A stretch of 64,000 nucleotides of DNA, from positions 62,001 to 126,000 of the forward strand of contig CAMVDP010000003.1 of NCBI GenBank assembly GCA_947166275.1, given 5' to 3'. This DNA is from an uncultured Clostridia bacterium (GTDB lineage: Bacteria > Bacillota > Clostridia > Oscillospirales > Ruminococcaceae). The notes beneath the pieces were generated by a model, which did no database searches, was not told the DNA's origin, and saw only the letters and a program-made list of their open reading frames with translations. This document shows positions 1 through 64,000 of the stretch, piece by piece (the first letter of the stretch is position 1; each line of letters opens with the position of its first letter). The position numbers and the translations under genes are program-made.

Positions 1-1
1 C

Positions 2-346
2 GACGAGGCGCGTGAGATAATGGGTGATATGCGCTATGTCAATGCGCAGATGAACATCTTTGAGCAGGATCTGAAGAATGTGTTCGCGCAGATGAAGGCA
101 CGTTTTGCGGGTACTGCGGGCAACTCCGGCAGCAGCTCACAGCACAAGCGTTCAGATAATGCCACGAAGTTCACTTCGCGCGGTGAGCAGCCGGTCTACT
201 TCAAAGGCTGTGAGACTCTCGACGAGCTGAACAAGCGCTATAAGAGTCTCGCAAAAACGTATCATCCGGATATGCCTACCGGTGACACCGAGACAATGGC
301 GAAGATAAATCAGGAATACGACCGGCTTAAATCACGGTTCAGGTAA
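2..346 (+). CDS. J-domain (DnaJ-like) protein, C-terminal part
   Basis: The reading frame is open to the left edge, so this is the 3' end of a longer gene; the ATG at 20 is probably internal. The last 50 residues form a J domain core with the diagnostic HPD motif in TYHPDMPTGD, followed by the helix that ends KINQEYDRLKSRF. A polar linker rich in Ser, Gly and Gln lies before it. J domains stimulate the ATPase of DnaK-type Hsp70 chaperones. A J domain at the C-terminus, not the N-terminus as in DnaJ, suggests a specialised co-chaperone of unknown client. A strong hairpin terminator follows the stop codon. Confidence 0.75.
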   Translation, partial: DEAREIMGDMRYVNAQMNIFEQDLKNVFAQMKARFAGTAGNSGSSSQHKRSDNATKFTSRGEQPVYFKGCETLDELNKRYKSLAKTYHPDMPTGDTETMAKINQEYDRLKSRFR

Positions 347-356
347 ACAAAAACAA

Positions 357-386
357 AAAGCGCGTACACCGAAGTGTACGCGCTTT
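357..386. terminator. Bidirectional intrinsic terminator
   Basis: A perfect 13-bp stem (357-369 with 374-386) closes a CGAA loop. It begins with A residues and ends with T residues, so it can end transcripts of both convergent genes, the J-domain gene from the left and the SCP2 gene from the right. Confidence 0.85.
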
Positions 387-398
387 AAACTTGCCGTC

Positions 399-941
399 TT
401 ACTTTTTCTTGGGAGCGGGCTTTGCAGCAGCCGGTTTAGCAGCAGCCTTGGGAGCTGCGGGCTTTACCTCTGCAGGTTTTGCAGCCGGAGCAGCGGGCTT
501 TGCAGCAGCCGGTTTAGCAGCAGCCTTGGGAGCTGCGGGCTTCTTTGCAGCAGCCTTCTTTGCAGGAGCCTTTGCAGTCTTTGCTGCCTTTGCAGGAGCC
601 TTCTTGGGAGCTATCGCATTAAAGATGTCAGCGCAGCTTGCATCGTTGCCTTCAACGATGAGCTTGCCGCTCTTGATAGCCTTTGCGGGATCGAGTGTGC
701 CCTCAACGAGAGCTGTGAAAGTGCTTGCGTCTGCCTTGAAGGTAGCCGTTGCATCCTTGTAGTCGAAGTTTTCTACAGCGATCTTGCCATAACCTTCTTT
801 GAACTCAGCGTAAAACGTTCCCGCTGCATCTCCTGTTACGGTGAACTGAAACGCAAAAGAACCTTTAAAGTTCGTGGTATCGGTCTTCTGGATAGATTTC
901 TTCAGACTTTCATAAACCTTTTCGTAAGCTGATTTAGCCAT
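399..941 (-). CDS. SCP2 sterol-carrier domain protein with Lys/Ala/Pro histone-like tail
   Basis: Residues 1-112 look like an SCP2 (sterol carrier protein 2) fold: a hydrophobic beta-sheet region followed by the family's typical GTLDPAKAIKSGKLIVEGN stretch. SCP2 domains bind lipids or acyl chains in a hydrophobic tunnel. Residues 113-180 are a low-complexity tail made almost only of Ala, Pro and Lys (KPAAPKAAAKPAAAK repeats), strongly basic and similar in composition to histone H1 or bacterial H1-like proteins. The start is supported by AAGGAAGGA a few bases upstream and by a consensus promoter. Function is unknown: the tail could bind nucleic acid or an acidic cell-wall polymer. The domain call is fairly sure; the role is not. 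Confidence 0.75.
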   Translation of the reverse strand: MAKSAYEKVYESLKKSIQKTDTTNFKGSFAFQFTVTGDAAGTFYAEFKEGYGKIAVENFDYKDATATFKADASTFTALVEGTLDPAKAIKSGKLIVEGNDASCADIFNAIAPKKAPAKAAKTAKAPAKKAAAKKPAAPKAAAKPAAAKPAAPAAKPAEVKPAAPKAAAKPAAAKPAPKKK

Positions 942-1009
942 CTTTAGTGTCCTTCCTTTGTTTGAGTTGAAACGGGCATACGCACCGCTTTTGACCTTTT
1001 TACTTTTAT

Positions 1010-1038
1010 ATTATAACACAATAAAAATGTAATTTCAA
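1010..1038 (-). promoter_or_regulatory. Sigma-A promoter of the SCP2 gene
   Basis: On the minus strand TTGAAA, a 17-bp spacer and TATAAT, with TG one base before the -10 box. It lies about 70 bases upstream of the start codon. Confidence 0.85.
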
Positions 1039-1291
1039 GCATAATAATACTTTTTTTCACATTTTGGTGAAATATGTTTAAATCAGAAAAGAAAAAAAGG
1101 CTGTTGTTAGGTAGTTATTGACTATAAATAACACACAATATGTTGTGCATAGAGAAAAACGTGGTCTTACGCAAGGAATTATATGCCGTTTTTTCGGATT
1201 TATTCGTTGATGTCGAAACGCATGATATGACCTGTAAGCATATTTTTCGTGCCGTCCGAATAAGTATTACAAAAATGTGTTGGAGGCGGCT
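1039..1291. other. AT-rich intergenic stretch without a gene
   Basis: No convincing coding region on either strand. It contains a short palindrome, CACAA-tatg-TTGTG, at 1132-1145 and must hold the promoter of the PRC-barrel gene, but I cannot pick a sigma-A promoter there. An alternative sigma factor is possible, because Bacillus relatives of the downstream gene are sporulation genes. Confidence 0.4.
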
Positions 1292-1579
1292 ATGCTCTGT
1301 ACATTCGACGACATCAGGAACAAGGAGATAATCAGTATAAAAAGCGGGGCAAAGATGGGCTACGCGGATGACGTGGAGTTTGACACCTGCACTGCGAAAA
1401 TATGCAGGATAGTCATCTTCGGCAAGGCGAAGCTTTTCGGGCTGCTCGGGAGGGATGATGATGTGAGCATTTGCTGGAGCGATATCGAGGTAATTGGTGA
1501 GGACGCTATACTTGTGAGCTGCGAGATACCTATGCGCACAAAAAAATCCGGAGGGCTGCTCAAAAATTTGTTAAAATAA
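1292..1579 (+). CDS. PRC-barrel domain protein, YlmC/YmxH family
   Basis: A 95-residue protein with the compact PRC-barrel beta-fold: an N-terminal DIRNKEIISI strand, a GYADDVEFD turn and a C-terminal SDIEVIGEDAILV strand. This is the pattern of the small YlmC/YmxH proteins that Clostridia and Bacilli carry, in Bacillus under sporulation control. I place the start at 1292 because GGAGG sits at 1282-1286; an in-frame ATG at 1277 would lie upstream of that ribosome binding site. Exact biochemical role is unknown. The next gene is a strongly promoted ribosomal operon, so this is probably a single-gene unit. Confidence 0.75.
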   Translation: MLCTFDDIRNKEIISIKSGAKMGYADDVEFDTCTAKICRIVIFGKAKLFGLLGRDDDVSICWSDIEVIGEDAILVSCEIPMRTKKSGGLLKNLLK

Positions 1580-1594
1580 ACGAAAAGAAAAATA

Positions 1595-1623
1595 TTGTAA
1601 ATACGGATAATATGTGCTATAAT
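1595..1623 (+). promoter_or_regulatory. Promoter of rpsB-tsf
   Basis: TTGTAA, 17-bp spacer and a perfect TATAAT with a TG extension. Transcription should begin near 1630, giving a leader of about 110 bases before rpsB. Confidence 0.85.
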
Positions 1624-1661
1624 ATTAAGGCTATCAATGCAAATCCACATGCGGCCTATAA

Positions 1662-1696
1662 GCGCCGTCGGTGCCGCTTTAACAGCGGTTCGGCGC
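1662..1696 (+). promoter_or_regulatory. Structured rpsB leader (two-level stem-loop)
   Basis: GCGCCG (1662-1667) pairs with CGGCGC (1691-1696), and inside it CCGCT (1674-1678) pairs with AGCGG (1684-1688). No U-tract follows, so it is not a terminator. Ribosomal protein leaders often bind their own product for feedback; autoregulation by S2 here is an inference only. Confidence 0.5.
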
Positions 1697-1743
1697 GGTG
1701 AGGGAAGCAGAGGAAAAAAACCAAATCAAGGAGGATACACAAA

Positions 1744-2493
1744 ATGGCAGTTGTATCAATGAAGCAGCTTCTTGAAGCAGGTGTTCACTTCGGACATCAG
1801 ACAAGACGCTGGAACCCGAAAATGGCTCCGTACATTTTCACAGAAAGAAACGGCATCTACATCATCGACCTTCAGAAGACGGTCAAGAAGCTCGACGAGG
1901 CTTATAACTTCGTATTCGAGACCGCGTCCAACGGTGGGGAGATCCTCTTCGTCGGCACAAAGAAGCAGGCTGCGGATTCCATCAAGGAAGAGGCAGAGAG
2001 AGCAGGCGCTCACTTCGTAAACGCAAGATGGCTCGGCGGTATGATGACCAACTTCAGAACCATCCAGAACCGTATCAAGAGACTTGAGCAGCTCCACGCT
2101 ATGGAGACAGACGGTACCTTCGATCTTCTCCCGAAGAAGGAAGTAAGCCAGCTCACACTTGAGATCGAAAAGCTCGAAAAGTTCCTCGGCGGTATCAAGA
2201 ACATGAAGAAGCTCCCCGGAGCGCTGTTCGTTGTTGACCCCCGCAAGGAAAAGATCGCAGTTGCGGAAGCAAGAAAGCTCGGTATCCCCGTAGTAGCTAT
2301 CGTGGATACTAACTGCGACCCTGACGAGATAGATTATGTTATCCCCGGAAACGATGACGCTATCCGTGCCGTAAAGCTTATCGCAGGCGCTATGGCAGAC
2401 GCTGTGATCGCTGCAAAGCAGGGCGAGGGCGGAGAAGCCGCTGTCGAGGATAAGGACGCTGCTGAAGAAGCAGAAGCAGCAGACGCAGAATAA
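1744..2493 (+). CDS. rpsB: Ribosomal protein S2
   Basis: Full-length S2 (249 residues) of the small ribosomal subunit. The N-terminus [24 protein letters not shown] is the classic S2 signature, followed by YIIDLQKT and the [11 protein letters not shown] segment; [14 protein letters not shown] lies near the C-terminus. An acidic, Ala/Glu-rich tail of about 25 residues ends the protein. The AAGGAGG ribosome binding site is well placed. It is co-transcribed with tsf, the usual bacterial order. Confidence 0.98.
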
Positions 2494-2505
2494 GAGAAAC
2501 GGATC

Positions 2506-2528
2506 ATCCCCCGCCATAGGCGGGGGAT
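2506..2528 (+). repeat. GC-rich palindrome between rpsB and tsf
   Basis: A perfect 10-bp stem ATCCCCCGCC/GGCGGGGGAT with a 3-base loop. No U-tract follows, so it should not stop transcription completely; it may be a processing or stability element that tunes tsf relative to rpsB. The same stem occurs after fba at 62216-62239. Confidence 0.7.
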
Positions 2529-2555
2529 AATATGAAAACAAAAGGAGAAATTAAA

Positions 2556-3476
2556 ATGGCTATTTCAGCACAGGACGTAAAGCAGCTCAAGGAACTCACC
2601 AACTGCGGTATGATGGACTGCAAGCGCGCTCTTGAAGCAACAAACGGCAACGTTGACGAGGCTGTTAAGTACCTTCGTGAGCAGGGTCTTGCAAAGCAGG
2701 CAAAGAAGGCCGGCAGAATCGCAGCAGAAGGCCTCGTAGTTGCAAAGATAGATGAAGCAAAGAAGATAGGCGTTGTAGTTGAGATCAACTCCGAGACAGA
2801 CTTCGCCGCTAACTCCGATAAGTTCAAGGCATTCTGCGATACAGTCGCACAGACTATCATCGATAACGATGTCAAGGACGTTGATGCTCTCAAGGAGACT
2901 GTTGCAAGCGGTTCCAGCGAGAAGATCGCAGACGTTCTCACAGACGCAGTTGCTTCTATAAGCGAGAATATCCAGATAAGACGTTTCGTAAGAATGACCG
3001 GCGACGTTTATGCTTATGTTCACAACGGCGGCGGCTCCATCATTGGCTCGCTCATCAAGCTTGAGTCCGATAACGGCGCTGATGACGCAGTAAAGGCAGT
3101 CGCTAAAGACCTGCTTCTCCAGATCACAGCAAGCTCTCCGCAGTTCATCGCACAGTCCGATGTTCCCGCATCTGTTATCGACGCAGAGAAGGAAGTTCAG
3201 CTTGAGCTTGTTAAGAAGGAGAATGCTGAATCCAAGAAGCCGAAGCCCGAGAACGTTCTCGATAAGATCGTTGAAGGCAGAATGAGAAAGTTCGCTGAAG
3301 AGATCTGCCTCCTTGACCAGCCTTTTGTAAAGGATCCGAGCATCACAGTTGCGAAGTACATCGCAAATGCCGGCAAGAACATCAAGGTCATCGAGTTCGC
3401 GCGTCTCGAAAAGGGCGAGGGCATCCAGAAGAGAGAAGACGATTTCGCAGCAGAAGTCGCTTCCATGGTAAAGTAA
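2556..3476 (+). CDS. tsf: Translation elongation factor Ts
   Basis: EF-Ts recycles EF-Tu by releasing GDP. The N-terminal UBA-like domain (VKQLKELTNCGMMDCKRALE), the NSETDFAANSDKF core that contacts EF-Tu, and the C-terminal LLDQPFVKD segment are all visible; 306 residues is normal length. I choose ATG 2556 (MAISAQD), 8 codons inside the longest frame, because AAAGGAGAAA precedes it and family members start this way. A strong terminator ends the operon. Confidence 0.97.
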   Translation: MAISAQDVKQLKELTNCGMMDCKRALEATNGNVDEAVKYLREQGLAKQAKKAGRIAAEGLVVAKIDEAKKIGVVVEINSETDFAANSDKFKAFCDTVAQTIIDNDVKDVDALKETVASGSSEKIADVLTDAVASISENIQIRRFVRMTGDVYAYVHNGGGSIIGSLIKLESDNGADDAVKAVAKDLLLQITASSPQFIAQSDVPASVIDAEKEVQLELVKKENAESKKPKPENVLDKIVEGRMRKFAEEICLLDQPFVKDPSITVAKYIANAGKNIKVIEFARLEKGEGIQKREDDFAAEVASMVK

Positions 3477-3495
3477 GCTCCGCAATATACGAAAT

Positions 3496-3526
3496 AAAAG
3501 AGTGTACCGTAAAGGTACACTCTTTT
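3496..3526. terminator. Bidirectional intrinsic terminator after tsf
   Basis: A 13-bp stem (AAAAGAGTGTACC with its complement) closes a GTAAA loop and is followed by a T-run. A-rich bases on the other side let it also terminate the convergent serine hydrolase gene. Confidence 0.9.
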
Positions 3527-3539
3527 TGTTTGCGATGCT

Positions 3540-4853
3540 TCAGAAGAACATCTCGTACGCGGCATGTACTACATCCGCGTCAAGACGGTACAGCCCGGAG
3601 CGGTCGTCCATAAAGAAGTTGCAGCGGTTGGTCATTATCACAACGCCCGTGTGGTCATCGCGGTCATAGAAAAGCCCCGTTATCGCGCCGAGCGCGTTGC
3701 CCGGGTGGCCGTACATTACACGACCGGAAACAAGATCGCCGTCGTATCTGCGGACGTTGAGACCCATGCCGAATTTCTCGGTGTTAATATACGATTGGTG
3801 CATTTTTTCGAGGGAGCCTTCGCTGATTATACGCTTGCCGCCGCACTCCTTTATAGTGCCGTCTCCTGCGAGAGCTGTGCCGAGCCGTGCAAGATCCACA
3901 GGAGTTATAAGCAGTTCGCACTGCGCCTGGAGATACGAGTTGCCGATCCCGAACGACTCATAGTAATCGCGGGTGCGCCCCCAGCTGCTGACATGGAATA
4001 TCTCGCCGTCATGGTCGTAAATGACGGCGCAGCTTTCCTTGTCGTCTATAAGGTCTATGACATATCCCGCATCCATTTCGAGCGGTTCGAACAAAGCCTG
4101 TGCTGCATAGTCGTGGAAGAACATGCCGGTGAGGTGTTCTATGACTGCGCCCATGGTGCCTGCGCCGAAGTTGGAGTAGTTATACACCTCGCCCGGTATT
4201 ATGCCGGTATGTGAGTTCTCGATCACGTATTCCGCGGAGTAGCGGTAGGTCATGCCTGCTTCGTAAATGTATGTATCTGTGAGCCCGGCTGTGTGGGTGA
4301 GAAGATGCCAGAGCTTGACCGGGGAGCTGTCATATTGAGAGTACGGCAGCCCCACCGCAGTGTCAAGCACGCTGTCGGTGGTTATGGCACCCTCGTCACA
4401 CAGCTTCATCATAAGTATAGTGGATATCAGCTTTGACACGCTTGCAGCGCGGAAATGCGTGTCCTTCGTACAGGGAGTCTCGTTTTCGATATCAGCGTAC
4501 CCAAGGGAGTCGGAGTATACAATGTCGCCGTCTTTGAACAGTGCCACGCCCATGCCGTATACGCCGTTGTCCGTGCGTATCTGCTCAAGCGTATTGTGGA
4601 AGGCTTCGATATCGGGCTGTTTGCGCCCGGGTATTACTGTGGGAGGGGAGACAGTCGTATCATCGGGGCCGATCAGGAGTATGCCGCCGGAGACTGCGGG
4701 GTCTATATACGGTTGAGATGCAGACGTCTGAAACGGGGACGAGGTATTGAACGGCGCAGCAGTGCCGGTGCTCTGAGAGATATCAGTGCACCCGCTCAAT
4801 GCTATGATCGCAGCTGCTGCAAAAGCCGCGAGGCGTGACCGGTTCTTTGCCAT
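3540..4853 (-). CDS. Beta-lactamase-family serine hydrolase, lipoprotein
   Basis: A class C beta-lactamase/DD-peptidase type serine hydrolase (PF00144 family). The N-terminus is a lipoprotein signal with lipobox LSGC (Cys22), so the enzyme should be anchored outside the membrane. A Ser/Thr/Pro-rich linker of about 60 residues follows. The catalytic S138-V-S-K141 tetrad motif, the Y226-S-N228 motif and a C-terminal HPGNALG in place of KTG are all present. Start 4853 is chosen because AGAGGAG precedes it and the signal peptide then begins at residue 1. Likely substrates are peptidoglycan peptides, D-amino acid peptides or esters; the sequence does not say which. Confidence 0.88.
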   Translation of the reverse strand: MAKNRSRLAAFAAAAIIALSGCTDISQSTGTAAPFNTSSPFQTSASQPYIDPAVSGGILLIGPDDTTVSPPTVIPGRKQPDIEAFHNTLEQIRTDNGVYGMGVALFKDGDIVYSDSLGYADIENETPCTKDTHFRAASVSKLISTILMMKLCDEGAITTDSVLDTAVGLPYSQYDSSPVKLWHLLTHTAGLTDTYIYEAGMTYRYSAEYVIENSHTGIIPGEVYNYSNFGAGTMGAVIEHLTGMFFHDYAAQALFEPLEMDAGYVIDLIDDKESCAVIYDHDGEIFHVSSWGRTRDYYESFGIGNSYLQAQCELLITPVDLARLGTALAGDGTIKECGGKRIISEGSLEKMHQSYINTEKFGMGLNVRRYDGDLVSGRVMYGHPGNALGAITGLFYDRDDHTGVVIMTNRCNFFMDDRSGLYRLDADVVHAAYEMFF

Positions 4854-4889
4854 ATTCTCCTCTTTCGATACACGGTTGGTCTTTATTTC

Positions 4890-4918
4890 ATTATATCGTA
4901 TATCTCGCGTTTTTGCAA
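4890..4918 (-). promoter_or_regulatory. Promoter of the serine hydrolase gene
   Basis: Minus strand TTGCAA, 17-bp spacer, TATAAT; about 35 bases upstream of the chosen start. Confidence 0.8.
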
Positions 4919-4992
4919 GTATCACCGCCATATATATAGCGGCAGCTCAAAAAAGTTAGCGGCAGCAAACCGAGCCTTATTGTGAAAATCCC

Positions 4993-5021
4993 TTGATTTT
5001 TCAAGGCGGATATGTTATAAT
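4993..5021 (+). promoter_or_regulatory. Promoter of the ferredoxin gene
   Basis: TTGATT, 17-bp spacer, TATAAT, with TG one base before the -10 box. The leader is about 55 bases. Confidence 0.85.
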
Positions 5022-5082
5022 TCAATCGGCGACAGTATGCAGCTGTCGGTAATCATTACTTGAAATTCAGGAGGAAAATACT

Positions 5083-5256
5083 ATGGCTTACAAGATCAAT
5101 GCAGAAGAGTGCATTTCCTGCGGCGCTTGCGCAGATGGCTGCCCTGTTGAGGCTATCTCTTCCGGAGATTCCGCTTACGTGATCGACGCTTCCAAGTGCA
5201 TCGACTGTGGTGCTTGCGCAGATGCTTGCCCCGTTGGCGCTCCCAAGTCTGAATAA
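5083..5256 (+). CDS. 2[4Fe-4S] clostridial-type ferredoxin
   Basis: A 57-residue electron carrier. It has two copies of the CxxCxxCxxxCP motif: CISCGACADGCPVEA and CIDCGACADACPVGA, each of which binds a 4Fe-4S cluster, with the two halves clearly derived by duplication. CAGGAGGAAAA precedes the ATG. Such ferredoxins carry low-potential electrons between pyruvate:ferredoxin oxidoreductase, hydrogenases and Rnf-type complexes in fermenting anaerobes. It stands alone with its own promoter and terminator, which fits a highly expressed household gene. Confidence 0.95.
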   Translation: MAYKINAEECISCGACADGCPVEAISSGDSAYVIDASKCIDCGACADACPVGAPKSE

Positions 5257-5275
5257 TAACAGATACATAAAGCGG

Positions 5276-5300
5276 CCGTCGGCAGATATGCCGGCGGTTT
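5276..5300 (+). terminator. Terminator of the ferredoxin gene
   Basis: Stem CCGTCGGCA/TGCCGGCGG (one G-U pair) with GATA loop, followed by TTTCTTTTT. Confidence 0.8.
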
Positions 5301-5361
5301 CTTTTTGTATAGGAGCGCAGTTGAAATGTACCAAAAGTGTAATCCCGTTTTTGTGTAATTC

Positions 5362-5402
5362 GCAGAAACTCCCCGGGGGTATTAAGTCCGGCGGATTTCT
5401 GC
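5362..5402. repeat. Inverted repeat overlapping the candidate RNA promoter
   Basis: GCAGAAA (5362-5368) and TTTCTGC (5396-5402) flank a GC-rich core containing CCCCGGGG. It covers the -35 region of the -10 box at 5406, so it could be an operator or an upstream transcript end; no U-tract follows. Confidence 0.4.
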
Positions 5403-5411
5403 CGATATAAT
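5383..5411 (+). promoter_or_regulatory. Possible promoter of the GGGA-rich RNA
   Basis: A perfect TATAAT at 5406-5411 with further TATAAA-like bases after it. The hexamer 17 bases upstream (TTAAGT) is a poor -35 match. Transcription would start near 5418, just before the first GGA motif. Confidence 0.45.
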
Positions 5412-5417
5412 ATAAAA

Positions 5418-5560
5418 TCAAGGAACGCAGGGATAGCGGGACAGCTTACAGGGACGTAAGAAGCAGGGAAGCGGACAAACATGATGGCAGGGATGTATCG
5501 GCAGGGAAGCATCAGAAGTTTTCCGAAAAACGCATCAGGGACGATGCGAAGGGAAATTTC
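5418..5560 (+). ncRNA. Candidate CsrA/RsmA-sequestering-like small RNA (AGGGA repeats)
   Basis: This gene-free stretch holds eight GGGA motifs in about 125 bases, seven of them AGGGA. Two sit exactly in hexaloops AGGGAC: stem CTTAC/GTAAG at 5445-5460 and stem CGCATC/GATGCG at 5531-5548. A third stem, TGATG/CATCA (5482-5486 with 5510-5514), encloses two more. Repeated ARGGA motifs in loops are the mark of CsrB/RsmZ-type RNAs that titrate CsrA. A -10 box lies directly upstream. Where it ends is unclear; the hairpin at 5595-5624 is the next candidate. On the other strand the loops would read GUCCCU, which resembles C-rich Gram-positive sRNA loops, so strand is not certain. Confidence 0.45.
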
Positions 5561-5594
5561 ATTCACCCCGAAAAAAAAATTTTACATATAGACG

Positions 5595-5624
5595 GGACCC
5601 CCGCCGCAATAGCGGCGAGGGTCC
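5595..5624 (-). terminator. Terminator-like hairpin between cellobiose epimerase and the RNA candidate
   Basis: Two 6-bp GC-rich helices (GGACCC/GGGTCC and CGCCGC/GCGGCG) separated by a single mismatch, with an AATA loop. On the minus strand a run of nine T lies about 15 bases beyond it, so it probably ends the epimerase transcript; it could also end a plus-strand RNA. Confidence 0.55.
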
Positions 5625-5642
5625 TTACAATTCTGCCGGTTT

Positions 5643-6806
5643 TCAGCTGCGCTTCATCAGCTCGATGCACATACGTCCGTTGTGATAAGGGCATTTCCAC
5701 GGGTCTACCGTAGCCTTCGCGCTGTCGGGTGCACCGTTTTCGAGTATCTGCGAGTACCACTCGCCGCCCTCACGGCGGTCAATAAGCTCTGCCTTGATGT
5801 TTTCCCACAGAGCTTCCGCGATCTCGAGATATCGCTTATCACCGTATTTCTGATACGCGTTGGTGAAGCCTACAACACCTTCTGCCTGTACCCACCATAC
5901 GTGTATCTTGCTTATCTTGTCCTTGTCACGCTCGTTGTTCAGTGCGCCGTTCTCAAACGCGATATCCGCGATATTGCGTACCACAGCTTCGTTCATAACG
6001 CGAACTTTCGCGGTGAGCGCTTCGTCGCCTATCACCTCGCAGGCGCGGTCAATGAGCCATGTAGCTTCTATATCGTGACCGTAGGAGTGTATGTCCCCGA
6101 TGACGTTGAGCTCGCGGTCAAAGAACACGAGCAGGCGGCTTTCGGGCTTGTAGTATATCTTGTCGAGGAAGATACTGATTTGGAATTTAAGGCGGTTCAG
6201 CACGCGCTCATCACTGCTTACGCGGTACAGCTCGGTATACGCTTCGAGCAGATGCAGCGTGGTGTTCATGGTCTTGTCTGCCATGAGCCCGTTCTCTGAA
6301 AGCGCGTCATTGGGGATGAGCTTCCAGTCCGCGGACATGGCTTCAAGATATGCCACATCATCGGTGCAGTTTTTCTCCACTGTTTCGAACAGCTCAAGTG
6401 CGAGCTTGAGAGCGTTATCGTCCTTTGACGCGTCATAATAGCTCGCGAGAGCGTATATGAAGAAAGCCTGGCAGTACGTATGCTTCATGCTGTCGTTTAC
6501 GGTACCGTCAGCGTTCATCAGCCAGTAGACTCCGCCGTTTACCGGGTCGACGCAGTACTTACGCATGAATTCAAAGCAGTGCCGCGCGTTTTCAAGACAC
6601 TCGGAGTCTCCCAACACAAGGTAGCAGTTCGAGTAGAACCACAATATCCTCGAATGAAGGATAACTCCCTTTTCGGCGTTCATGTCAAGGTCCAGGTCAA
6701 AACCCATGAAGCCGTAGAAGCCGCCGCGCTCGTTGTCCTTCAGCTTGTTCCAGAACGGTATGATATGCTCTGTGAGCTCTTTTCTTGCTTCGCTTACTAT
6801 TCCCAT
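5643..6806 (-). CDS. Cellobiose 2-epimerase (AGE family)
   Basis: An (alpha/alpha)6-barrel enzyme of the N-acylglucosamine 2-epimerase superfamily, 387 residues, close to the usual length. Its N-terminus (LTEHIIPFWNKLKDNERGGFYG) and whole layout match the cellobiose 2-epimerase of Ruminococcus albus, which turns cellobiose into glucosyl-mannose during cellulose or mannan use. Conserved His residues expected in the active site lie in SYGHDIEATWL and near the C-terminus in KCPYHNGRMC, and the HVWWVQAEGVVG segment is typical. There is no signal peptide, so it acts in the cytoplasm. AAAGGA precedes the start. Alternative: another AGE-family sugar epimerase; I favour cellobiose. Confidence 0.85.
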   Translation of the reverse strand: MGIVSEARKELTEHIIPFWNKLKDNERGGFYGFMGFDLDLDMNAEKGVILHSRILWFYSNCYLVLGDSECLENARHCFEFMRKYCVDPVNGGVYWLMNADGTVNDSMKHTYCQAFFIYALASYYDASKDDNALKLALELFETVEKNCTDDVAYLEAMSADWKLIPNDALSENGLMADKTMNTTLHLLEAYTELYRVSSDERVLNRLKFQISIFLDKIYYKPESRLLVFFDRELNVIGDIHSYGHDIEATWLIDRACEVIGDEALTAKVRVMNEAVVRNIADIAFENGALNNERDKDKISKIHVWWVQAEGVVGFTNAYQKYGDKRYLEIAEALWENIKAELIDRREGGEWYSQILENGAPDSAKATVDPWKCPYHNGRMCIELMKRS

Positions 6807-6843
6807 AGGTGAGTCCTTTCTGTCGGTCTGACGGGTAAAATGT

Positions 6844-6890
6844 TATCCTTTCCACGCTTACGGCGTGATGCCGTAAGCAAAGAAAGGATA
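6844..6890. repeat. Two-level inverted repeat between secA and the epimerase gene
   Basis: TATCCTTTC (6844-6852) pairs with GAAAGGATA (6882-6890), and inside it GCTTACGGC (6856-6864) pairs with GCCGTAAGC (6870-6878). Both arms are perfect, separated by 3-base offsets. The minus-strand transcript has only a short T-stretch after it, so it may be a weak terminator or a processing site. Confidence 0.7.
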
Positions 6891-6902
6891 GTTAACGGCT
6901 TA

Positions 6903-9596
6903 TTATTCCTTCGGATCGTCGCCGGATGCGGGGTTCCCTGCCTTTTTCTTCGGAGGCTTTGGAGCCTTTCTTATTGTGCCCTGCGGCATCGAGGGACGCA
7001 TAACCTGCTCTCTCTGCGGTGCGCGTCTGTTGTCGCGCAGGCGCACTGTGAGTATTGCACGTGCGGTGTCCTCACGTATCGATGCTATCATGTCATCGAA
7101 CATTGCGAAGCCTTCGAAGCGGTACTCGACAACGGGATCCTTCTGACCCATGGAGCGCAGATAGATACCGCGTTTGAGCTCGTCCATCGCGTCGATGTGA
7201 TCCATCCACTTCTGGTCGACATTCTTGAGCAGTACAACACGCTCGATCTCTCGCATGACCTCGGAGCCGTACTCTGCTTCCTTGGCAGCGTATATGGCCT
7301 CTGCGCGCTCTGTGAGCATTTCGAGGATATCCGGCTTCTGTACGTTATTAAGCTCGTCGTTTGTATAAACAAGGTCGTCGGGGGTCGTCAGAACGCCGAT
7401 GTAGTGCTCTCTGAGACCGGTGAGGTTCCAGTTGTCGGCGATATCACCCTGGCAGAACATATCGACGTTATCTTTGATGCTTTCGTTTATCATCGAGCGG
7501 ATGCTCTCGCTGATATCCTCGCCGTCAAGCACCTTCGAGCGCTGGGAGTATATCGTCATTCTCTGCTGGGACATAACGTCGTCGAAGTCGAGGACGCTCT
7601 TTCTTATCGCGTAGTTTCTGCCCTCTATCTTACGCTGTGAGGACTCTATCGTCTTGGTGAGTATCGAGTTCTCGATCGGGATATCTTCGTCAATTTTCAG
7701 CGTTTCCATGACTGCCTGGACTCTGTCGCCGCCGAACAGTCTCATAAGATCGTCCTCAAGCGACACGAAGAAGCAGCTTTCGCCCGGGTCGCCCTGACGT
7801 CCCGCACGTCCGCGGAGCTGGTTATCGATACGTCTTGATTCATGGCGCTCGGTACCGAGTATGAACAGACCGCCTGCCTGGCGTACTTCCTCTGCTTCGG
7901 GGGCTATCTGCTTCTTATACTTTTCGTTGAGCTCCATGTACTGTTTTCTTGCTGCGAGTATTTCCTCGTCAGTGGTTTCCGCGAAACCGGTCGCTTCATT
8001 TATAAGCTCCTCGGGTACGCCATTTCTGCGCATCTCCGCCTTGGCGAGGTATTCGGCGTTACCGCCGAGCATGATATCGGTACCGCGTCCTGCCATGTTC
8101 GTAGCTATTGTGACAGCGCCCTTCTTGCCTGCCTGTGCTACGATCTCTGCTTCACGCTCGTGGTTCTTTGCGTTGAGCACTTCGTGCTTGATACCTGTCT
8201 TTTTGAGCATCTTTGAGAGAAGCTCGGACTTTTCTATGGATATCGTGCCGACGAGAACAGGCTGACCCTTTTCGTGGCACTCCTTTATCTGCTCGATCGC
8301 GGCGGTGAACTTGCCGTGTTCGTTCTTGTACACCTGGTCCTGTCTGTCTTTACGTATAACAGGCTTGTTGGTGGGGATCTCGATTACGTCGAGGTTATAT
8401 ATGCCTCTGAACTCGGCTTCCTCGGTCATTGCCGTACCGGTCATACCGGAAAGCTTGCTGTACAGACGGAAGAAGTTCTGGAACGTGATAGTAGCGAGGG
8501 TCTTGCTCTCGTGTTTTACTTTAACGCCTTCTTTTGCTTCGATAGCCTGATGTAAGCCTTCGTTGAAGCGGCGGCCGAACATCAGACGGCCTGTGAACTC
8601 ATCGACGATGACGATCTCGCCGTCCTTGACGACGTAATCCACATCGAGGTGCATACAGCCCTGGGCTTTGATAGCCTGGTTTACATGGTGAAGGATCGTG
8701 AGGTTGTCGGGGTCCATCAGGTTTTCGATGCCGAAGTACTTCTCCGCTTTCTTGACGCCGTTGGGCAGCAGGGTAGCTGTTCTTGCCTTCTCGTCAATGA
8801 TGTAGTCAGCGGTGAGGTCATCCTGCTCTTCCTTGGAGTCGACCTCCACGACCTTGTATGAGGTCATTGATTTCGCGAGCTTGTCCGCTCTCTCGTACAG
8901 GTCAGTCGGCTTGTCGCCGCGACCGGAGATGATAAGCGGTGTTCTTGCTTCATCTATCAGTATCGAGTCCACCTCATCGACTATTGCGAAGTTCATTTCA
9001 CGCTGGACTTTTTCTTCCTTGCGTATGCACATATTGTCACGCAGGTAGTCGAAGCCGTACTCGTTGTTGGTGCCGTATGTTATATCGCATGCGTATGCTT
9101 CGCGGCGCTGTTCGTTGTCCTTATCGTGCACGATGAGTCCGACTGTGAGTCCGAGGAAGCGGTGAACGCGTCCGATAAGGTCGGAGTCACGCTTTGCCAG
9201 GTAGTCGTTGACGGTGACAACGTGGACGCCCTTGCCTGTGAGCGCGTTCAGGTATGACGGCAGAGCTGCGACATATGTCTTACCTTCACCGGTCTTCATT
9301 TCCGCGATACGGCCCTGATGCAGCACGATACCGCCGATGACCTGTACGGGGTACGGTTTGATGCCGATAACTCTGTACATAGCCTCACGGAGTACCGCGA
9401 ATGCGTCCGGCAGGATATCATCGAGTGTTTCGCCTTTTGCGAGGCGTTCCTTGAGCACGTTTGTCTGGTTCTGCAGTTCCTTGTCCGTCATTGCCTGATA
9501 CATAGGCTCGCGGTCAAGCACTGCCTGTTTTGTGCCCTCTATTCTCTTTAGTTCCTTTTCGGAGTAGGTACCGAAAAGCTTGCTGAAAAGCCCCAT
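6903..9596 (-). CDS. secA: Preprotein translocase ATPase SecA
   Basis: The motor that drives preproteins through SecYEG. Walker A is MKTGEGKT near residue 100, Walker [14 protein letters not shown], and the second helicase half has [14 protein letters not shown] and [13 protein letters not shown]. The helical scaffold domain and [20 protein letters not shown] follow. At 897 residues it is full length except that it ends in a short basic-then-acidic tail and lacks the usual C-terminal SEC-C zinc motif (CxCxSGx8C[C/H]). The start has AAAGGAGA upstream and a perfect consensus promoter. A second, shorter SecA lies 7 kb away, so this one is the housekeeping copy. Confidence 0.97.
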
Positions 9597-9635
9597 TTGC
9601 TTATCTCCTTTGGTTTTTCACAGTTATTCTGATAT

Positions 9636-9664
9636 ATTATACTATACTTTTTCCGTTTTGTCAA
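9636..9664 (-). promoter_or_regulatory. Consensus promoter of secA
   Basis: Minus strand TTGACA, 17-bp spacer, TATAAT: a perfect match to the sigma-A consensus. Confidence 0.9.
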
Positions 9665-9677
9665 TGTTTATTATGTC

Positions 9678-11084
9678 TTACATGACATTTTTGGCTGTCA
9701 GAGTGTTTTCCGCTTCCTGCTTTCGCATGAGCGAGAACTCCGCTATCCACATGATAATTGTAAGTATCGTCGACAGAACGTCGCTGACGGGACCCGCGTA
9801 CATCGTGCCGTCTATGCCCCAGAACAACGGCAGTACACACGCGAGCGGAAGAAACAGCAGGATCTGCCTTGAGAGCGAGAGGATAATGCCCTTCACCGGC
9901 TTGCCTATGGATGTGAAGAAAGTTGATGTGACCGGCTGGAGGCTGACCAGCGGCACGAAGAACAGGACTATGCGGAAGAAGCGTTCACCGAACTCGAAGT
10001 ATTCTTCGCTGCCGTCGCCGAACAATGCGAGTATCTGGCGCGGCATGGTCTGGAAGAACACGAAAGCCACAAGTGCTATACCGACCGCCGTGGCTGCCGC
10101 AAGCATGAATGTCTTGCGCACTCTCCCGTACTTACGGGCGCCGTAGTTGAAGCTCTCGATAGGCTGGCCGCCCTGTCCGAGTCCTATGGCGAACGAAAAC
10201 ACGATCTGATTGACCTTCATGATTATGCCTGCAGCCGCGAGCGGGATCGACTCGCCGTATTTTGACAGTCCGCCGTAGTATTTGAGCAGGTTGTTCATTA
10301 CGACCTGTACGACCATGATCGCGATCTGGTTGAAGAACGAGGCGAGTCCTATCGCGGCAATGTGTCCGATGAATGAAAGCCGCGGTATGAAGCAGCCCCG
10401 GTCAAGCCTGGAGCTTCTGAAGCGGAAAAGCACGTACCATGCGACTATCCCGGCGGAGATCACCTGACCGATGATCGTAGCAGCTGCTGCTCCTGCCATT
10501 CCCCAACCGAAGCCGAACACGAACAGTGCGTCCAGACCGGTATTGATGACTGCGCCGATGATGCTGCAGAACATCGTCATGCCGGGACTTCCGTCCGCGC
10601 GCATGAGATGCCCGCCGCCTGTGGTGAGTATCAGGAACGGAAAGCCTATTGCGGTTATACGCACATACTCCTGCGCGTACGGCATTACTTCATCCGGCGC
10701 ACCGAACAGAGTCAGCAGCTGATCGAGGAACAGCTCTGTCACCAGACACAGCATCAAACCGCTCACTGCAAGCATGATGAACGAGTTTCCTATGTAGAAC
10801 GGAGCTTTTTTCTTATCGCCCTTGCCGAGCGTGAGGTTATAGCAGCTCGCGCCGCCCACGCCGAACATCAGCGCCAGCGATATACACATGGTAGACAGCG
10901 GGAACGCTATGTTGGTAGCGGCGTTGCCGTTTGTGCCTACCGCCTGACCGATGAAAAGCTGGTCTACGATATTGTATAATGCCCCCACGAGCATGGCTAT
11001 TATGCTCGGAATGGCGAACTTCATCATGAGCTCGCCAACAGGCTCTGTACCGAGCGGATTTTCTTTTTTTACGACTTCTTCCAT
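9678..11084 (-). CDS. MATE family efflux transporter
   Basis: A polytopic membrane protein of 468 residues with about 12 predicted membrane helices in two similar halves. The N-terminal half begins MKFAIPSIIAMLVGALYNIVDQLFIGQAVGTNGNAA, a classic MATE (NorM/DinF type) signature; the second half repeats the fold from GHIAAIGLASFFNQIAI. MATE proteins export drugs or metabolites in exchange for sodium ions or protons. ATG 11084 is preferred because GGAGGG precedes it. It has its own promoter and seems monocistronic. The substrate cannot be told from sequence. Confidence 0.92.
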   Translation of the reverse strand: MEEVVKKENPLGTEPVGELMMKFAIPSIIAMLVGALYNIVDQLFIGQAVGTNGNAATNIAFPLSTMCISLALMFGVGGASCYNLTLGKGDKKKAPFYIGNSFIMLAVSGLMLCLVTELFLDQLLTLFGAPDEVMPYAQEYVRITAIGFPFLILTTGGGHLMRADGSPGMTMFCSIIGAVINTGLDALFVFGFGWGMAGAAAATIIGQVISAGIVAWYVLFRFRSSRLDRGCFIPRLSFIGHIAAIGLASFFNQIAIMVVQVVMNNLLKYYGGLSKYGESIPLAAAGIIMKVNQIVFSFAIGLGQGGQPIESFNYGARKYGRVRKTFMLAAATAVGIALVAFVFFQTMPRQILALFGDGSEEYFEFGERFFRIVLFFVPLVSLQPVTSTFFTSIGKPVKGIILSLSRQILLFLPLACVLPLFWGIDGTMYAGPVSDVLSTILTIIMWIAEFSLMRKQEAENTLTAKNVM

Positions 11085-11116
11085 ATTATCCCTCCGGGAA
11101 TCCGAAAAACACATAA

Positions 11117-11145
11117 ATTATAACACTCGTGCGGGATAATGTCAA
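11117..11145 (-). promoter_or_regulatory. Promoter of the MATE gene
   Basis: Minus strand TTGACA, 17-bp spacer, TATAAT with TG extension: full consensus. Confidence 0.9.
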
Positions 11146-11177
11146 GAAATAATATTCCTTAAAATCGGGAAAAACTC

Positions 11178-11206
11178 TTGAAATATCGGGCAGAATATGT
11201 TATAAT
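11178..11206 (+). promoter_or_regulatory. Promoter of the SseB-like gene
   Basis: TTGAAA, 17-bp spacer, TATAAT with TG extension. It is back to back with the MATE promoter, 32 bases away. Confidence 0.88.
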
Positions 11207-11236
11207 ATTACAAATTGATTTGAAAGGAAAGTAGAA

Positions 11237-12154
11237 ATGGCTGATAATCATATAAAATTCCCCACTCCCGAGAACACTGACGACAGCGTGACTCCCATAG
11301 CCCCCGAGATCAATCCTCCGCGTGCCGATGAAGTGTTCCCCGACCTTGGCAACGAGAAGCTTGTTGAGGCTATGGTCGCTATCAATGGCAATGAAAACAA
11401 GGAAACACAGGCTACGCTTATCGAGAACGTGCTGAAAGCGAAGTTCTTCGCTCCTGTCGAGGTCATCGACGCCGAAGGCAACGTGCTCAAGGGCAGCGGA
11501 AAGATAGCCATCCCGAAGGACGCGAAGTTCAACTTCAAGCTGATACAGAACTCCAACGGACAGCAGTATTTTGCCGTGTTCACGGATATAAGACAGTTTA
11601 TGATGTGGAGCAAGAGCGCGAAGGTAAACACGATCGTGGTCGTTTTCCCGCAGATAGCACAGCTCGCACAGCAGAAATCCGACGTGATAAGCGGTGTTGT
11701 CATCAACCCCATGGGGCATAATATAATCTTCACACAGGAATCCATCTCAAGTCTGCTCGGAGCTATGAAGCTTGTGGCGGATAAGGAGAAGGAACGCCGT
11801 GAGGCTGCCGCTGCGGCTGCTGCGGAGCAACAGGAGCGCCAGGTACAGCTCTTTTTCGGCAAACCGCAGAATATTCCCGATGCGGTCTACGGAGCTTTCC
11901 GTAAGAAGCTTGCAAAGATATCCGAGGTCAGGGAAGCATATTTCTGCATGATGAAGCGCGACGAACAGGAGTACTACCTGTTCACGCTCGATATCGACGC
12001 AGACAGCGAGAGAAGCCGCCAGATAGGCGATTCGTTCTGCGAGTCGGCAAAGCTCTTCCTTACCAAGTTCCCGATAATGGCTGCTCCCACGGATTCACCG
12101 TTCGGAGAAGGCGCGAAAAAGGTAGATTCACCGTTTTACACCAAAGAAGACTGA
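11237..12154 (+). CDS. SseB-family protein
   Basis: 305 residues with two domains as in SseB (enhanced serine sensitivity protein B): an N-terminal alpha/beta domain (about 35-175) including KFFAPVEV and the YFAVFTDIRQFMMW strand-helix, and a C-terminal domain (about 205-290) with VQLFFGKPQNIPDAVY and EYYLFTLDID. An Ala/Glu-rich coiled linker joins them. Such proteins are cytoplasmic; in enterobacteria overexpression alters serine sensitivity, but the molecular role is unknown. RBS GAAAGGAAAG is well placed. It ends in a terminator shared with the convergent addB operon. Confidence 0.75.
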   Translation: MADNHIKFPTPENTDDSVTPIAPEINPPRADEVFPDLGNEKLVEAMVAINGNENKETQATLIENVLKAKFFAPVEVIDAEGNVLKGSGKIAIPKDAKFNFKLIQNSNGQQYFAVFTDIRQFMMWSKSAKVNTIVVVFPQIAQLAQQKSDVISGVVINPMGHNIIFTQESISSLLGAMKLVADKEKERREAAAAAAAEQQERQVQLFFGKPQNIPDAVYGAFRKKLAKISEVREAYFCMMKRDEQEYYLFTLDIDADSERSRQIGDSFCESAKLFLTKFPIMAAPTDSPFGEGAKKVDSPFYTKED

Positions 12155-12162
12155 AAACAGAT

Positions 12163-12198
12163 ACCCCGTTCACAGCATGATGTGAACGGGGTGTTTTT
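12163..12198. terminator. Terminator between the SseB-like gene and addB
   Basis: 12-bp perfect stem ACCCCGTTCACA/TGTGAACGGGGT with a 6-base loop, then GTTTTTTG on the plus strand. It probably also slows transcription arriving from addB, but the T-run favours the plus strand. Confidence 0.88.
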
Positions 12199-12223
12199 TG
12201 TTTGTAACGACAGCGGCACATGG

Positions 12224-15200
12224 TCACTTATGTCCGCAGAAAAGCTTGTACGTGCAGTAGGTGCAGGCGCCTTCCTTCGGACAGGCACCCGCTATACCGT
12301 GTCCCGCTTCGGATATCAGGTTGTTCAAATACGAGCCGACGTACGCCTTCATGTGCTCGTAAGAGGTATATGTGAGCTCTGTGAGCGGGTAGTAGTCTGC
12401 TTTTCCGAAGTCTGATGAGAATGTCGTGTTGATAAGATCCTTGTCAAGCTTGCCGGGAGTTTCGGTCTCTGTGTTGGCGGCAGGGTCGTTGACAAGTATC
12501 ACTCCGCTTGGCTTGTGATCCGTATAGTACTTCCTTGTCACAGACTTCAGGTCGGGCGCGGCAGCGGTATCCCCCGTTTTGCCGAACTCGATGCCGCCCA
12601 CAGGTACATACATGGCTGCCGCGGGGATAAGCTCGGAGGTCGGGCTGCATTTTCCGAACAGGTACAGCAGCGTTTGTAGATTGTTGCCGTTGTATATGTC
12701 TGTCAGCGGAAAGTCACGGTGACTTCGTTTGTAGTCGATGATCCTCACATGTTTTGCGCCGTTTTCGTCAGTCGCCATGTCCACGCGGTCGCATTTACCG
12801 CTGAAGGAGATGCCTGCGAAGCTGAATGTGATCTTTTCTTCCAGCGCTGTCGGGTAGAATCTGCCCACTGACAGCTCCGTCTGTACCTTCTGCGCGGCCT
12901 TTACCGCGTACACGCCGAGCCGCTTGAGCAGGTATGAGAATCTGGCTTCTCCGCCGAAATCACTGAAATAGTTGATCTTCTCGTACTCGTTCAGGCTAAC
13001 GCTCACATGAGCCGCGATGTCCTCGGGGGTGAGCGCGAGGAAGCCTTGCTTGTTATTGAGATGATCGTCGAGAAGGCGGCACAGACAGTAATGGATCACG
13101 TTTCCGGTGAGTATCGCGTTGATGCTGCGATCTTCTTCCTGTGGCAGGCCGAGACCGTATTTGCAGAAATATGAGAATTTGCACTTGTTGAGCTCCGTCA
13201 GCGCCGAGGGCGAATAATTTGACATCAGGAGCAGCTTCGATGCGGTGGAGCTGTCGATCTTATGGCGCTCACGGTCCGGCTTTTCTCCGGAAGCGGAATG
13301 AAGCATATCACGGAAAGCTTTCGTGGTATACTGACTGCCGCTGTCAGTGAGCATCCGACGCTCCGCACGGTGGGCAGGGTCGCTGTAAATACCCGAGAGA
13401 TAGCGCTCGGCGGACGCTATGTTGCGGCAGTAGAAATCCGCGCCGAAGTTATCCGCACCCTCGACCATGTCAGGGCGGAAGCCTTTGATGTCTTTGAGCG
13501 CCTCCGACGGCTCAAGGAACGATCCGCTTTCACTGACAAGCGGGTATGTGATGTACAGTCTCTCGGACGGCAGCCCGAGACAGCGGTACACGGTGAACAG
13601 CTCCTTGGCGAAGCGCTCGGCTCTGTTGTCGGAAACAGGTATGCCGAGTTCGGAGAGCTTCTCTGTCTCCGAGGCGGTGAACACCTCCGACACCCGTGAC
13701 GGAGGGGGCATGATACCGCGGGTGAACCCGCAGATGAACACGTGTTTTACGGCGGTGAAGCGGCTTCTGTCGGGGTCGCCTACTGTTACCTCGTCGAGCG
13801 TTTGCGGGGGCTTGGCTATCTTTGTCTCCGAGAATGCTTCGGAGAGTATCTCAATGTACTCGGCAATGGTCATCGCGTGACCGTTGAGCGCTTTGTTAGC
13901 CGACTCAAATATCGTTATCATGTCGTCCCAGATCTCGCTCAGCTCGTCGAGCAGTTTGTTATCATATCTGTATTTGCCGTCGGCGTCCCTGCCGATGATG
14001 CAGCGGCTCTTGACCGCGCTTGTCATGCGCATTTCCGAGCACATGAAGCTGCACAGCTTCTCCGTGATCAGTGCGCCGTCGGCTCTTGAGTCCGTGTCAT
14101 GTATGCCGATGTCATCCGCAAGCTTCTGCAGCGGCTCGATCACGCACCTGCGAAGGTCCTCAAGTTCACCCGTTTTATCGAGCTCCGCCGGAAACGGCTT
14201 CAGCCAGTCGCGCCGCCGAAGATCATACTTCGCGCTCAATAATTCAAGCGTGTCCGCGGCAGTACTGTTGCCGTTGAGACCATTCATGACCTTGCCGTCC
14301 GGGTCGCGTACGAAGCCGCTCTTGATGTAGCGAAGCAGGTCTTCCGTCTCGAACGAGAGCGCTCCGAGAGTATATATCGGGAACCGCACGAACCATTTTG
14401 TTATAAGCGGTTCGGGAATATCCACGAAGCCCTTGATGTCGTACCGCTTCATGGTGCTGTCAAGTATCAGCGCGGTGCCGTTGTCCGGGCAGATGACCGC
14501 GATATCGCGGAAGCGTGCGCCGCTGTTGGTGAGCTCGCAGATCTCCGAACATATCCATTCGCATTCCTGCCACTTGTCGCGTGCCTGTATCACGCGCAGA
14601 GCGGGCTCGGTGCGCAGACGGCGGGTAAGGGGTGTGAAGTCCGGCCGTGTATCTCCGGCGAGCTGTGCGATGATGCTGCGCGCTGTTTCAAAGCATTTTT
14701 CTCCGGACACCGGATCGTCGCAGGTGAGCGCGAGTGTGAGGTTCGGCGCAGTTCCGAGAAAGCTTTTCAGAAATGCGAGCTGGCTTCCGGAAAAGCCGTC
14801 GAACTTGTCAACGTATATCTCGCAGTCATCATATTCGCCCGTCTGTCCGGCGAGCTCCGCCGCGCGCCGCACATCGTCGAGCCTGTCGCTGAAATTCTGC
14901 GAAAGGAGCCTGTCATACTCCGAGTAGATGACCGAGATATCGGAGAGCTTCTTTGTGAGCGCCGGGCTCATGTCAGTGCTGTCCGCGATAACGCCGCGCA
15001 GCTGTGCCGGGGAGATGCCCGCGCCGCGCATATCGCCCACGGTGCCGAGTGCAAATTTCGGAAAGCCCTTCTTATGTATCTGATCGTTGTAGTATACCAG
15101 CGAGCCTGACGATACCGCATTGTCCAGCGCGAGCGTCATAACTATGTGCTTTGCGACATCGTCGGCATACGGCTTTGCCTCACCGCACCTGCGGAGTATA

Positions 15201-15418
15201 CGCTGGGCTTCCTTTGAGAACGTCGTGACGCGGTACTTACCGTTATACGGCGGACGGACCTCTTTGTATATAAGCTTTTCGGCTTCGAAGGAGAACTGGT
15301 CCGGCACTATCAGAAGCGCACTGCCGCCGCGGTTCACCGTGTCCTTTATTCTTTTGCGGAGCTCGGTGGATTTCCCGGTCCCTGATCCTCCGTATATCAC
15401 TTTCAGCATATCGATCAT
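12224..15418 (-). CDS. addB: ATP-dependent helicase/deoxyribonuclease subunit B
   Basis: AddB of the AddAB double-strand break repair nuclease, the Firmicute counterpart of RecBCD. The N-terminus has Walker A GGSGTGKST (residues about 10-18). The C-terminus has the RecB-type nuclease motif (KCDRVD followed by IIDYKRS) and the iron-sulfur staple: one Cys in NKCKFSYFCKYGL and then CTYCTYKLFC (C-x2-C-x5-C). Length about 1060 residues fits. The GCGAGGT box favours ATG 15409 (MLKVIYGG) over 15418. It is the last gene of the secA2-mnmE-addB operon. The partner gene addA is not in the window, which is unusual because addB and addA are normally adjacent. Confidence 0.93.
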   Translation of the reverse strand: MIDMLKVIYGGSGTGKSTELRKRIKDTVNRGGSALLIVPDQFSFEAEKLIYKEVRPPYNGKYRVTTFSKEAQRILRRCGEAKPYADDVAKHIVMTLALDNAVSSGSLVYYNDQIHKKGFPKFALGTVGDMRGAGISPAQLRGVIADSTDMSPALTKKLSDISVIYSEYDRLLSQNFSDRLDDVRRAAELAGQTGEYDDCEIYVDKFDGFSGSQLAFLKSFLGTAPNLTLALTCDDPVSGEKCFETARSIIAQLAGDTRPDFTPLTRRLRTEPALRVIQARDKWQECEWICSEICELTNSGARFRDIAVICPDNGTALILDSTMKRYDIKGFVDIPEPLITKWFVRFPIYTLGALSFETEDLLRYIKSGFVRDPDGKVMNGLNGNSTAADTLELLSAKYDLRRRDWLKPFPAELDKTGELEDLRRCVIEPLQKLADDIGIHDTDSRADGALITEKLCSFMCSEMRMTSAVKSRCIIGRDADGKYRYDNKLLDELSEIWDDMITIFESANKALNGHAMTIAEYIEILSEAFSETKIAKPPQTLDEVTVGDPDRSRFTAVKHVFICGFTRGIMPPPSRVSEVFTASETEKLSELGIPVSDNRAERFAKELFTVYRCLGLPSERLYITYPLVSESGSFLEPSEALKDIKGFRPDMVEGADNFGADFYCRNIASAERYLSGIYSDPAHRAERRMLTDSGSQYTTKAFRDMLHSASGEKPDRERHKIDSSTASKLLLMSNYSPSALTELNKCKFSYFCKYGLGLPQEEDRSINAILTGNVIHYCLCRLLDDHLNNKQGFLALTPEDIAAHVSVSLNEYEKINYFSDFGGEARFSYLLKRLGVYAVKAAQKVQTELSVGRFYPTALEEKITFSFAGISFSGKCDRVDMATDENGAKHVRIIDYKRSHRDFPLTDIYNGNNLQTLLYLFGKCSPTSELIPAAAMYVPVGGIEFGKTGDTAAAPDLKSVTRKYYTDHKPSGVILVNDPAANTETETPGKLDKDLINTTFSSDFGKADYYPLTELTYTSYEHMKAYVGSYLNNLISEAGHGIAGACPKEGACTYCTYKLFCGHK

Positions 15419-15430
15419 ACCTCGCGTATG

Positions 15431-16792
15431 TTATTTCCCGACGCAGAAGCGTCTGAAAACGCTGTCCACCACAGTGTCGCTCACATGTTCGCCGGACAGC
15501 TCGTACAGCTTGTCAAGAGCGTTTTCGCACATTATCCCGACTGCGTCGAGCGTCATGCCCGAGTTGAGCGCTTCAACAGCTTCGGCAGTGAAGTCTCTCG
15601 CCGCGACTGCGCACAGCCGCTGGCGCTCGTTGGCGATGAAGCCGGATGACAGGTCGAGCGAGCCGAGGTCGGATATCTCCGCTATTGCGTCCGCAATGAC
15701 ACGAGCGCAGTTTTCATCTTTGGCGCTTATCCGGATGACCTTGCCGAAGCGCTGTACGAGCTCCGACACATCTGCAAGTTCCGGGAGATCGGACTTGTTC
15801 GCGATACATAACACCCGCTTGCCCGTTATCAGCTCCATGAGTCTCCGGTCATCCTCCGAGAGCGGTCGGCTCAGGTCGAACACTGCAAGCACAACTGTCG
15901 CTTCTCCGAGCTTTTTTATCATGCGCTCGACGCCGATATGCTCCACCGTGTCGTCTGTTTCGCGTATTCCTGCGCAGTCTGCGAGACGCAGCATCACTCC
16001 GCCGAGAGTTACGGTCTCCTCCACGATGTCGCGGGTCGTTCCCTCTATATCAGTCACGATGCTGCGCTCAGTACCGGTGAGCAGGTTCATCAGCGTGGAC
16101 TTGCCCACGTTGGGTCTCCCGACTATCGCGCAGGGTATGCCGTTGCGCAGCATCTGTCCCTCACCGTGGCTCGCTATCAGGCTGTCGAGCTCGGCGACGA
16201 TGCCGTTAAGCTTGTTGGCTTCGAGGTTTCCGTCGAACTCGTCTTCCATTTCGTCGGGATAGTCTATCCACGCCTGTATCAGCGTGACCAGCGACAGCAG
16301 ACTGTCTGCGGCGGCGCGCACACGCCTGTACAGCGCACCTTCGCGCTGTGCTCCCGCGCAGAGCAGATACTGCTCGTTCTGTGCCGCGATGATGTCCGCG
16401 ACAGCTTCCGCCTGTGTCAGCGATATCTTGCCGTTCAGCAGCGCGCGTTTGGTGAACTCGCCTGCCTGTGCCGGTGCTGCTCCGGCGTTGAAGCATGCCG
16501 TAAGCACACGCTGCGCGGCATAAACTCCGCCGTGGCAGGATATTTCCGCAGTGTCCTCGCCTGTGTAGCTATGCGGCGCACGGTATATCAAAAGCACTCC
16601 GTCGTCAAGCCTAATGCCGCCGTCATGTATCTCGCCGTAGCAGGCGGTGTAGCCCTTCATGTCGGTGACGCTCCTGCCGCTTACCGGAGAAAATACTGCC
16701 TCAGCGATGTTCACGGCGTTTTCGCCGGACACGCGTATCACTGCTATGCCGCCCTCGGCGTGCGGAGTTGCTATCGCGGCTATCGTCTGCAT
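15431..16792 (-). CDS. mnmE: tRNA modification GTPase MnmE
   Basis: MnmE with MnmG adds the carboxymethylaminomethyl group to wobble uridine 34 of certain tRNAs. The N-terminal folate-binding domain (TIAAIATPHAEGGIAVIRVSG), the central G domain with GRPNVGKST, DIEGTTRD and NKSD, and the C-terminal CVGK (variant of the CIGK motif with the catalytic Cys) are all present. 453 residues is normal. It begins 11 bases after the secA2 stop and ends 12 bases before addB, so the three genes form one operon. mnmG, often adjacent, is absent here. Confidence 0.96.
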   Translation of the reverse strand: MQTIAAIATPHAEGGIAVIRVSGENAVNIAEAVFSPVSGRSVTDMKGYTACYGEIHDGGIRLDDGVLLIYRAPHSYTGEDTAEISCHGGVYAAQRVLTACFNAGAAPAQAGEFTKRALLNGKISLTQAEAVADIIAAQNEQYLLCAGAQREGALYRRVRAAADSLLSLVTLIQAWIDYPDEMEDEFDGNLEANKLNGIVAELDSLIASHGEGQMLRNGIPCAIVGRPNVGKSTLMNLLTGTERSIVTDIEGTTRDIVEETVTLGGVMLRLADCAGIRETDDTVEHIGVERMIKKLGEATVVLAVFDLSRPLSEDDRRLMELITGKRVLCIANKSDLPELADVSELVQRFGKVIRISAKDENCARVIADAIAEISDLGSLDLSSGFIANERQRLCAVAARDFTAEAVEALNSGMTLDAVGIMCENALDKLYELSGEHVSDTVVDSVFRRFCVGK

Positions 16793-16803
16793 ATCATCAT
16801 TCC

Positions 16804-19155
16804 TTACTTTTTGAAAAGCTTCGCGAAAAAGCCTTTCTTTTCGGGCTTTTCGCCGGTGTCATCATTTGTTTTTCTGTCTTCCGAGGGGCGGTACGCGTCG
16901 CAGTATTCACCGTACTCATCATAGTCGATGTCCCCGGAAAGAGCCTCCGCCAGCGAGCGACGTTCGAGCTCGTCACCGGTGTCCTCAAGCAGGTATGTGT
17001 ATACACGCTTCGGCTTCGGTATCCTGAATCCCTCGATGCCGTTCTCAAGCAGCTTTTCGAGTCCGTCGCCCATTTTCGCGGCTATCTCATCGTTCATTGT
17101 ATCATAGTATTCCTTGCAGCGGATATTGTATTCCTCGGCGGGGTCATCACCGGCTATCGCTGTCAGATGTATACTCTCACGCAGCCACGATGAAAACTCA
17201 AGGAACTCGCTCCACTGCATGTTTATGACTGCCGCGATGTATTCGGTCTGTTTTTCGTCAACGGCATCCTTGCCGTAGAGCTTCACGGCTTCCTCGTATT
17301 TCTCGGGATACATTTCCTGCCAGTGAGTAGGCTTTTTCTCGCCGTTAAGGTATTTTGTGCGCACGGAGAATACCGCGTCGCGTATCGACTCGCCTATCAT
17401 AGTGAATTTCAGCAGCCGCACGCGCTCGTCGAGCGTCTTGCCCTGCGATATCTTCTGTATGCGCGCTACCTCCTTGACCACGGTCTTATCGGTTATCTCT
17501 TCCGTTGTCGGCTCGGGGTATTTATGCGAGGGTATCAGCCGTTTGAGCTTGTGTATCGTCATTATCTTCTCGTCGAGAGACACGAACAGCCTGCTCTGAC
17601 CCGGGTCGCCCTGTCTTGCGGCACGCCCGCGTAGCTGGTCATTTATGCGTGCGCTCTCCGCGAGGAAGGTACCTATCGCGTAAAGTCCGCCTGCCGCGAC
17701 CGCTTCATCGCGATGTGCTTCGTCAGAACCTCCGAGCTTAATGTCGACTCCGCGTCCTGCCATGTTCGTCGAGACTGTCACCATGCCCGGCATACCCGCC
17801 ATTTTGATTATCTCTGCCTCGGCTTCATCGTTCCGGGCGTTGAGCACGTTATGCGGTATGCCTTCCTCGTTCAGCAGTGCCGAGAGCTTCTCGCTCTGTG
17901 CTATGTCAGCGGTGCCTATCAGCACGGGCTGGTTTTTGTCGTGAGCCGTCTTGACCTCGCGCACCACCGCGGCGAGCTTGCTGCTCTCGTCGTAGTACAC
18001 TGCCATGGGCAGGTCGGTGCGTTGTGAGGGAGTGTTGGGTTCGACCTGCTTCACCACCAGCCCGTAAAGCTCGTCAAACTCGTCTGCAGCGGTCACAGCT
18101 GTGCCGGTCATGCCGGAGATGAGTCGGTACTGCCGCAGGAAGAACTGTATCGGTATGCTTCCCATGATCGCACCGCGCTCGGAGACTTTAAGTCCGTGCT
18201 TCAGCTCCACCGCCGGCTGCAGCAGTCCGCGGAAGCAGCGGTTTTCGGCGGCTCTGCCGGTGAATGTGTCGATAATGCGTATCTGTCCGTCCTTCACGAT
18301 GTAGTCCTTGCCTTCAGTAAGTACGTACAGCGCGCCGAGTGAGTCATTGAGACGCGTCAGCAGTTCATTGTTTTCTTCATCGTATATATTCTCGATGCCG
18401 AAGTACTCCTCCGCCTTTTCCTCACCCGCATGAGTAAGGTACGCGGAGTGTGTGCCCTCGTCAGTTTCGTAGTCTCCCTCGCCCAGCGTTTTCGCGAACC
18501 CGAACACCCGCGGAAGCTCCTTATCCTCCGCGACATCCATGACTCCCGCGGCTATCAGCGGTATGCGCGCTTCATCTATCAACAGCGAGTCCGCTTCGTC
18601 TATTATCGCTCGTATATTACCGAGTCCGCCCGGGCATACAGCTTCGTCTGGCGAGAACACCAGAAAGTCCCGCAGAAAGTCAAAGCCGCACTCCTTCACG
18701 GTGGAGTACAGTACGTCCGCTTTATACGCGGCGCGGCGCTCGTCATGAGTGGACTTCTCCGTTATATACGCTGTGGTCACGCCGAGCAGGTCATATACCG
18801 GCTTCATCCACTCTCTGTCACGCTTGGCAAGGTAGTCGTTGAACGTGAGTATGTGTACCTGTTCTCCCCTGAAGTGCGACAGGCATGCCGCGAATACAGC
18901 TGCTATCGTCTTGCCCTCACCTGTGGCGAGCTCGACGGCGTTCTCGTCATCGAGGTATGCGCCTGCGATCACCTGAGTGTCGAATGGCGTTACTCCGAGA
19001 CCTTTCTCTACCGCGAGATAAACTGCCGCAAAGGCTGCCTCGGGGTCATCTCCGCCTGCTGCCTTACTTTTCAGCTCGTCTATCGTACCGTTTTCCGCAG
19101 CTTCTTTCACACGTGCGGCGAAATCGTGCGGCTTTTTGTCAAATCCTTTTATCAT
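16804..19155 (-). CDS. secA2: Accessory SecA-like ATPase (SecA2 type)
   Basis: A second SecA, 783 residues, over 100 shorter than the housekeeping copy. Walker A is ATGEGKTIAA, Walker B IIDEADSLLIDEA, and the ISGMTGTAVTA, STNMAGRGVDIKLGG and QLRGRAARQGDPG motifs of the motor domains are intact, so it should be an active ATPase. The C-terminal helical region is shortened and the protein ends in a basic KPEKKGFFAKLFKK tail without a zinc motif. Known SecA2 proteins export a small subset of substrates, with or without SecY2. No secY2, accessory Sec or glycosylation genes are nearby. It heads an operon with mnmE and addB. Confidence 0.85.
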   Translation of the reverse strand: MIKGFDKKPHDFAARVKEAAENGTIDELKSKAAGGDDPEAAFAAVYLAVEKGLGVTPFDTQVIAGAYLDDENAVELATGEGKTIAAVFAACLSHFRGEQVHILTFNDYLAKRDREWMKPVYDLLGVTTAYITEKSTHDERRAAYKADVLYSTVKECGFDFLRDFLVFSPDEAVCPGGLGNIRAIIDEADSLLIDEARIPLIAAGVMDVAEDKELPRVFGFAKTLGEGDYETDEGTHSAYLTHAGEEKAEEYFGIENIYDEENNELLTRLNDSLGALYVLTEGKDYIVKDGQIRIIDTFTGRAAENRCFRGLLQPAVELKHGLKVSERGAIMGSIPIQFFLRQYRLISGMTGTAVTAADEFDELYGLVVKQVEPNTPSQRTDLPMAVYYDESSKLAAVVREVKTAHDKNQPVLIGTADIAQSEKLSALLNEEGIPHNVLNARNDEAEAEIIKMAGMPGMVTVSTNMAGRGVDIKLGGSDEAHRDEAVAAGGLYAIGTFLAESARINDQLRGRAARQGDPGQSRLFVSLDEKIMTIHKLKRLIPSHKYPEPTTEEITDKTVVKEVARIQKISQGKTLDERVRLLKFTMIGESIRDAVFSVRTKYLNGEKKPTHWQEMYPEKYEEAVKLYGKDAVDEKQTEYIAAVINMQWSEFLEFSSWLRESIHLTAIAGDDPAEEYNIRCKEYYDTMNDEIAAKMGDGLEKLLENGIEGFRIPKPKRVYTYLLEDTGDELERRSLAEALSGDIDYDEYGEYCDAYRPSEDRKTNDDTGEKPEKKGFFAKLFKK

Positions 19156-19227
19156 GTTGTGCGATCCTTGGTCATATATTTATTTACAGCGGAAAAACGC
19201 GGTTTCCGCCACAAAACACCAACATAA

Positions 19228-19256
19228 ATTATAACACAAAAATGCGCCAAAATCAA
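19228..19256 (-). promoter_or_regulatory. Promoter of the secA2-mnmE-addB operon
   Basis: Minus strand TTGATT, 17-bp spacer, TATAAT with TG extension. The leader of about 70 bases contains a small hairpin GCGGAAA/TTTCCGC. Confidence 0.85.
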
Positions 19257-19265
19257 CAAAACCTA

Positions 19266-19294
19266 TTGATTATTTTTAAAAAATATGCGATAAT
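19266..19294 (+). promoter_or_regulatory. Promoter of glmU
   Basis: TTGATT, 17-bp spacer, GATAAT with TG extension. The -35 boxes of this and the divergent secA2 promoter lie only 9 bases apart, so the two may compete or share a regulator. Confidence 0.75.
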
Positions 19295-19326
19295 AAGATA
19301 GCTAAACTCTTCAGGGAGGGAAAACA

Positions 19327-20712
19327 ATGAGTTACAGTGCAATAATTCTTGCGGCAGGCGACGGCAAAAGAATGAAGACGTCGAAGCCTAAAGTGATGTG
19401 TGAAGTGCTCGGCGACCCGATGATAGGCTGGGTCATTGACAGCGTACGCGGCGCGGGCATAAGTGATGAAGATATAGGCGTGGTGGTAGGAAACGGCGCG
19501 GAGACGGTCAGGGAGTACCTTGCAAAGCTCGGCAGCTTCCGCACTTTCATGCAGACAGAGCGTAAAGGCACCGGCCATGCGGTCATGCAGGCTTCGGAGA
19601 TGCTTAAGGACGGCGACAACGTACTCGTTATGTGCGGCGATGCGCCGTTCGTGGACAGCGACGTCCTGATGTCAGCTCTCAACGAGCATACCCACCGCCG
19701 CAACGATGTGACCGTTGTGACCGCGGATCTGCCTGATCCCGGAAGCTACGGCAGGATTCAGCGTGACGCGAACGGCGCGTTTGTAGGCATAGTCGAGAAA
19801 AAGGACTGTACGCTCGTACAGCTCGGGATAACCGAGATAAACTCCGGAGTGTACTGGTTCAGCGCGGAGGCGCTCAAAGCGGCACTTCCGAAGCTGGCTG
19901 CCGAAAACGCGGCAGGGGAATACTATCTTACCGATACCATAGGCATAATACGCGAGGCTGGCGGCAAGACAGGCACTTTCACCGCCGAGGACACCGATAT
20001 CGTGCTTGGTGCCAACGACCGTTCCGACCTGCTCCAGCTCAACATAATAGCGAAGATGCGCATTATGGCGGAGCACATGAACGAGGGCGTGGAATTCGTA
20101 TCCACCGACGGCATCATAATCGGCAGGAACATAAAGATCGGGCGCGATACGCTGATACTGCCGGGTACGATACTGCGCGGCAATACCGTTATCGGCGAGA
20201 ACTGCATCATCGGTCCGAACTCGCTTATCGAGAACTGTACCATCGGCAGCGGCGTAACGCTCAATTCCGTGCAGGCTTATGATTCGCGCATCGGTGACCG
20301 TGTCAAGGCGGGACCGTTCGTACAGCTGCGCCCCGGCACGGTGCTCCATGACGGCGTGAAGATCGGAGATTTCGTGGAGATCAAGAATTCGGAGATAGGC
20401 GTGAACACCGCGGTGGCACACCTTACATATCTCGGTGACAGCGATGTCGGCAAGGGCGTGAATTTCGGCTGCGGCTGCGTGACCGCGAATTATGACGGCA
20501 TCAACAAGTTCCGCACGAAGATAGGTGACAACGCGTTCATCGGCTGCAACACCAATCTGATAGCTCCCGTGGAGGTAGGCGAGAATGCCACCACCGCCGC
20601 GGGCTCGACGATAACGAAGAACGTACCGCCGAACAGTCTTGCGATAGAGCGCGGTGAGACCGCCATCAAGGAGAACTGGGAAAAGAATTTCAAACGTAAG
20701 AAGAAGGCATGA
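19327..20712 (+). CDS. glmU: Bifunctional GlmU (uridyltransferase / acetyltransferase)
   Basis: Makes UDP-N-acetylglucosamine for peptidoglycan: acetylates glucosamine-1-phosphate, then transfers UMP. The N-terminal nucleotidyltransferase has LAAGDGKRMKTSKPKVM and the GTGHAVMQA and CGDAPFVDSD motifs; the C-terminal left-handed beta-helix shows hexapeptide repeats from about residue 255 (IGRNIKIGRDTLILPGTI) and the KIGDFVEIKNSEIG and YLGDSDVG acetyltransferase loops. Length 461 is typical. GGAGGG precedes ATG. prs, its usual Firmicute neighbour, is not here; instead two CPBP proteases follow in the same direction. Confidence 0.97.
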   Translation: MSYSAIILAAGDGKRMKTSKPKVMCEVLGDPMIGWVIDSVRGAGISDEDIGVVVGNGAETVREYLAKLGSFRTFMQTERKGTGHAVMQASEMLKDGDNVLVMCGDAPFVDSDVLMSALNEHTHRRNDVTVVTADLPDPGSYGRIQRDANGAFVGIVEKKDCTLVQLGITEINSGVYWFSAEALKAALPKLAAENAAGEYYLTDTIGIIREAGGKTGTFTAEDTDIVLGANDRSDLLQLNIIAKMRIMAEHMNEGVEFVSTDGIIIGRNIKIGRDTLILPGTILRGNTVIGENCIIGPNSLIENCTIGSGVTLNSVQAYDSRIGDRVKAGPFVQLRPGTVLHDGVKIGDFVEIKNSEIGVNTAVAHLTYLGDSDVGKGVNFGCGCVTANYDGINKFRTKIGDNAFIGCNTNLIAPVEVGENATTAAGSTITKNVPPNSLAIERGETAIKENWEKNFKRKKKA

Positions 20713-20728
20713 GTGCCGGAGGTGTTCC

Positions 20729-21793
20729 ATGGAGGAAAAAAGTATAGCTGCCGCTGATGCCGGAGTGGACATACTGCCGCAGTACAAGAAGACCGCGTTT
20801 CTCGTCAGCACATATTTTATGCTCATACTGGTACTGAGGTATGTTGCCGTGCTGATCATTTCGGCGTTCGTCTCCGGCTTCCGTGACAGCCTTCAGTATG
20901 ATATCCTGTATATACTCGAGCTCACGATATCCGGATTATTCCTTCAGGTGTTGCCTTCGGTGCTCGGTGCGTTCATGTTCGGGTATATCGGCAAGAATTC
21001 GCGCGGCATACGGTGCCTTTACACTGTTCCGAAAAGCAACAGACGCGCGATAAGCGACGTGACCGCGGTGTACGGCATCGGCCAGGTATTCAACCTCTTA
21101 ACCATAATCGTCATCTACTTTATAACGAGCAAGGCTGATTTCATTCGCAGGCTCAACACTGTCGCAGAGTCCAGCCCCGGTATTGCCGGCGCATGGTTCA
21201 TGTTTTTCATGCTTGTCGTGATCGCTCCCGTGTTCGAGGAATTTATTTTCCGCGGAGTGATACTCAACGCGCTCAGACCCTATGGAATGGGGTTCGCTGT
21301 GTTTGTGTCCGGCATTTCGTTCGGGCTTTATCACGGTAATTTCCAGCAGTGCTTCTTTACTGCGGCTTGCGGTATTGCCATGGCGTATATCGCCTATGTC
21401 ACGAACTCTGTACTGCCGACCACGATAATACACGCTATAATGAACTCTCTGGCGGGAATAATACAGCTTCTTATAGTTACCGATCCCGTGCAGAAATACA
21501 TCATCCACGGCGACGGTTCGGAGATACCCGACAGTGAGATGCTGTGGGTCGCGGTCTATGGCATCTACATGATCTGCCTGGTGATATTCATCGCTGTAAG
21601 CATAATCATGGCGGTGATCAAGCTGAAACAGGTCCTCCGCCACAGACAGCCGAAGGTGTGGGGCGAGGTATCCAACAAGCGTAAGACGGCAATACTTCTG
21701 ACTACTGTTCCCGCTCTTATTGCGATCGTGATGCTTGTCGATGTTTTCGGCGGCTTCAGCGTCACGCTTTTGAAGAGCGTTTTCGGAGTCTGA
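20729..21793 (+). CDS. CPBP-family intramembrane glutamic protease (first copy)
   Basis: 354 residues with about eight membrane helices. The CPBP (Abi, CAAX protease) motifs are present: EEFIFRG, the FGLYHGN helix, and HAIMN near the end of the core. The family includes eukaryotic Rce1, and bacterial members are linked to bacteriocin immunity or protein processing. ATG 20729 has GGAGG six bases upstream, which rejects the longer in-frame version. It starts 16 bases after glmU and lies 4 bases before a second CPBP gene. Substrate unknown. Confidence 0.85.
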   Translation: MEEKSIAAADAGVDILPQYKKTAFLVSTYFMLILVLRYVAVLIISAFVSGFRDSLQYDILYILELTISGLFLQVLPSVLGAFMFGYIGKNSRGIRCLYTVPKSNRRAISDVTAVYGIGQVFNLLTIIVIYFITSKADFIRRLNTVAESSPGIAGAWFMFFMLVVIAPVFEEFIFRGVILNALRPYGMGFAVFVSGISFGLYHGNFQQCFFTAACGIAMAYIAYVTNSVLPTTIIHAIMNSLAGIIQLLIVTDPVQKYIIHGDGSEIPDSEMLWVAVYGIYMICLVIFIAVSIIMAVIKLKQVLRHRQPKVWGEVSNKRKTAILLTTVPALIAIVMLVDVFGGFSVTLLKSVFGV

Positions 21794-21797
21794 TAAT

Positions 21798-22811
21798 ATG
21801 AACGGAAATGAGACCAATACCGCGGAGCTGAAATGGCTCGGGTATAAATACGGGATATCGGCGGCGGTGCTGGTGCTCAATTCGGAGATCGTCGCCTATC
21901 TGCTCGGAACGATCATATATACGGCGGCAGCATTTCTGCCGAATGCTGCGGAGCTTACCACCAAAGCGACAGACGCAGGGTATATCGTGTATATGATCTA
22001 TAACGAGATAGCGTCATATCTGGTACCCATTCTGGTCATGGGGTTTCTGTTCGCGCAGGACAGAAAGCTTGAGCGAGGCGTGCCGGTTTTTGAGGAAACA
22101 GGCGGGTACAAGCGCTTCTTCGGCGACTCGATCCTGCTTTATTTCGCCGGGTGGTTTGTGGCATCGAGTCTTACAACGCTGAAGACTGTCATCTCGGAAC
22201 AGCTCAACCGCTTTTTCGGGATCCCGGAGACCCAGAATGCGTTCGCGCGAAGCGAACCGCTGGATCTCACCATGTATATTACTTTTATGGTGTGCATCTG
22301 CTTCATCGCGCCTGTATGTGAGGAGCTGCTGTACCGCGGTATACTGCTGCGTCCGCTTCGTAAATACAGTGACTCCGCCGCAGCGATGATAACCTCGCTT
22401 TTGTTCGCGCTTGCGCACATGAACTTTGACCAGATCCCGTACACCTTCGCGTTAGGTTATTTTCTTGCGGTGATGGCTATACGCTCGGACACCGTTATAG
22501 TTCCGATGATCTTTCACGTTTTCAACAATTTGATGGCGGCATTCACGACCCACATGCCGGATACCTTCGGAAGCGCGGAGGCGGACGCGTTTTTCGGGGC
22601 GTTCAGGGAAACCGTTGAATTTGTGCAGAACATATCATATTTTATCTCGATACCTGTTGCGCTGGCAGTGGTGATACTGAAGATGCTGCGGCTGAAGAAC
22701 AACAGTGGGATACCGCTTAAAAAGCAGTTCGCGGAGATACTGTTCAACCCCGTATTTCTTATCTCTGTCGTCCTGATACTCGGTATAACTGTCACAAGAC
22801 TTTACTCATAA
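21798..22811 (+). CDS. CPBP-family intramembrane glutamic protease (second copy)
   Basis: 337 residues, about eight membrane helices. Motifs are EELLYRG, LFALAHMNFDQ and HVFNNLM, so the proposed catalytic Glu and His residues are kept. It is related to the preceding gene but clearly diverged; the pair probably arose by an old tandem duplication and shares the glmU transcript. A strong hairpin follows. Function is unknown, with the same possibilities as the first copy. Confidence 0.85.
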   Translation: MNGNETNTAELKWLGYKYGISAAVLVLNSEIVAYLLGTIIYTAAAFLPNAAELTTKATDAGYIVYMIYNEIASYLVPILVMGFLFAQDRKLERGVPVFEETGGYKRFFGDSILLYFAGWFVASSLTTLKTVISEQLNRFFGIPETQNAFARSEPLDLTMYITFMVCICFIAPVCEELLYRGILLRPLRKYSDSAAAMITSLLFALAHMNFDQIPYTFALGYFLAVMAIRSDTVIVPMIFHVFNNLMAAFTTHMPDTFGSAEADAFFGAFRETVEFVQNISYFISIPVALAVVILKMLRLKNNSGIPLKKQFAEILFNPVFLISVVLILGITVTRLYS

Positions 22812-22823
22812 AAAGACAACAAC

Positions 22824-22858
22824 AGCCGGCTGCCTGTAATGGGCAGCCGGCTCTTTGT
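22824..22858. terminator. Terminator after the CPBP pair
   Basis: 11-bp perfect stem AGCCGGCTGCC/GGCAGCCGGCT with a 7-base loop, then CTTTGTTA. It may serve both the plus-strand genes and the convergent zinc-ribbon operon. Confidence 0.8.
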
Positions 22859-22879
22859 TATCGTTTGTCGGTACATCGG

Positions 22880-23121
22880 TCATGGATCCTTGTCCGGGAA
22901 GACTTCCCTGAAGACATCGGCGGCATAGCTCTCGGCGAATTTACGCAGGTCCGAATCACTGAATTTCATGCGCTGCTCCGCCTCAAAGCGGATACGCTCC
23001 TCACGTTAGGCTCTCTCGGAGCTTGCGGCGGCAGCTTTTGCCGGGTCCTCGGGTCCGTAGGCTCGAGCGCCGTGCATGCCATTGATACCGCGATACAGGC
23101 GGCTGTTACACGTTTGACCAT
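22880..23121 (-). pseudogene. Decayed small lipoprotein-like gene
   Basis: Four bases after the zinc-ribbon gene stop, an ATG opens MVKRVTAACIAVSMACTALE, which looks like a lipoprotein signal (SMAC). This frame soon becomes unlike protein, while a shifted frame reads PEDPAKAAAASSERA, then a stop codon (TAA), then a convincing charged helical end from REERIRFEAEQRM to FPDKDP before TGA. The total length is not a multiple of three. One frameshift and one nonsense codon would explain it. Sequencing error is the alternative. No known family recognised. Confidence 0.5.
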
Positions 23122-23125
23122 GGTA

Positions 23126-23884
23126 TCACTTCCTCGTCGCGTTCGCCGGCACTCTCGACATGATGTAGTTCAGAACGAAGTCAAAGTCCGATTTGTCGGC
23201 ATATACCTGGTTGTGGTCGAGCCCCGCGTTGACGTATATCGTCTGGCGGCCTCTTTTTGCCTTCACAAGCGTTACACTCGGGAAGTCGGTACGCATTGAT
23301 GTGCGTATCAACAGACCCGCAACGATAGGCTGTGCGATAAGCCCGACAGTCAACGCTCGTATGGATATTGACTGCATCAGCTCGGCAAATTTGAGCGACC
23401 TGTCGATCTGTATGTGGTTTATACCAGTCTCATCCATTTCGAACAGCACGCAGTATTTCCAACCCGCGATCGCTGCGTATATGAAATACCCGATGAAGCT
23501 GAAGACTACCACGCCCACAGCGATTATCGCAAATACTTTTACGATCCCGATGACATCTTCGAATTCAAAGTCGCCGGCAAACAGCCCCATAAGTATCACG
23601 ATCGCCAGCGTTATGCCCGCTGAGAGAAGCATGACCTTTATCAGTGTTATCAGTATCGTCGGGTTTTTCATAAGCTTGAATTCGTATGCCCAGCGATAAA
23701 CTCCGTCCGGGCACAGATAAATATTCTCTGTTATGCGCCTGCCCTCGATCGCTACTCCGGCGGGGGCGGGCTGCGGTGCGTCCGGGAATGCCGGCATCGG
23801 TGCGCCGCCATGCGTTTTTTCTCCGCATTCGGGACAGAAACGTGCAGTATCGTCGAGCTGTGTTCCGCAGTTTGAACAGAACAT
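23126..23884 (-). CDS. Zinc-ribbon membrane protein
   Basis: 252 residues. It opens with a zinc ribbon, CSNCGTQLDDTARFCPECGEK (two CxxC knuckles), then a Pro-rich linker, a short soluble part, and two membrane segments (about residues 85-110 and 120-150). A soluble domain of about 100 residues follows, with a C-terminal NYIMSRVPAN. ATG 23884 is chosen since GGAGG sits eight bases upstream; a GTG three codons earlier overlaps that box. Proteins with this layout are common in Clostridia and lack an assigned role. It follows the histidine kinase by 60 bases in the same direction. Confidence 0.75.
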   Translation of the reverse strand: MFCSNCGTQLDDTARFCPECGEKTHGGAPMPAFPDAPQPAPAGVAIEGRRITENIYLCPDGVYRWAYEFKLMKNPTILITLIKVMLLSAGITLAIVILMGLFAGDFEFEDVIGIVKVFAIIAVGVVVFSFIGYFIYAAIAGWKYCVLFEMDETGINHIQIDRSLKFAELMQSISIRALTVGLIAQPIVAGLLIRTSMRTDFPSVTLVKAKRGRQTIYVNAGLDHNQVYADKSDFDFVLNYIMSRVPANATRK

Positions 23885-23944
23885 ATCATACACCTCCGTT
23901 TTATCTGATGTGATCCGTGGCGAAGCAGGTGCTCCGCAGTCTGT

Positions 23945-25240
23945 TTACAGCTTTACCGTGATCGTAAGGCTGCTGCCGTCTTTGCTCACAGCGTCTATCC
24001 TGCCGCCGTGAGTCTGCACTACGGACTGTGCCATCGATAGTCCGATGCCGTAGCCGGGAGTGTCGCTGCTGTGAGAGGAGTCACCGCGCCTGAATCTGTC
24101 GAACAGTTCATGGTGAGGCCCTTTTTCGATATCCTCGGCAGTGTTCTCCGAAACAAGCGTGATGCGCCTTCCTTTGCGCGAGAGAGAGAACATGATGCTG
24201 CCGCCTTCCGGTGTGTATTTCACGGCGTTATCAGCAAGTATCGAGAAGAGCTTCGCGATCAGGCTCTTATCACCCTTGTAGGTGATATCCGGCTGAATGT
24301 CGGTTGAAAAAGCGATGCCGCGGCGTTCCGCTATCATCGAGAACGGGTCGAGTATCTCGGCGAGCGTTTCGGACATCGGGAATGCTTCACGTTCGGGCTG
24401 TGTGCCGCCTTCGTCCATTCTCGCGAGCGCGACCAGCTCTCTCGTGAGCCCTGAAAGCCGTTCGGTCTGCGCGGTTATGCCCTTTGTCCACTTGCTTTCG
24501 CCCTGCTCGGCTTCGATCACCTCGGTGCAGGTGGCTATTACCGTAAGCGGCGTTTTAAGCTCGTGTCCGGCATCGGTGATGAATTTTTTCTGCTTTTCGT
24601 AGCTCTCTGCCATGGGGCGCACCGCCGCGCCGGAGAACACCACCACAAGCACGGCTATGCCTGCTGTCGCGCCAACCGATACCAACAGTGAGTTCAGAAG
24701 GAAGTTGCTGACGGATATCAGTGCGCGGGAGCGGTCTACGAATATGCAGAGACTGCTGTCCTCGCCGCGCTGTATAAGATATCGCAGAGTACCCTCATAT
24801 CCCGATACCACGCCTGACAGATACAGCCGCTGCGCCATGGTGCGCGCATCCTCGTCCTTTACGCCTGCTATCCTGCTGGTATCGGAGGACAACGGAGTCC
24901 CGTCACTGTTCAGCGTGACGGTGAAGAAACGAGTTTCGTACGGTGTCTCCACGGTGAACATGCCGCGATCCGGAAACGGCATACGCGGGAAGCCCCGGTC
25001 TGTGTCTTCCGGTACGTTATCGGGCTTGTCGGGCGGCGGTTCGTTTCCCGTGACCATATCCGGACGCATAAGAGCCTGGAACGTACCGCCGTTCTCCGCG
25101 AGCAGCTCAAGCAGCGCATCAGCCTCTCTGTCCGAATTCATAACGTTCACCGTGTTCATCACAGTTACGATGACAGCAAGAACGGCTATGACAGATATCA
25201 TAGCCGTAATAATGAAGCTTCTTTTGAGTTTCTTTATCAT
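23945..25240 (-). CDS. Sensor histidine kinase (orphan)
   Basis: 431 residues: membrane segment (10-30), extracellular sensor (about 35-180, with a Pro-rich loop), second membrane segment (185-205), then the kinase. The phosphoacceptor is His226 in AGHELKTPLT. The ATPase domain has LADNAVKYTPEGG (N box) and GYGIGLSMAQ (G2 box); the G1 box DxGxG is replaced by ENTAEDIEKG, as in some subfamilies. No HAMP domain is obvious. No response regulator gene is adjacent, so its partner is elsewhere. It lies 25 bases after the UreI-like gene in the same operon. Confidence 0.9.
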   Translation of the reverse strand: MIKKLKRSFIITAMISVIAVLAVIVTVMNTVNVMNSDREADALLELLAENGGTFQALMRPDMVTGNEPPPDKPDNVPEDTDRGFPRMPFPDRGMFTVETPYETRFFTVTLNSDGTPLSSDTSRIAGVKDEDARTMAQRLYLSGVVSGYEGTLRYLIQRGEDSSLCIFVDRSRALISVSNFLLNSLLVSVGATAGIAVLVVVFSGAAVRPMAESYEKQKKFITDAGHELKTPLTVIATCTEVIEAEQGESKWTKGITAQTERLSGLTRELVALARMDEGGTQPEREAFPMSETLAEILDPFSMIAERRGIAFSTDIQPDITYKGDKSLIAKLFSILADNAVKYTPEGGSIMFSLSRKGRRITLVSENTAEDIEKGPHHELFDRFRRGDSSHSSDTPGYGIGLSMAQSVVQTHGGRIDAVSKDGSSLTITVKL

Positions 25241-25265
25241 ACCGGGTCTCCGTATCTTTTATCAG

Positions 25266-25769
25266 TTACCATGCAGCGAGAAGCATCATCACTCCCGGAA
25301 CCCATGCCGTGACCACGCCCTCGGCGATCTGCAGCACCGGTACGAGCTTTCCGGTGTCTTTTTTCAGCAGCGCCAGCAGTGATGTTCCCCAGAGCAGAGC
25401 CCACAGATACCATATCACTGCCCAGCGTATATCGGGCGTGATGCCGAGAGCGGCACATCCCGTGATGCCTTCCACCGTGCCGAATATCCCCGCGTTCACG
25501 GCTACGAACACCGAGAATATGTGGAACGGTCTGTCATCAAGCCCGAAGATGTCTACGACTGCGACGAACAGGTATGTGAAGCAGAACAGCAGACCTGTTC
25601 CCGCCGCGTACCAGTTTCCCTGTATCAGGCCGAGTACGTTTATTATGAGCGACAGCCCGCCGGTGAAGATGTTCATTACTGCGGCAGAGCGCGGCGGCAC
25701 CTTCATCAGGGTACAGGCTCCGTTATTTATCAGGACTATGCCGACGAACAGCAGGCACACTCCAAGCAT
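25266..25769 (-). CDS. AmiS/UreI-family transporter
   Basis: 167 residues with six membrane helices, the layout of AmiS/UreI proteins. UreI of Helicobacter is a proton-gated urea channel, and AmiS sits with amidases; both carry small amides. The N-terminus MLGVCLLFVGIVLINNG and the segment YLWALLWGTSLLAL agree with the family. No urease or amidase gene is present in the window, so the substrate may be urea, a short-chain amide, or something else. It sits 21 bases after the EAL protein gene and just before a histidine kinase, which suggests linkage to signalling. Confidence 0.75.
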   Translation of the reverse strand: MLGVCLLFVGIVLINNGACTLMKVPPRSAAVMNIFTGGLSLIINVLGLIQGNWYAAGTGLLFCFTYLFVAVVDIFGLDDRPFHIFSVFVAVNAGIFGTVEGITGCAALGITPDIRWAVIWYLWALLWGTSLLALLKKDTGKLVPVLQIAEGVVTAWVPGVMMLLAAW

Positions 25770-25790
25770 TTTCGGTCACTCCTTACAGGT

Positions 25791-27533
25791 TTATCGGTCG
25801 ATGATCATTTCCCATTTCAGACCTTTTTCGCGGGTAGCTTTTCTTGTTTCCATCATGGGCATCGGCTTTCCGAAGAAGTATCCCTGCGCTTTTTCGCAGC
25901 CTATCTCCTTGAGGAACTCAAAGTGCTCCTCGGACTCGACGCCCTCTGTGAGCGGTTTTACGCCCATTTCCAAAGCGGCGTAAACGATGTAGTTGATAAG
26001 ATTGCCTGTACGTGGGTTCTTATCGTATGTACGCAGGAATTCCATGTCGAGTTTGAGCACATCGAAGTCGTATTCCATCAGCGTGTTGAGCGAAGAGTAT
26101 CCGCTGCCGAAATCGTCTATCCATATCTGATAGCCGGATTTGCGGAACTTCTTGCATTCGTTCTTGAGGTGGTCGGACTTCTCGTTGAGAGCGCTTTCGG
26201 TTATCTCGATATCGAGCATGTTCCTCGGAACGTTGTACAGTCTGCGGTAGCTTTCGACTACTTCCACGATATTGCAGAGCTCGAAGTCAAGTCTTGACAG
26301 GTTTATCGACACGGGCACCAGCGGTTCTCCCATATCGCGGAGAGCGCAGTAGTCCTCGCAGACCTTCTTGACAATGAAGCTGTCGATCTTGTGGATAAGG
26401 TGGAATTTTTCGAGAGTGTCTATGAAATCGGCGGGGGAGAGGAATCCGAATTTCGGGTCGATCCATCTCGCGAGAGCTTCATAGCCACATATCTCGCCGG
26501 TCGCGACGCGAATGACGGGCTGATAGTACACCTTGATGTACTCCTTTTCCACAGCGTCATCAACGTAGTCGACAACATACTGCTGCTTACGGAGCTTTTC
26601 GTACAGTGCCACATCGTATATGCTGTATATCACATCATAGCGGTGCTTTACGGTGTTGCAGGCAAGACGCGCGTGGTCGCAGGCGAGACCTACTTCGGAG
26701 CAGGTGTCTTCAAGCTCGTATATACCTGCGCGTACTTCTACCCTTGTACCCTCGATTATCTGCAGGATCATGTTATGGGTCTCGGTAACGAGGTCAGGAA
26801 CGTTCTGCGCCACCGTGCAAACAACGAAGTGGTCGTTCGAGAAGCGCGCGACGATGCTTGTATCGCCGAATATCTTGCGCAGTGTTATTGCCACACGGCA
26901 GAGTAAGTCGTCACCGCGCTGGAAGCCGTAACGCTCATTGAATATCTTGAAGTTCGCGATATCGAGATGCACGAAGGAGATCTTTGCCTGGCTGCGCTTT
27001 TCGGAGTCGGAGATAAGCTCCTGCACCTTCTGATAGAAGCTCGCCATATTGTAGAGACCCGTTAGGCGGTCGGTATTCTGGTTCATTGAGAATATCTGCG
27101 TCTCGGCGTAGCTGTTGCGGCTGCGGTTCAGGTACTCGTTTTTATCGATATCTACGATGAATACGTAGAAGTAGCTGAGACCGTGCTCGCCGTGCAGCAG
27201 ATGACCGAAGTCTTCGATATAGCGTATCTCTCCCGTTTTTGAGATGATGCGGTATCTTACGTAGTCATGCCGTTTTTCGACGGTCATGGTCTGTGACTGG
27301 ATCTCATTCTGTATTTTATCATAGTCTTCCGGGTGCACCATGCCCTTGAAGCTGTTGTGCGTGTATTCACGGAACTCGGCCATCGTATTGCAGCCGAAAA
27401 GCTTTATGACATTCTCCTCGGCAAACAGTATTTCGTCTGTATCTCCTGCGCTGTAGATGAAAAAGCCTCCGGGAAGCCCGGTGGGTATATAGTTTTCGTC
27501 AGCTCCGACTGTCGTTTTTGCCGCATCGCTCAT
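25791..27533 (-). CDS. PAS-GGDEF-EAL protein, probable c-di-GMP phosphodiesterase
   Basis: 580 residues, no membrane helix. PAS-like domain at about 20-130, a GGDEF-type domain at about 150-310 and an EAL domain at about 325-570. The cyclase signature is degenerate (SNDHF at 232-236), so it should not make c-di-GMP. The EAL domain keeps its metal and catalytic residues: E352-A-L, the Asn in VSINLS, the Glu in DIEITES, DDFGSGYSS, the Lys in VLKLDME, and TEGVES, so it should hydrolyse c-di-GMP to pGpG. Own promoter and AAGGAGG. It heads an operon with a UreI-like channel and a histidine kinase. Confidence 0.9.
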   Translation of the reverse strand: MSDAAKTTVGADENYIPTGLPGGFFIYSAGDTDEILFAEENVIKLFGCNTMAEFREYTHNSFKGMVHPEDYDKIQNEIQSQTMTVEKRHDYVRYRIISKTGEIRYIEDFGHLLHGEHGLSYFYVFIVDIDKNEYLNRSRNSYAETQIFSMNQNTDRLTGLYNMASFYQKVQELISDSEKRSQAKISFVHLDIANFKIFNERYGFQRGDDLLCRVAITLRKIFGDTSIVARFSNDHFVVCTVAQNVPDLVTETHNMILQIIEGTRVEVRAGIYELEDTCSEVGLACDHARLACNTVKHRYDVIYSIYDVALYEKLRKQQYVVDYVDDAVEKEYIKVYYQPVIRVATGEICGYEALARWIDPKFGFLSPADFIDTLEKFHLIHKIDSFIVKKVCEDYCALRDMGEPLVPVSINLSRLDFELCNIVEVVESYRRLYNVPRNMLDIEITESALNEKSDHLKNECKKFRKSGYQIWIDDFGSGYSSLNTLMEYDFDVLKLDMEFLRTYDKNPRTGNLINYIVYAALEMGVKPLTEGVESEEHFEFLKEIGCEKAQGYFFGKPMPMMETRKATREKGLKWEMIIDR

Positions 27534-27582
27534 ATCGCGTTCCTCCTTACACGGTACCCGTGTGAAACATAGTATATATAAT

Positions 27583-27611
27583 ATTATACAACTTTACTTT
27601 GGTATTTTCAA
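27583..27611 (-). promoter_or_regulatory. Promoter of the EAL-protein operon
   Basis: Minus strand TTGAAA, 17-bp spacer, TATAAT. A hairpin with stem ACACGG/CCGTGT follows in the leader. Confidence 0.85.
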
Positions 27612-27717
27612 GATATTTTTATAAAAAGACTAATTTTTTTGCTTTGTGTCGCTAAAAATCGGACAAAACGGATCCCCTCCCGATTTGCCGGGGAAGAGAC
27701 CCGATTGACGGACAGTA

Positions 27718-28857
27718 TTATTTTTCGCAGTATTCACCGTATTCGCAGCCGATACGGTCTGCGCGTATCTCGTCCATGATAGTGCGTCTTCCGGACGGAG
27801 ATTTCGCGTACAGGCGTATAAGCCCGATACCGTTGCCGCCGTTCCACAGCCTGTTATGGCGCTTCGAGCCGTCGGGAGCCTCATAGTTCACCAGCAGCAT
27901 ATCCTTCTTTTTGCAGCGTACGCGCACTGTCATCACCGCCTCGCGGTTCTCAAGCATAACGTACCAGAACACCTCGGCCGCGGTCTCCTTTGAGCGGAAT
28001 ACGGTCTTCGTACATGTCCACGGCTTCGAGAAGTTGAATTCAAACGGCCTGCCTTCATACATGAACGCTCCGAGAAGCTTGCGCTCAAGCGGCACTACGT
28101 ACACTTTAGGTCTGCCGCCGCCGATGTCGAACACGCTGTTTTCCAGGTGCTTTCCGGTGCGAAGGCTGGTCAGGCTGCATGATGACAGCCACACCCACGG
28201 GCTCGTGAAGTCTCTGCCCCAGTTTTTGTCCGCGTAGCCGTAGGAGCGCTCCGGGGTCACGGTGTAGCGCTCGCCGTTTATCGTGACCCAACCGTTGTAC
28301 AGGGTCTTCATGCCCTCGGCGTGCCAGTACATCTCGAACGCCTCGGCTTTGCGAAGCGGTTCGCTCGCGCCGTAGCCCACATTGAACGGCACCTGCTTAT
28401 CCATGCGCAGCGACCACTCCATGGTACCCTCGTCGCACATATATCCGGGGTCGGCAGCTTCCTCCGCGCTGACGGCAACACTGCCGCGCAGTATCGTTTC
28501 GGAGCATACACAGTCTGCGATGCTCACCATGAACGGAACACTGTTGGTTATTCTTACTTTGTTCCATGGGAAGAACCGGTGGAGCTGGCACTTTCCCTCG
28601 CCCCAGCAGCCCGCCTTCACCATCATGTAGGACGGACGCCTGTGCTTTGCCTTGTTCTCCGGAGACTGTCCGAGTATCGGCACATCTTTGCCGAGCGCCG
28701 GGTTGCAGGTGAAGAACTCGATGAAGAACTGCTTTTCCTCGCCGGTGCGGTCGTTCACTCCGGTGAACGAGTGCCACCACCAGTCATAGCCTTCGAACGC
28801 GAGTGTGCCGTCGAGCATGAACGCGTTTCTTGTTATATCGTGTTTATCGAATGACAT
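27718..28857 (-). CDS. Tocopherol-cyclase-like / CrtC-like lipocalin-fold protein
   Basis: 379 residues, no signal peptide. Aromatic-rich beta-strand pattern throughout with WWWHSFTG near the start, the region SYGYADKNWGRDFTSPWVWLSS in the middle and WNGGNGIG near the end. These fit the tocopherol cyclase / hydroxyneurosporene synthase-like family (PF14249 or PF07143 type), proteins with two lipocalin-like beta-barrels. Ruminococci do not make tocopherol or carotenoid, so the substrate is unknown; binding or hydrating a lipid or isoprenoid is a guess. It lies 22 bases after azlD and is probably the last gene of the glnN operon. Confidence 0.65.
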   Translation of the reverse strand: MSFDKHDITRNAFMLDGTLAFEGYDWWWHSFTGVNDRTGEEKQFFIEFFTCNPALGKDVPILGQSPENKAKHRRPSYMMVKAGCWGEGKCQLHRFFPWNKVRITNSVPFMVSIADCVCSETILRGSVAVSAEEAADPGYMCDEGTMEWSLRMDKQVPFNVGYGASEPLRKAEAFEMYWHAEGMKTLYNGWVTINGERYTVTPERSYGYADKNWGRDFTSPWVWLSSCSLTSLRTGKHLENSVFDIGGGRPKVYVVPLERKLLGAFMYEGRPFEFNFSKPWTCTKTVFRSKETAAEVFWYVMLENREAVMTVRVRCKKKDMLLVNYEAPDGSKRHNRLWNGGNGIGLIRLYAKSPSGRRTIMDEIRADRIGCEYGEYCEK

Positions 28858-28879
28858 TGTATATCGTCCTTTCCCGGTG

Positions 28880-29188
28880 TCAGAGCACCGAAAGAATAAG
28901 CCATGCTATATATGCCGCCGCGGACGCGGACAGTGCCACGACTATAAGCGGCAGTCCGAGATACGCGAGTATCAGCGCAGCCACTGTGCCTGCCGCCGCT
29001 GTGATCAGATCGCCGGTGGCGAAGAATATCGCCGGCATCGTCATGGCGCTGAGCACCGCATACGGGATATAATACAGGAAGCTTTTCAGGAACCGCGATC
29101 TTATCTTCTTCCTGAATACCGTGAACGGTATCATGCGAATAAGATAGGTAACACCCGCCATTACCGCTATATATATCGCGATGCTCAC
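28880..29188 (-). CDS. azlD: Branched-chain amino acid exporter small subunit AzlD
   Basis: 102 residues, about three to four membrane helices, the AzlD family layout with TYLIRMIPFTVF at the N-terminus and LSAMTMPAIFFATGDL in the middle. With AzlC it forms an exporter of branched-chain amino acids. The start is GTG at 29188, four bases inside the end of azlC (GTGA overlap), with GGGAGGTG upstream. Confidence 0.88.
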   Translation of the reverse strand: MSIAIYIAVMAGVTYLIRMIPFTVFRKKIRSRFLKSFLYYIPYAVLSAMTMPAIFFATGDLITAAAGTVAALILAYLGLPLIVVALSASAAAYIAWLILSVL

Positions 29189-29901
29189 GGCTGCACCTCC
29201 CCGTCCGGCTCCTCGTCATCGCGGGGAAACAGCAGAGCGCAGACAGCAGCTGTGACGATGCCGCAGATTATGACTGAAAATCCCGAGGATATAAACGGCA
29301 GCAGGAAATATATACCGCAGCTCATGGCTGCCGCGATGATGACCGCAGCAAGCACACTCTTTTCCTTGCGGGCGGGCGGCAGGATTATCGCGAGGAACAT
29401 ACCGTACAGCATTATCCCGAGCGAGTCGGATATCTCCGCCGGCAGTATGCTGCCGGCCGCAGCGCCGAGCACGGTCCCGAGCACCCAGCCTACCGTTGAT
29501 ATCAGTATCATGCCGTACATATACCACGGTGTCACGACTCCCGGCTGTGCCGAGGCTATCGCGAATATCTCATCAGTGATGCCGTATGACGCTATCAGCC
29601 GCCGCGGGGTGGTGAAGCTCTTATCCAGCTTCTGCGAGAGTGACAGCGACATCAGCGAGTAACGCAGATTTATCGTTACCTGCGCAAGCACCATCTCGGT
29701 TATAGAACCGCCCGCCGCGATTATCCCCACGCCTGCAGCCTGCCCCGCCGAGGTGAGATTGAACAGCGATACTGCGGCGGCTTCAAGCACCGTGAGTCCG
29801 GATTTCACAGCGAGTATGCCGAAGCCGAACGACACCGACAGATATCCGAGAAATACGGGGATACCGTGAGTCAGCCCCTTTAAGAAATGTCTGCCTTTCA
29901 A
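29185..29901 (-). CDS. azlC: Branched-chain amino acid exporter large subunit AzlC
   Basis: 238 residues with about six or seven membrane helices. The segments GIPVFLGYLSVSFGFGILAVKSGL, SAGQAAGVGIIAAGGSITEM and NLRYSLMSLSLSQKL are typical of AzlC. It begins with TTG at 29901 behind GGAGAG. Together with azlD it sits 20 bases behind glutamine synthetase, which suggests joint control by nitrogen status, since branched-chain transamination feeds on glutamate. Confidence 0.88.
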   Translation of the reverse strand: MKGRHFLKGLTHGIPVFLGYLSVSFGFGILAVKSGLTVLEAAAVSLFNLTSAGQAAGVGIIAAGGSITEMVLAQVTINLRYSLMSLSLSQKLDKSFTTPRRLIASYGITDEIFAIASAQPGVVTPWYMYGMILISTVGWVLGTVLGAAAGSILPAEISDSLGIMLYGMFLAIILPPARKEKSVLAAVIIAAAMSCGIYFLLPFISSGFSVIICGIVTAAVCALLFPRDDEEPDGEVQP

Positions 29902-29921
29902 TTTTTCTCTCCGATTCTTTC

Positions 29922-32048
29922 TTATTTAACGCTGAACAGTATGTCGCCGTAGGTCGGTACAGGCCAGAATTCGCCGCCGACTATCGATTCGAGCTCGTCT
30001 ACAACCGCGCGCAGGTCGTTCATTTTCGCGAGCACCTTGTTGTGGAAGTAAACGGCAGTTTCATGCGTATCCGACAGAGCTCCTGTATCGGAAAGCAGGC
30101 GTTCGAGCTCCGTACATTCGGATATCATCGTGTTCTCAAGGCGTGTCACGTTCTGTGCGGCTTCAATTTCCGCAGAAGCGTCCACTGCTACGGTCTTCTT
30201 CGACAGCGCGGCATCGCAGAGGAACTTCACATAAGCCATGACCGCGGGAGCATACTGATGCTTCACCATGTCCACCGCAGTGTGAGCTTCGATATTTATG
30301 GTCTTGTAGTAATTTTCGAGCAGTATCTCGGTACGTGCGTGTATCTCGCGCTCGGAGAATACCTTATGCTCCGTGAATACCTTGATGCTTTTTTCGTCCT
30401 CGAAGTGCGGTATCGCGTCAACCGACGACACAAGGTTCGGAAGTCCGCGTCTTTCCGCTTCTTCGAGCCATGCTTCATCATACGCGTTGCCGTTAAAGAT
30501 GATGCGCTTGTGCTCCTTGAATGTGCACACTATAAGGTCATGCAGAGCCTTCTCGAACGCGGCGCGGTTGACAGCTTCACCGTCGGCTGCGCAGGCAAAC
30601 TCAAGCTCGTCCGCGAACTGCTTGAGAGACTCGGCTACTATCGTGTTGAGTATTATGTTGGCTGTCGCAACGTTCTGGGACGAGCCGACGCTGCGGAATT
30701 CGAACTTGTTTCCGGTGAAAGCGAAGGGCGAGGTACGGTTGCGGTCGGTGGAATCCTTCTTGAAGCGTGGAAGTGCGAGCACGCCGAGATCGAACTCCGA
30801 GTTCTTCTTCGGCACCGTGCCGCCGCTGATCAGTGCATCGACCACAGCGTCAAGCTCCTCACCGAGGAATACCGATATGATAGCAGGGGGGGCCTCATTC
30901 CCGCCGAGACGGTGATCATTGCCCGCGGTCGCTACCGAAAGGCGCAGCAGCTCGGGGTACTCGTCCACGCTTTTGACTACAGCGGCGAGGAAGGTAAGGA
31001 ACTGCACGTTCTCCATAGGCGACTTGCCGGGGTTGAGCAGGTTCTGTCCGTCATCGGTGGACAGCGCCCAGTTGTCATGCTTGCCGGAACCGTTCACGCC
31101 GTCAAACGGCTTCTCATGCAGCAGGCATACCATGCCGTGACGCAGGGCGGTCTTCTGCATCACTTCCATTGTGAGCTGGTTCTGGTCGGCTGCGGCGTTG
31201 GCGCTGGAGAATATCGGAGCCATCTCATGCTGTGCGGGAGCAACTTCGTTATGCTCGGTCTTTGACATTACGCCGAGTTTCCACAGCGCGTTGTCGAGGT
31301 CGCGCATATACGAGTGTACGCGGCTGTTTATGGCACCGAAGTAGTGGTCGTCCATTTCCTGACCTTTGAGCGGTGGTGCGCCGAACAGCGTTCTGCCGGT
31401 ATATACAAGATCCTTGCGCTTTTCATATACCGATTTGTCGATCAGGAAGTACTCCTGTTCTGCGCCCACAGTGGAGACAACGCGTTTTGCAGTGGTGTTG
31501 CCGAACAGGCGCAGTATGCGAAGCGCCTGCTCTGAAAGCGCGTCCATCGAACGCAGCAGCGGTGTTTTCTTGTCGAGCGCCTCGCCTGTGTAGGAGCAGA
31601 ACGCCGTCGGGATATAGAGTGTGCCGTCCTTGATGAACGCGCATGATGTGGGGTCCCACGCGGTGTAGCCGCGCGCTTCGAATGTGGCGCGGATACCGCC
31701 GGACGGGAATGATGAAGCGTCCGGCTCGCCCTTGACGAGCTCCTTGCCCGAGAACTCCATTATCACGGTACCGTCACCGGTGGGCGCGATGAAGCTGTCA
31801 TGCTTCTCGGCGGTGATGTTGGTCATGGGCTGGAACCAGTGGGTATAGTGGGTCGCACCTTTCTCCACTGCCCAGTCCTTCATTGCCGCGGCTACGCTTT
31901 CAGCTATCGAGCTGTCGAGCTCCTTGTTGGAGTTCATGGTAGCTTTAAGCTTGCGGAATACTTCTTTCGGGAGTCTCTGGCGCATCGTGGACTCGTCGAA
32001 TACGTCCTCACCGAACAGTCTTGATACATCGATATTTTCGTTTAACAT
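29922..32048 (-). CDS. glnN: Glutamine synthetase type III
   Basis: Assimilates ammonium into glutamine. It is the large type III enzyme (708 residues), typical of Bacteroides and Clostridia, and not the 440-residue type I. Signatures include the N-terminal [53 protein letters not shown] and [18 protein letters not shown] 32048 is chosen because GGAGG lies eight bases upstream. The leader carries a terminator-like hairpin between promoter and start, so expression is probably controlled by attenuation. It heads the operon glnN-azlC-azlD-tocopherol cyclase-like gene. Confidence 0.95.
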
Positions 32049-32063
32049 GGCTGAAACCTCCGT

Positions 32064-32103
32064 AAAAAGGCGTTCCGGCATAGTTCACCCATGCCGGAAC
32101 GCC
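32064..32103 (-). promoter_or_regulatory. Terminator-like hairpin in the glnN leader
   Basis: A perfect 13-bp stem GGCGTTCCGGCAT/ATGCCGGAACGCC (32103-32091 with 32081-32069) and then TTTTT. It lies between the consensus promoter and the glnN ribosome binding site, and GGAGG follows the U-tract after two bases. As built it would stop transcription in the leader unless something prevents it. It can also end transcripts arriving from the acyl carrier protein gene. Confidence 0.75.
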
Positions 32104-32119
32104 ATCGTTTCTTACTGGT

Positions 32120-32148
32120 ATTATATTACATCTGCCGTGAATTGTCAA
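32120..32148 (-). promoter_or_regulatory. Perfect consensus promoter of glnN
   Basis: Minus strand TTGACA, 17-bp spacer, TATAAT. Transcription would begin near 32113, ten bases before the leader hairpin. Confidence 0.92.
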
Positions 32149-32158
32149 CAGAAATAAT

Positions 32159-32401
32159 TCACAGCTTTGTGCCGCGGTTTCTTATAATTTCAGCCATTTC
32201 GCCGACATTCTTCATACCCGATACTTCACCCATAGTGAAGCGCAGTCCGAATTCGTCCTCCACCGCGGACATCAGCGTGATATGATTCAGGCTGTCCCAG
32301 TCCTCGATATCGTCGGCGGTAGTTTCGGCATCTATCTCTATTTCATCGTCGTCAAAGAAATCACGGAAAACCTTGTTAAGGCGCTCGTAGATCTGTTCCA
32401 T
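32159..32401 (-). CDS. Acyl carrier protein
   Basis: 80 residues, acidic, four-helix pattern with the phosphopantetheine site DSLNHITLM (Ser in WDSLNH). It is unlike the housekeeping fatty-acid AcpP, which usually has DSLDTVE or DSLELV. The WDSLNHI form is common in carriers that serve dedicated ligases or FkbH-type enzymes. It starts 8 bases after paaK, so it is co-transcribed with an acyl-CoA-type ligase and may accept its acyl group. The FkbH-like enzyme 6 kb away is another possible client. Confidence 0.85.
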   Translation of the reverse strand: MEQIYERLNKVFRDFFDDDEIEIDAETTADDIEDWDSLNHITLMSAVEDEFGLRFTMGEVSGMKNVGEMAEIIRNRGTKL

Positions 32402-32409
32402 GTTTTACC

Positions 32410-33735
32410 TCACTTTTCCACGGAGAATGTTGCTGTCTCCTTCGGGCGGTTGTCGATAACGCGCTTTGCCTTGCCTGCTGTACGCTCGATAGACTTGGGC
32501 TCAACGAGAGAGACCTTCGTGCTTATACCGAGCACGGTCTTGAGATCGTGGTGAATGCGTGCGCGGAGCTCTTCAAGGTTGCGGTAGTCTGTGAGCAGTG
32601 ATGCGTCAGCAAGCTCGACTCTTACTTCAAGATTATCGGAGGAGCCTTCTCTGCCGACTACGAGCTGGTAATGCGGAGCTATCTCCGGAACTACCATGAG
32701 CACGCTCTCTATCTGTGACGGGAATACGTTAACGCCGCGTATCTTCAGCATGTCGTCGGTCCTTCCCGTAGGCTTCATCATGCGCGCGTGCGTTCTGCCG
32801 CATTTGCACTGTTCGTAGGTTATGGAGGTGATATCGTGGGTCTTGTAGCGCAGTACCGGCAGACCTTCCTTGTCGAGCGTTGTAACTACGAGCTCGCCGC
32901 TCTGACCCTCACCGAGTATCTCGCCTGTTGCCGGGTCAACGATCTCGGGAAGGAAGTGATCCTCGTTGAAGTGCATACCGCAGCGCTCTGTACACTCTCC
33001 TGACACGCCGGGTCCCATGAGCTCGCTCATGCCATAGTTGTCGGTCACGAACATGTGCAGCTTGCTTTCGATCTGGTCGCGCATCTCGGGAGTGCAGCCC
33101 TCCGAGCCGAGCAGACCGAGACGCAGCTTTATCTCCTCGGGCTTTATGCCGACCTCTTCCATGACTTCGCCGATACGCAGAGCGTAAGAAGGGGTAGATA
33201 CAAGCGCTGTTGTACCGAAGTCACGCATCATCATAACGGTTTTCTCGGTATTTCCGGAGGAGCTCGGAACTACAGCCACGCCGAGCTTTTCAAGTCCGTA
33301 GTGAAGTCCGAGGGCTCCGGTAAACAGTCCGTAGCCGAAGCATATCTGTACGATGTCATCCGCGGTAGCTCCCGCAGCGGCAATAATTCTCGCCATGCAG
33401 TCGCTCCACATCTCAAGGTCGTTCTTGGTATAGCCTACGACAGTGGGCTTACCGGTGGTGCCGGACGATGCGTGAACGCGAACTATTTTATTCATCGGTA
33501 CCGCGAACATTCCGAACGGATAGTTGTCGCGGAAGTCCTCCTTCGTGGTGAACGGGATGTACTTTATATCGCTGAGGGCTTTGATCTTTGTGGGGTCGAA
33601 GCCCGCTTTATCGAACTTGTCCTTGTACAGTTTAACATTCTCGTAGCAGTATACTGCCGCTTTTTTCAGCTTTTCAAGCTGTATCTTCTCGATATCGCTT
33701 CTCGGCATGGTTTCTGCCGCTTTGTCAAAAAACAT
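32410..33735 (-). CDS. paaK: Phenylacetate-CoA ligase-type adenylate-forming enzyme
   Basis: 441 residues, the PaaK length. It has the AMP-binding signature HASSGTTGKPTVVGYT, the motif FGYGLFTGALGLHYG, NYGMSELMGPGVSGEC and the C-terminal lid with KTHDITSITYEQCKCGRTHARM and GRTDDMLKIRGVNVFPSQIE. The enzyme activates phenylacetate or another aryl acid to a CoA thioester. Such ligases are common in gut anaerobes that handle aromatic acids. Linkage to a sodium symporter upstream and an acyl carrier protein downstream suggests uptake, activation and loading of one acid, but this is inferred from gene order only. Confidence 0.9.
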   Translation of the reverse strand: MFFDKAAETMPRSDIEKIQLEKLKKAAVYCYENVKLYKDKFDKAGFDPTKIKALSDIKYIPFTTKEDFRDNYPFGMFAVPMNKIVRVHASSGTTGKPTVVGYTKNDLEMWSDCMARIIAAAGATADDIVQICFGYGLFTGALGLHYGLEKLGVAVVPSSSGNTEKTVMMMRDFGTTALVSTPSYALRIGEVMEEVGIKPEEIKLRLGLLGSEGCTPEMRDQIESKLHMFVTDNYGMSELMGPGVSGECTERCGMHFNEDHFLPEIVDPATGEILGEGQSGELVVTTLDKEGLPVLRYKTHDITSITYEQCKCGRTHARMMKPTGRTDDMLKIRGVNVFPSQIESVLMVVPEIAPHYQLVVGREGSSDNLEVRVELADASLLTDYRNLEELRARIHHDLKTVLGISTKVSLVEPKSIERTAGKAKRVIDNRPKETATFSVEK

Positions 33736-33772
33736 GGTTTCTTCTCCTTTTTAATATTTCACTATTTTCGGC

Positions 33773-35458
33773 TTACTTTTTCTTCTTCTTTTTCTTCTTC
33801 GCGGGAGGATTGACCGAGTCGTGTCTGTCCTCGATCGGAAGTCCGTCGTCCGTATAGCCTACAACATCGTGACCGTAGGTCTCCGCGACGATATCCGCGC
33901 CTGCGGTTATTGCCTCGTTCTGCGTTACCGTTACGGTCTTGTTGTAGCAGCTGAATATGCTGTCGATATCAGCTTTTTTCATTTTAGGCGTTATAAGGCT
34001 TACGATCGGTACAACAATGAGCGAGATCAGCATAGTGAACGCGCCGAGGTTGACCGGAGATGCTATCGTGAAGCCGAGGAATGTGCCGGAAAGCATCTTC
34101 ATAGACGAGAGTATCATGTGCAGCAGCGTTACTCCGATACCGATGACGAAGCTTACATATACGCTCGCCTTGGTGGTCTTTTTCCAGAGTATACCGTACA
34201 GGAACGGCGCTAAAAACGCACCTGCGAGAGCGCCCCACGAATATCCCATGAGGTCGGATATGAGGGCGTTCTTGTTGAGCGCGATGATTACAGATACTAT
34301 GAGGAATGCTGCGACGAACACTCGCATTACGATAAGCTGCTTTTTCTCATCGAGCTTGCCCTTCATGAAAGGCTTGATGAGGTCAAGTGTTATCGACGAG
34401 CTTGATGTGAGCACGAGAGATGACAGTGTAGACATCGAAGCCGAGAGCACGAGGACTACGACTATACCGATAAGAAGCTCGGGGAGATCCTTGAGCATAG
34501 AAGGAATGATCGAGTCGAAGCCTTCTGCCGGAGCTCCGCTTTCGTCAGCAGCAACGAACAGTCTGCCGAAGCCGCCGAGGAAGTAGCAGCCGCCCGCTAC
34601 AACAAGTGCGAACACGGTGGATACTATGGTTCCGGACTTAATCGAGCGCTCGTCCTTGATCGTATAGAACTTCGTTACCATCTGCGGAAGTCCCCATGTA
34701 CCGAGCGAGGTGAGTATTACAACGCCCAGCAGGTTTATCGGGTCTGGACCGAAAAAGCTTGCGTAAGCGCCCTGCATTCCCGCCATAACGCCTTTGTCGT
34801 TGGGGATCTGGGACATCTGATTGAGAGCTTCGTAGAAGCCGCCCTTGTTGCCGAGTGTCGCAATTACCACGGCAGCAATGCCTATCAGCATTATTATGCC
34901 CTGTACGAAGTCATTGTAAGCGGTAGCTTTGTAGCCGCCGAGTATTACATATACCGCTGTAATAACTGCCATTGCTATAACGCAGACTGAATAGTCCACG
35001 GAGAATACCATTTCGAACAGTCTCGACAGTCCGTTGTAAACAGACGCGGTATACGGGATAAGGAAGATGAACACGATAAGTGCAGCTATTATTTTGAGTG
35101 TCTTGCTCATATAGCGCTTCTCGAAAAACTCGGGCATGGTGGCGCTGTCGAGGTGCTTGGACATAACGCGTGTGCGTCTGCCCATTATAGCCCAGGCCAT
35201 GAGCGAGCCGATGATGCAGTTTCCTATACCTACCCATGTCGAGGAAACTCCGAAGTTCCAGCCGAACTTGCCGGCATAGCCGACGAAGATAACGGCGGAG
35301 AAATAGCTTGTACCGTACGCGAATGCGGTGATCCACGGACCTACAGAGCGTCCGCCGAGCACGTAATCGCTGACGGTCTTCGCTCTCCTGTTGCAGTAAA
35401 CTCCTATGCCGACCGCGACTGCGATGTAAAGCACAAGAATGGTGATTATTAGCGGCAT
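33773..35458 (-). CDS. Sodium:solute symporter (SSS family)
   Basis: 561 residues with about 13 membrane helices. SSS signatures are NRRAKTVSDYVLGGRSVGPWITAFAYGTSYFSAV at the start and GGYKATAYNDFVQGIIM in the middle, similar to PutP and pantothenate symporters. The C-terminus ends in a run of eight or more lysines after a cytoplasmic stretch. It uses the sodium gradient to import a small solute. A perfect promoter lies upstream and paaK follows 37 bases downstream, so the substrate may be an organic acid rather than proline. Confidence 0.9.
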   Translation of the reverse strand: MPLIITILVLYIAVAVGIGVYCNRRAKTVSDYVLGGRSVGPWITAFAYGTSYFSAVIFVGYAGKFGWNFGVSSTWVGIGNCIIGSLMAWAIMGRRTRVMSKHLDSATMPEFFEKRYMSKTLKIIAALIVFIFLIPYTASVYNGLSRLFEMVFSVDYSVCVIAMAVITAVYVILGGYKATAYNDFVQGIIMLIGIAAVVIATLGNKGGFYEALNQMSQIPNDKGVMAGMQGAYASFFGPDPINLLGVVILTSLGTWGLPQMVTKFYTIKDERSIKSGTIVSTVFALVVAGGCYFLGGFGRLFVAADESGAPAEGFDSIIPSMLKDLPELLIGIVVVLVLSASMSTLSSLVLTSSSSITLDLIKPFMKGKLDEKKQLIVMRVFVAAFLIVSVIIALNKNALISDLMGYSWGALAGAFLAPFLYGILWKKTTKASVYVSFVIGIGVTLLHMILSSMKMLSGTFLGFTIASPVNLGAFTMLISLIVVPIVSLITPKMKKADIDSIFSCYNKTVTVTQNEAITAGADIVAETYGHDVVGYTDDGLPIEDRHDSVNPPAKKKKKKKK

Positions 35459-35520
35459 GATAAATTCTCCTTTAAAGCCATGATACTTTTTTGTGTCGCT
35501 GCTTTTTTGCGCTAAAGTTT

Positions 35521-35549
35521 ATTATACCTCTTTTTATCTCGTTTGTCAA
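35521..35549 (-). promoter_or_regulatory. Consensus promoter of the symporter-paaK-acp operon
   Basis: Minus strand TTGACA, 17-bp spacer, TATAAT. It begins one base after the fruK stop codon, so the fruK transcript either runs into this operon or is ended within it. Confidence 0.9.
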
Positions 35550-35550
35550 G

Positions 35551-36450
35551 TCATAGCTGACCCAAAAGTTCATATATCAATTCTTTTTCCGCGAGCCCTT
35601 CCGAGAACGCGGTAGCGCTGCCCGCGGCAGTGCCGAGTTTCAGCGCCATATCATAGCCGCCCTGTTCATATCCTGCGAGGAAGCCCGCAAGCATCGAATC
35701 TCCCGCGCCCACTGTGCCGATCACCTTGCCGGTACAAGCTCCGCAGCTGTGCAGCTCGTCATGCTCGTCCAGCAGCAGCGCGCCGTGGCTGCCCATAGAA
35801 ACGAGCACGTTCTGTGCGCCCATTCTGCGCAGCTTCGCGGCGTGTATGACTGCATCGTCCTCATCGGTTATCACTGTTGCAAAGAGGTCACCGAGCTCCT
35901 TAAGATTGGGCTTTACGATAAACGGCTTACACCGAAGGACGTTCAGCATAGCTCTGCCGGTGGTATCGACCGCGATACGCACGCCCTTATCCTTAACGCG
36001 ATCTGCGATCGCGGAATAGGCATAGGGTGACATTGATCTCGGCAGGCTTCCCGCAAGCACGAGTGTGTCGCCTTCGGTGAGCTTGTCGAGCTTTCCGAGA
36101 AGCTGCTCGAACGCGGGTCCGTCTATCACCGGGCCGTCGGCGTTGAGTTCGGTCTCCTCAAAGGTGCGTATCTTGATGTTTATGCGAGTAAAGCCCTTGT
36201 CCAGATGTATGAAGTCGGTACCGATGCCTTTGTCGCGCAGCCAGTGTTCGAGTGCGACACCTGTAAAGCCTGCGCATATACCGAGGGCTTCGGTCTGTGC
36301 TCCGAGCTCTTTGAGTATGACGGAGACATTGATGCCCTTTCCGCCGAAGTACAGCTGTTCGCCGGAAAGTCTGTTGACGGTTCCGTTATGTATATGTTCG
36401 ATATCGACAACGCAGTCGACAGCGGGGTTTAATGTGACTGTATATATCAT
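35551..36450 (-). CDS. fruK: 1-phosphofructokinase
   Basis: A PfkB/ribokinase-fold sugar kinase of 299 residues. It opens MIYTVTLNPAVDCVVDIEHI, has GGKGINVSVILKELGAQTEA and the C-terminal catalytic VGAGDSMLAGFLAGY with the base Asp. The overall form is that of FruK/LacC: phosphorylation of fructose-1-phosphate, or tagatose-6-phosphate, to the bisphosphate. Neither fructose PTS genes nor a FruR regulator is adjacent, which is unusual for fruK. CCGGAG precedes the start. Confidence 0.88.
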   Translation of the reverse strand: MIYTVTLNPAVDCVVDIEHIHNGTVNRLSGEQLYFGGKGINVSVILKELGAQTEALGICAGFTGVALEHWLRDKGIGTDFIHLDKGFTRINIKIRTFEETELNADGPVIDGPAFEQLLGKLDKLTEGDTLVLAGSLPRSMSPYAYSAIADRVKDKGVRIAVDTTGRAMLNVLRCKPFIVKPNLKELGDLFATVITDEDDAVIHAAKLRRMGAQNVLVSMGSHGALLLDEHDELHSCGACTGKVIGTVGAGDSMLAGFLAGYEQGGYDMALKLGTAAGSATAFSEGLAEKELIYELLGQL

Positions 36451-36478
36451 AGTTACTCCGGTTTTGTCCGTATCAGCA

Positions 36479-36506
36479 AAAAAGCTCCGTCGAAGCGGAG
36501 CTTTTT
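36479..36506. terminator. Bidirectional terminator after the first surface-protein gene
   Basis: AAAAAGCTCCG/CGGAGCTTTTT, 11 bp, loop TCGAAG. On the minus strand it ends the surface-protein transcript before fruK. Confidence 0.9.
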
Positions 36507-36525
36507 GTGTTAGGTTTGATTATAC

Positions 36526-37284
36526 TTACTTTCTCTTGCTTGCTACGAGAGCTGCGCCGCCTGCGAGAACTGCAAGACCAGCGATAAGAGCAACATCCTC
36601 GATACCTGTGTCAGGAGAGCCCTTGGAGCTGTCTGTAGCTGCTGCAACATCACCTGCTGCGGGAGCTGCTGTTGTTTCTGTTTCTGCGGGAGCAGCTGCA
36701 GCGCCGCTTACTGTGAATGTTACTTCCATTGTCTTCCATTCGCCGAGGTCATTGCCAAGAGCTGAAGGAGTAGCGTCAGCAGCGAGACCGTCGATGGTTC
36801 TTGCATCCTCCGGAGGAGCAGATACCCACTCGTTGTAGAGGTTTACTCTTGTTGTGATCTTTTCATCGGAAGAGGTGTAAGGAGTTCCGTTAAGAGCCTG
36901 CTCAACGCCGTCCACCTTTACGCTGTCGATAGTGATGACCATACCGGGGAAGAGTGTTTCGCCGTCAACAACTTCGATAGCTGCGAAAGCGAGACCGTTA
37001 GCGCCTTCGGAAACGACTTCATCGCCTGTCTCTTCATCAGTGATCTTTGTAGCAGCATTTACGGAAACAGTGTATGTGCCGTCGCCTGTGATCGTAGCTG
37101 TTGTAGCTGTGGATACCTGCTCGTCTCCGTTGAGCCAGAACTGGGATGTCCAGCCGCTGTCTGCGAAGCAGATAGCTGTCTCACCGGGGTTACCTGTTGC
37201 GTCAGCAGCGTAGGAAACTGCTGCGAGGGAAGCGGCTGCAACTGCGGAAGCTGCGATACTTGCAAATAACTTGTTTAATTTCAT
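36526..37284 (-). CDS. Secreted surface protein with SPDTG sortase-like signal (copy A)
   Basis: 252 residues. A signal peptide (KLFASIAASAVAAASLAAVSYA) is followed by a beta-rich domain with ICFADSGWTSQFW and GDGTYTVSVNAA, an Ala/Pro/Thr linker, and a cell-wall sorting signal: SPDTG, a hydrophobic stretch of about 20 residues and the basic end KRK. SPDTG stands in for LPXTG, as seen in ruminococcal surface proteins, so a sortase should anchor it to peptidoglycan. ATG 37284 follows GGAGG. Its C-terminus is nearly the same as that of the neighbouring copy B. The beta domain may bind carbohydrate, which is unproven. Confidence 0.8.
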   Translation of the reverse strand: MKLNKLFASIAASAVAAASLAAVSYAADATGNPGETAICFADSGWTSQFWLNGDEQVSTATTATITGDGTYTVSVNAATKITDEETGDEVVSEGANGLAFAAIEVVDGETLFPGMVITIDSVKVDGVEQALNGTPYTSSDEKITTRVNLYNEWVSAPPEDARTIDGLAADATPSALGNDLGEWKTMEVTFTVSGAAAAPAETETTAAPAAGDVAAATDSSKGSPDTGIEDVALIAGLAVLAGGAALVASKRK

Positions 37285-37318
37285 TTGAATGATCCTCCAT
37301 TGATTTACATAAAGTACA

Positions 37319-37335
37319 TGTGTAAACGTTACACA
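37319..37335. promoter_or_regulatory. Palindrome in copy A leader, possible repressor operator
   Basis: TGTGTAA-ACG-TTACACA, centred on AACGTT and lying just downstream of the -10 box. Its half-sites resemble LacI/CcpA-family operators (TGTAAnCGnTTACA type). Copy B has a related TAACGTTTACA in the same place. Confidence 0.45.
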
Positions 37336-37351
37336 AAGCATTTACATATAT

Positions 37352-37380
37352 ATTATACAACTTACACAAAAATAAAACAA
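37352..37380 (-). promoter_or_regulatory. Promoter of surface protein copy A
   Basis: Minus strand TTGTTT, 17-bp spacer, TATAAT. The -35 box forms part of the T-tract of the preceding terminator. Confidence 0.75.
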
Positions 37381-37410
37381 TCCGCAATTTATACAAAAAT
37401 AAACTGCGGA
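37381..37410 (-). terminator. Terminator of surface protein copy B
   Basis: TCCGCAnTTTAT/ATAAAnTGCGGA hairpin followed on the minus strand by TTGTTTTATTTTT. Confidence 0.75.
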
Positions 37411-37462
37411 TTTGTCCTATTTGTTTAATAAATTACAAACACGGTGTCAAGTGCTCAAAAAC

Positions 37463-38200
37463 TTACTTTCTTTTTCTTGTGAAAGCGATGCCTGCACCTG
37501 CTACGAGAGCGAGACCAGCGATAACTGCAACGTCCTCGATACCTGTATCAGGAGAACCCTTGGAGCTGTCTGTAGCTGCTGCAACATCACCTGCTGCTGG
37601 AGCTGCTGCTGCGCCGCCTTCTACTGTGAACTCAACCTTGAGGCTGCTTGTCGGGTACGGAGTTGTCCATGCGCCTACGCCGTCATTCCACGGGTTGGAG
37701 AAGTAGAAGTTTGTGCCCTTGCCGTCGCTTGTGAGCTCGCTTACGGGGTTGTCGATCGTTTTAGCTGCAACGCCGTCGATGTATACTGTCATCGATGTGA
37801 TGTTGATAGCTTCAGTATCTGTGATATCTGTGCTGATCATTCCGATATTGAAAGCATTGGAGCCGTCAAGAGACCAGTCGAAATCATCGATAGCTACGGT
37901 GTATGTGCCTGCGCCGTCGAACGAAGCGTTTGTCCATTTTACGGGGATAGCGTATGTACCGAGGTCGTAATCATAGTAATCATCGTAATCCTCGTATGTA
38001 CCCTCGTCGCATCCGCCGCCGTTCATGATGATGTCATCATAATACTTGCTGTCCTTGCCTACACTTGCATCGCTCCAACCGTTGCGGTAAGACCACGCAC
38101 CGGTCTGGAAGCAGAGGTAGCCGTTGTAAGCGCTTGCCGATACTGTGAGTGCCGCAGCGGAAACTATAGCCGCAGCGACAGCTGCAATTCTTTTTTTCAT
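37463..38200 (-). CDS. Secreted surface protein with SPDTG sortase-like signal (copy B)
   Basis: 245 residues: signal peptide (MKKRIAAVAAAIVSAAALTVSASA), a beta-rich domain with YLCFQTGAWSYRNGW, a Tyr/Asp-rich loop (EDYDDYYDYD) and GAGTYTVAIDDFDW, then the same Ala/Thr/Ser linker and SPDTG sorting signal, hydrophobic stretch and RKRK end as copy A. The N-terminal domains are only distantly alike, so the shared C-terminus points to recent gene conversion or module shuffling. GGAGG lies directly upstream. Likely displayed on the cell wall; a role in substrate or host adhesion is possible but not shown. Confidence 0.8.
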   Translation of the reverse strand: MKKRIAAVAAAIVSAAALTVSASAYNGYLCFQTGAWSYRNGWSDASVGKDSKYYDDIIMNGGGCDEGTYEDYDDYYDYDLGTYAIPVKWTNASFDGAGTYTVAIDDFDWSLDGSNAFNIGMISTDITDTEAINITSMTVYIDGVAAKTIDNPVSELTSDGKGTNFYFSNPWNDGVGAWTTPYPTSSLKVEFTVEGGAAAAPAAGDVAAATDSSKGSPDTGIEDVAVIAGLALVAGAGIAFTRKRK

Positions 38201-38214
38201 AATGATATTCCTCC

Positions 38215-38246
38215 AAAAAAATCGTTGGCTTAAAAGCCTGCTAACG
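38215..38246 (-). promoter_or_regulatory. Hairpin and U-tract at the 5' end of copy B mRNA
   Basis: CGTT/AACG and GGCT/AGCC helices with a TTTA loop, then a run of seven T, then GGAGG at once. Transcription should start near 38245. It could protect the 5' end, or act as an attenuator. Confidence 0.5.
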
Positions 38247-38252
38247 TTTACA
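38242..38252. promoter_or_regulatory. TAACGTTTACA motif at copy B promoter
   Basis: Directly abuts the -10 box; shares the AACGTT core and flanks with the palindrome in copy A. Suggests a common repressor. Confidence 0.4.
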
Positions 38253-38280
38253 TTATAGCATGGTGCTTTTTAAATTTCAA
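38252..38280 (-). promoter_or_regulatory. Promoter of surface protein copy B
   Basis: Minus strand TTGAAA, 17-bp spacer, TATAAT with TG extension. Confidence 0.88.
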
Positions 38281-38337
38281 TAGTTTTTTTGGCTTTTCTT
38301 GCAAATTTGTTGCAAAGTGCCAATATTATCGCCTTTT

Positions 38338-40125
38338 TTATTGCACATTGACGGTAATATGGGTGTTTTTCTCGGTGTATCCCGCGATCTCAAGCCGCCA
38401 GTCGGTATTACCCTTGGGGTCTTCGTAGGTCTTTTCAAAGCCGAATGTGCCGAACAGCTCCTTCACCATGGAGTTTTTAAGTGTCGGCAGATAGTGACCG
38501 ATTATCGCGGAGATCTCGTGCTCTTTCGCTGCCTTTACCAGCGCGTCGAGCATCGCGAATTCCATATCTCGCTTGAGTACGCGGCAGCTCATGATCCACA
38601 GATCGATGTGGAGTTCGGTGCCGCGGATATTGCCTATCACCACCGATACCACGCCGTTGTCGCCGAACTTGTCCGCGAGCCGTCCGTAGAGCGTGATATA
38701 TCCCGGATCGAAGGCTATGTTCGCTATTTCGCCTTCGGTATAGCGGCGGGTGGTCACGTTGAACTGGTTGCTCTTGTTGGTGAGTTGGGCGATACGGGGT
38801 ATATACAGCGGCTCGAAGGGCTTGATGACCGCCTTCATTTCGAGACTGTCAAGGTACTCGCCGTAGTCCGCGATATCGTGTCCCGCAGCTGCGCGCATAG
38901 CGTTCGCCTTGTACATCTCGCTGCGCTTAAGGTCGTCCTCGGTGAGCTTTCCCACCACCTCGAAGTATCTGTTGCGGTCGAGTATACGGATGTAGTTCTC
39001 CGCGCCATCCATTTCGGGCACTGCCGCGCCTTTCACGCGGTCACGGACTATCTGGCGCTCTGCGGGGTTGTCGTCCGCGAATACGAAGCTTTCCGGCAGC
39101 AGGTTTAGCATCTCCGCCGTGCGCAGTATGTTCTCGTCCTTGTTGTCCCAGTTTGCCTGTATCACCGTGAAATCGTCCGGGTGAAGCACTCCGTCCGGGT
39201 GGTTGAGCCCGTCATAAGCGTTCTCCTCATCGTTCTTAGAGCACACCGTAAGCAGCACGCCCATGTCCTTGTGGAGCTTCACGTAGTCCTGGAAATCCGA
39301 GTATACCTGCCCGCTCGGAAGGTCACGGCCTATCTTTATGCCCTCCACTCCGTCATCTCCGACGACACCGCCCCAAAGGGTATTGTCGAGGTCGAGCGCG
39401 AGCACCTTCTTGTTTTTGCCGAGTATAGCCTTGACCATAGCCGCGAGGTTTGCCGCGATATACGGTACCGCCTTCATCGGGAACGCGTATTTGTACATGA
39501 ACCACTGTGTACCGTCGTGCCACTCGTCAAGTCCGTAGCACGCCGCTACATAGTTAAGATCGCAGATATTGAGCCCCTGGTGGTGCTCCGCGTATTCGGT
39601 GAACATCGAGTTGAGGTCGTTCACGAAGCGGACCCTGCCGTGGATATCGGTGCCGTCGCTGTTACCGAGGAGCCTGAACGGCGGAAGCTCGAAGTTGTTC
39701 TGAATTATCGGACAGCCGAACTTTTTGTCCAGGCTTTCCCACATCTCGCGGAAGTATGAGAACTGCTGATCAAGCTTTTCCTCTGCGATGTCGGCGCTGT
39801 CGCCGAGGGCGGGGAAGCGGTCGATGTTGCGGTAGCTTGTGTGGATATAGATGATATCGGGGCTGAAGTTTATAAGCTCATCCGGCGGGAACAGCGCGTC
39901 ATCATGGAACCGTCCGTACTCGCTCGTGTAGAACTCGGGCTCGATGCCGTAGTTCAGCAGGAAAAGCTCCAGTACGTCACGCAGCGCGTCGGCAGTTGAG
40001 CCGCCGAGTATCGCGATGCGCTTTTTCAGTCTGGAAGTGCCGTCCTCAAGCAGCTCGCGCTTAAGCTTTTTCTGCTTCTTCATTATTTCCGCAGTGTCGA
40101 ACGGATATGTGAATGTTTCGTTCAT
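38338..40125 (-). CDS. FkbH-like HAD-IIIC family enzyme
   Basis: 595 residues. N-terminal SGNH-like region (about 35-220, opening IAILGGSTADALRDVLEL), then the HAD-IIIC phosphatase core with the nucleophile motif D245-L-D247-N-T, SKND and FADDNPAER, and a C-terminal GNAT-like acyltransferase region (about 430-590). FkbH proteins in polyketide systems dephosphorylate bisphosphoglycerate and load the glyceryl unit onto an acyl carrier protein. In envelope gene clusters such proteins accompany MBOAT/DHHW machinery. It starts 15 bases after the second DHHW gene, with GAGAGGTG upstream, as the last gene of the mfd operon. Confidence 0.85.
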   Translation of the reverse strand: MNETFTYPFDTAEIMKKQKKLKRELLEDGTSRLKKRIAILGGSTADALRDVLELFLLNYGIEPEFYTSEYGRFHDDALFPPDELINFSPDIIYIHTSYRNIDRFPALGDSADIAEEKLDQQFSYFREMWESLDKKFGCPIIQNNFELPPFRLLGNSDGTDIHGRVRFVNDLNSMFTEYAEHHQGLNICDLNYVAACYGLDEWHDGTQWFMYKYAFPMKAVPYIAANLAAMVKAILGKNKKVLALDLDNTLWGGVVGDDGVEGIKIGRDLPSGQVYSDFQDYVKLHKDMGVLLTVCSKNDEENAYDGLNHPDGVLHPDDFTVIQANWDNKDENILRTAEMLNLLPESFVFADDNPAERQIVRDRVKGAAVPEMDGAENYIRILDRNRYFEVVGKLTEDDLKRSEMYKANAMRAAAGHDIADYGEYLDSLEMKAVIKPFEPLYIPRIAQLTNKSNQFNVTTRRYTEGEIANIAFDPGYITLYGRLADKFGDNGVVSVVIGNIRGTELHIDLWIMSCRVLKRDMEFAMLDALVKAAKEHEISAIIGHYLPTLKNSMVKELFGTFGFEKTYEDPKGNTDWRLEIAGYTEKNTHITVNVQ

Positions 40126-40140
40126 GGTTACACCTCTCTC

Positions 40141-41448
40141 TTATTTGTTTATCAGCAGTTCAAGGTATTTTCCGCCGTTTCCGGCAGCTATCATAACGCA
40201 GTCGGTGCAGAGCAGATCGGTGGCTCCGACATCCTTGCAGAACTGTACTGCGTTAAGGTCGAAGTATCTCATATCGCACACGTATATATGCTCAAAGCCC
40301 GAAGTCAGGAACGGTATCAGCGCGTTGCCGAAGCTTTGCTTGAAAACTACCAGTGTCCTGCCGTTCTTTACGTTCGTGTCGATCTTTGTTATGCGGTCGT
40401 CCGAACCGATGAAGGAGCAGTAGAAAGATGCCGCCTTGCGCGATACGAACAGGTCGCCCGCGTACGCTCCTCCGAAGCTCGTATTGTAGTATGTCGTCTT
40501 TATGTCATCCGCGTTCGGGGAGATATACATTGTGAAAGTCTCCGCGTCATTGTACAGGTGGTAGTCTTTCGAGTAGGTGTACATTGAGCCGACGTATCCG
40601 CTCCGTGATACGGGGGTGTATTTGTCGATAGTCGGAAAATCCACACCTGCCGCATCAGCGAACTGTTGTGCCGCGTAGTACGCGCCGAGGGGGTTCCAGT
40701 GGTGATCGGTGCGGGCGTATATATCTTCGTCCTTGTGATCTTTCAGTACCGAATACGCGTCAACGTAGGTCACTCCGGAAAGGTTCTCGCGGATATGCTC
40801 GCACTTGTTGTACTGGCTGACGGTAAAGCCGCTGTCCCAGAATTTCTGCGGGGTGTAGAATTCGCTGGATATCGGCGCGGTCATGCTGTACACCTTGACA
40901 TCGGGCAGCTTCTTCGCGAACGTGTTCACCGCGTTTGCCCACTTCTCGCACAGTCCGTATGTGCCGAAGCATGCCATAAGCCCGCGGTAATGCCCGTTCT
41001 GATAGGACACCAGAATACCGTTCTCGCCGATGACGTTGTAGTTTATCTCGCCGGTCTGCGCTGAAGTCTCCGCAGCAGCAGTCGTTGTTGTTGCCGCTTC
41101 AGCTGTTGTGGTCGTGACAATGGTAGTGACAGCGGTCGTGGCGGAAGTCGTTGTTGCAGCTTCCGAAGTCTCCGTGATTCCGGTCTGTACCGGGAATGTA
41201 GTTTTTTCTGTGACCTTTACGGTGGACGGCTCCGTGTTTTCCGTTTCATCCTCCTCACCCGTCGTCACAAAGGAGTCGGGCAGTATCAGCTCGATCTCAT
41301 CGTCATCTTCGGGCGGCTCGGTGGTCTCTTCGGAAGTCCTTGTCACTGCGGGCGCGGTGTTGTTCTTCACATTAGCGCTTATGTCCGTGCAGCCGGATAG
41401 CGTGACGAGCGCCGCGCACAACAGTATTATTTTCTTATCAGTTCGCAC
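40141..41448 (-). CDS. DHHW-family lipoprotein (second copy)
   Basis: 435 residues. Lipoprotein signal with TLSGC (Cys20), a long Thr/Glu-rich linker (about 25-130), then an SGNH-like DHHW domain with YSMTAPISSEFY, the eponymous TDHHWNPLGAYYA and a C-terminal VFKQSFGNALIPFL and YVCDMRYFDLN. DHHW/AlgJ-like proteins work on the outer face of the membrane in acylation of surface polysaccharides. It begins with GTG at 41448, overlapping the end of the first DHHW gene by 11 bases. The two domains are clear paralogues. The exact acyl group and polymer are unknown. Confidence 0.82.
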   Translation of the reverse strand: MRTDKKIILLCAALVTLSGCTDISANVKNNTAPAVTRTSEETTEPPEDDDEIELILPDSFVTTGEEDETENTEPSTVKVTEKTTFPVQTGITETSEAATTTSATTAVTTIVTTTTAEAATTTTAAAETSAQTGEINYNVIGENGILVSYQNGHYRGLMACFGTYGLCEKWANAVNTFAKKLPDVKVYSMTAPISSEFYTPQKFWDSGFTVSQYNKCEHIRENLSGVTYVDAYSVLKDHKDEDIYARTDHHWNPLGAYYAAQQFADAAGVDFPTIDKYTPVSRSGYVGSMYTYSKDYHLYNDAETFTMYISPNADDIKTTYYNTSFGGAYAGDLFVSRKAASFYCSFIGSDDRITKIDTNVKNGRTLVVFKQSFGNALIPFLTSGFEHIYVCDMRYFDLNAVQFCKDVGATDLLCTDCVMIAAGNGGKYLELLINK

Positions 41449-43597
41449 TTTCGGTTATCTCCGTTACAGGGTTGTTCAGTATGGTCTCAAGTCCGTTGGC
41501 GTTGGTGCCTACCGCCGAGAACGTACACATTGTGAAAAGCAGGTCGGTGGCCCCCGTGAACTTCACGAATTCCACGCCGTTCAGGTCGAAATATCTCATG
41601 TCGCAGACGTATATCTCATCGAACGAGCCGAAATAGAACGGTATCTCGGCGTTGCCGTAGCTGTCCTTGAAGATCACGAGCTTTCTGCCCGTTCCCGCGT
41701 CGGTGGATATACGCACTATCTTCTTGTCGCCGCCCATGAAGGTCGAGTATGACCCGCTCACCGGCATCGGAACGAAAAACGGAAGAGCGTAGTCGAAGCC
41801 ATAGGATGTGTTGTAGTAGTATGTCTTGTAGGAGTTTGAGGGTTTGTAGTAAGTGAATACCTCGGGGTCATTAAGCAGGTTCGCGTCTTCGGTGAAGCCG
41901 TACATCGTTCCCATGTATCCGGGAACATCGACCTGCTGCATGGTGGAGATATCGGCAAATTTCACACCTGCGGTCTCTGCAAAGCATTTCGCGGCATAGT
42001 ACGCGCCGAGAGGCTGCCAGTGATGGTCGGTGCGCAGATAGATATTCTCATTCACGTGCTCCCACATCGCAGTGGATGCAGGCACGGGAATAACGTTGAC
42101 GAGCTGGGAGTTGATGGCGTCTATGCTCTTCTGGTGGCTCGCGTTGTACTGGTCGTAGGTGTCGGGCAGGTAATATTCACCCGATGTCGGCACCGGCATG
42201 CTGTACACGTTAACGCTGTCGCCGAGCTCGCTCTTGAAGCGGTTGACCGCAGCGGCGTATTTAGCTCCGTTACCGCCGCCGAACAGTGATATGCCCCACC
42301 AGTGACCGTCGGAGAGCTTTGTCACGACCTGTCCGTTTGTGATGACACCCTCGGCGATCTCGTTGACGTTCTTTGTGGTCACGGGAGGTGCGGTCGTCTC
42401 CGCGGGAGATGTTGTCGTTTCGGCAGTGGTCTCCTCTGTTACGGGAGCGGTCGAGATCTCCGATGTTGCTGCGTGCTCGGTGACGGGGACTGTAGTGACC
42501 TCCGTTTCCGTCACGATGACGGGTTCGATCGGTTCTTCCTCGGTGATCTTTGCCACGGGACCCACTATTTTAGCGTCGTTGTAGCTTATGCCGAACAGCC
42601 CTTTGAGCTGTGCTCCCGCACGTTTCAGGTCGTCGCGGTACGGCACGTTGTCATTGAAGTAATCCGTGAGTCCCTTTGTGTAGCTGCCGTCAAGCAGTGC
42701 TTCGAGCGAGAATACAGGGAACTTTGCGAGTTCGCGCTGCTCGGTGACGGAGACATCGCTTCTCGGCAGTGCCAGGAATGCCGCGGTTATACCGATGAAC
42801 ACCAGTGCGCTGTACACGATGTTTGCGATGTTGAGCACAGGCTTCAGCGGCTTCAGTGCTGCTTCCGTCTTTTTACCTTTCTTTGCCTTGCCTTTTCCGG
42901 ACTTGTCCTTTTCGTGCGCAGTATCCGGTTTCGGTGCGCTTTTTGCCTTTTCGGCTATTGCGGCCTTCACGTTTTCGGATATCTCCGAGCGTATGAGGGT
43001 ATCTTCCTCTGTCATCTCAATCATATCTGACAGCGACATAACACTTTTTCCGTGTGCCGCCTGATGTTCCTCAGGCTTCGGCTCCGCTTTCTTTACAGGC
43101 TTTTCAGCCTTTTCGGCAGGCTTCGGCTCCACTCTCTTTACGGGCTTTTCAGCTTTTTCGACAGGCTTCGGCTCCACTTTCTTTACGGGCTTCTCCGCCT
43201 TTTCGGCAGGCTTCGGCTCCACTCTCTTTACAGGCTTTTCAGCTTTTTCGGCAGGCTTCGGCTCCACTTTCTTTACGGGCTTCTCCGCCTTTTCGGCAGG
43301 CTTCGGCTCCACTTTCTTTACGGGCTTTTCAGCTTTTTCGACAGGCTTCGGCTCCGCTTTCTTTACGGGCTTATCCGCCTCAATAACGGGTTCAGGCACC
43401 TTTTTGGCTGGAATGCCATCAGTGATCTCACGGATAACATCATTGAGCGAGCTTGTTTTGATCGACGATTTACCTGATGTGCTCAACAGTATATCCTCAA
43501 TAATGTCATCGTTATCGTATTTTGTCCGTATCTCGGTCTTCTCGGCGGCAGCCGGTATGTCAGCTGCCGCGATGCTTTTTTTCTTTTTCTTGCCCAT
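41438..43597 (-). CDS. DHHW-family membrane protein with Lys/Pro/Glu repeats (first copy)
   Basis: About 720 residues. A cytoplasmic N-terminal part holds about seven copies of a 15-residue repeat, EKPVKKVEPKPAEKA. After a basic segment there is one membrane helix (NIVYSALVFIGITAAFLAL), a Thr-rich linker and an external DHHW domain with YSMPVPTSGEYY, TDHHWQPLGAYYA and VIFKDSYGNAEIPF. The domain order puts the repeats inside and the DHHW domain outside. ATG 43597 is preferred over a GTG three codons earlier. It follows pth directly. It probably works with the second DHHW protein and the FkbH-like enzyme in decorating a surface polymer. Confidence 0.82.
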   Translation of the reverse strand: MGKKKKKSIAAADIPAAAEKTEIRTKYDNDDIIEDILLSTSGKSSIKTSSLNDVIREITDGIPAKKVPEPVIEADKPVKKAEPKPVEKAEKPVKKVEPKPAEKAEKPVKKVEPKPAEKAEKPVKRVEPKPAEKAEKPVKKVEPKPVEKAEKPVKRVEPKPAEKAEKPVKKAEPKPEEHQAAHGKSVMSLSDMIEMTEEDTLIRSEISENVKAAIAEKAKSAPKPDTAHEKDKSGKGKAKKGKKTEAALKPLKPVLNIANIVYSALVFIGITAAFLALPRSDVSVTEQRELAKFPVFSLEALLDGSYTKGLTDYFNDNVPYRDDLKRAGAQLKGLFGISYNDAKIVGPVAKITEEEPIEPVIVTETEVTTVPVTEHAATSEISTAPVTEETTAETTTSPAETTAPPVTTKNVNEIAEGVITNGQVVTKLSDGHWWGISLFGGGNGAKYAAAVNRFKSELGDSVNVYSMPVPTSGEYYLPDTYDQYNASHQKSIDAINSQLVNVIPVPASTAMWEHVNENIYLRTDHHWQPLGAYYAAKCFAETAGVKFADISTMQQVDVPGYMGTMYGFTEDANLLNDPEVFTYYKPSNSYKTYYYNTSYGFDYALPFFVPMPVSGSYSTFMGGDKKIVRISTDAGTGRKLVIFKDSYGNAEIPFYFGSFDEIYVCDMRYFDLNGVEFVKFTGATDLLFTMCTFSAVGTNANGLETILNNPVTEITESAN
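43071..43391 (-). repeat. 45-bp tandem repeats inside the first DHHW gene
   Basis: About seven in-frame copies of a 45-base unit encoding 15 residues (EKPVKK[VA]EPKP[AV]EKA), with small exchanges of K/R and V/A. Length is a multiple of three, so copy-number change would keep the frame. The repeats are coding, alternating in charge and Pro-rich, hence extended. Confidence 0.85.
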
Positions 43598-43609
43598 TTT
43601 ACCCACTTT

Positions 43610-44239
43610 TCACGAGTTGTATTTGTTCATAGCTTCATCGGTCTTGCCTGCGACGATAAGTCTTGCAGCGGCAGCCGCGTTCCGGAATGTCTCTTCGAGC
43701 AGCTCGCCCTGTTCCTTCGGGAACATTCCGAGCACCCATGCCGCGAGATCATAGTCAGGATCAGGCTTTGCGCCCACACCTATCTTTATCCGCGTGAAGG
43801 TGTTTTTACCGGTGAGATATATGATGTTCTTGAGTCCGTTATGTCCGCCGTCGCTGCCCTTCCTTCGTATGCGCAGCCGCCCCACATCCAGCGATATGTC
43901 ATCGTGCAGCACGAGCAGCTTTTCCGGCGGCAGCTTGTAGAAGTTCAGCGCTTCCGTCACGGCTTCTCCGCTCAGGTTCATGAACGTCGTCGGCTTCATC
44001 AGCAGGCATCGAACGCCGTCGATGTTCACGGTCGCGGTGAGAGATTTGAACTGCAGCTTCTTCACGTTCGCGCCGAGCTGTTCAGCCAGTGTGTCCAGCG
44101 CCATGAAGCCCACATTGTGGCGGGTGTTCTCGTACTGCGTTCCGGGGTTGCCGAGTCCGCAGATTATGAACTCCGGTGCACCCACAGGCTCGGATGATCG
44201 TTCCGCTTCGAGCTTTTTGAAGATATCGAATACCGACAT
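43610..44239 (-). CDS. pth: Peptidyl-tRNA hydrolase
   Basis: Frees tRNA from prematurely released peptidyl-tRNA. The catalytic core is intact: FIICGLGNPGTQYENTRHNVGFMALD (catalytic His in RHNVG), PTTFMNLSGE, LVLHDDISLDVGRLRIRRKGSDGGHNG. It carries an N-terminal extension of about 22 residues before the usual start, rich in charged residues. The start codon ATG overlaps the stop codon of the upstream gene (TAATG). pth next to mfd is the conserved Firmicute order, here separated by one small gene. Confidence 0.95.
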   Translation of the reverse strand: MSVFDIFKKLEAERSSEPVGAPEFIICGLGNPGTQYENTRHNVGFMALDTLAEQLGANVKKLQFKSLTATVNIDGVRCLLMKPTTFMNLSGEAVTEALNFYKLPPEKLLVLHDDISLDVGRLRIRRKGSDGGHNGLKNIIYLTGKNTFTRIKIGVGAKPDPDYDLAAWVLGMFPKEQGELLEETFRNAAAAARLIVAGKTDEAMNKYNS

Positions 44240-44487
44240 TACTTTTTGTCTCCGCTTGTGCTGTTGAAGCCGTCAACAAAGCTCTGTATGCTCTTTTCGA
44301 TCTTATCCGCGGCAACGGTCATCTTTTCATCGACGACCTTCATGCCTTTGTCGAACTTATCCTTTATTTCGGCTCGCTTCTCGGGCGTTACTTTTTCCTC
44401 GTATTTTGTCTTTGCGAGATCTATCGCTTCATCTGCGGCATTACCCAGTTCCGCGGCAGCTCTTCCGAGTTTTTCCGGTATGCTCAT
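44239..44487 (-). CDS. Small charged helical protein, unknown function
   Basis: 82 residues, almost all predicted helix, rich in Lys, Glu and Asp with an A-A-L heptad-like spacing (KLGRAAAELGNAADEAIDLAKTKYEE). It resembles small apolipoprotein- or YtxH-like helical proteins but has no membrane segment and no family I can name. It begins 19 bases after mfd with AAAGGA upstream and its stop overlaps the pth start, so translational coupling is likely. Confidence 0.7.
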   Translation of the reverse strand: MSIPEKLGRAAAELGNAADEAIDLAKTKYEEKVTPEKRAEIKDKFDKGMKVVDEKMTVAADKIEKSIQSFVDGFNSTSGDKK

Positions 44488-44506
44488 CGTGTATTATCCT
44501 TTCATA

Positions 44507-47500
44507 TCATGCGTTCGCGCTGTTTGTCAGCACTTCTGTTATGTGTTTTATCAGCGCGAGCGGTTTTTCGTTTTTCTGCGGAGCTATCCTGAAGCAGATC
44601 TTTCCCATAAGGTCGAGATTTATGCGTCCGTCCATAGCCGCGTTCAGCTTTCCGAGCTTTCCCATGTCGGGGGCGTCGGTATAGAATGTGATATAATCTT
44701 TGTTCTGTGTTATCTCGGTAATGCCGAGCTTCTGCGCGGAGCTTCTGACCTGCGCTACCTCTATCAGCCCCTCGACCGGCGCGGGTATGTCGCCGTAGCG
44801 GTCGGCAAGCTCGTCGATCACGTCGGAAGCGTCGTCATCGGTGCGTATCGACGCTATGCGCTTATAGCAGCTTATGCGCTGTGCCTGGTTGGATATATAT
44901 GTTTCGGGGATATACGCATCCACTTTGATATCGATAAGGCACTCGGGCTGTTTGATCGTTTCCTCGCCGCGCTGTTCCTTTACTGCCTCATCGAGCAGCT
45001 TGAGGTACATATCGTATCCCACCGCGCTCATGTGTCCGGACTGGTTCGCGCCGAGTATCGACCCGGCTCCGCGTATCTCAAGGTCACGCATAGCGATCCG
45101 GAAACCCGAACCGAAGCGGGTGAACTCGCGTATCGCGTCGAGGCGTTTAGCGGCGATCTCGGAGAGCTCTTTGCCACGCTTGAAGGTGAAGTATGCGAAG
45201 GCACGGCGGTTGGTGCGTCCGACGCGTCCGCGGAGCTGATGCAGCTGCGCGAGCCCCATGCAGTCCGCGTTCTCGATTATCAGGGTGTTGCAGTTCGGCA
45301 CATCAACGCCCGTTTCTATGAGCGTCGTGCAGACGAGCACATCGATATCGTGCTCAAGGAGCTGTCTCCACACCTCAAGCAGTTCATCTTCCTCCATGCG
45401 GCCGTGCGCTATGCCTATCCTCGCTTCAGGTACGAGCTTATGCAGATCCGCGGCGCATTTCATTATCGAATCAATGCGGTTGTGGATGTAATACACCTGA
45501 CCGCTCCGACGGAGCTCCTTGCTTATAGCCTGCGCGATCACGCCCTCATTATGCTCGATTACGTAGGTGGTTACCGGCTGTCTGTCCTGCGGCGGAGTCT
45601 CGATCACGCTCATGTCGCGTATGCCGGACATCGCCATGTTCAGAGTACGCGGTATCGGCGTTGCCGACAGGGTGAGTATATCCACGCCCGCAAACATCTG
45701 CTTGAACTTGTCCTTATGAACGACACCGAAGCGCTGTTCCTCGTCTATTATAACGAGACCGAGGTCTTTGAAGCCGATATCGTCCTGTACCAGTCTGTGG
45801 GTGCCTATCACCATGTCCACCGAGCCGCGCTTTAGCTTCTCGATGGTCTCTCTGATCTCCTTGTTCGACCTGAAACGCGACAGCAGCTCGATCTTCAGCC
45901 CGAATCCGTCCATGCGCTTGAGCACGGTCTGGTAGTGCTGCCACGCAAGCACCGTGGTAGGGCAGAGCAGCGCGCACTGCTTCCCGCTCATGATACACTT
46001 GAACGCCGCGCGCAGTGCCACCTCGGTCTTGCCGAAGCCGACATCGCCGCACAGAAGCCTTTCCATCGGGCGCGGCTGCTCCATATCGCGCTTGATGTCG
46101 TTGATACAGCGTATCTGGTCGTCTGTCTCTACGTAGCTGAAATGGTTCTCAAATTCCACCTGCTCCGTACTGTCGGGATCGAAAGCATAACCTTTCGATC
46201 TCATGCGTTTTGAGTACAGCTCGATGAACTCTGCCGCCATTTCTTTTGCAGCAGCTTTGGCTCTCGTTTTTGTTTTCTGCCATGTGTCGGAATTCATCTT
46301 CGAGAGCTTCACCGTACCCGGCTCCGCAGAGCCGATGTAGCGCGATATCAGGTCGAGCTGGGTAACGGGAACGTACAGTACGTCCGTACCCGCGTATTTT
46401 ATCTTGATGTAGTCCTTGCTGATGTGGTCCTGAGTGAGCTTCTGAACGCCGTCGAACATACCGATGCCGTAGGTATCATGCACTACAAGGTCGCCCACCG
46501 ATATGTCGCTCAGCGAGCTTATCATCTCTGCCTTGCTGCGTTTGTGCTTTGAGGGCTCCCGCGACTGCATGGTGACCGAGGTGTGCGAGATGCAGACGAG
46601 ACGGGCTTCCGGGTAGCTGTAACCCGAGCTTAAAACTCCCGGGACGATGTATACCCGCTTTGAGTAGAGCTTTTTTGCGTCGTTGGAGAAATCTGCCGAC
46701 ATGCCGTCCGCACGGAGGTCTTCCGCAAGCACGCGTGCGGCCTTTTCGGTCCCCGCCATGACAATGACGCTGAAATTCTCGTTGAGGTAGTTTTTGAGCT
46801 CGTCCGCGAGAGTACGGTATTCGCCGCTCCATGGCGCGACCTGTCCTGCGGAGACGCTTACGAGCTTTGACAGTCTGATATCTCCTCCGCGCATGAAGTT
46901 GTCAAAGTACGCGCTTGTTCTTTTCTCCGCGGCATCGCGGAACTCACTGAACGTGAGCATATATCTGTCGAGTCCTTTACAGAGCACTCCGTCCTCGAAC
47001 AGCAGTTTTATATCTTCCGTGTACTGTGAGAATGCAGCTCTGAAGGACTCATTGCATGCCGAATTTTCGCAGATGATGACGTTTTCTGCGTAGTCGAACA
47101 GTGTCTCCTCCTCGTCATAACACAGCGGCAGGTATCTGTCTGTGTTGGCGCAGCAGGCTCCCGCCCGGACATTTTCAATATCCGCGCGCACGTGCTCTTT
47201 GACCTCCGCCGCACGCTTGCCGCGTATTTTGGGCAGGAGCTCTTCGAGCTTTCCGCAGATCTGTTCTCCGTCGAGGAACAGTGTTTCGAGCGCGGGTGCC
47301 ACATCTATCGAGTTTATTTTGTCAATGCGAAGCTGGGTGTCGATATCAAATACCGACACGGTGTCCACTTCGTCACCCCACAGCTCCACGCGCACCGGCA
47401 TACCGAAGTTCACCGGGTAGATGTCAAGGATATCGCCGCGTATTGAGAACTGCGACACGCCTTCTATCTGGTCACAGCGCGAATAGCCCGCCTCGACCAG

Positions 47501-47968
47501 AGCCGCCGCCGTTTCGGGCAGCGAGATATGGTCACCGGGGGCTATCCTTATCGTTCGTTTTTTCAGTATGCGCCGCGGAATGGTTATCTGGGACGCTGCT
47601 TCGGGAGACGCGCAGACTATGGGCGCTTTCCCGTTCATCATGCGTGAGAGTATGCCGAGCCGTCTGTGCTCATACTCACGCGATACCGCGTCAACATCTC
47701 CGAGCACGATATCTTTTGCAGGGAAGCTGAACGCGGTCTCTTCGCCGGTCATGGTATTGATATCCGCGCAGAGCTTTGCGCCCTCGCCCTCGGTATCACA
47801 TATTACGATGAGCGGCAGGTGATATCCCGGCTCCATTGAGAGTGCCGCAAGGAAGTGAGCCTTGTGTATATGTGAAAGCCCCGTCACCATGACCGGCAGA
47901 CCGCTTGCGGCGGCTGCGGCGGTGCGGTATTCCGCAAGGCGGCTCGCGGTATTCAGAAAGTATTCCAT
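44507..47968 (-). CDS. mfd: Transcription-repair coupling factor Mfd
   Basis: Removes RNA polymerase stalled at DNA damage and recruits UvrA. Full length (1153 residues). The UvrB-like N-terminal domains, the RNA-polymerase-interacting Tudor-like domain (VGDLVVHDTYGIGMFDGVQKL), the translocase with LLCGDVGFGKTEVALRAAF (Walker A) and DEEQRFGV (DEEQ box), TIPRTLNMAMSGIRDMSVIETPP, and the TRG region are visible. It heads the operon mfd, helical protein, pth, two DHHW genes, fkbH-like gene. Confidence 0.97.
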   Translation of the reverse strand: MEYFLNTASRLAEYRTAAAAASGLPVMVTGLSHIHKAHFLAALSMEPGYHLPLIVICDTEGEGAKLCADINTMTGEETAFSFPAKDIVLGDVDAVSREYEHRRLGILSRMMNGKAPIVCASPEAASQITIPRRILKKRTIRIAPGDHISLPETAAALVEAGYSRCDQIEGVSQFSIRGDILDIYPVNFGMPVRVELWGDEVDTVSVFDIDTQLRIDKINSIDVAPALETLFLDGEQICGKLEELLPKIRGKRAAEVKEHVRADIENVRAGACCANTDRYLPLCYDEEETLFDYAENVIICENSACNESFRAAFSQYTEDIKLLFEDGVLCKGLDRYMLTFSEFRDAAEKRTSAYFDNFMRGGDIRLSKLVSVSAGQVAPWSGEYRTLADELKNYLNENFSVIVMAGTEKAARVLAEDLRADGMSADFSNDAKKLYSKRVYIVPGVLSSGYSYPEARLVCISHTSVTMQSREPSKHKRSKAEMISSLSDISVGDLVVHDTYGIGMFDGVQKLTQDHISKDYIKIKYAGTDVLYVPVTQLDLISRYIGSAEPGTVKLSKMNSDTWQKTKTRAKAAAKEMAAEFIELYSKRMRSKGYAFDPDSTEQVEFENHFSYVETDDQIRCINDIKRDMEQPRPMERLLCGDVGFGKTEVALRAAFKCIMSGKQCALLCPTTVLAWQHYQTVLKRMDGFGLKIELLSRFRSNKEIRETIEKLKRGSVDMVIGTHRLVQDDIGFKDLGLVIIDEEQRFGVVHKDKFKQMFAGVDILTLSATPIPRTLNMAMSGIRDMSVIETPPQDRQPVTTYVIEHNEGVIAQAISKELRRSGQVYYIHNRIDSIMKCAADLHKLVPEARIGIAHGRMEEDELLEVWRQLLEHDIDVLVCTTLIETGVDVPNCNTLIIENADCMGLAQLHQLRGRVGRTNRRAFAYFTFKRGKELSEIAAKRLDAIREFTRFGSGFRIAMRDLEIRGAGSILGANQSGHMSAVGYDMYLKLLDEAVKEQRGEETIKQPECLIDIKVDAYIPETYISNQAQRISCYKRIASIRTDDDASDVIDELADRYGDIPAPVEGLIEVAQVRSSAQKLGITEITQNKDYITFYTDAPDMGKLGKLNAAMDGRINLDLMGKICFRIAPQKNEKPLALIKHITEVLTNSANA

Positions 47969-48003
47969 TCGAGTTTTTCCTCACTTGCCGATAACGCGCA
48001 AAG

Positions 48004-48029
48004 GAGAGGAATGCCTTGGCAGCCCTCTC
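48004..48029 (-). terminator. Probable terminator after the ECF gene
   Basis: GAGAGG/CCTCTC and TGCC/GGCA helices; only a weak CTTTG stretch follows on the minus strand, so termination may be partial and let mfd be read through. Confidence 0.5.
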
Positions 48030-48099
48030 TTCGTCGTTTATTTGTCATGTACCTTCGTGTTGTGCCGGCGGTACACGGCGGGTATTCGTTTGTTTTGTT

Positions 48100-48753
48100 T
48101 CAGCGCTCCGCCATGGATTTCTTGACTATGCCGATGATAGTTACCGTAACGGTGCTGAGCGCGAGGTTTACCATGAGCTCAACGGGGAAGTTGAGTCCGA
48201 TAAGACCGGTGAAGATGTATTCTCCGACGGGAGTACCCTGTCCGAGCGCCCATTCGCTGATAGTGTTGTAGAAGAAAACGTAAACTCCTACGAGGAACAG
48301 TCCGGTATTAACTACCGGAGCCGTGATACCGGCTGCGATGACCGCGCCGAAGCGGCTTTTCTTCTCCAGGAGCTTATAGACGAGGGAAGCAAGAATGCCT
48401 GCCACCGTACTCTTTAGCAGTACCGTTGCGATGGTACCGAAAACGTTTATGGTAAGGAAAGCTGCAGCATCGCCGGAAAGAAGTATCGTCATAGCCATAG
48501 CAAAACCGAGCCAGCCGCCCGCCCATATGCCGTAGACCGCGCCGCCTACGATGATGGCTGTGAGTGCAAGTGTGATGCTGAACGGTCCGAACTTTATAAC
48601 GGACGAGAAGAGCTGAAGTATCACGACTATTGCAGTGAGCAGACCCACGCCGACGATCGTCGAGATATACTTCTTGTTTGCCGAATTGCTTACAGCGTTT
48701 GCCGTACCCGCCGTTGTGGTCTGGTCGGCTTTTTTGATCTCATTTGTTTCCAT
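48100..48753 (-). CDS. ECF transporter substrate-binding (S) component
   Basis: 217 residues from ATG 48753 (AAAGGA upstream). A soluble N-terminal stretch of about 28 residues precedes five or six membrane helices, with FGPFSITLALTAIIVGGAVYGIWAGGWLGFAM, the helix 3 region typical of ECF S components (PF12822 type). S components bind one vitamin or metal and dock on a shared ATPase-EcfT energy module, absent here. The vitamin cannot be told from sequence, and no vitamin riboswitch is visible in the leader. Confidence 0.8.
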   Translation of the reverse strand: METNEIKKADQTTTAGTANAVSNSANKKYISTIVGVGLLTAIVVILQLFSSVIKFGPFSITLALTAIIVGGAVYGIWAGGWLGFAMAMTILLSGDAAAFLTINVFGTIATVLLKSTVAGILASLVYKLLEKKSRFGAVIAAGITAPVVNTGLFLVGVYVFFYNTISEWALGQGTPVGEYIFTGLIGLNFPVELMVNLALSTVTVTIIGIVKKSMAER

Positions 48754-48822
48754 AATTATTCCTTTCTCTTTGTGCTCGGTTTTGCGAGTCACATGTGTAT
48801 ACCGTCTCTTACCGGATCGGCA

Positions 48823-49053
48823 TCATCTTATAAACGCATACGGTACGCAGCCATTGTTGTCGTCGCATCTCTCCCGCACGAGCTGGCTGATGATCTTTCC
48901 GTTCTCCGTATCCGCGAGCACGACATTGTCCATGCCGCCGCACATAAGTGTGTACCTTACGATAGCTTCGGTGAAGTCGTCAAAAGCCTCGCTTTCGACC
49001 TTCACGTTTGACCCGTCATCGTATGTTTCGGTGTAGCAAAGGATATACTTCAT
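48823..49053 (-). CDS. Small conserved-looking protein, unknown
   Basis: 76 residues: MKYILCYTETYDDGSNVKVESEAFDDF and so on, an alpha/beta pattern like a ferredoxin-type mini-domain, with Cys residues at three places (C6, C38, C63). GGAGG and a good promoter lie upstream, so it is a real gene despite its size. It seems to be co-transcribed with the ECF S component 69 bases downstream. I recognise no family. Confidence 0.65.
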   Translation of the reverse strand: MKYILCYTETYDDGSNVKVESEAFDDFTEAIVRYTLMCGGMDNVVLADTENGKIISQLVRERCDDNNGCVPYAFIR

Positions 49054-49107
49054 AACACAGCCTCCGTTCCGGAAGTTTTTGTTCCGGGCATCAACACCCG
49101 TACCGTT

Positions 49108-49122
49108 TGGTTAGTAACTAAT
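49108..49122. promoter_or_regulatory. Possible operator TTAGTAACTAA
   Basis: An 11-base palindrome with an odd centre (TTAGT-A-ACTAA) at 49111-49121, next to the -10 box of the 76-residue gene and thus well placed for a repressor. Confidence 0.35.
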
Positions 49123-49149
49123 TATAACACATTTTTGGCATTTAGTAAA
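49121..49149 (-). promoter_or_regulatory. Promoter of the 76-residue gene and ECF gene
   Basis: Minus strand TTTACT, 17-bp spacer, TATAAT with TG extension. Confidence 0.8.
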
Positions 49150-49199
49150 TATCTATTTTCACACAAAATGAGGTAATTAACGCCTTTTTTAGTGCATTT

Positions 49200-52106
49200 T
49201 CACGAGTCTCGGTTCATTTTGCGCTCGTACCACTCCTGTTTGGTCATAATTACCTGACGCGGCTTGCTTCCTTCGAAGCCGCCCACTACGCCGAGCTGTT
49301 CCATGGTATCGATAAGCCTTGCGGCGCGTCCGTAACCGAGCTTGAGCCTTCTCTGGAGGTAGGATGTGCTTGCCTGTCCCGCTTCTATGACAGCTTCGAT
49401 GGCTTCATCGAGCTTATCGTCGTCCACATCGACGCTGCCGCCTTCATCATCGTCACGGCTGCCCTTGCTGCCTTTTTCGGCTTTCTGTGCGGCGAGCTCC
49501 GCCTGACGGTCGATCTCTTCGATGACGCTCTGGTCATAGTCAAGCTCGAAGGAGCTCTTGATGAACTCCACTACGCGCTCGACCTCCTTGTCCGAGATCC
49601 AGCAGCCCTGCACGCGAAGCGGTTTTACCATGCCCACCGGCGCGTACAGCATATCGCCCTTGCCGAGGAGCTTCTCGGCTCCCGCACCGTCGATTATCGT
49701 ACGGCTGTCCACCTGCGACGCCACCTTGAGCGCGATACGGCTCGGTATGTTAGCCTTTATGACACCGGTCACGACGTTGACAGACGGACGCTGGGTAGCG
49801 ATAACAAGGTGCATTCCCGCGGCTCTCGCCATCTGTGCGAGCCTGCAGATGCTGTCTTCGACTTCGCCCGGAGATGCCATCATCAGGTCGGCGAGCTCAT
49901 CTATGAATATCACTATCTGTGGCAGCACAGGCATGTTTGCGCTGAGCCTTGCCGCCTTGTTGTAGCCTTCGAGATCGCGCACGTTGTTGTCCGAGAACAT
50001 CTTGTAACGGCTTAACATCTCTGTGACAGCCCATGCGAGCGCTCCCGAAGCCTTCCTCGGGTCGGTCACGACGGGTATCAGGAGGTGCGGTATGCCGTTG
50101 TATATCATGAATTCGACCGCCTTCGGGTCGATCATCAGGAAGCGTACCTCGTCAGGCGTCGAGCGGAACAGTATGCTCATGATTATCGAGTTCACGCACA
50201 CCGATTTTCCCGAGCCGGTGGTTCCTGCTATCAGTATATGCGGCATCTTCGCGATATCGGCTATTACGATGTCGCCCGAAATGCTCTTGCCGAGCACAGC
50301 TCCGAGCTTGCTCTTCGTGTCGCGGAATGCTTTCGTGTCCACCATCTCACGGAACGGCACGCTTTCAACAGTCTTGTTCGGCACCTCAATGCCCACCGCC
50401 GCCTTGTTCGGTATCGGAGCTTCGATACGCACTCCCGCAGTGGCGAGGTTCAGCGCGATATCGTCCACAAGTCCGGTTATCTTTGATATCTTGACACCGG
50501 GTGCGGGCTGCAGCTCGTAACGGGTGACAGACGGACCGCGTGCGGCCTCAAGGAACTTCGTCTCCACACCGAAGCTTTTCAGCGCGTTTACGAGCGTTAC
50601 CGCGTTATGCTGTATCTCTGCGTTTATGTCTTCGTCCGAGCGATCATGCACTACGTCATTGAGCAGTGTCAGCGGCGGCAGGGTGTACTGTTCGCTGTCT
50701 GCGATTATCTCGTTCACCCGGCGCTGACCGTCCTCGTCCTCACCTATCACGGTACCGAGTACGCGGACATTACCTTCCGCGGCAGCAGCGCGCTCCGCCT
50801 GTTCGCGGGTGAAGTCGCGTATCGCGTCGACGATATCACCTTCGGGCTTTTCTTCCTCCTTCTCCGGGACAGGAGCTTCGGTCGCCGGAGTCTCTGCTGC
50901 CGGAGCCGGCTCCGGGATATCGAACGGCGGTTCGTCATCGGAAGAGTCTGCTTCGGGAGCCGTGACATCTTCACTCTCCGTCGCAGGACGAATGTTGTCG
51001 GGGTTTATCAGGCTCTCATGCTTGAAGACGGGGTTCAGATGCTTCTCTGCGGGCAGCCCGTCCGAACCGTCCGCGTATTTAGGCTCGTCCGGTCTGTATG
51101 GTTCCGCGGGTGTATCATCGGTCGGGAAAGCCTTATTGGGCGAGAGCCCCTTGGTCTCAATCTTTATGTTGAGGTAATCGTTCAGGTCCTTCTGGAACTC
51201 TGCGCTGTCCTTTTTCTGCTCCTTTACGGGATCCTTGACCTCAAGCTCCTTCGCGGCGGCCTCCTTTTTATCCTCGGCAGAGACTTCCTGCTGGGCTCCT
51301 GTGGTCACGTTCGCAATGGAATCGAACTTGCGCCTGCGCTTTTCCTCGGCGGTCTGTTCGTGCTCCGCTTGTTTTGCCGCACGCTCGGCGGCACGGCGCT
51401 CCTTTTCTTCGGCGCGTTTTGCCATTTTCTCCGCTTCTATGCGGTCAAGCTCCGGCTTCAGGTATTCTCTTTCCTCGACCTTGCGGTCATGGTGCTCCTT
51501 TATCTTGCCGGCAGGCTTCTTCACCGCGTTGAACAGATCAAACAGCGACCGGTCGGTGATCAGCATCACCGCCACGAAAGTCACGAGTACCAGTATTATT
51601 ATTGCGCCGACCTGCCCGAAAAGCAGCAGAGGTGCGCCGAGCACAAGTCCCGCGAGTCCGCCGCCTGACAGCAGCTTGCCCTTGTCATACACATATCCGA
51701 GGGTGTCGCCGATAGTCGGGTCTTCCGCAGCTGGGTCACCTATCGAGCCTACAAATATCACCTGCGCCGCCGCGCAGATCAGCAGTATCAGCAGTATCAG
51801 CTGTACCATGCGCTTGGCTACCGTTGCTTTGGTCATGTCAGCGGATATCATCACCGCTATGTACAGCAGCACCGGACCGGTAAGGAACGCGCCCGCTCCG
51901 AACATACCGAACAGGAAGCCGTGCAGCGAATCCCACGCCGTAGGCTTCTCCGCCGCCGCGTCGCCGATGCACGCCAGCGCCAGAAGCAGCAGTCCCGCCG
52001 CGAACATCACGATAGATATCGTGTGCCGCCGTTTCGCGTCCGCCTTCAGCAGTGCAGCTTTTTTCTGTTCGAGCTGTGCCGCCTGTTTCTTTTTGCTTTC
52101 CGCCAT
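49200..52106 (-). CDS. ftsK: DNA translocase FtsK/SpoIIIE
   Basis: 968 residues. Four or five N-terminal membrane helices (to about residue 180), a long charged and acidic linker (to about 460), the RecA-like motor with Walker [14 protein letters not shown] and [12 protein letters not shown], and a C-terminal gamma winged helix ([34 protein letters not shown]) that reads chromosome orientation sequences. It pumps DNA at the division or sporulation septum. It is the last gene of tepA-ylzJ-uppP-ftsK. In Bacillus the order is tepA-ylzJ-spoIIIE, so uppP is an addition here. Confidence 0.96.
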
Positions 52107-52136
52107 TTTTAACTTACCACCTGTTTTGAAAACGTA

Positions 52137-53003
52137 TTACATTACGAGGAACAGCCGTGTTCCTGTCACGTTCTCGTAAATGCCGGCACCGATGCAGGCA
52201 ATTCCGAGAATGAGAGTGTATATGCCGAATATCTTGAATTTGTCATGCTTTACGATGACTCTGACCAACGCTATCGCGATAAGTCCGATGACAGCCGCGG
52301 TAGCTGCGCCGACTGCGAACGGCACCCAATCCGCGTCGAATCCCGTGCCGAGGAGTTCCTTGCCCTCAAGCACCGCGCTTCCGAGTATCGCCGGTATGCC
52401 GAGTATGAAGGAGAACTCTGCCGCCGTCTCCCGCGTGAGCCCGCAGAACAGTCCCGAGGAGATCGTGCTTCCCGAGCGGCTCACGCCCGGAAACAGCGCC
52501 ACGACCTGGAACAGTCCGACCGTCACGGTGTCCTTTATTTTCATGTCCTTGCCGGTCTTGTGCCCTTTTACGCATGCGTCCGAGAGTATCAGCACTATCG
52601 AGGTGTAGATGAACGCGCAGCCCTCGAAAATGATGTCGTTGTCCTCCTGCACAGCGGTGAACCAGTCCTTGACCAGCACGAAAGGTACGAGTATCAGTGT
52701 CGCGAGTATCACCATTACCATCATGCGCCTGTCGTCGTTCATCTCCGACCAGCGGAAGCGTCCGGTGAAAACATCGCGTATCGATAGGAAGAACTCCTTA
52801 ATCATGCCGAAGATGCGCCCCGCGAAAGCTATGAACACTGCGAGCAGCGTACCGAGGTGAAGTACCACCGACATGAGCAGTCCCGAGTCTTCAACATTCA
52901 TGAAATGTCTTGCCACGGACAGATGCCCCGAGCTTGACACGGGCAGGAACTCGGTAAATCCCTGTATCACGCCCTGTATTACCGCGCTTATAATATCGTC
53001 CAT
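52137..53003 (-). CDS. uppP: Undecaprenyl-diphosphatase UppP
   Basis: Recycles the lipid carrier for cell-wall synthesis by removing one phosphate from undecaprenyl diphosphate; also known as BacA, giving bacitracin resistance. The N-terminus VIQGVIQGFTEFLPVSSSGHLSVARH and FPGVSRSGSTISSGLFCGLTRETAAEFSF hold the catalytic motifs. 288 residues with about eight membrane helices. GGAGA precedes the ATG. Confidence 0.97.
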   Translation of the reverse strand: MDDIISAVIQGVIQGFTEFLPVSSSGHLSVARHFMNVEDSGLLMSVVLHLGTLLAVFIAFAGRIFGMIKEFFLSIRDVFTGRFRWSEMNDDRRMMVMVILATLILVPFVLVKDWFTAVQEDNDIIFEGCAFIYTSIVLILSDACVKGHKTGKDMKIKDTVTVGLFQVVALFPGVSRSGSTISSGLFCGLTRETAAEFSFILGIPAILGSAVLEGKELLGTGFDADWVPFAVGAATAAVIGLIAIALVRVIVKHDKFKIFGIYTLILGIACIGAGIYENVTGTRLFLVM

Positions 53004-53048
53004 TATGTATATCTCCAGTTCCGCTGCTCGTTCGGAACGAGCAGCAAC

Positions 53049-53252
53049 TTACATTCTGCGGCCTGTTTTGTATTCGGTCCCCGGCAGGAACTTACCGTCA
53101 AGGTACATCCTCGGATCCGTTGATATCAGCCGTCTGATGTGTCCGTTTTCGAGCTCAAGCAGCCCGCCCTCAACGCGTGCGAATGTGCTTAAAGCAACTG
53201 TGCCGCTATTAAAGAATATGTCAGACGGGCTCACGATAGAATGAAGTATCAG
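53049..53252 (-). CDS. ylzJ: YlzJ-like protein
   Basis: 67 residues beginning [17 protein letters not shown], a fit to the small YlzJ family found between tepA and spoIIIE in Bacillus. The start appears to be a rare CTG: it overlaps the tepA stop (CTGA) and GGAGG lies nine bases upstream; no ATG, GTG or TTG gives a sensible N-terminus. Position in the cluster supports the call. Function is unknown; the family is tied to sporulation. Confidence 0.7.
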
Positions 53253-53941
53253 ATCTCCCCGCCTCCCGCATTTTTCTCGTCTATAAGCGAGTACAGGCAC
53301 TCTATCGCGTCCGACAGCCCGCCGAGACGGTCTATGAGACCCGATCGCACCGCAGTCTCACCGTCTACCACCGAGCCTACGTCCATGACGAGCTCGTCCT
53401 TCTTCATCATGAATTCCCTGAAGTGCTCCGCTGTGATGCGGCTGTTGCGGGTGACGAAGTTGGTGATGCGCTCCTGCATACGGTCAAAGTATGACAGCGT
53501 CTGCGGTATGCCGAGCACAGGCCCGTTCATGCGTACCGGGTGTATAGTCATGGTCGCCGTGGGTACGATGAAGCTTCTGTTGGCACAGACTGCGAGCGGC
53601 ACTCCGATAGAGTGACCTCCGCCCACCACGAGAGAGACGGTGGGCGTTTTCATGCCCGCTATGAGCTCCGCGATAGCAAGTCCCGCCTCCACATCACCGC
53701 CCACGGTGTTGAGGATTATCAGCAGACCCTCGATGGTCCTGTCTTCCTCGATCGCGACGAGCGCGGGGATTATGTGCTCGTACTTTGTCGTCTTGTTCTG
53801 CGGCGGCAGGATATAATGACCTTCTATCTCGCCGATGACGGTGAGACAGTGTATGAGGTGTTCGGAGTTATGCGAGGCGGTGAGTCCGTTGTCCGACAGC
53901 ACCGATCCCTCTGCGGGCTCCTTGTCTTTTTCGTCGTCCAT
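53249..53941 (-). CDS. tepA: TepA/YmfB ClpP-family serine protease
   Basis: 230 residues of ClpP fold. The nucleophile Ser lies in [14 protein letters not shown] and the His in TIHPVRMNG, with an oxyanion-type GG in [16 protein letters not shown]. TepA of Bacillus helps degrade signal peptides or aids translocation and acts in sporulation; members often sit before ylzJ and spoIIIE, as here. AAGGAG precedes the start. Alternative: another cytosolic ClpP paralogue. Confidence 0.88.
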
Positions 53942-53973
53942 TATTCACGCTCCTTCGGATAATGATATTGTTA

Positions 53974-54135
53974 CGCTGTGTCACAACAAACGGCTGATTT
54001 CAGTTAACAGTTTACAGTTATGGTATCGCTTCGCGATATATTTTTAAAACTCGCCGCCGAAGGCGGCACCACAACTGTTAACTGTAACCTGTTCACTGTA
54101 CACTGAAATAATCAACCAAATGTTGTGACAGAGCA
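53974..54135 (+). mobile_element. MITE-like element, copy 1 (162 bp)
   Basis: Imperfect terminal inverted repeats CGCTGTGTCACAACA at the left and TGTTGTGACAGAGCA at the right; the similarity continues inward for about 20 more bases. It is flanked by a perfect 8-bp direct repeat TATTGTTA (53966-53973 and 54136-54143). Inside are CAGTTAACAGT-type inverted repeats around a small GC-rich stem; no coding region. TIRs beginning near GGCTCT and 8-bp duplications recall the ISL3 family, so it may be moved by such a transposase in trans. Confidence 0.75.
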
Positions 54136-54242
54136 TATTGTTATTATCCGTTGACCGAACGCAAATATACAGTTTATTATATCATAAAACGCTGTAAAAT
54201 GCAATATTTTTTGTAAGATAATCCGAAAATCAGAAAATATCA

Positions 54243-54271
54243 TTGATTTTACGCGGTTTTTGTGGTATAAT
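54243..54271 (+). promoter_or_regulatory. Promoter of metA
   Basis: TTGATT, 17-bp spacer, TATAAT with TG extension. The leader is only about 47 bases, too short for a SAM riboswitch or T-box. Confidence 0.85.
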
Positions 54272-54324
54272 TTCCGTTAAGAATGATATAAAAAGGACAA
54301 AAGAGACCACAGGAGCTGATATAA

Positions 54325-55257
54325 ATGCCGATAAATATACCGAGAAATCTGCCCGCGTACCGCACGCTGCAGGACGAGAACATCTTTGTCATGGCAAGCG
54401 AAAAGGCGCTCACGCAGGATATCCGTCCGCTTCGCGCCGCAATATTTAACCTTATGCCGAAGAAGATAGAGACCGAGACACAGCTTCTGCGTCTGATGAG
54501 CAATACGCCGCTCCAGGTCGACATAACGCTGCTGCGGACGGATACCCATACCTCGCGCCATACCGCAGCCGAGCACCTCGAAAACTTCTACAAGACCTTC
54601 GACGAGATAAAGGACGAGTACTTCGACGCGCTCATCATTACCGGAGCGCCTGTTGAAAAGTATGACTTCCACGAGGTCACATACTGGGACGAGCTCTGTA
54701 TGATAATGGAGTGGTCGAAGTCCCACGCTTTCTCATGTATGCACATCTGCTGGGGCGCTTTCGCGGGGCTTTACTACCACTACGGCATAGAAAAGCGCAG
54801 CCTTCCGAGAAAGATGTTCGGAGTATTCCCGCATAAGATACTTGTTGAAAATCACCCGCTGTTCAAGGGATTTGACGATACGTTCTACGTTCCCCATTCG
54901 CGCCATTCGGAGGTGTTCGCGGATGACATACACGCCTGCCCGAAGCTCCAGCTGCTTGCGTATTCCGACCTCGCGGGAGTCTATGCCGTTTCCGATATCA
55001 CCGGGCGGCAGATATTCCTCACCGGACACGGCGAGTACGAGCGCAACACGCTTAAAAACGAGTATGTGCGTGACATGGATAAAGGGCTCACCGATGTGGG
55101 ACTGCCTTATGGCTACTTCCCGGACGACGACCCCTCAAAGACTCCCCCGTATATCTGGAGAACGTCCGCGAGCCTGCTGTACTCGAACTGGCTGAACTTC
55201 TGCGTATATCAGGAGACGCCGTACGACATTTCGAAGATACCTCCGCTCGTCATATAA
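54325..55257 (+). CDS. metAA: Homoserine O-acetyltransferase (MetA family)
   Basis: First step of methionine synthesis: acylates homoserine. 310 residues, full length. The catalytic Cys142 is in CMHICWGAFAG, with His and Glu in TGHGEYER near the C-terminus. The specificity residue in TGAPVE is Glu111; MetA enzymes with Glu here use acetyl-CoA, while Gly gives succinyl-CoA, so this should be an acetyltransferase despite the common succinyltransferase name. It has its own promoter and terminator and lies between the two MITE copies. Confidence 0.93.
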   Translation: MPINIPRNLPAYRTLQDENIFVMASEKALTQDIRPLRAAIFNLMPKKIETETQLLRLMSNTPLQVDITLLRTDTHTSRHTAAEHLENFYKTFDEIKDEYFDALIITGAPVEKYDFHEVTYWDELCMIMEWSKSHAFSCMHICWGAFAGLYYHYGIEKRSLPRKMFGVFPHKILVENHPLFKGFDDTFYVPHSRHSEVFADDIHACPKLQLLAYSDLAGVYAVSDITGRQIFLTGHGEYERNTLKNEYVRDMDKGLTDVGLPYGYFPDDDPSKTPPYIWRTSASLLYSNWLNFCVYQETPYDISKIPPLVI

Positions 55258-55261
55258 ACAG

Positions 55262-55301
55262 CAGCGCCCCCGCACTTCCGAAGATGCGGGGGCTGTTTTT
55301 T
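55262..55301. terminator. Terminator between metA and the CheX-like gene
   Basis: GC-rich stem around GCCCCCGCA/TGCGGGGGC then TTTTTT on the plus strand. Confidence 0.88.
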
Positions 55302-56175
55302 ATTCTTTAATCACAGCGATCTTGATATCGCCGAACGAGAAGCTGAGCGTGACTGCGATACCGTTTTCCGGTATGTTCATCATAAGCTGCTCCTCTGATG
55401 TCTGGGGTGAGAGTTCAAGCTCCATGTTACCGGAGTTGGACATGTTCACTGCGAACAGTCCGTTCTGGAGGTTAAGCAGCTCACCTACGCACGCCTTTGT
55501 GTAATCGTCGGTCTCGGTGAGGTTCTCGCCGGCGTATCTTGCCGCGATACCGATGAAGCCGAGTTCAGTGCCTCCGAGCACTACCTTGGCATTCAGGGGA
55601 CCGGATATGGTCTGACAGCACGCGTAGTTCATAGATATCGTGGTCATGCGTGCCACACCTGCGAATGAGAAGTCATCTCCGAGGAATCGTATAAGGTTGC
55701 GTATAAACAGGAGAATGTATTCTGCGAAGAACTCGCTGTCCTGCATGGTGTCGATACCGAGTATCTGCACCATTTCGTTCTCCATGCGTTCTTCCTCGCT
55801 CTCACCGTTTATCAGTGAGGCTTTGCGCTTGTAGTCGGTGAGTGCGTCCTCGAACTCCTTGTTACTTATGAAGCCGAAGTCAATAAGCGCCTGTCCGAGC
55901 ACGAGGTTGGCGTTTTTCTGCTTTGTGAGCAGCATTCTCACCTGTTCCTCCGTGAGGTATCCCTTGCTTACCGCGATGTCGCCGAAGCGCTTATCTACAG
56001 TATGCTGAAGCTCATGTATCTCATCGACCTGTGCGGCAGTCATGTAACCTGCGTCTATCGCAGCTGCGCCGAGCTTTGCCTTTATACGCGTCATAGCGGT
56101 GAGTGCTGCATGGAGTTCGTCCGCGTCGATGATACCGTTATTGAGCATATAATGCCCGAAAAGCTGTGTATACAT
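55300..56175 (-). CDS. CheX-like phosphatase domain with T2SSE-N-like repeats
   Basis: 291 residues in two parts. Residues 1-125 contain three or so helical repeats like the N-terminal domain of GspE/PilB-type ATPases (LLTKQKNANLVLGQALIDFGFIS and two more LxxAxxxxGYxxxxQVxE units). Residues 150-290 look like CheX/CheC: the signature helix reads GELLNLQNGLFAVNMSNSG with the Glu and Asn that would attack phospho-Asp. CheX dephosphorylates CheY~P. It is transcribed 11 bases after a single receiver-domain protein, its likely partner. No flagellar or other chemotaxis genes are near. Confidence 0.75.
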   Translation of the reverse strand: MYTQLFGHYMLNNGIIDADELHAALTAMTRIKAKLGAAAIDAGYMTAAQVDEIHELQHTVDKRFGDIAVSKGYLTEEQVRMLLTKQKNANLVLGQALIDFGFISNKEFEDALTDYKRKASLINGESEEERMENEMVQILGIDTMQDSEFFAEYILLFIRNLIRFLGDDFSFAGVARMTTISMNYACCQTISGPLNAKVVLGGTELGFIGIAARYAGENLTETDDYTKACVGELLNLQNGLFAVNMSNSGNMELELSPQTSEEQLMMNIPENGIAVTLSFSFGDIKIAVIKE

Positions 56176-56185
56176 AAGCTCCCCC

Positions 56186-56560
56186 TTATTCCTTGAGCAT
56201 ACGGTTTATCACCTTGAGCACATCTTCTTCTTTAACGGGCTTCTGAAGGAACTCGAAGGCTCCTTCTTTGATAGCCGCGATAAGATTGCTCTGGGTACCG
56301 ACCGTGGATGCCATGACGATCTTTGCCTCGCTGTCGGCGGCACGTATCTCACGGAGCGCGTCAATGCCGGTCTTTTTGGGCATAACGATATCCATGAACA
56401 CAAGATCCGGCTTCTTTTCCTTGTACATATTGACAGCTTCCTCGCCGTCGGCAGCATTGATGACTGTATTGATGCCTACTTTTGAGAGTATCTCGGCAAT
56501 TTTCTTTCTGACGAGGGGGGAATCGTCGCAGATCATAACAGTTATATCCGATATTTTCAT
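56186..56560 (-). CDS. Single-domain response regulator (CheY-like)
   Basis: 124 residues, receiver domain only. Acidic pocket D12 and D13, phosphoacceptor D57 in VFMDIVMP, conserved Thr in ASTVG and Lys in LQKPVK. There is no output domain. ATG 56560 fits the GGAG box better than the ATG two codons upstream, which nearly touches it. In an operon with the CheX-like gene, it may report to a motility or pilus system or to a phosphorelay; the orphan histidine kinase at 24 kb is one possible donor but nothing links them directly. Confidence 0.9.
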   Translation of the reverse strand: MKISDITVMICDDSPLVRKKIAEILSKVGINTVINAADGEEAVNMYKEKKPDLVFMDIVMPKKTGIDALREIRAADSEAKIVMASTVGTQSNLIAAIKEGAFEFLQKPVKEEDVLKVINRMLKE

Positions 56561-56607
56561 TCCCATGCTCCTTTTTAATCTGCAATATAACCAAACTTTA
56601 TAAGAAC

Positions 56608-56636
56608 ATTATACTATATTTTTCCGAAAATTACAA
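56608..56636 (-). promoter_or_regulatory. Promoter of the CheY/CheX-like operon
   Basis: Minus strand TTGTAA, 17-bp spacer, TATAAT. Confidence 0.85.
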
Positions 56637-56716
56637 TAGATAGTTTAGATTTTTTTGATTTTTTACATAATCAACAAATTTCGCTGATATTTTTCTCATA
56701 GCAGACTTTTTTGTTT

Positions 56717-56811
56717 GGCTCTGTCACAACATTTGGTTGATTATTTCATTGTACAGTGAACAGGTTACAGTTAACTGTTCACTGGAATCAGCCGGTTGTT
56801 GTGATACAGCG
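56717..56811 (-). mobile_element. MITE-like element, copy 2 (95 bp, inverted and internally deleted)
   Basis: Begins GGCTCTGTCACAACA and ends TGTTGTGATACAGCG, the reverse of copy 1, and lies between perfect 8-bp duplications TTTTGTTT (56709-56716 and 56812-56819). The middle of copy 1 is missing; the outer parts agree at most positions. No coding region. Two copies with different target sites show independent insertion. Confidence 0.75.
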
Positions 56812-56852
56812 TTTTGTTTTGTGCTCGCAGGGAGCTACCGGAGAAAACAAAA

Positions 56853-56880
56853 GACCCGGGATACGTTTGTATCCCGGGTC
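56853..56880 (-). terminator. Terminator of the cmk-plsC-ispH/rpsA operon
   Basis: 12-bp perfect stem GACCCGGGATAC/GTATCCCGGGTC, GTTT loop on the plus strand; on the minus strand TTTTGTTTT follows. Confidence 0.9.
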
Positions 56881-56893
56881 GGTGTGTATAAGA

Positions 56894-58873
56894 TCATTCC
56901 TCGTCGGAGCTCTCTTCGCTCTCGCCGCCTTCGAGCAGAGCCTTGATAGAAAGGCTTACTCTCGACTTCTCCTCATCGATCTCGGTGATCTTTGCCTCAA
57001 CGACCTGACCTACCGAAAGGACCTTGGAAACGTCGGTAACTCTTTCGAGCGCGATCTGAGAGATATGGATAAGTCCGTCAACGCCGGGGATTATCTGTGC
57101 GAATGCGCCGAAAGGTGTGATCGAAACGACCTGTACCTTGACAACATCACCAAGCGCGAACTCGTTCATGAACTTTGTCCACGGGTTGTCTTCGGGCTTC
57201 TTTGCTGTGAGGGAAACTCTCTTCTTCTCGGGATCGAAGCTCTTGACTGTCACTTCGAGCTTATCGCCGACAGCGACAACTTCTTTCGGATGCTTTACTC
57301 TGTTCCATGTGAGCTCGGTGAGGTGAACCATTCCGTCAACTCCGCCGAGGTCTACGAACACGCCGTAGCTCTCCATGGACTTGACTTCACCGATGAACTT
57401 CTTGCCGACTTCAAGCTCTTCCCAGAATTTAGCCTTAACGGCATCGGACTCTTCTCTGGATGCAGCCTTGATAGAGCCGACAACTCTGCCTCTGCCCTCG
57501 TTGACTTCGATGACTTTGAAGCCTACCTCGGTCTTGAGCAGATCCTCAAGCTTACCGCTTCTCGGAACGCCTGTCTGCGAAGCGGGCACGAATACCTTTG
57601 CGCCGTCCTCGCTCATAACGATAACACCGCCCTTGACAACGGACGCAACGATACCGTTGATGGTGGAGTTTTCTTCTTTTGCCTTGAGTATCTTGTCAAA
57701 GCCTGCCTGTGCGTCGACCTGCTTCTTGGACAGATATACAACGCCGTCTGCGTCATTAACCTTGGTAACTATGCAGTCAATGACATCGCCTACCTTTACC
57801 ACCTCTTCAGGGGTAAGGTTGGGATTTGCGGAGAGCTCTTCTGCGGGTATGTACCCGGAATGCTTGGTACCGATATCTACAACGGCCTCCGTCTTATTTA
57901 CAGCAACAACGGTAGCCTTGACCCTGTTTCCTGCATACACCCTCACTCTGGGCATTTGATCGATGGCAGCCGCAAACTCTGCGTCAACTGCTTCATCTTT
58001 GATGATCTCGCTCATAATACTATGAACCTCCTTAATTATATATGCAGGGGTCGATGCTCCTGCTGTAATTCCTATTTTAACATCGTTTCCCGATGACAAA
58101 AGGCTTTTCAGTGTGTCCGTGTGCTCGGCTCCGAACCGTTCGGCATTCTCGGTGAACATCACGGTGCAGTGGGAAGCGCAGATATCCGCGAGTTTTCGCG
58201 AATTGCTGCTGTGTGCTCCGCCGATTATCACCATTGCGTCACACTCTTCCGACAATGCGGCAGCTTCTGTCTGCCTGTCAATAGTAGCTCTACATATTGT
58301 ATCAAAAAAAACGGCTTTTGTATAGTAGTTTTTAATAATTTTTTGCAAATCCGTCCATTTGCACATATCGAATGTCGTCTGAACAACGATAATTGTTGAA
58401 TTTGCACCAAACGATTTATCCGATTTAACAAGTTCTTCGAATTCCGCAGCCGAGGACACTGCTCTGACCTCTCCGTGAGCATGCCCCATGATACCTATGA
58501 CCTCGGGGTGATGTCTGTCACCGACCACGAGAACATCGCTGCCGTCACGTGAGTGCTCATCGGCTATCTTATGTATGCGTGCGACGTATGGGCAGGTGGC
58601 GTCGATACATTCGAGTCCGAGCTCCGATATGCGGTCATACACGCTCCGGGCTACTCCGTGGCTTCGTATCACTATACATCCCTTCGCGTCCTCGGGAGTC
58701 TCAACAGGCTCCACGCCTATGCTGCGAAGGCGCTCGGTTTCGTCGTTGTTGTGTATCAGCTGCCCGAGGGTGTACACTTTGCCGTATCGTTCAGCCGCCT
58801 TTTCGGCAGTCTCTATGGCGCGGGTGACACCAAAGCAGAAGCCTGCTGTTTTTGCCGTGACAACGTGTATCAC
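56894..58873 (-). CDS. ispH-rpsA: IspH - ribosomal protein S1 fusion
   Basis: 659 residues. Residues 1-285 are IspH (HMBPP reductase), last step of the non-mevalonate isoprenoid path, with the iron-sulfur Cys13 (GFCFGV), Cys94 (DATCP) and Cys194 (DTICRAT), and GGAHSSNSRKL. From about residue 305 four S1 RNA-binding domains follow (for example FIGEVKSMESYGVFVDLGGVDGMVHL and VQVVSITPFGAFAQIIPGVDGLIHI). This fusion is known in Clostridia. At the junction there is an AAGGAGG box and an in-frame ATG (58015, residue 287), so a free S1 form of 373 residues might also be made. The start overlaps the end of plsC. Confidence 0.95.
   Translation of the reverse strand: MIHVVTAKTAGFCFGVTRAIETAEKAAERYGKVYTLGQLIHNNDETERLRSIGVEPVETPEDAKGCIVIRSHGVARSVYDRISELGLECIDATCPYVARIHKIADEHSRDGSDVLVVGDRHHPEVIGIMGHAHGEVRAVSSAAEFEELVKSDKSFGANSTIIVVQTTFDMCKWTDLQKIIKNYYTKAVFFDTICRATIDRQTEAAALSEECDAMVIIGGAHSSNSRKLADICASHCTVMFTENAERFGAEHTDTLKSLLSSGNDVKIGITAGASTPAYIIKEVHSIMSEIIKDEAVDAEFAAAIDQMPRVRVYAGNRVKATVVAVNKTEAVVDIGTKHSGYIPAEELSANPNLTPEEVVKVGDVIDCIVTKVNDADGVVYLSKKQVDAQAGFDKILKAKEENSTINGIVASVVKGGVIVMSEDGAKVFVPASQTGVPRSGKLEDLLKTEVGFKVIEVNEGRGRVVGSIKAASREESDAVKAKFWEELEVGKKFIGEVKSMESYGVFVDLGGVDGMVHLTELTWNRVKHPKEVVAVGDKLEVTVKSFDPEKKRVSLTAKKPEDNPWTKFMNEFALGDVVKVQVVSITPFGAFAQIIPGVDGLIHISQIALERVTDVSKVLSVGQVVEAKITEIDEEKSRVSLSIKALLEGGESEESSDEE
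58013..58031 (-). promoter_or_regulatory. Internal ribosome binding site at the IspH/S1 boundary
   Basis: GGAGG (58031-58027) lies 11 bases before ATG 58015, which opens MSEIIKDEAVDAEF and the S1 part. The spacing is slightly long. The bases also encode IKEV in IspH, so chance is possible. Confidence 0.4.
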
Positions 58874-59514
58874 TCCTCGCTGTCCTCCGGCTTATTCTTC
58901 GCCGCTGTGGGTACAGGCTCTCCCGCCGCATCGTATATCTCCTTCTGCAGCGCGAGCAGCGAGTCGCCTATACGTTTTGCGGAGCGTCTCATGCTCCTGC
59001 GGTCTTCCTCGTCTATATGCACTTCCTCGGCCGGTATGAGCTTGCCGATGTTGATATCTACGTTATTTTTGCCGTAGTAGCGTATGCACACCGGCAGCAC
59101 CGGAACGCCCGCCTGCGAAGCTATCAGCACTACTCCGGACTTCATGCGTCCGATGACTCCGTCCTTTGAGCGTGTTCCCTCGGGGAAGATAACAAGTATG
59201 CGACCCTTTTCCACAGCCTCGACCGACATACGTATAGGAGCGTCGTCACCCGCACCGCGAGCCACCGGGAACGCTCCGCATCGCCGTATCAGCCACGCGA
59301 AGAACACGTTCTTCTTGAACAGCTCCTCCTTCGCCATGAAGGAGAATTTGCCGCGTATCACCGCCGATACCATGGGCGGGTCAGCGTATTTCTGATGATT
59401 GCAGGCGATAATGTAGCCGCCCTTCATAGCGGGGATATTCTCCGCGTTCATCAGGTTGATCTTATATTTGATGTGAAAGAAGATCGAAAGCAGCTTTCTG
59501 AAAAATAGGTACAT
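58870..59514 (-). CDS. plsC: 1-acyl-glycerol-3-phosphate acyltransferase
   Basis: 214 residues; makes phosphatidate. The HX4D active site is H40 to D45 in NHQKYADPP, and the substrate motif FPEGTRSKDG and the third block VPVLPVCI are present. One N-terminal hydrophobic segment anchors it to the membrane. It starts 19 bases after cmk and its stop overlaps the ispH start by four bases, the cmk-plsC-ispH/rpsA order common in Clostridia. Confidence 0.95.
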   Translation of the reverse strand: MYLFFRKLLSIFFHIKYKINLMNAENIPAMKGGYIIACNHQKYADPPMVSAVIRGKFSFMAKEELFKKNVFFAWLIRRCGAFPVARGAGDDAPIRMSVEAVEKGRILVIFPEGTRSKDGVIGRMKSGVVLIASQAGVPVLPVCIRYYGKNNVDINIGKLIPAEEVHIDEEDRRSMRRSAKRIGDSLLALQKEIYDAAGEPVPTAAKNKPEDSEE

Positions 59515-59533
59515 CTGTTGTATGTCTCCTGTA

Positions 59534-60211
59534 TCAAAGCTTTCCGAGCCCGTTCACGAGCCCGATGACCTTTTCGACGGTCTGTGTGAAGTCGAGCTCC
59601 GATGTGTCGAGCAGCACCGCGTCAGGTGCCTGCATAAGCGGCGACTCCTTGCGGTGGGTATCGTTGTAGTCGCGCTTGTTCACATCTGCGAGCACCTCGT
59701 CGAACGTTATTTCCGAGCCCTTTGCCTTAAGCTCCTCATAGCGTCTGCGGGCGCGCACCTCGGGAGCCGCTGTGATGAATATCTTGAGGTCTGCGTCCGG
59801 CAGTATCACAGTCCCGATATCTCTGCCGTCCATTATTACGCTGTTCGATGCCGCGAGGTCGCGCTGACGGTCCAGCAGAAACTTCCTGACAGATGCGAGA
59901 GCCGATACTGCACTTGCTGCCATGCTCACGGAGTTTTCACGTATAGCCTCCGATACATCCTCGCCGTTCAAAATGACATGCTGGGTGCCGTCCACGAGTG
60001 TGATCTCAAGCTTCATACGTTCATTCAGCAGCTTCTCTATCTCCGCTTCATTCTCCGGTGATATCTCCACATTGCTGCGTATGCAGAACAGCGCGCATGA
60101 ACGGTACATCGCGCCGGTGTCTACGTATATTATCCCAAGGCGCTTTGCGCACTCGCGTGCCACTGTGCTTTTTCCCGCGCCGACGGGTCCGTCGATAGCA
60201 ATATTTATCAT
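59534..60211 (-). CDS. cmk: Cytidylate kinase
   Basis: Phosphorylates CMP and dCMP. 225 residues from ATG 60211, where GAGGA precedes and the P-loop IDGPVGAGKSTVARECA comes at once as in the family; the longer in-frame start is rejected. VDTGAMYRSCAL, MDGRDIGTVILPDADLKIFITA and RDYNDTHRKESPL are typical. It is the first gene of its operon, under a good promoter. Confidence 0.96.
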   Translation of the reverse strand: MINIAIDGPVGAGKSTVARECAKRLGIIYVDTGAMYRSCALFCIRSNVEISPENEAEIEKLLNERMKLEITLVDGTQHVILNGEDVSEAIRENSVSMAASAVSALASVRKFLLDRQRDLAASNSVIMDGRDIGTVILPDADLKIFITAAPEVRARRRYEELKAKGSEITFDEVLADVNKRDYNDTHRKESPLMQAPDAVLLDTSELDFTQTVEKVIGLVNGLGKL

Positions 60212-60246
60212 ATTTACAGTCCTCTTTTCCGTCAAAACACGCTGTT

Positions 60247-60275
60247 ATTATACCATATTTTTCCGAAAATATCAA
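60247..60275 (-). promoter_or_regulatory. Promoter of the cmk operon
   Basis: Minus strand TTGATA, 17-bp spacer, TATAAT with TG extension. Confidence 0.85.
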
Positions 60276-60308
60276 CAGTTTTCGCAGATTTTTCACATCA
60301 TTCGCCGC

Positions 60309-60343
60309 AAAAAGCCCCTTCGCCGCGGGCAGCGGGAAGGGGC
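60309..60343 (-). terminator. Terminator of the DUF11 gene
   Basis: GC-rich stem GCCCCTTCCCGC/GCGGCGAAGGGGC (one bulge), then TTTTT on the minus strand. Confidence 0.85.
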
Positions 60344-60350
60344 GGGGATA

Positions 60351-61187
60351 TCAGACGGTTCCGGTCACGGTCACTTCAAGAGTGCCCGGGACAATGGCAT
60401 ACGCGCCGGTAGCCGGGTCCTGCGTGAATGTCGCGGCAGGCACGTTCAGCGCACCCTCGGTGGTAGCAAACAGACCTGTGAGCTCATCGTAGGTGTAGTC
60501 GATAGTCTGCGCCGCAGTGCCGTCGATGCCCACGGTGATACTCTTGAGCACAGGCGAGAACGTGTCTGTGATGACAGCAGTGTTCTCCGCGGTCCCGCCG
60601 GTATTGGTTATCGTGAACGTGTATGTGAGCTGACCGTTCGGACCCACCTCGGCAGGGGAGAGCGCCTTGCTTATCGCGAGCACTGCGCCGTCAGCCGCTG
60701 TGACTGTGGCGGAAGCCTTCACCTCGCTGCCGGCGCCGTTCGCGGTTGCCGTATTGGTGATCTCCGCGCCCGTGCCGAGCGGCGCGAACTCGTTGGCAGC
60801 CGCCTGATACACGACAGCCGCGTTGCCGTCGGCGGGAACGGTTATTCCGGTTATCACGAGCGTATTTCCCGCGGTGACTGTGGGAGCCGCCTGCGGAACT
60901 CCGTCCGCGAAGTACTGCACCGAGCCGTTAACGTAAGTGAGCGGCACGAGCGTCTGCGTTCCGAAGCTGTACGCTCCGAGATCGTCGGTTATCGTCACGC
61001 CTGTGAGCGGAGCCGTGTCGGAGTTCACCAGCGTTACCACGTAGGTGAGAGTATCTCCCGCGTCGTAGGTGTCAGTGACCGCGGTCTTGTATACCGTGAG
61101 CGCGTCGGTGAGCTCACCGGTAACGACGTTCGATGCCACGGTGATGTTGTTGTATGTCAGGGTAGCCTGATTGGTAAAAGAAGCCAT
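60351..61187 (-). CDS. DUF11-repeat protein without signal peptide
   Basis: 278 residues: a beta-sandwich protein with two DUF11-type domains, for example LTYVVTLVNSDTAPLTGVTITDDL and LTYTFTITNTGGTAENTAVITDTF. It begins MASFTNQATLTYNN with no signal peptide and no sorting signal, which is odd since DUF11 domains are usually extracellular. GGAGG eight bases upstream supports ATG 61187. Clostridia hold several short proteins of this type; an association with the spore or cell surface has been suggested by context elsewhere but is unproven. Acidic, with very few Lys. Confidence 0.8.
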   Translation of the reverse strand: MASFTNQATLTYNNITVASNVVTGELTDALTVYKTAVTDTYDAGDTLTYVVTLVNSDTAPLTGVTITDDLGAYSFGTQTLVPLTYVNGSVQYFADGVPQAAPTVTAGNTLVITGITVPADGNAAVVYQAAANEFAPLGTGAEITNTATANGAGSEVKASATVTAADGAVLAISKALSPAEVGPNGQLTYTFTITNTGGTAENTAVITDTFSPVLKSITVGIDGTAAQTIDYTYDELTGLFATTEGALNVPAATFTQDPATGAYAIVPGTLEVTVTGTV

Positions 61188-61204
61188 AGCTTTTTCCTCC
61201 TTAA

Positions 61205-61230
61205 AGCAGATAAAGCGTGAGTAGATATAC
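61205..61230 (-). promoter_or_regulatory. Hairpin upstream of the DUF11 gene
   Basis: AAGCGTG/CACGCTT with an inner GTA/TAC pairing; a TATAAT lies just before it on the minus strand but no good -35 box is seen. It may be the end of the ankyrin transcript or a leader hairpin. Confidence 0.4.
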
Positions 61231-61264
61231 CCACGCTTCATTATATGCTTTAGAGGGGAATTTG

Positions 61265-62197
61265 CTATTGTTTAAAGTCCTCCGTGTACCATGTCACTTC
61301 CTCGTTCAGCGCTTTCTTCACCGCGTCATTATCCGCCCACTCTGCGTACGCCCAAACGTTCTGCCCGAAGTTGTCACGCGCACGCGGGTCTATGCCCGCC
61401 ATGAGCAGCACCCGCACCGTTTCCGCGGAGCGCTCGCCTTTGAATGAGTCCGCCGCGTACATCAGTGCGTTCTTTCCGCTGTAGGTGACTGCGTTCACAT
61501 CTGCGCCGTGCTTCAGCAGGAGCTTCACGGTCTCGACGCGTCCCGCGCTTGCCGCCGCCATGAGCGGGGTCATACCGCAGCGGTCGGTGCGCTGAAAGTA
61601 TTGTTTCGGGCTTCCGCTGTGATCGGGGTAGCCCGGCTCGTGGGTATATACCCGCCATTCAATATCCGCGCCGTTGTCAAGCAGAAACTCTATCTTTTTC
61701 AGCAGCGCTTCGTCTTCCTCGTATACGTCACGCTGGCACATGCTGAACAGCACGGAATCATCACCGGGCTCCGCCGCGGCGTACATATCCGCGTCCGTGG
61801 TACTGCCGCCGTCGGGCGAGGCTCCCGCGTCTATGAGCTCCTGCGCGGCGGTAAGATCACCGTACAGCACGCACTCATACATGTTGCGGCTGTTCATGCT
61901 GTTCTGATAGCTTACCGAGCTGTATATCGACGCCGCCGAGACCAGCACGCCGAATAACGCCCACATTCCGATGCCTATACCCAGAACGATGTACGGAGCC
62001 TTCTTGTTCTTGTACGGCGGCACGGGAGCGGGCTGAGCCTGCGCCCACTCGGCGTACTTCTTTGCTTTCGAGGAATTGCGCAGAACTCCCACAAGCCCGA
62101 TTATCAGAAGAACAAGCCCTATCAGCAGGTATATCACCACAGCTGCGATTATGATAACGAGGAAGATCCCCACAAACATCATGCCCATAAACGCCAT
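61265..62197 (-). CDS. Membrane-anchored ankyrin-repeat protein
   Basis: 310 residues. Two membrane segments (about 5-38 and 70-92) lie before a domain with ankyrin repeats: NMYECVLYGDLTAAQELIDAGASP, KIEFLLDNGADIEWR, GMTPLMAAASAGRVETVKLLLKHGADVNA and NALMYAADSFKGERSAETVRVLLMAGIDPRA. The repeats probably bind another protein. Side of the membrane is unclear. AGAGGTGAT precedes ATG. It lies behind fba's terminator and may use read-through or a weak promoter of its own. Confidence 0.82.
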   Translation of the reverse strand: MAFMGMMFVGIFLVIIIAAVVIYLLIGLVLLIIGLVGVLRNSSKAKKYAEWAQAQPAPVPPYKNKKAPYIVLGIGIGMWALFGVLVSAASIYSSVSYQNSMNSRNMYECVLYGDLTAAQELIDAGASPDGGSTTDADMYAAAEPGDDSVLFSMCQRDVYEEDEALLKKIEFLLDNGADIEWRVYTHEPGYPDHSGSPKQYFQRTDRCGMTPLMAAASAGRVETVKLLLKHGADVNAVTYSGKNALMYAADSFKGERSAETVRVLLMAGIDPRARDNFGQNVWAYAEWADNDAVKKALNEEVTWYTEDFKQ

Positions 62198-62215
62198 AAT
62201 ATCACCTCTTGAAAA

Positions 62216-62239
62216 ATCCCCCGCCGGTAGGCGGGGGAT
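62216..62239 (-). terminator. Terminator of fba (shares stem with the rpsB-tsf palindrome)
   Basis: 10-bp perfect stem ATCCCCCGCC/GGCGGGGGAT with a 4-base loop, followed on the minus strand by TTTTTC. Its stem is identical to the one at 2506-2528. Confidence 0.85.
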
Positions 62240-62245
62240 AAGGTA

Positions 62246-63109
62246 TTATGCTTTATTTACGGAACCGAAGAGCTCCATCTTTTCCTTTACCTTTGCCTTG
62301 ATAGCCTCGAAGCCGGGAGCGAGAAGCTTTCTGGGGTCGAATCCCTTACCCTGGAGGTCCTTGCCTTCTTCGATGTACTTTCTTGTAGCTTCCTGGAAGG
62401 AGAGCTGGCACTCGGTGTTAACGTTGATCTTTGCAACGCCGAGGGAGATAGCCTTCTTGATCTGGTCGTCCGGGATACCTGTACCGCCGTGGAGTACGAG
62501 CGGCATATCGCCGACTTTAGCCTTTACCTTTTCGAGAGTCTCGAAGCTGAGTCCCGGCCAGTTAGCGGGATATTTGCCGTGGATGTTGCCGATGCCTGCT
62601 GCGAGCATTGTAACGCCGAGGTCTGCGATCTTCTTGCACTCGTCGGGATCAGCGCACTCGCCGGAGCCGACAACGCCGTCCTCTTCGCCGCCGATAGCGC
62701 CGACTTCCGCTTCAAGGGAAAGTCCGAGCACATCACAGGTGTTTACGAGAGCGGTGGTCTTTGCAAGGTTCTCCTCGAAAGGCAGGTGAGAGCCGTCAAA
62801 CATTATGGACGAGAAGCCTGCATTGATGCAAGCCTTTGCGCCCTCGAAGGTACCGTGGTCAAGGTGCAGAGCTACCGGCACGGTGATCTTGAGTGTCTCG
62901 AACATGCCCTTTGTCATGCCGACTACGGTGTTATAGCCGCACATATACTTTCCGGCACCCTCGGAAACGCCGAGGATAACGGGGGAATTGCACTCCTGTG
63001 CTGTGAGGAGTATAGCCTTTGTCCATTCGAGGTTGTTTATGTTGAACTGACCTACGGCGTACTTACCGTCGCGAGCCTTGTTCAGCATATCCTTTGCAGA
63101 TACTAACAT
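62246..63109 (-). CDS. fba: Class II fructose-1,6-bisphosphate aldolase
   Basis: Glycolytic zinc aldolase, 287 residues from ATG 63109 (MLVSAKDMLNKA), which is the usual class II N-terminus; AAGGAAG lies ten bases upstream. Zinc ligands are in ALHLDHG and further His residues in GNIHGKYP and LVLHGGTGIPD; SSIMFDGSHLPFEENLAKT and EAEVGAIGGEEDG are typical. It has its own promoter and terminator, fitting high expression. Confidence 0.96.
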   Translation of the reverse strand: MLVSAKDMLNKARDGKYAVGQFNINNLEWTKAILLTAQECNSPVILGVSEGAGKYMCGYNTVVGMTKGMFETLKITVPVALHLDHGTFEGAKACINAGFSSIMFDGSHLPFEENLAKTTALVNTCDVLGLSLEAEVGAIGGEEDGVVGSGECADPDECKKIADLGVTMLAAGIGNIHGKYPANWPGLSFETLEKVKAKVGDMPLVLHGGTGIPDDQIKKAISLGVAKINVNTECQLSFQEATRKYIEEGKDLQGKGFDPRKLLAPGFEAIKAKVKEKMELFGSVNKA

Positions 63110-63150
63110 ATTGGGTGTACTTCCTTTCAAAGTAAAAATTTGATAAATAT

Positions 63151-63179
63151 ATTCTACCACATTCCGGAAGAAAATGCAA
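63151..63179 (-). promoter_or_regulatory. Promoter of fba
   Basis: Minus strand TTGCAT, 17-bp spacer, TAGAAT with TG extension. Confidence 0.75.
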
Positions 63180-63209
63180 TAGATTATTCACATTTTTGCA
63201 AGCGCGGAT

Positions 63210-64000
63210 TCATATCCCGTTCTTGCCCATCAGGTCGGTGATGCTGCGAAGCCCCTCTATCGTCGCGGTCTTGCGGTTCTGGGGACGCGGCGACGAGCCG
63301 AGAGTGGTTATGTTGTCCGCAAGTTGACGCAGCGTAGACGAGACTCGCTCATTCACCGGGTCAGCGCTTTTAGCGCGGATGTTCGCTGACTGGAGCAGCA
63401 GCAGCAGCCGGGTGTACTCCATACCGCAGAACTCTGTGTACTGTACCACATTCTCAGGGGATATCCTGTCGTCATGGTGCATGATCATGAACATCACGCG
63501 CTCCGCCACAGCCTCGTCCACCTCGTAGTCACGCTCGAACACATCGCGCACCAGCATGACACCGCGCTCGGAGTGCCCGTAGAAGGTCATGTGGTCACCC
63601 CTGTCGGCGGCGCAGTCGTACTTGCCTATCGAGTGCATCAGCAGCGCGAGCCGAACCGCGTAGTCAGGAAATGCGTATCCCACTGCCTTTGCGGTATGCT
63701 CGAACAGCGTATGATCCTGGTACTCGCTTTTCTGGTCAAAGCCGTCCTGAACTTTGAGAACAGGGAAGATCGCGAACACTACTTCTCTGAATTCCATCAG
63801 GGTCTGCGTGATATTGCGTCCGAGAAGAATACGTCGGAAGTATCTTGATATCTCGCTTGGCATCATCATTTCAAGAAGCTCCGCGTTGGCATTGATGTTT
63901 CGCAGTGTGTACTTGCTCATCTCCGCCTCACCGCGCGCGCATTTGAGCATAGCTATCAGTATCGTCTCTGGGTTGTCTCGAAGCGCCGGTATCACTATCT
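63210..64000 (-). CDS. cca: CCA tRNA nucleotidyltransferase, C-terminal part
   Basis: The frame is open through the right edge, so the N-terminal catalytic half is missing from view. What remains is the RNA-binding helical region (SEISRYFRRILLGRNITQTLMEFREVVFAIFPVLK) and the HD-type domain seen in clostridial CCA-adding enzymes: FDQKSEYQDHTLFEHTAKAVGY, LALLMHSIGKYDC (HSIGK in place of the usual HDIGK) and FYGHSERGVMLV. The enzyme completes the CCA end of tRNA. The Asp of HD being Ser suggests a changed or lost hydrolase activity. Alternative: a separate HD-domain protein. Confidence 0.75.
   Translation of the reverse strand, partial: IVIPALRDNPETILIAMLKCARGEAEMSKYTLRNINANAELLEMMMPSEISRYFRRILLGRNITQTLMEFREVVFAIFPVLKVQDGFDQKSEYQDHTLFEHTAKAVGYAFPDYAVRLALLMHSIGKYDCAADRGDHMTFYGHSERGVMLVRDVFERDYEVDEAVAERVMFMIMHHDDRISPENVVQYTEFCGMEYTRLLLLLQSANIRAKSADPVNERVSSTLRQLADNITTLGSSPRPQNRKTATIEGLRSITDLMGKNGI

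Follow-up and report, generated by a model that had tools for sequence, protein, structure and literature searches.

A short region downstream of a ferredoxin gene in an uncultured Clostridia bacterium very probably specifies a sigma-28-dependent noncoding sponge RNA that would titrate the regulator CsrA beside the protein FliW. The region lies in a stretch of 64,000 nucleotides that was analysed at its full length and is called the window here. An earlier note on this DNA had put forward a CsrB/RsmZ-like small RNA at this place, and the proposal is supported in that csrA is present in the genome and GGA loops are retained in four other species. At the sequence level the unit is marked in five species by a promoter, a terminator hairpin and the lack of a retained open reading frame (ORF).

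The motif AGGGA occurs seven times on the plus strand, at positions 5429, 5450, 5465, 5489, 5503, 5537 and 5550, within a span of 126 bases (5429-5554). None of 10,000 dinucleotide shuffles of the region 5416-5560 reached seven (shuffle mean 0.9), so that the cluster which had been noted in about 125 bases stands. In the same shuffles the six copies of CAGGGA (mean 0.23) and the five matches to the CsrA consensus CANGGANG (mean 0.19) were likewise never equalled, and the eight copies of ANGGA, against a mean of 2.3, were equalled in 4 of 10,000. Plain GGA, with 10 copies against a mean of 6.7 (380 of 10,000 as high), is only mildly enriched whereas the longer motifs are strongly enriched, which points to an extended motif and not to richness in G and A. 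Across the whole window AGGGA is less frequent than expected, 51 copies against a shuffle mean of 87. The ANGGA motifs of the window RNA are spaced 9 to 34 nt apart. The string that had been likened to the published consensus is present as UACAGGGACGU, although its coordinates are 5447-5457 and not 5448-5457. The parts of the locus, with the grounds on which each was placed, are as follows.

5083..5256, plus strand: 2[4Fe-4S] ferredoxin gene, flanking and outside the RNA.
5382..5408, plus strand: sigma-28 (SigD/FliA) type promoter, TTAAGTCC-N11-GCCGATAT, from conservation in homologous loci.
5416..5632, plus strand: candidate noncoding RNA of about 217 nt, from the distance to the -10 element, the hairpin terminator and its being alignable in five species.
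5426..5438, plus strand: possible hairpin CGC-AGGGAUA-GCG with a seven-base loop, absent from the predicted minimum-energy fold.
5445..5460, plus strand: CsrA-type hexaloop hairpin CUUAC-AGGGAC-GUAAG, from the register count and the predicted fold.
5463..5472, plus strand: hexaloop on a 2-bp stem, GC-AGGGAA-GC, from the register count; absent from the predicted fold.
5487..5496, plus strand: hexaloop on a 2-bp stem, GC-AGGGAU-GU, from the register count; absent from the predicted fold.
5501..5510, plus strand: hexaloop on a 2-bp stem, GC-AGGGAA-GC, from the register count; the predicted fold pairs this stretch otherwise.
5515..5560, plus strand: compound 3' stem, 5515-5524 with 5551-5560, around the strongest hexaloop hairpin, from the predicted fold.
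5531..5548, plus strand: 3' CsrA-type hexaloop hairpin CGCAUC-AGGGAC-GAUGCG, from five species with stem changes on both sides.
5580..5590, plus strand: conserved A/T-rich stretch TTTTACATATA just ahead of the terminator, resembling the end of a mini-ORF in sister loci.
5594..5625, plus strand: terminator hairpin, from the alignment; its 3' position in the RNA is retained on inversion in one homologue (G011).
5643..6806, minus strand: N-acylglucosamine 2-epimerase-family gene, flanking and convergent, outside the RNA.

Both ends of the RNA, 5416 and 5632, are predicted, with a margin of a few bases for the 5' end. On the plus strand the U-tract of the terminator is weak (TTACAATT). With the terminator excluded (5416-5590) the RNA folds better than its shuffles (z = -2.76; 2 of 200 as good). 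The earlier description of two identical AGGGAC hexaloops on unrelated stems of 5 and 6 bp is correct; they lie at 5445-5460 and 5531-5548 and are the only two of the seven AGGGA (5450 and 5537) that form clean hexaloops in the predicted fold, the others having 2-bp stems or none. A third stem that was said to enclose two further AGGGA can be drawn in the form given, with GAUG 5483-5486 against CAUC 5510-5513, but the minimum-energy fold differs and pairs GAUGU 5492-5496 with GCAUC 5509-5513, which encloses one AGGGA (5503) and uses part of another (5489). The possible hairpin at 5426..5438 has a counterpart, CGC-AGGGAAC-GCG, in another carrier of the RNA (G076).

The structure was examined by a register test, in which the base pairs directly flanking a six-base loop were counted for every ANGGAN in the five known RNAs, terminators excluded. 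There are 34 such sites, 5 to 9 per RNA, and 18 of them have at least 3 bp, and 25 at least 2 bp, in the exact hexaloop register. When the flanking letters were permuted, a mean of 1.4 sites had at least 3 bp and none of 5000 permutations reached 18; for the RNAs taken singly, 0 to 6 of 5000 permutations were as high. Other loop sizes and offsets gave 0 to 4 sites with at least 3 bp, save size 8 with offset -1 (11 sites), a setting that counts the same stems again without the first pair of each. Elsewhere in the window only 20 of 474 ANGGAN sites have at least 3 bp (7 of 155 on the plus strand and 13 of 319 on the minus strand). The 3-bp stems around the hexaloops comprise 13 different sequences, so that the same loop on different stems, first seen in the window, holds across five species; the closing pair is C-G at 22 of the 34 sites. 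Across the five species 29 of the 30 cells of the 3' hairpin (5531..5548) are paired, and two of its six pairs show changes on both sides. With five rows the column-wise covariation is modest; three measures were equalled in 12 of 500 shuffles, and two others in 56 and 59. Escherichia coli CsrB was negative in the strict ANGGAN test; in free register it shows five-base AGGAN loops, with 9 of its 22 GGA having at least 3 bp. The free-register count thus detects a known sponge, and the type of loop differs.

Five species carry the GGA-rich RNA: that of the window (G000), G011, G002, G076 and G077. A BLAST search of 60 relatives with the intergenic region returned three loci at the same place, two with the RNA (G011 and G002) and one with a sister form described below (G034), and loci anchored on the ferredoxin gene added G076 and G077. 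The ferredoxin gene had matches in 58 of the 71 genomes of the genus; of the 30 loci drawn from these, 29 were inspected, all but L059. Promoter, GGA hairpins and terminator hairpin are common to all five, and the loops are retained in the four other species on changing stems, as had been expected of a functional RNA. In G011 the RNA unit (L005, 1424-1604) lies between the same two genes, epimerase and ferredoxin, but in the opposite orientation to that in the window, and its promoter and terminator hairpin remain at their own ends; that promoter, loops and terminator have moved together argues that they form one unit. It is hardly credible, then, that there is no gene here and that the GGA richness of a convergent intergenic region is accidental or belongs to terminators of the opposite strand. 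The locus does lie between convergent genes, and the epimerase transcript could terminate on the minus strand at a hairpin with T runs behind it, but the inversion, the register test and the recurrence in five species all speak against such a reading.

The promoter is better read as a sigma-28 type by its conservation in homologues than from the window copy alone. Of 30 flagellin loci, 22 yielded a consensus for flagellin promoters of the genus, TAAAGTTT-N11/12-GCCGATAT; among the remaining eight, three were without a promoter by the pattern and five gave no start codon. The window promoter has three mismatches to it and is not significant by itself, as 37 of 100 shuffles contain one as good, but four homologous loci and three sister loci have closer matches at the corresponding position, and the four homologues have TAAAGT and CGATAT at the spacing of the consensus. 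The "perfect" -10 box of the earlier note, TATAAT, is there, but it overlaps the sigma-28-type GCCGATAT (5401-5408), and a sigma-70 reading is unsupported; a simple sigma-70 scan gives no site at this place. The promoter core is exact in 5 of the 71 genus genomes, the same five that carry the RNA, and with up to three mismatches it is found in 16 of 71, against five with a control pattern. The gene for sigma-28 lies on the window's own contig (206.8 bits against a cut-off of 189.6), and the family TIGR02479 scored above its cut-off in all 16 genomes queried, among them all five RNA carriers. The window genome has a further sigma-28-type promoter, of full consensus (TAAAGTTTTGAGAAACTCTGCCGATAT; L063, G000:C1:92565-92591), with no ORF evident by eye for several hundred bases behind it, and this may possibly precede another flagellar RNA.

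The genome to which the window belongs is a draft of 1.88 Mb in 49 contigs, probably a MAG, and is 81% complete. The two genes for which a search had been advised are present in it, side by side and on a different contig from the window: fliW (96.6 bits against a cut-off of 25) and, directly behind it, csrA (73.6 bits against a cut-off of 27). By Pfam the pair sits between flgK and fliD; an intervening ORF, behind flgK and ahead of fliW, is a putative flgL by eye. Adjacent csrA and fliW were found in all five genomes that carry the RNA. Within the genus csrA was found in 55 of 71 genomes and the exact promoter core in five, so most genomes are without the RNA as far as the pattern can tell.

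At the orthologous place, downstream of the ferredoxin gene, three sister species (G034, L039; G071, L041; G060, L045) have a sigma-28-type promoter, the ribosome site AGGAGGTGA and a 13-codon ORF with a GTG start (MSFRTAAKNNTYI and similar), which could possibly encode a flagellar mini-peptide. Sequence suggests that this sister form is a short CsrA-target-like mRNA. It shares its place, promoter type, tail and terminator with the GGA-rich RNA, and differs from it in having a ribosome site and the 13-codon ORF, with a single hexaloop hairpin ahead of the ORF in two of the species and none in the third. The hairpin, GGC-AAGGAU-GCC, is found in G071 and G060, where csrA is present, and is absent in G034, where a search for csrA gave no match although that genome is 96% complete and has flagellin and sigma-28; this is a single case, and an assembly gap is possible. 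A FliA tree of 15 of the 16 rows (G086 was left out, its contig being too short) unites both forms in a single group of nine (100/99) that also includes G073, which shows neither form at the locus. The tails of the two forms are alike at their 3' ends (...ISFTPKKKFYI* in the window genome, VGISFTPKKFLYI* in G076), and this resemblance argues that one form was derived from the other, in either direction. In G071, tandem copies of a unit of roughly 70-80 bases (CGGGGACGCCCGGCAGCGAATACGCGG...) follow the terminator of the mini-ORF, on the reverse strand of L041 from about 1950.

The sister form raises the alternative that the window RNA is itself a short CsrA-repressed mRNA for a small flagellar peptide and not a sponge. 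Although the mini-ORF in three relatives and the likeness of the tails favour this, we consider it improbable, since none of the five GGA-rich RNAs has such an ORF with a retained ribosome site, reading frames are not retained, and the RNAs hold their several ANGGAN sites each; G011 and G002 are without such an ORF, and G077 has one ORF with a TTG start and a chance ribosome-like site.

Flagellin leaders provide a comparison for the noncoding sponge reading. In 26 leaders of the genus, drawn from 30 loci (L276-L305, with L293, L295, L297 and L299 left out), 14 of 44 ANGGAN sites have at least 3 bp in the hexaloop register, though adjacent loop sizes, too, give 8 to 10 such sites. Such a hairpin lies upstream in eight and at the ribosome site in six, as in CCGAA-AAGGAT-TTCGG and TTC-AAGGAG-GAA. 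A class-wide pattern scan matched 21 of 391 genomes, against seven with a reversed-pattern control, and four of the 21 matches (L309, L312, L314 and L315) stand before ORFs that are flagellin-like by their N-termini, with leaders such as GTGGC-AAGGAT-GCCAC followed by a TTC-AAGGAG-GAA ribosome site; L307 and L316 have hairpin and ribosome site ahead of unnamed ORFs, and the window RNA is itself among the 21. These leaders show a two-site arrangement as in Bacillus subtilis hag, which suggests that such loops are read by CsrA in Clostridia. The leader of the one flagellin gene found in the 81% complete window genome contains no ANGGAN, and the target presumed to be the main one thus did not come to light in this genome.

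Wider scans place the RNA in one clade, within the genomes scanned here. Triples of CAGGGA matched 11 of the 71 genus genomes, against six with a reversed control, and the window RNA was the sole match recognised as noncoding, several others looking like coding repeats. In G069, tandem repeats of about 30 bases starting CAGGGAA occur on three contigs (C66, C124 and C147; L066, L083 and L086). A pattern applied across the order (162 of 394 genomes) was too loose and was judged noise among the matches listed, of which one was read in context.

We propose that sigma-28 RNA polymerase would make a noncoding RNA of about 217 nt together with the late flagellar genes. Of its seven AGGGA, two would lie in strong C-ANGGAN-G hexaloops and three more, in register with them, on short stems. 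With these loops the RNA could hold several CsrA dimers. As sigma-28 would become active after hook completion, the RNA would rise along with flagellin mRNA, titrate CsrA away from flagellin and other leaders and so free them, an effect that would add to that of FliW, which inactivates CsrA by binding. That the RNA is transcribed, that it binds and sequesters CsrA, and when and in which direction it acts, we infer from sequence. Alternatively, the GGA loops might serve as seed regions of an RNA that acts by base pairing or binds a protein other than CsrA. Sigma-28-dependent flagellar sRNAs have been described in Campylobacter (PMC4626219, PMC11187230), but the loop and its closing C-G pair are retained here while the stem sequences vary, and the loop is the CANGGANG hexaloop of CsrA/RsmE (PMC4894983), which recurs at flagellin ribosome sites; we therefore regard such a role as very improbable.

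If the RNA soaks up CsrA, it would work beside FliW, which had been taken for the sole CsrA antagonist in such bacteria. On balance we favour the wider reading that it would be the first CsrA sponge in Firmicutes and the first candidate for joint control of CsrA by an sRNA and FliW: timed by sigma-28, confined to one clade, evolved from or into a CsrA-controlled mini-mRNA through loss or gain of the ORF and multiplication of hexaloops, and serving a feed-forward release of flagellin at hook completion. A review speaks of mimic sRNAs and FliW-like proteins as "two mutually exclusive mechanisms" (PMC7366521), FliW and BarA-UvrY, which switches on the sRNAs, are reported to be strongly anti-correlated (PMC4682653), and control of CsrA by sRNA and by FliW is treated as a matter of alternatives in the parts consulted of PMC7652899, PMC4894983, PMC4682653, PMC13407953 and PMC7366521. 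The locus offers five genomes for a direct test of this mutual exclusivity, links a candidate CsrA sponge with the sigma factor of the flagellar genes and holds, at one orthologous place, a sponge-like RNA in some species and a CsrA-target-like mRNA in others. A literature search at the level of titles and abstract openings met no CsrA-sponge RNA in Firmicutes among the papers listed, and by a term search Firmicutes, Clostridium, Bacillus and FliW are all absent from PMC5568370.

Among known systems in Firmicutes, the hag leader of B. subtilis has two CsrA sites, one of them over the ribosome site, and belongs to a FliW-CsrA-Hag switch (PMC7652899). FliW, CsrA and a flagellin leader are common to that switch and the present case, and no sRNA antagonist is described there in the excerpts of that source; our locus has no flagellin downstream and no retained ribosome site, and hence no leader of the hag type. 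The B. subtilis SR1 is a Firmicute sRNA that involves CsrA (PMC7652899). The role of CsrA in that case is to promote the pairing of the sRNA with an mRNA, and SR1 is not known as a CsrA sponge. The flaA leader of Campylobacter jejuni is sigma-28-dependent, has two GGA hexaloop sites and titrates CsrA together with FliW (PMC4894983). The titrator in that case is a flagellin mRNA leader with two sites, whereas here it would be a separate candidate noncoding RNA with more sites. The loops of our RNA are six-base ANGGAN loops closed by C-G, the same type as the CANGGANG hexaloop described for CsrA/RsmE and for the flaA leader (PMC4894983).

The families of CsrB/CsrC in E. coli and RsmX/Y/Z in Pseudomonas are noncoding RNAs with several GGA hairpin loops each and a terminator of their own. 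The window RNA shares the loops, has a terminator hairpin and would likewise be noncoding, and like them it is predicted to bind several CsrA dimers. Rfam gave no match at gathering in the window, CsrB, CsrC, RsmY and RsmZ included; at E-values up to 10 over 5380-5660 it returned only four unrelated families, all below their cut-offs. The upstream palindrome of the UvrY/GacA type is TGTAAG-N6-CTTACA. By this consensus there is no such box near the RNA, the nearest of 17 chance-level sites being more than 2 kb away. CsrB has five-base AGGAN loops (RsmX/Y/Z stand outside this comparison) and the window RNA six-base loops. By Rfam and by its promoter the candidate RNA is outside CsrB/RsmZ. In function it should resemble them, as a candidate CsrA-sequestering sRNA. 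CsrB, CsrC, RsmY and RsmZ have a UvrY/GacA box in hosts that, as reviewed, are without FliW, whereas the window RNA has a putative sigma-28-type promoter in a host with FliW.
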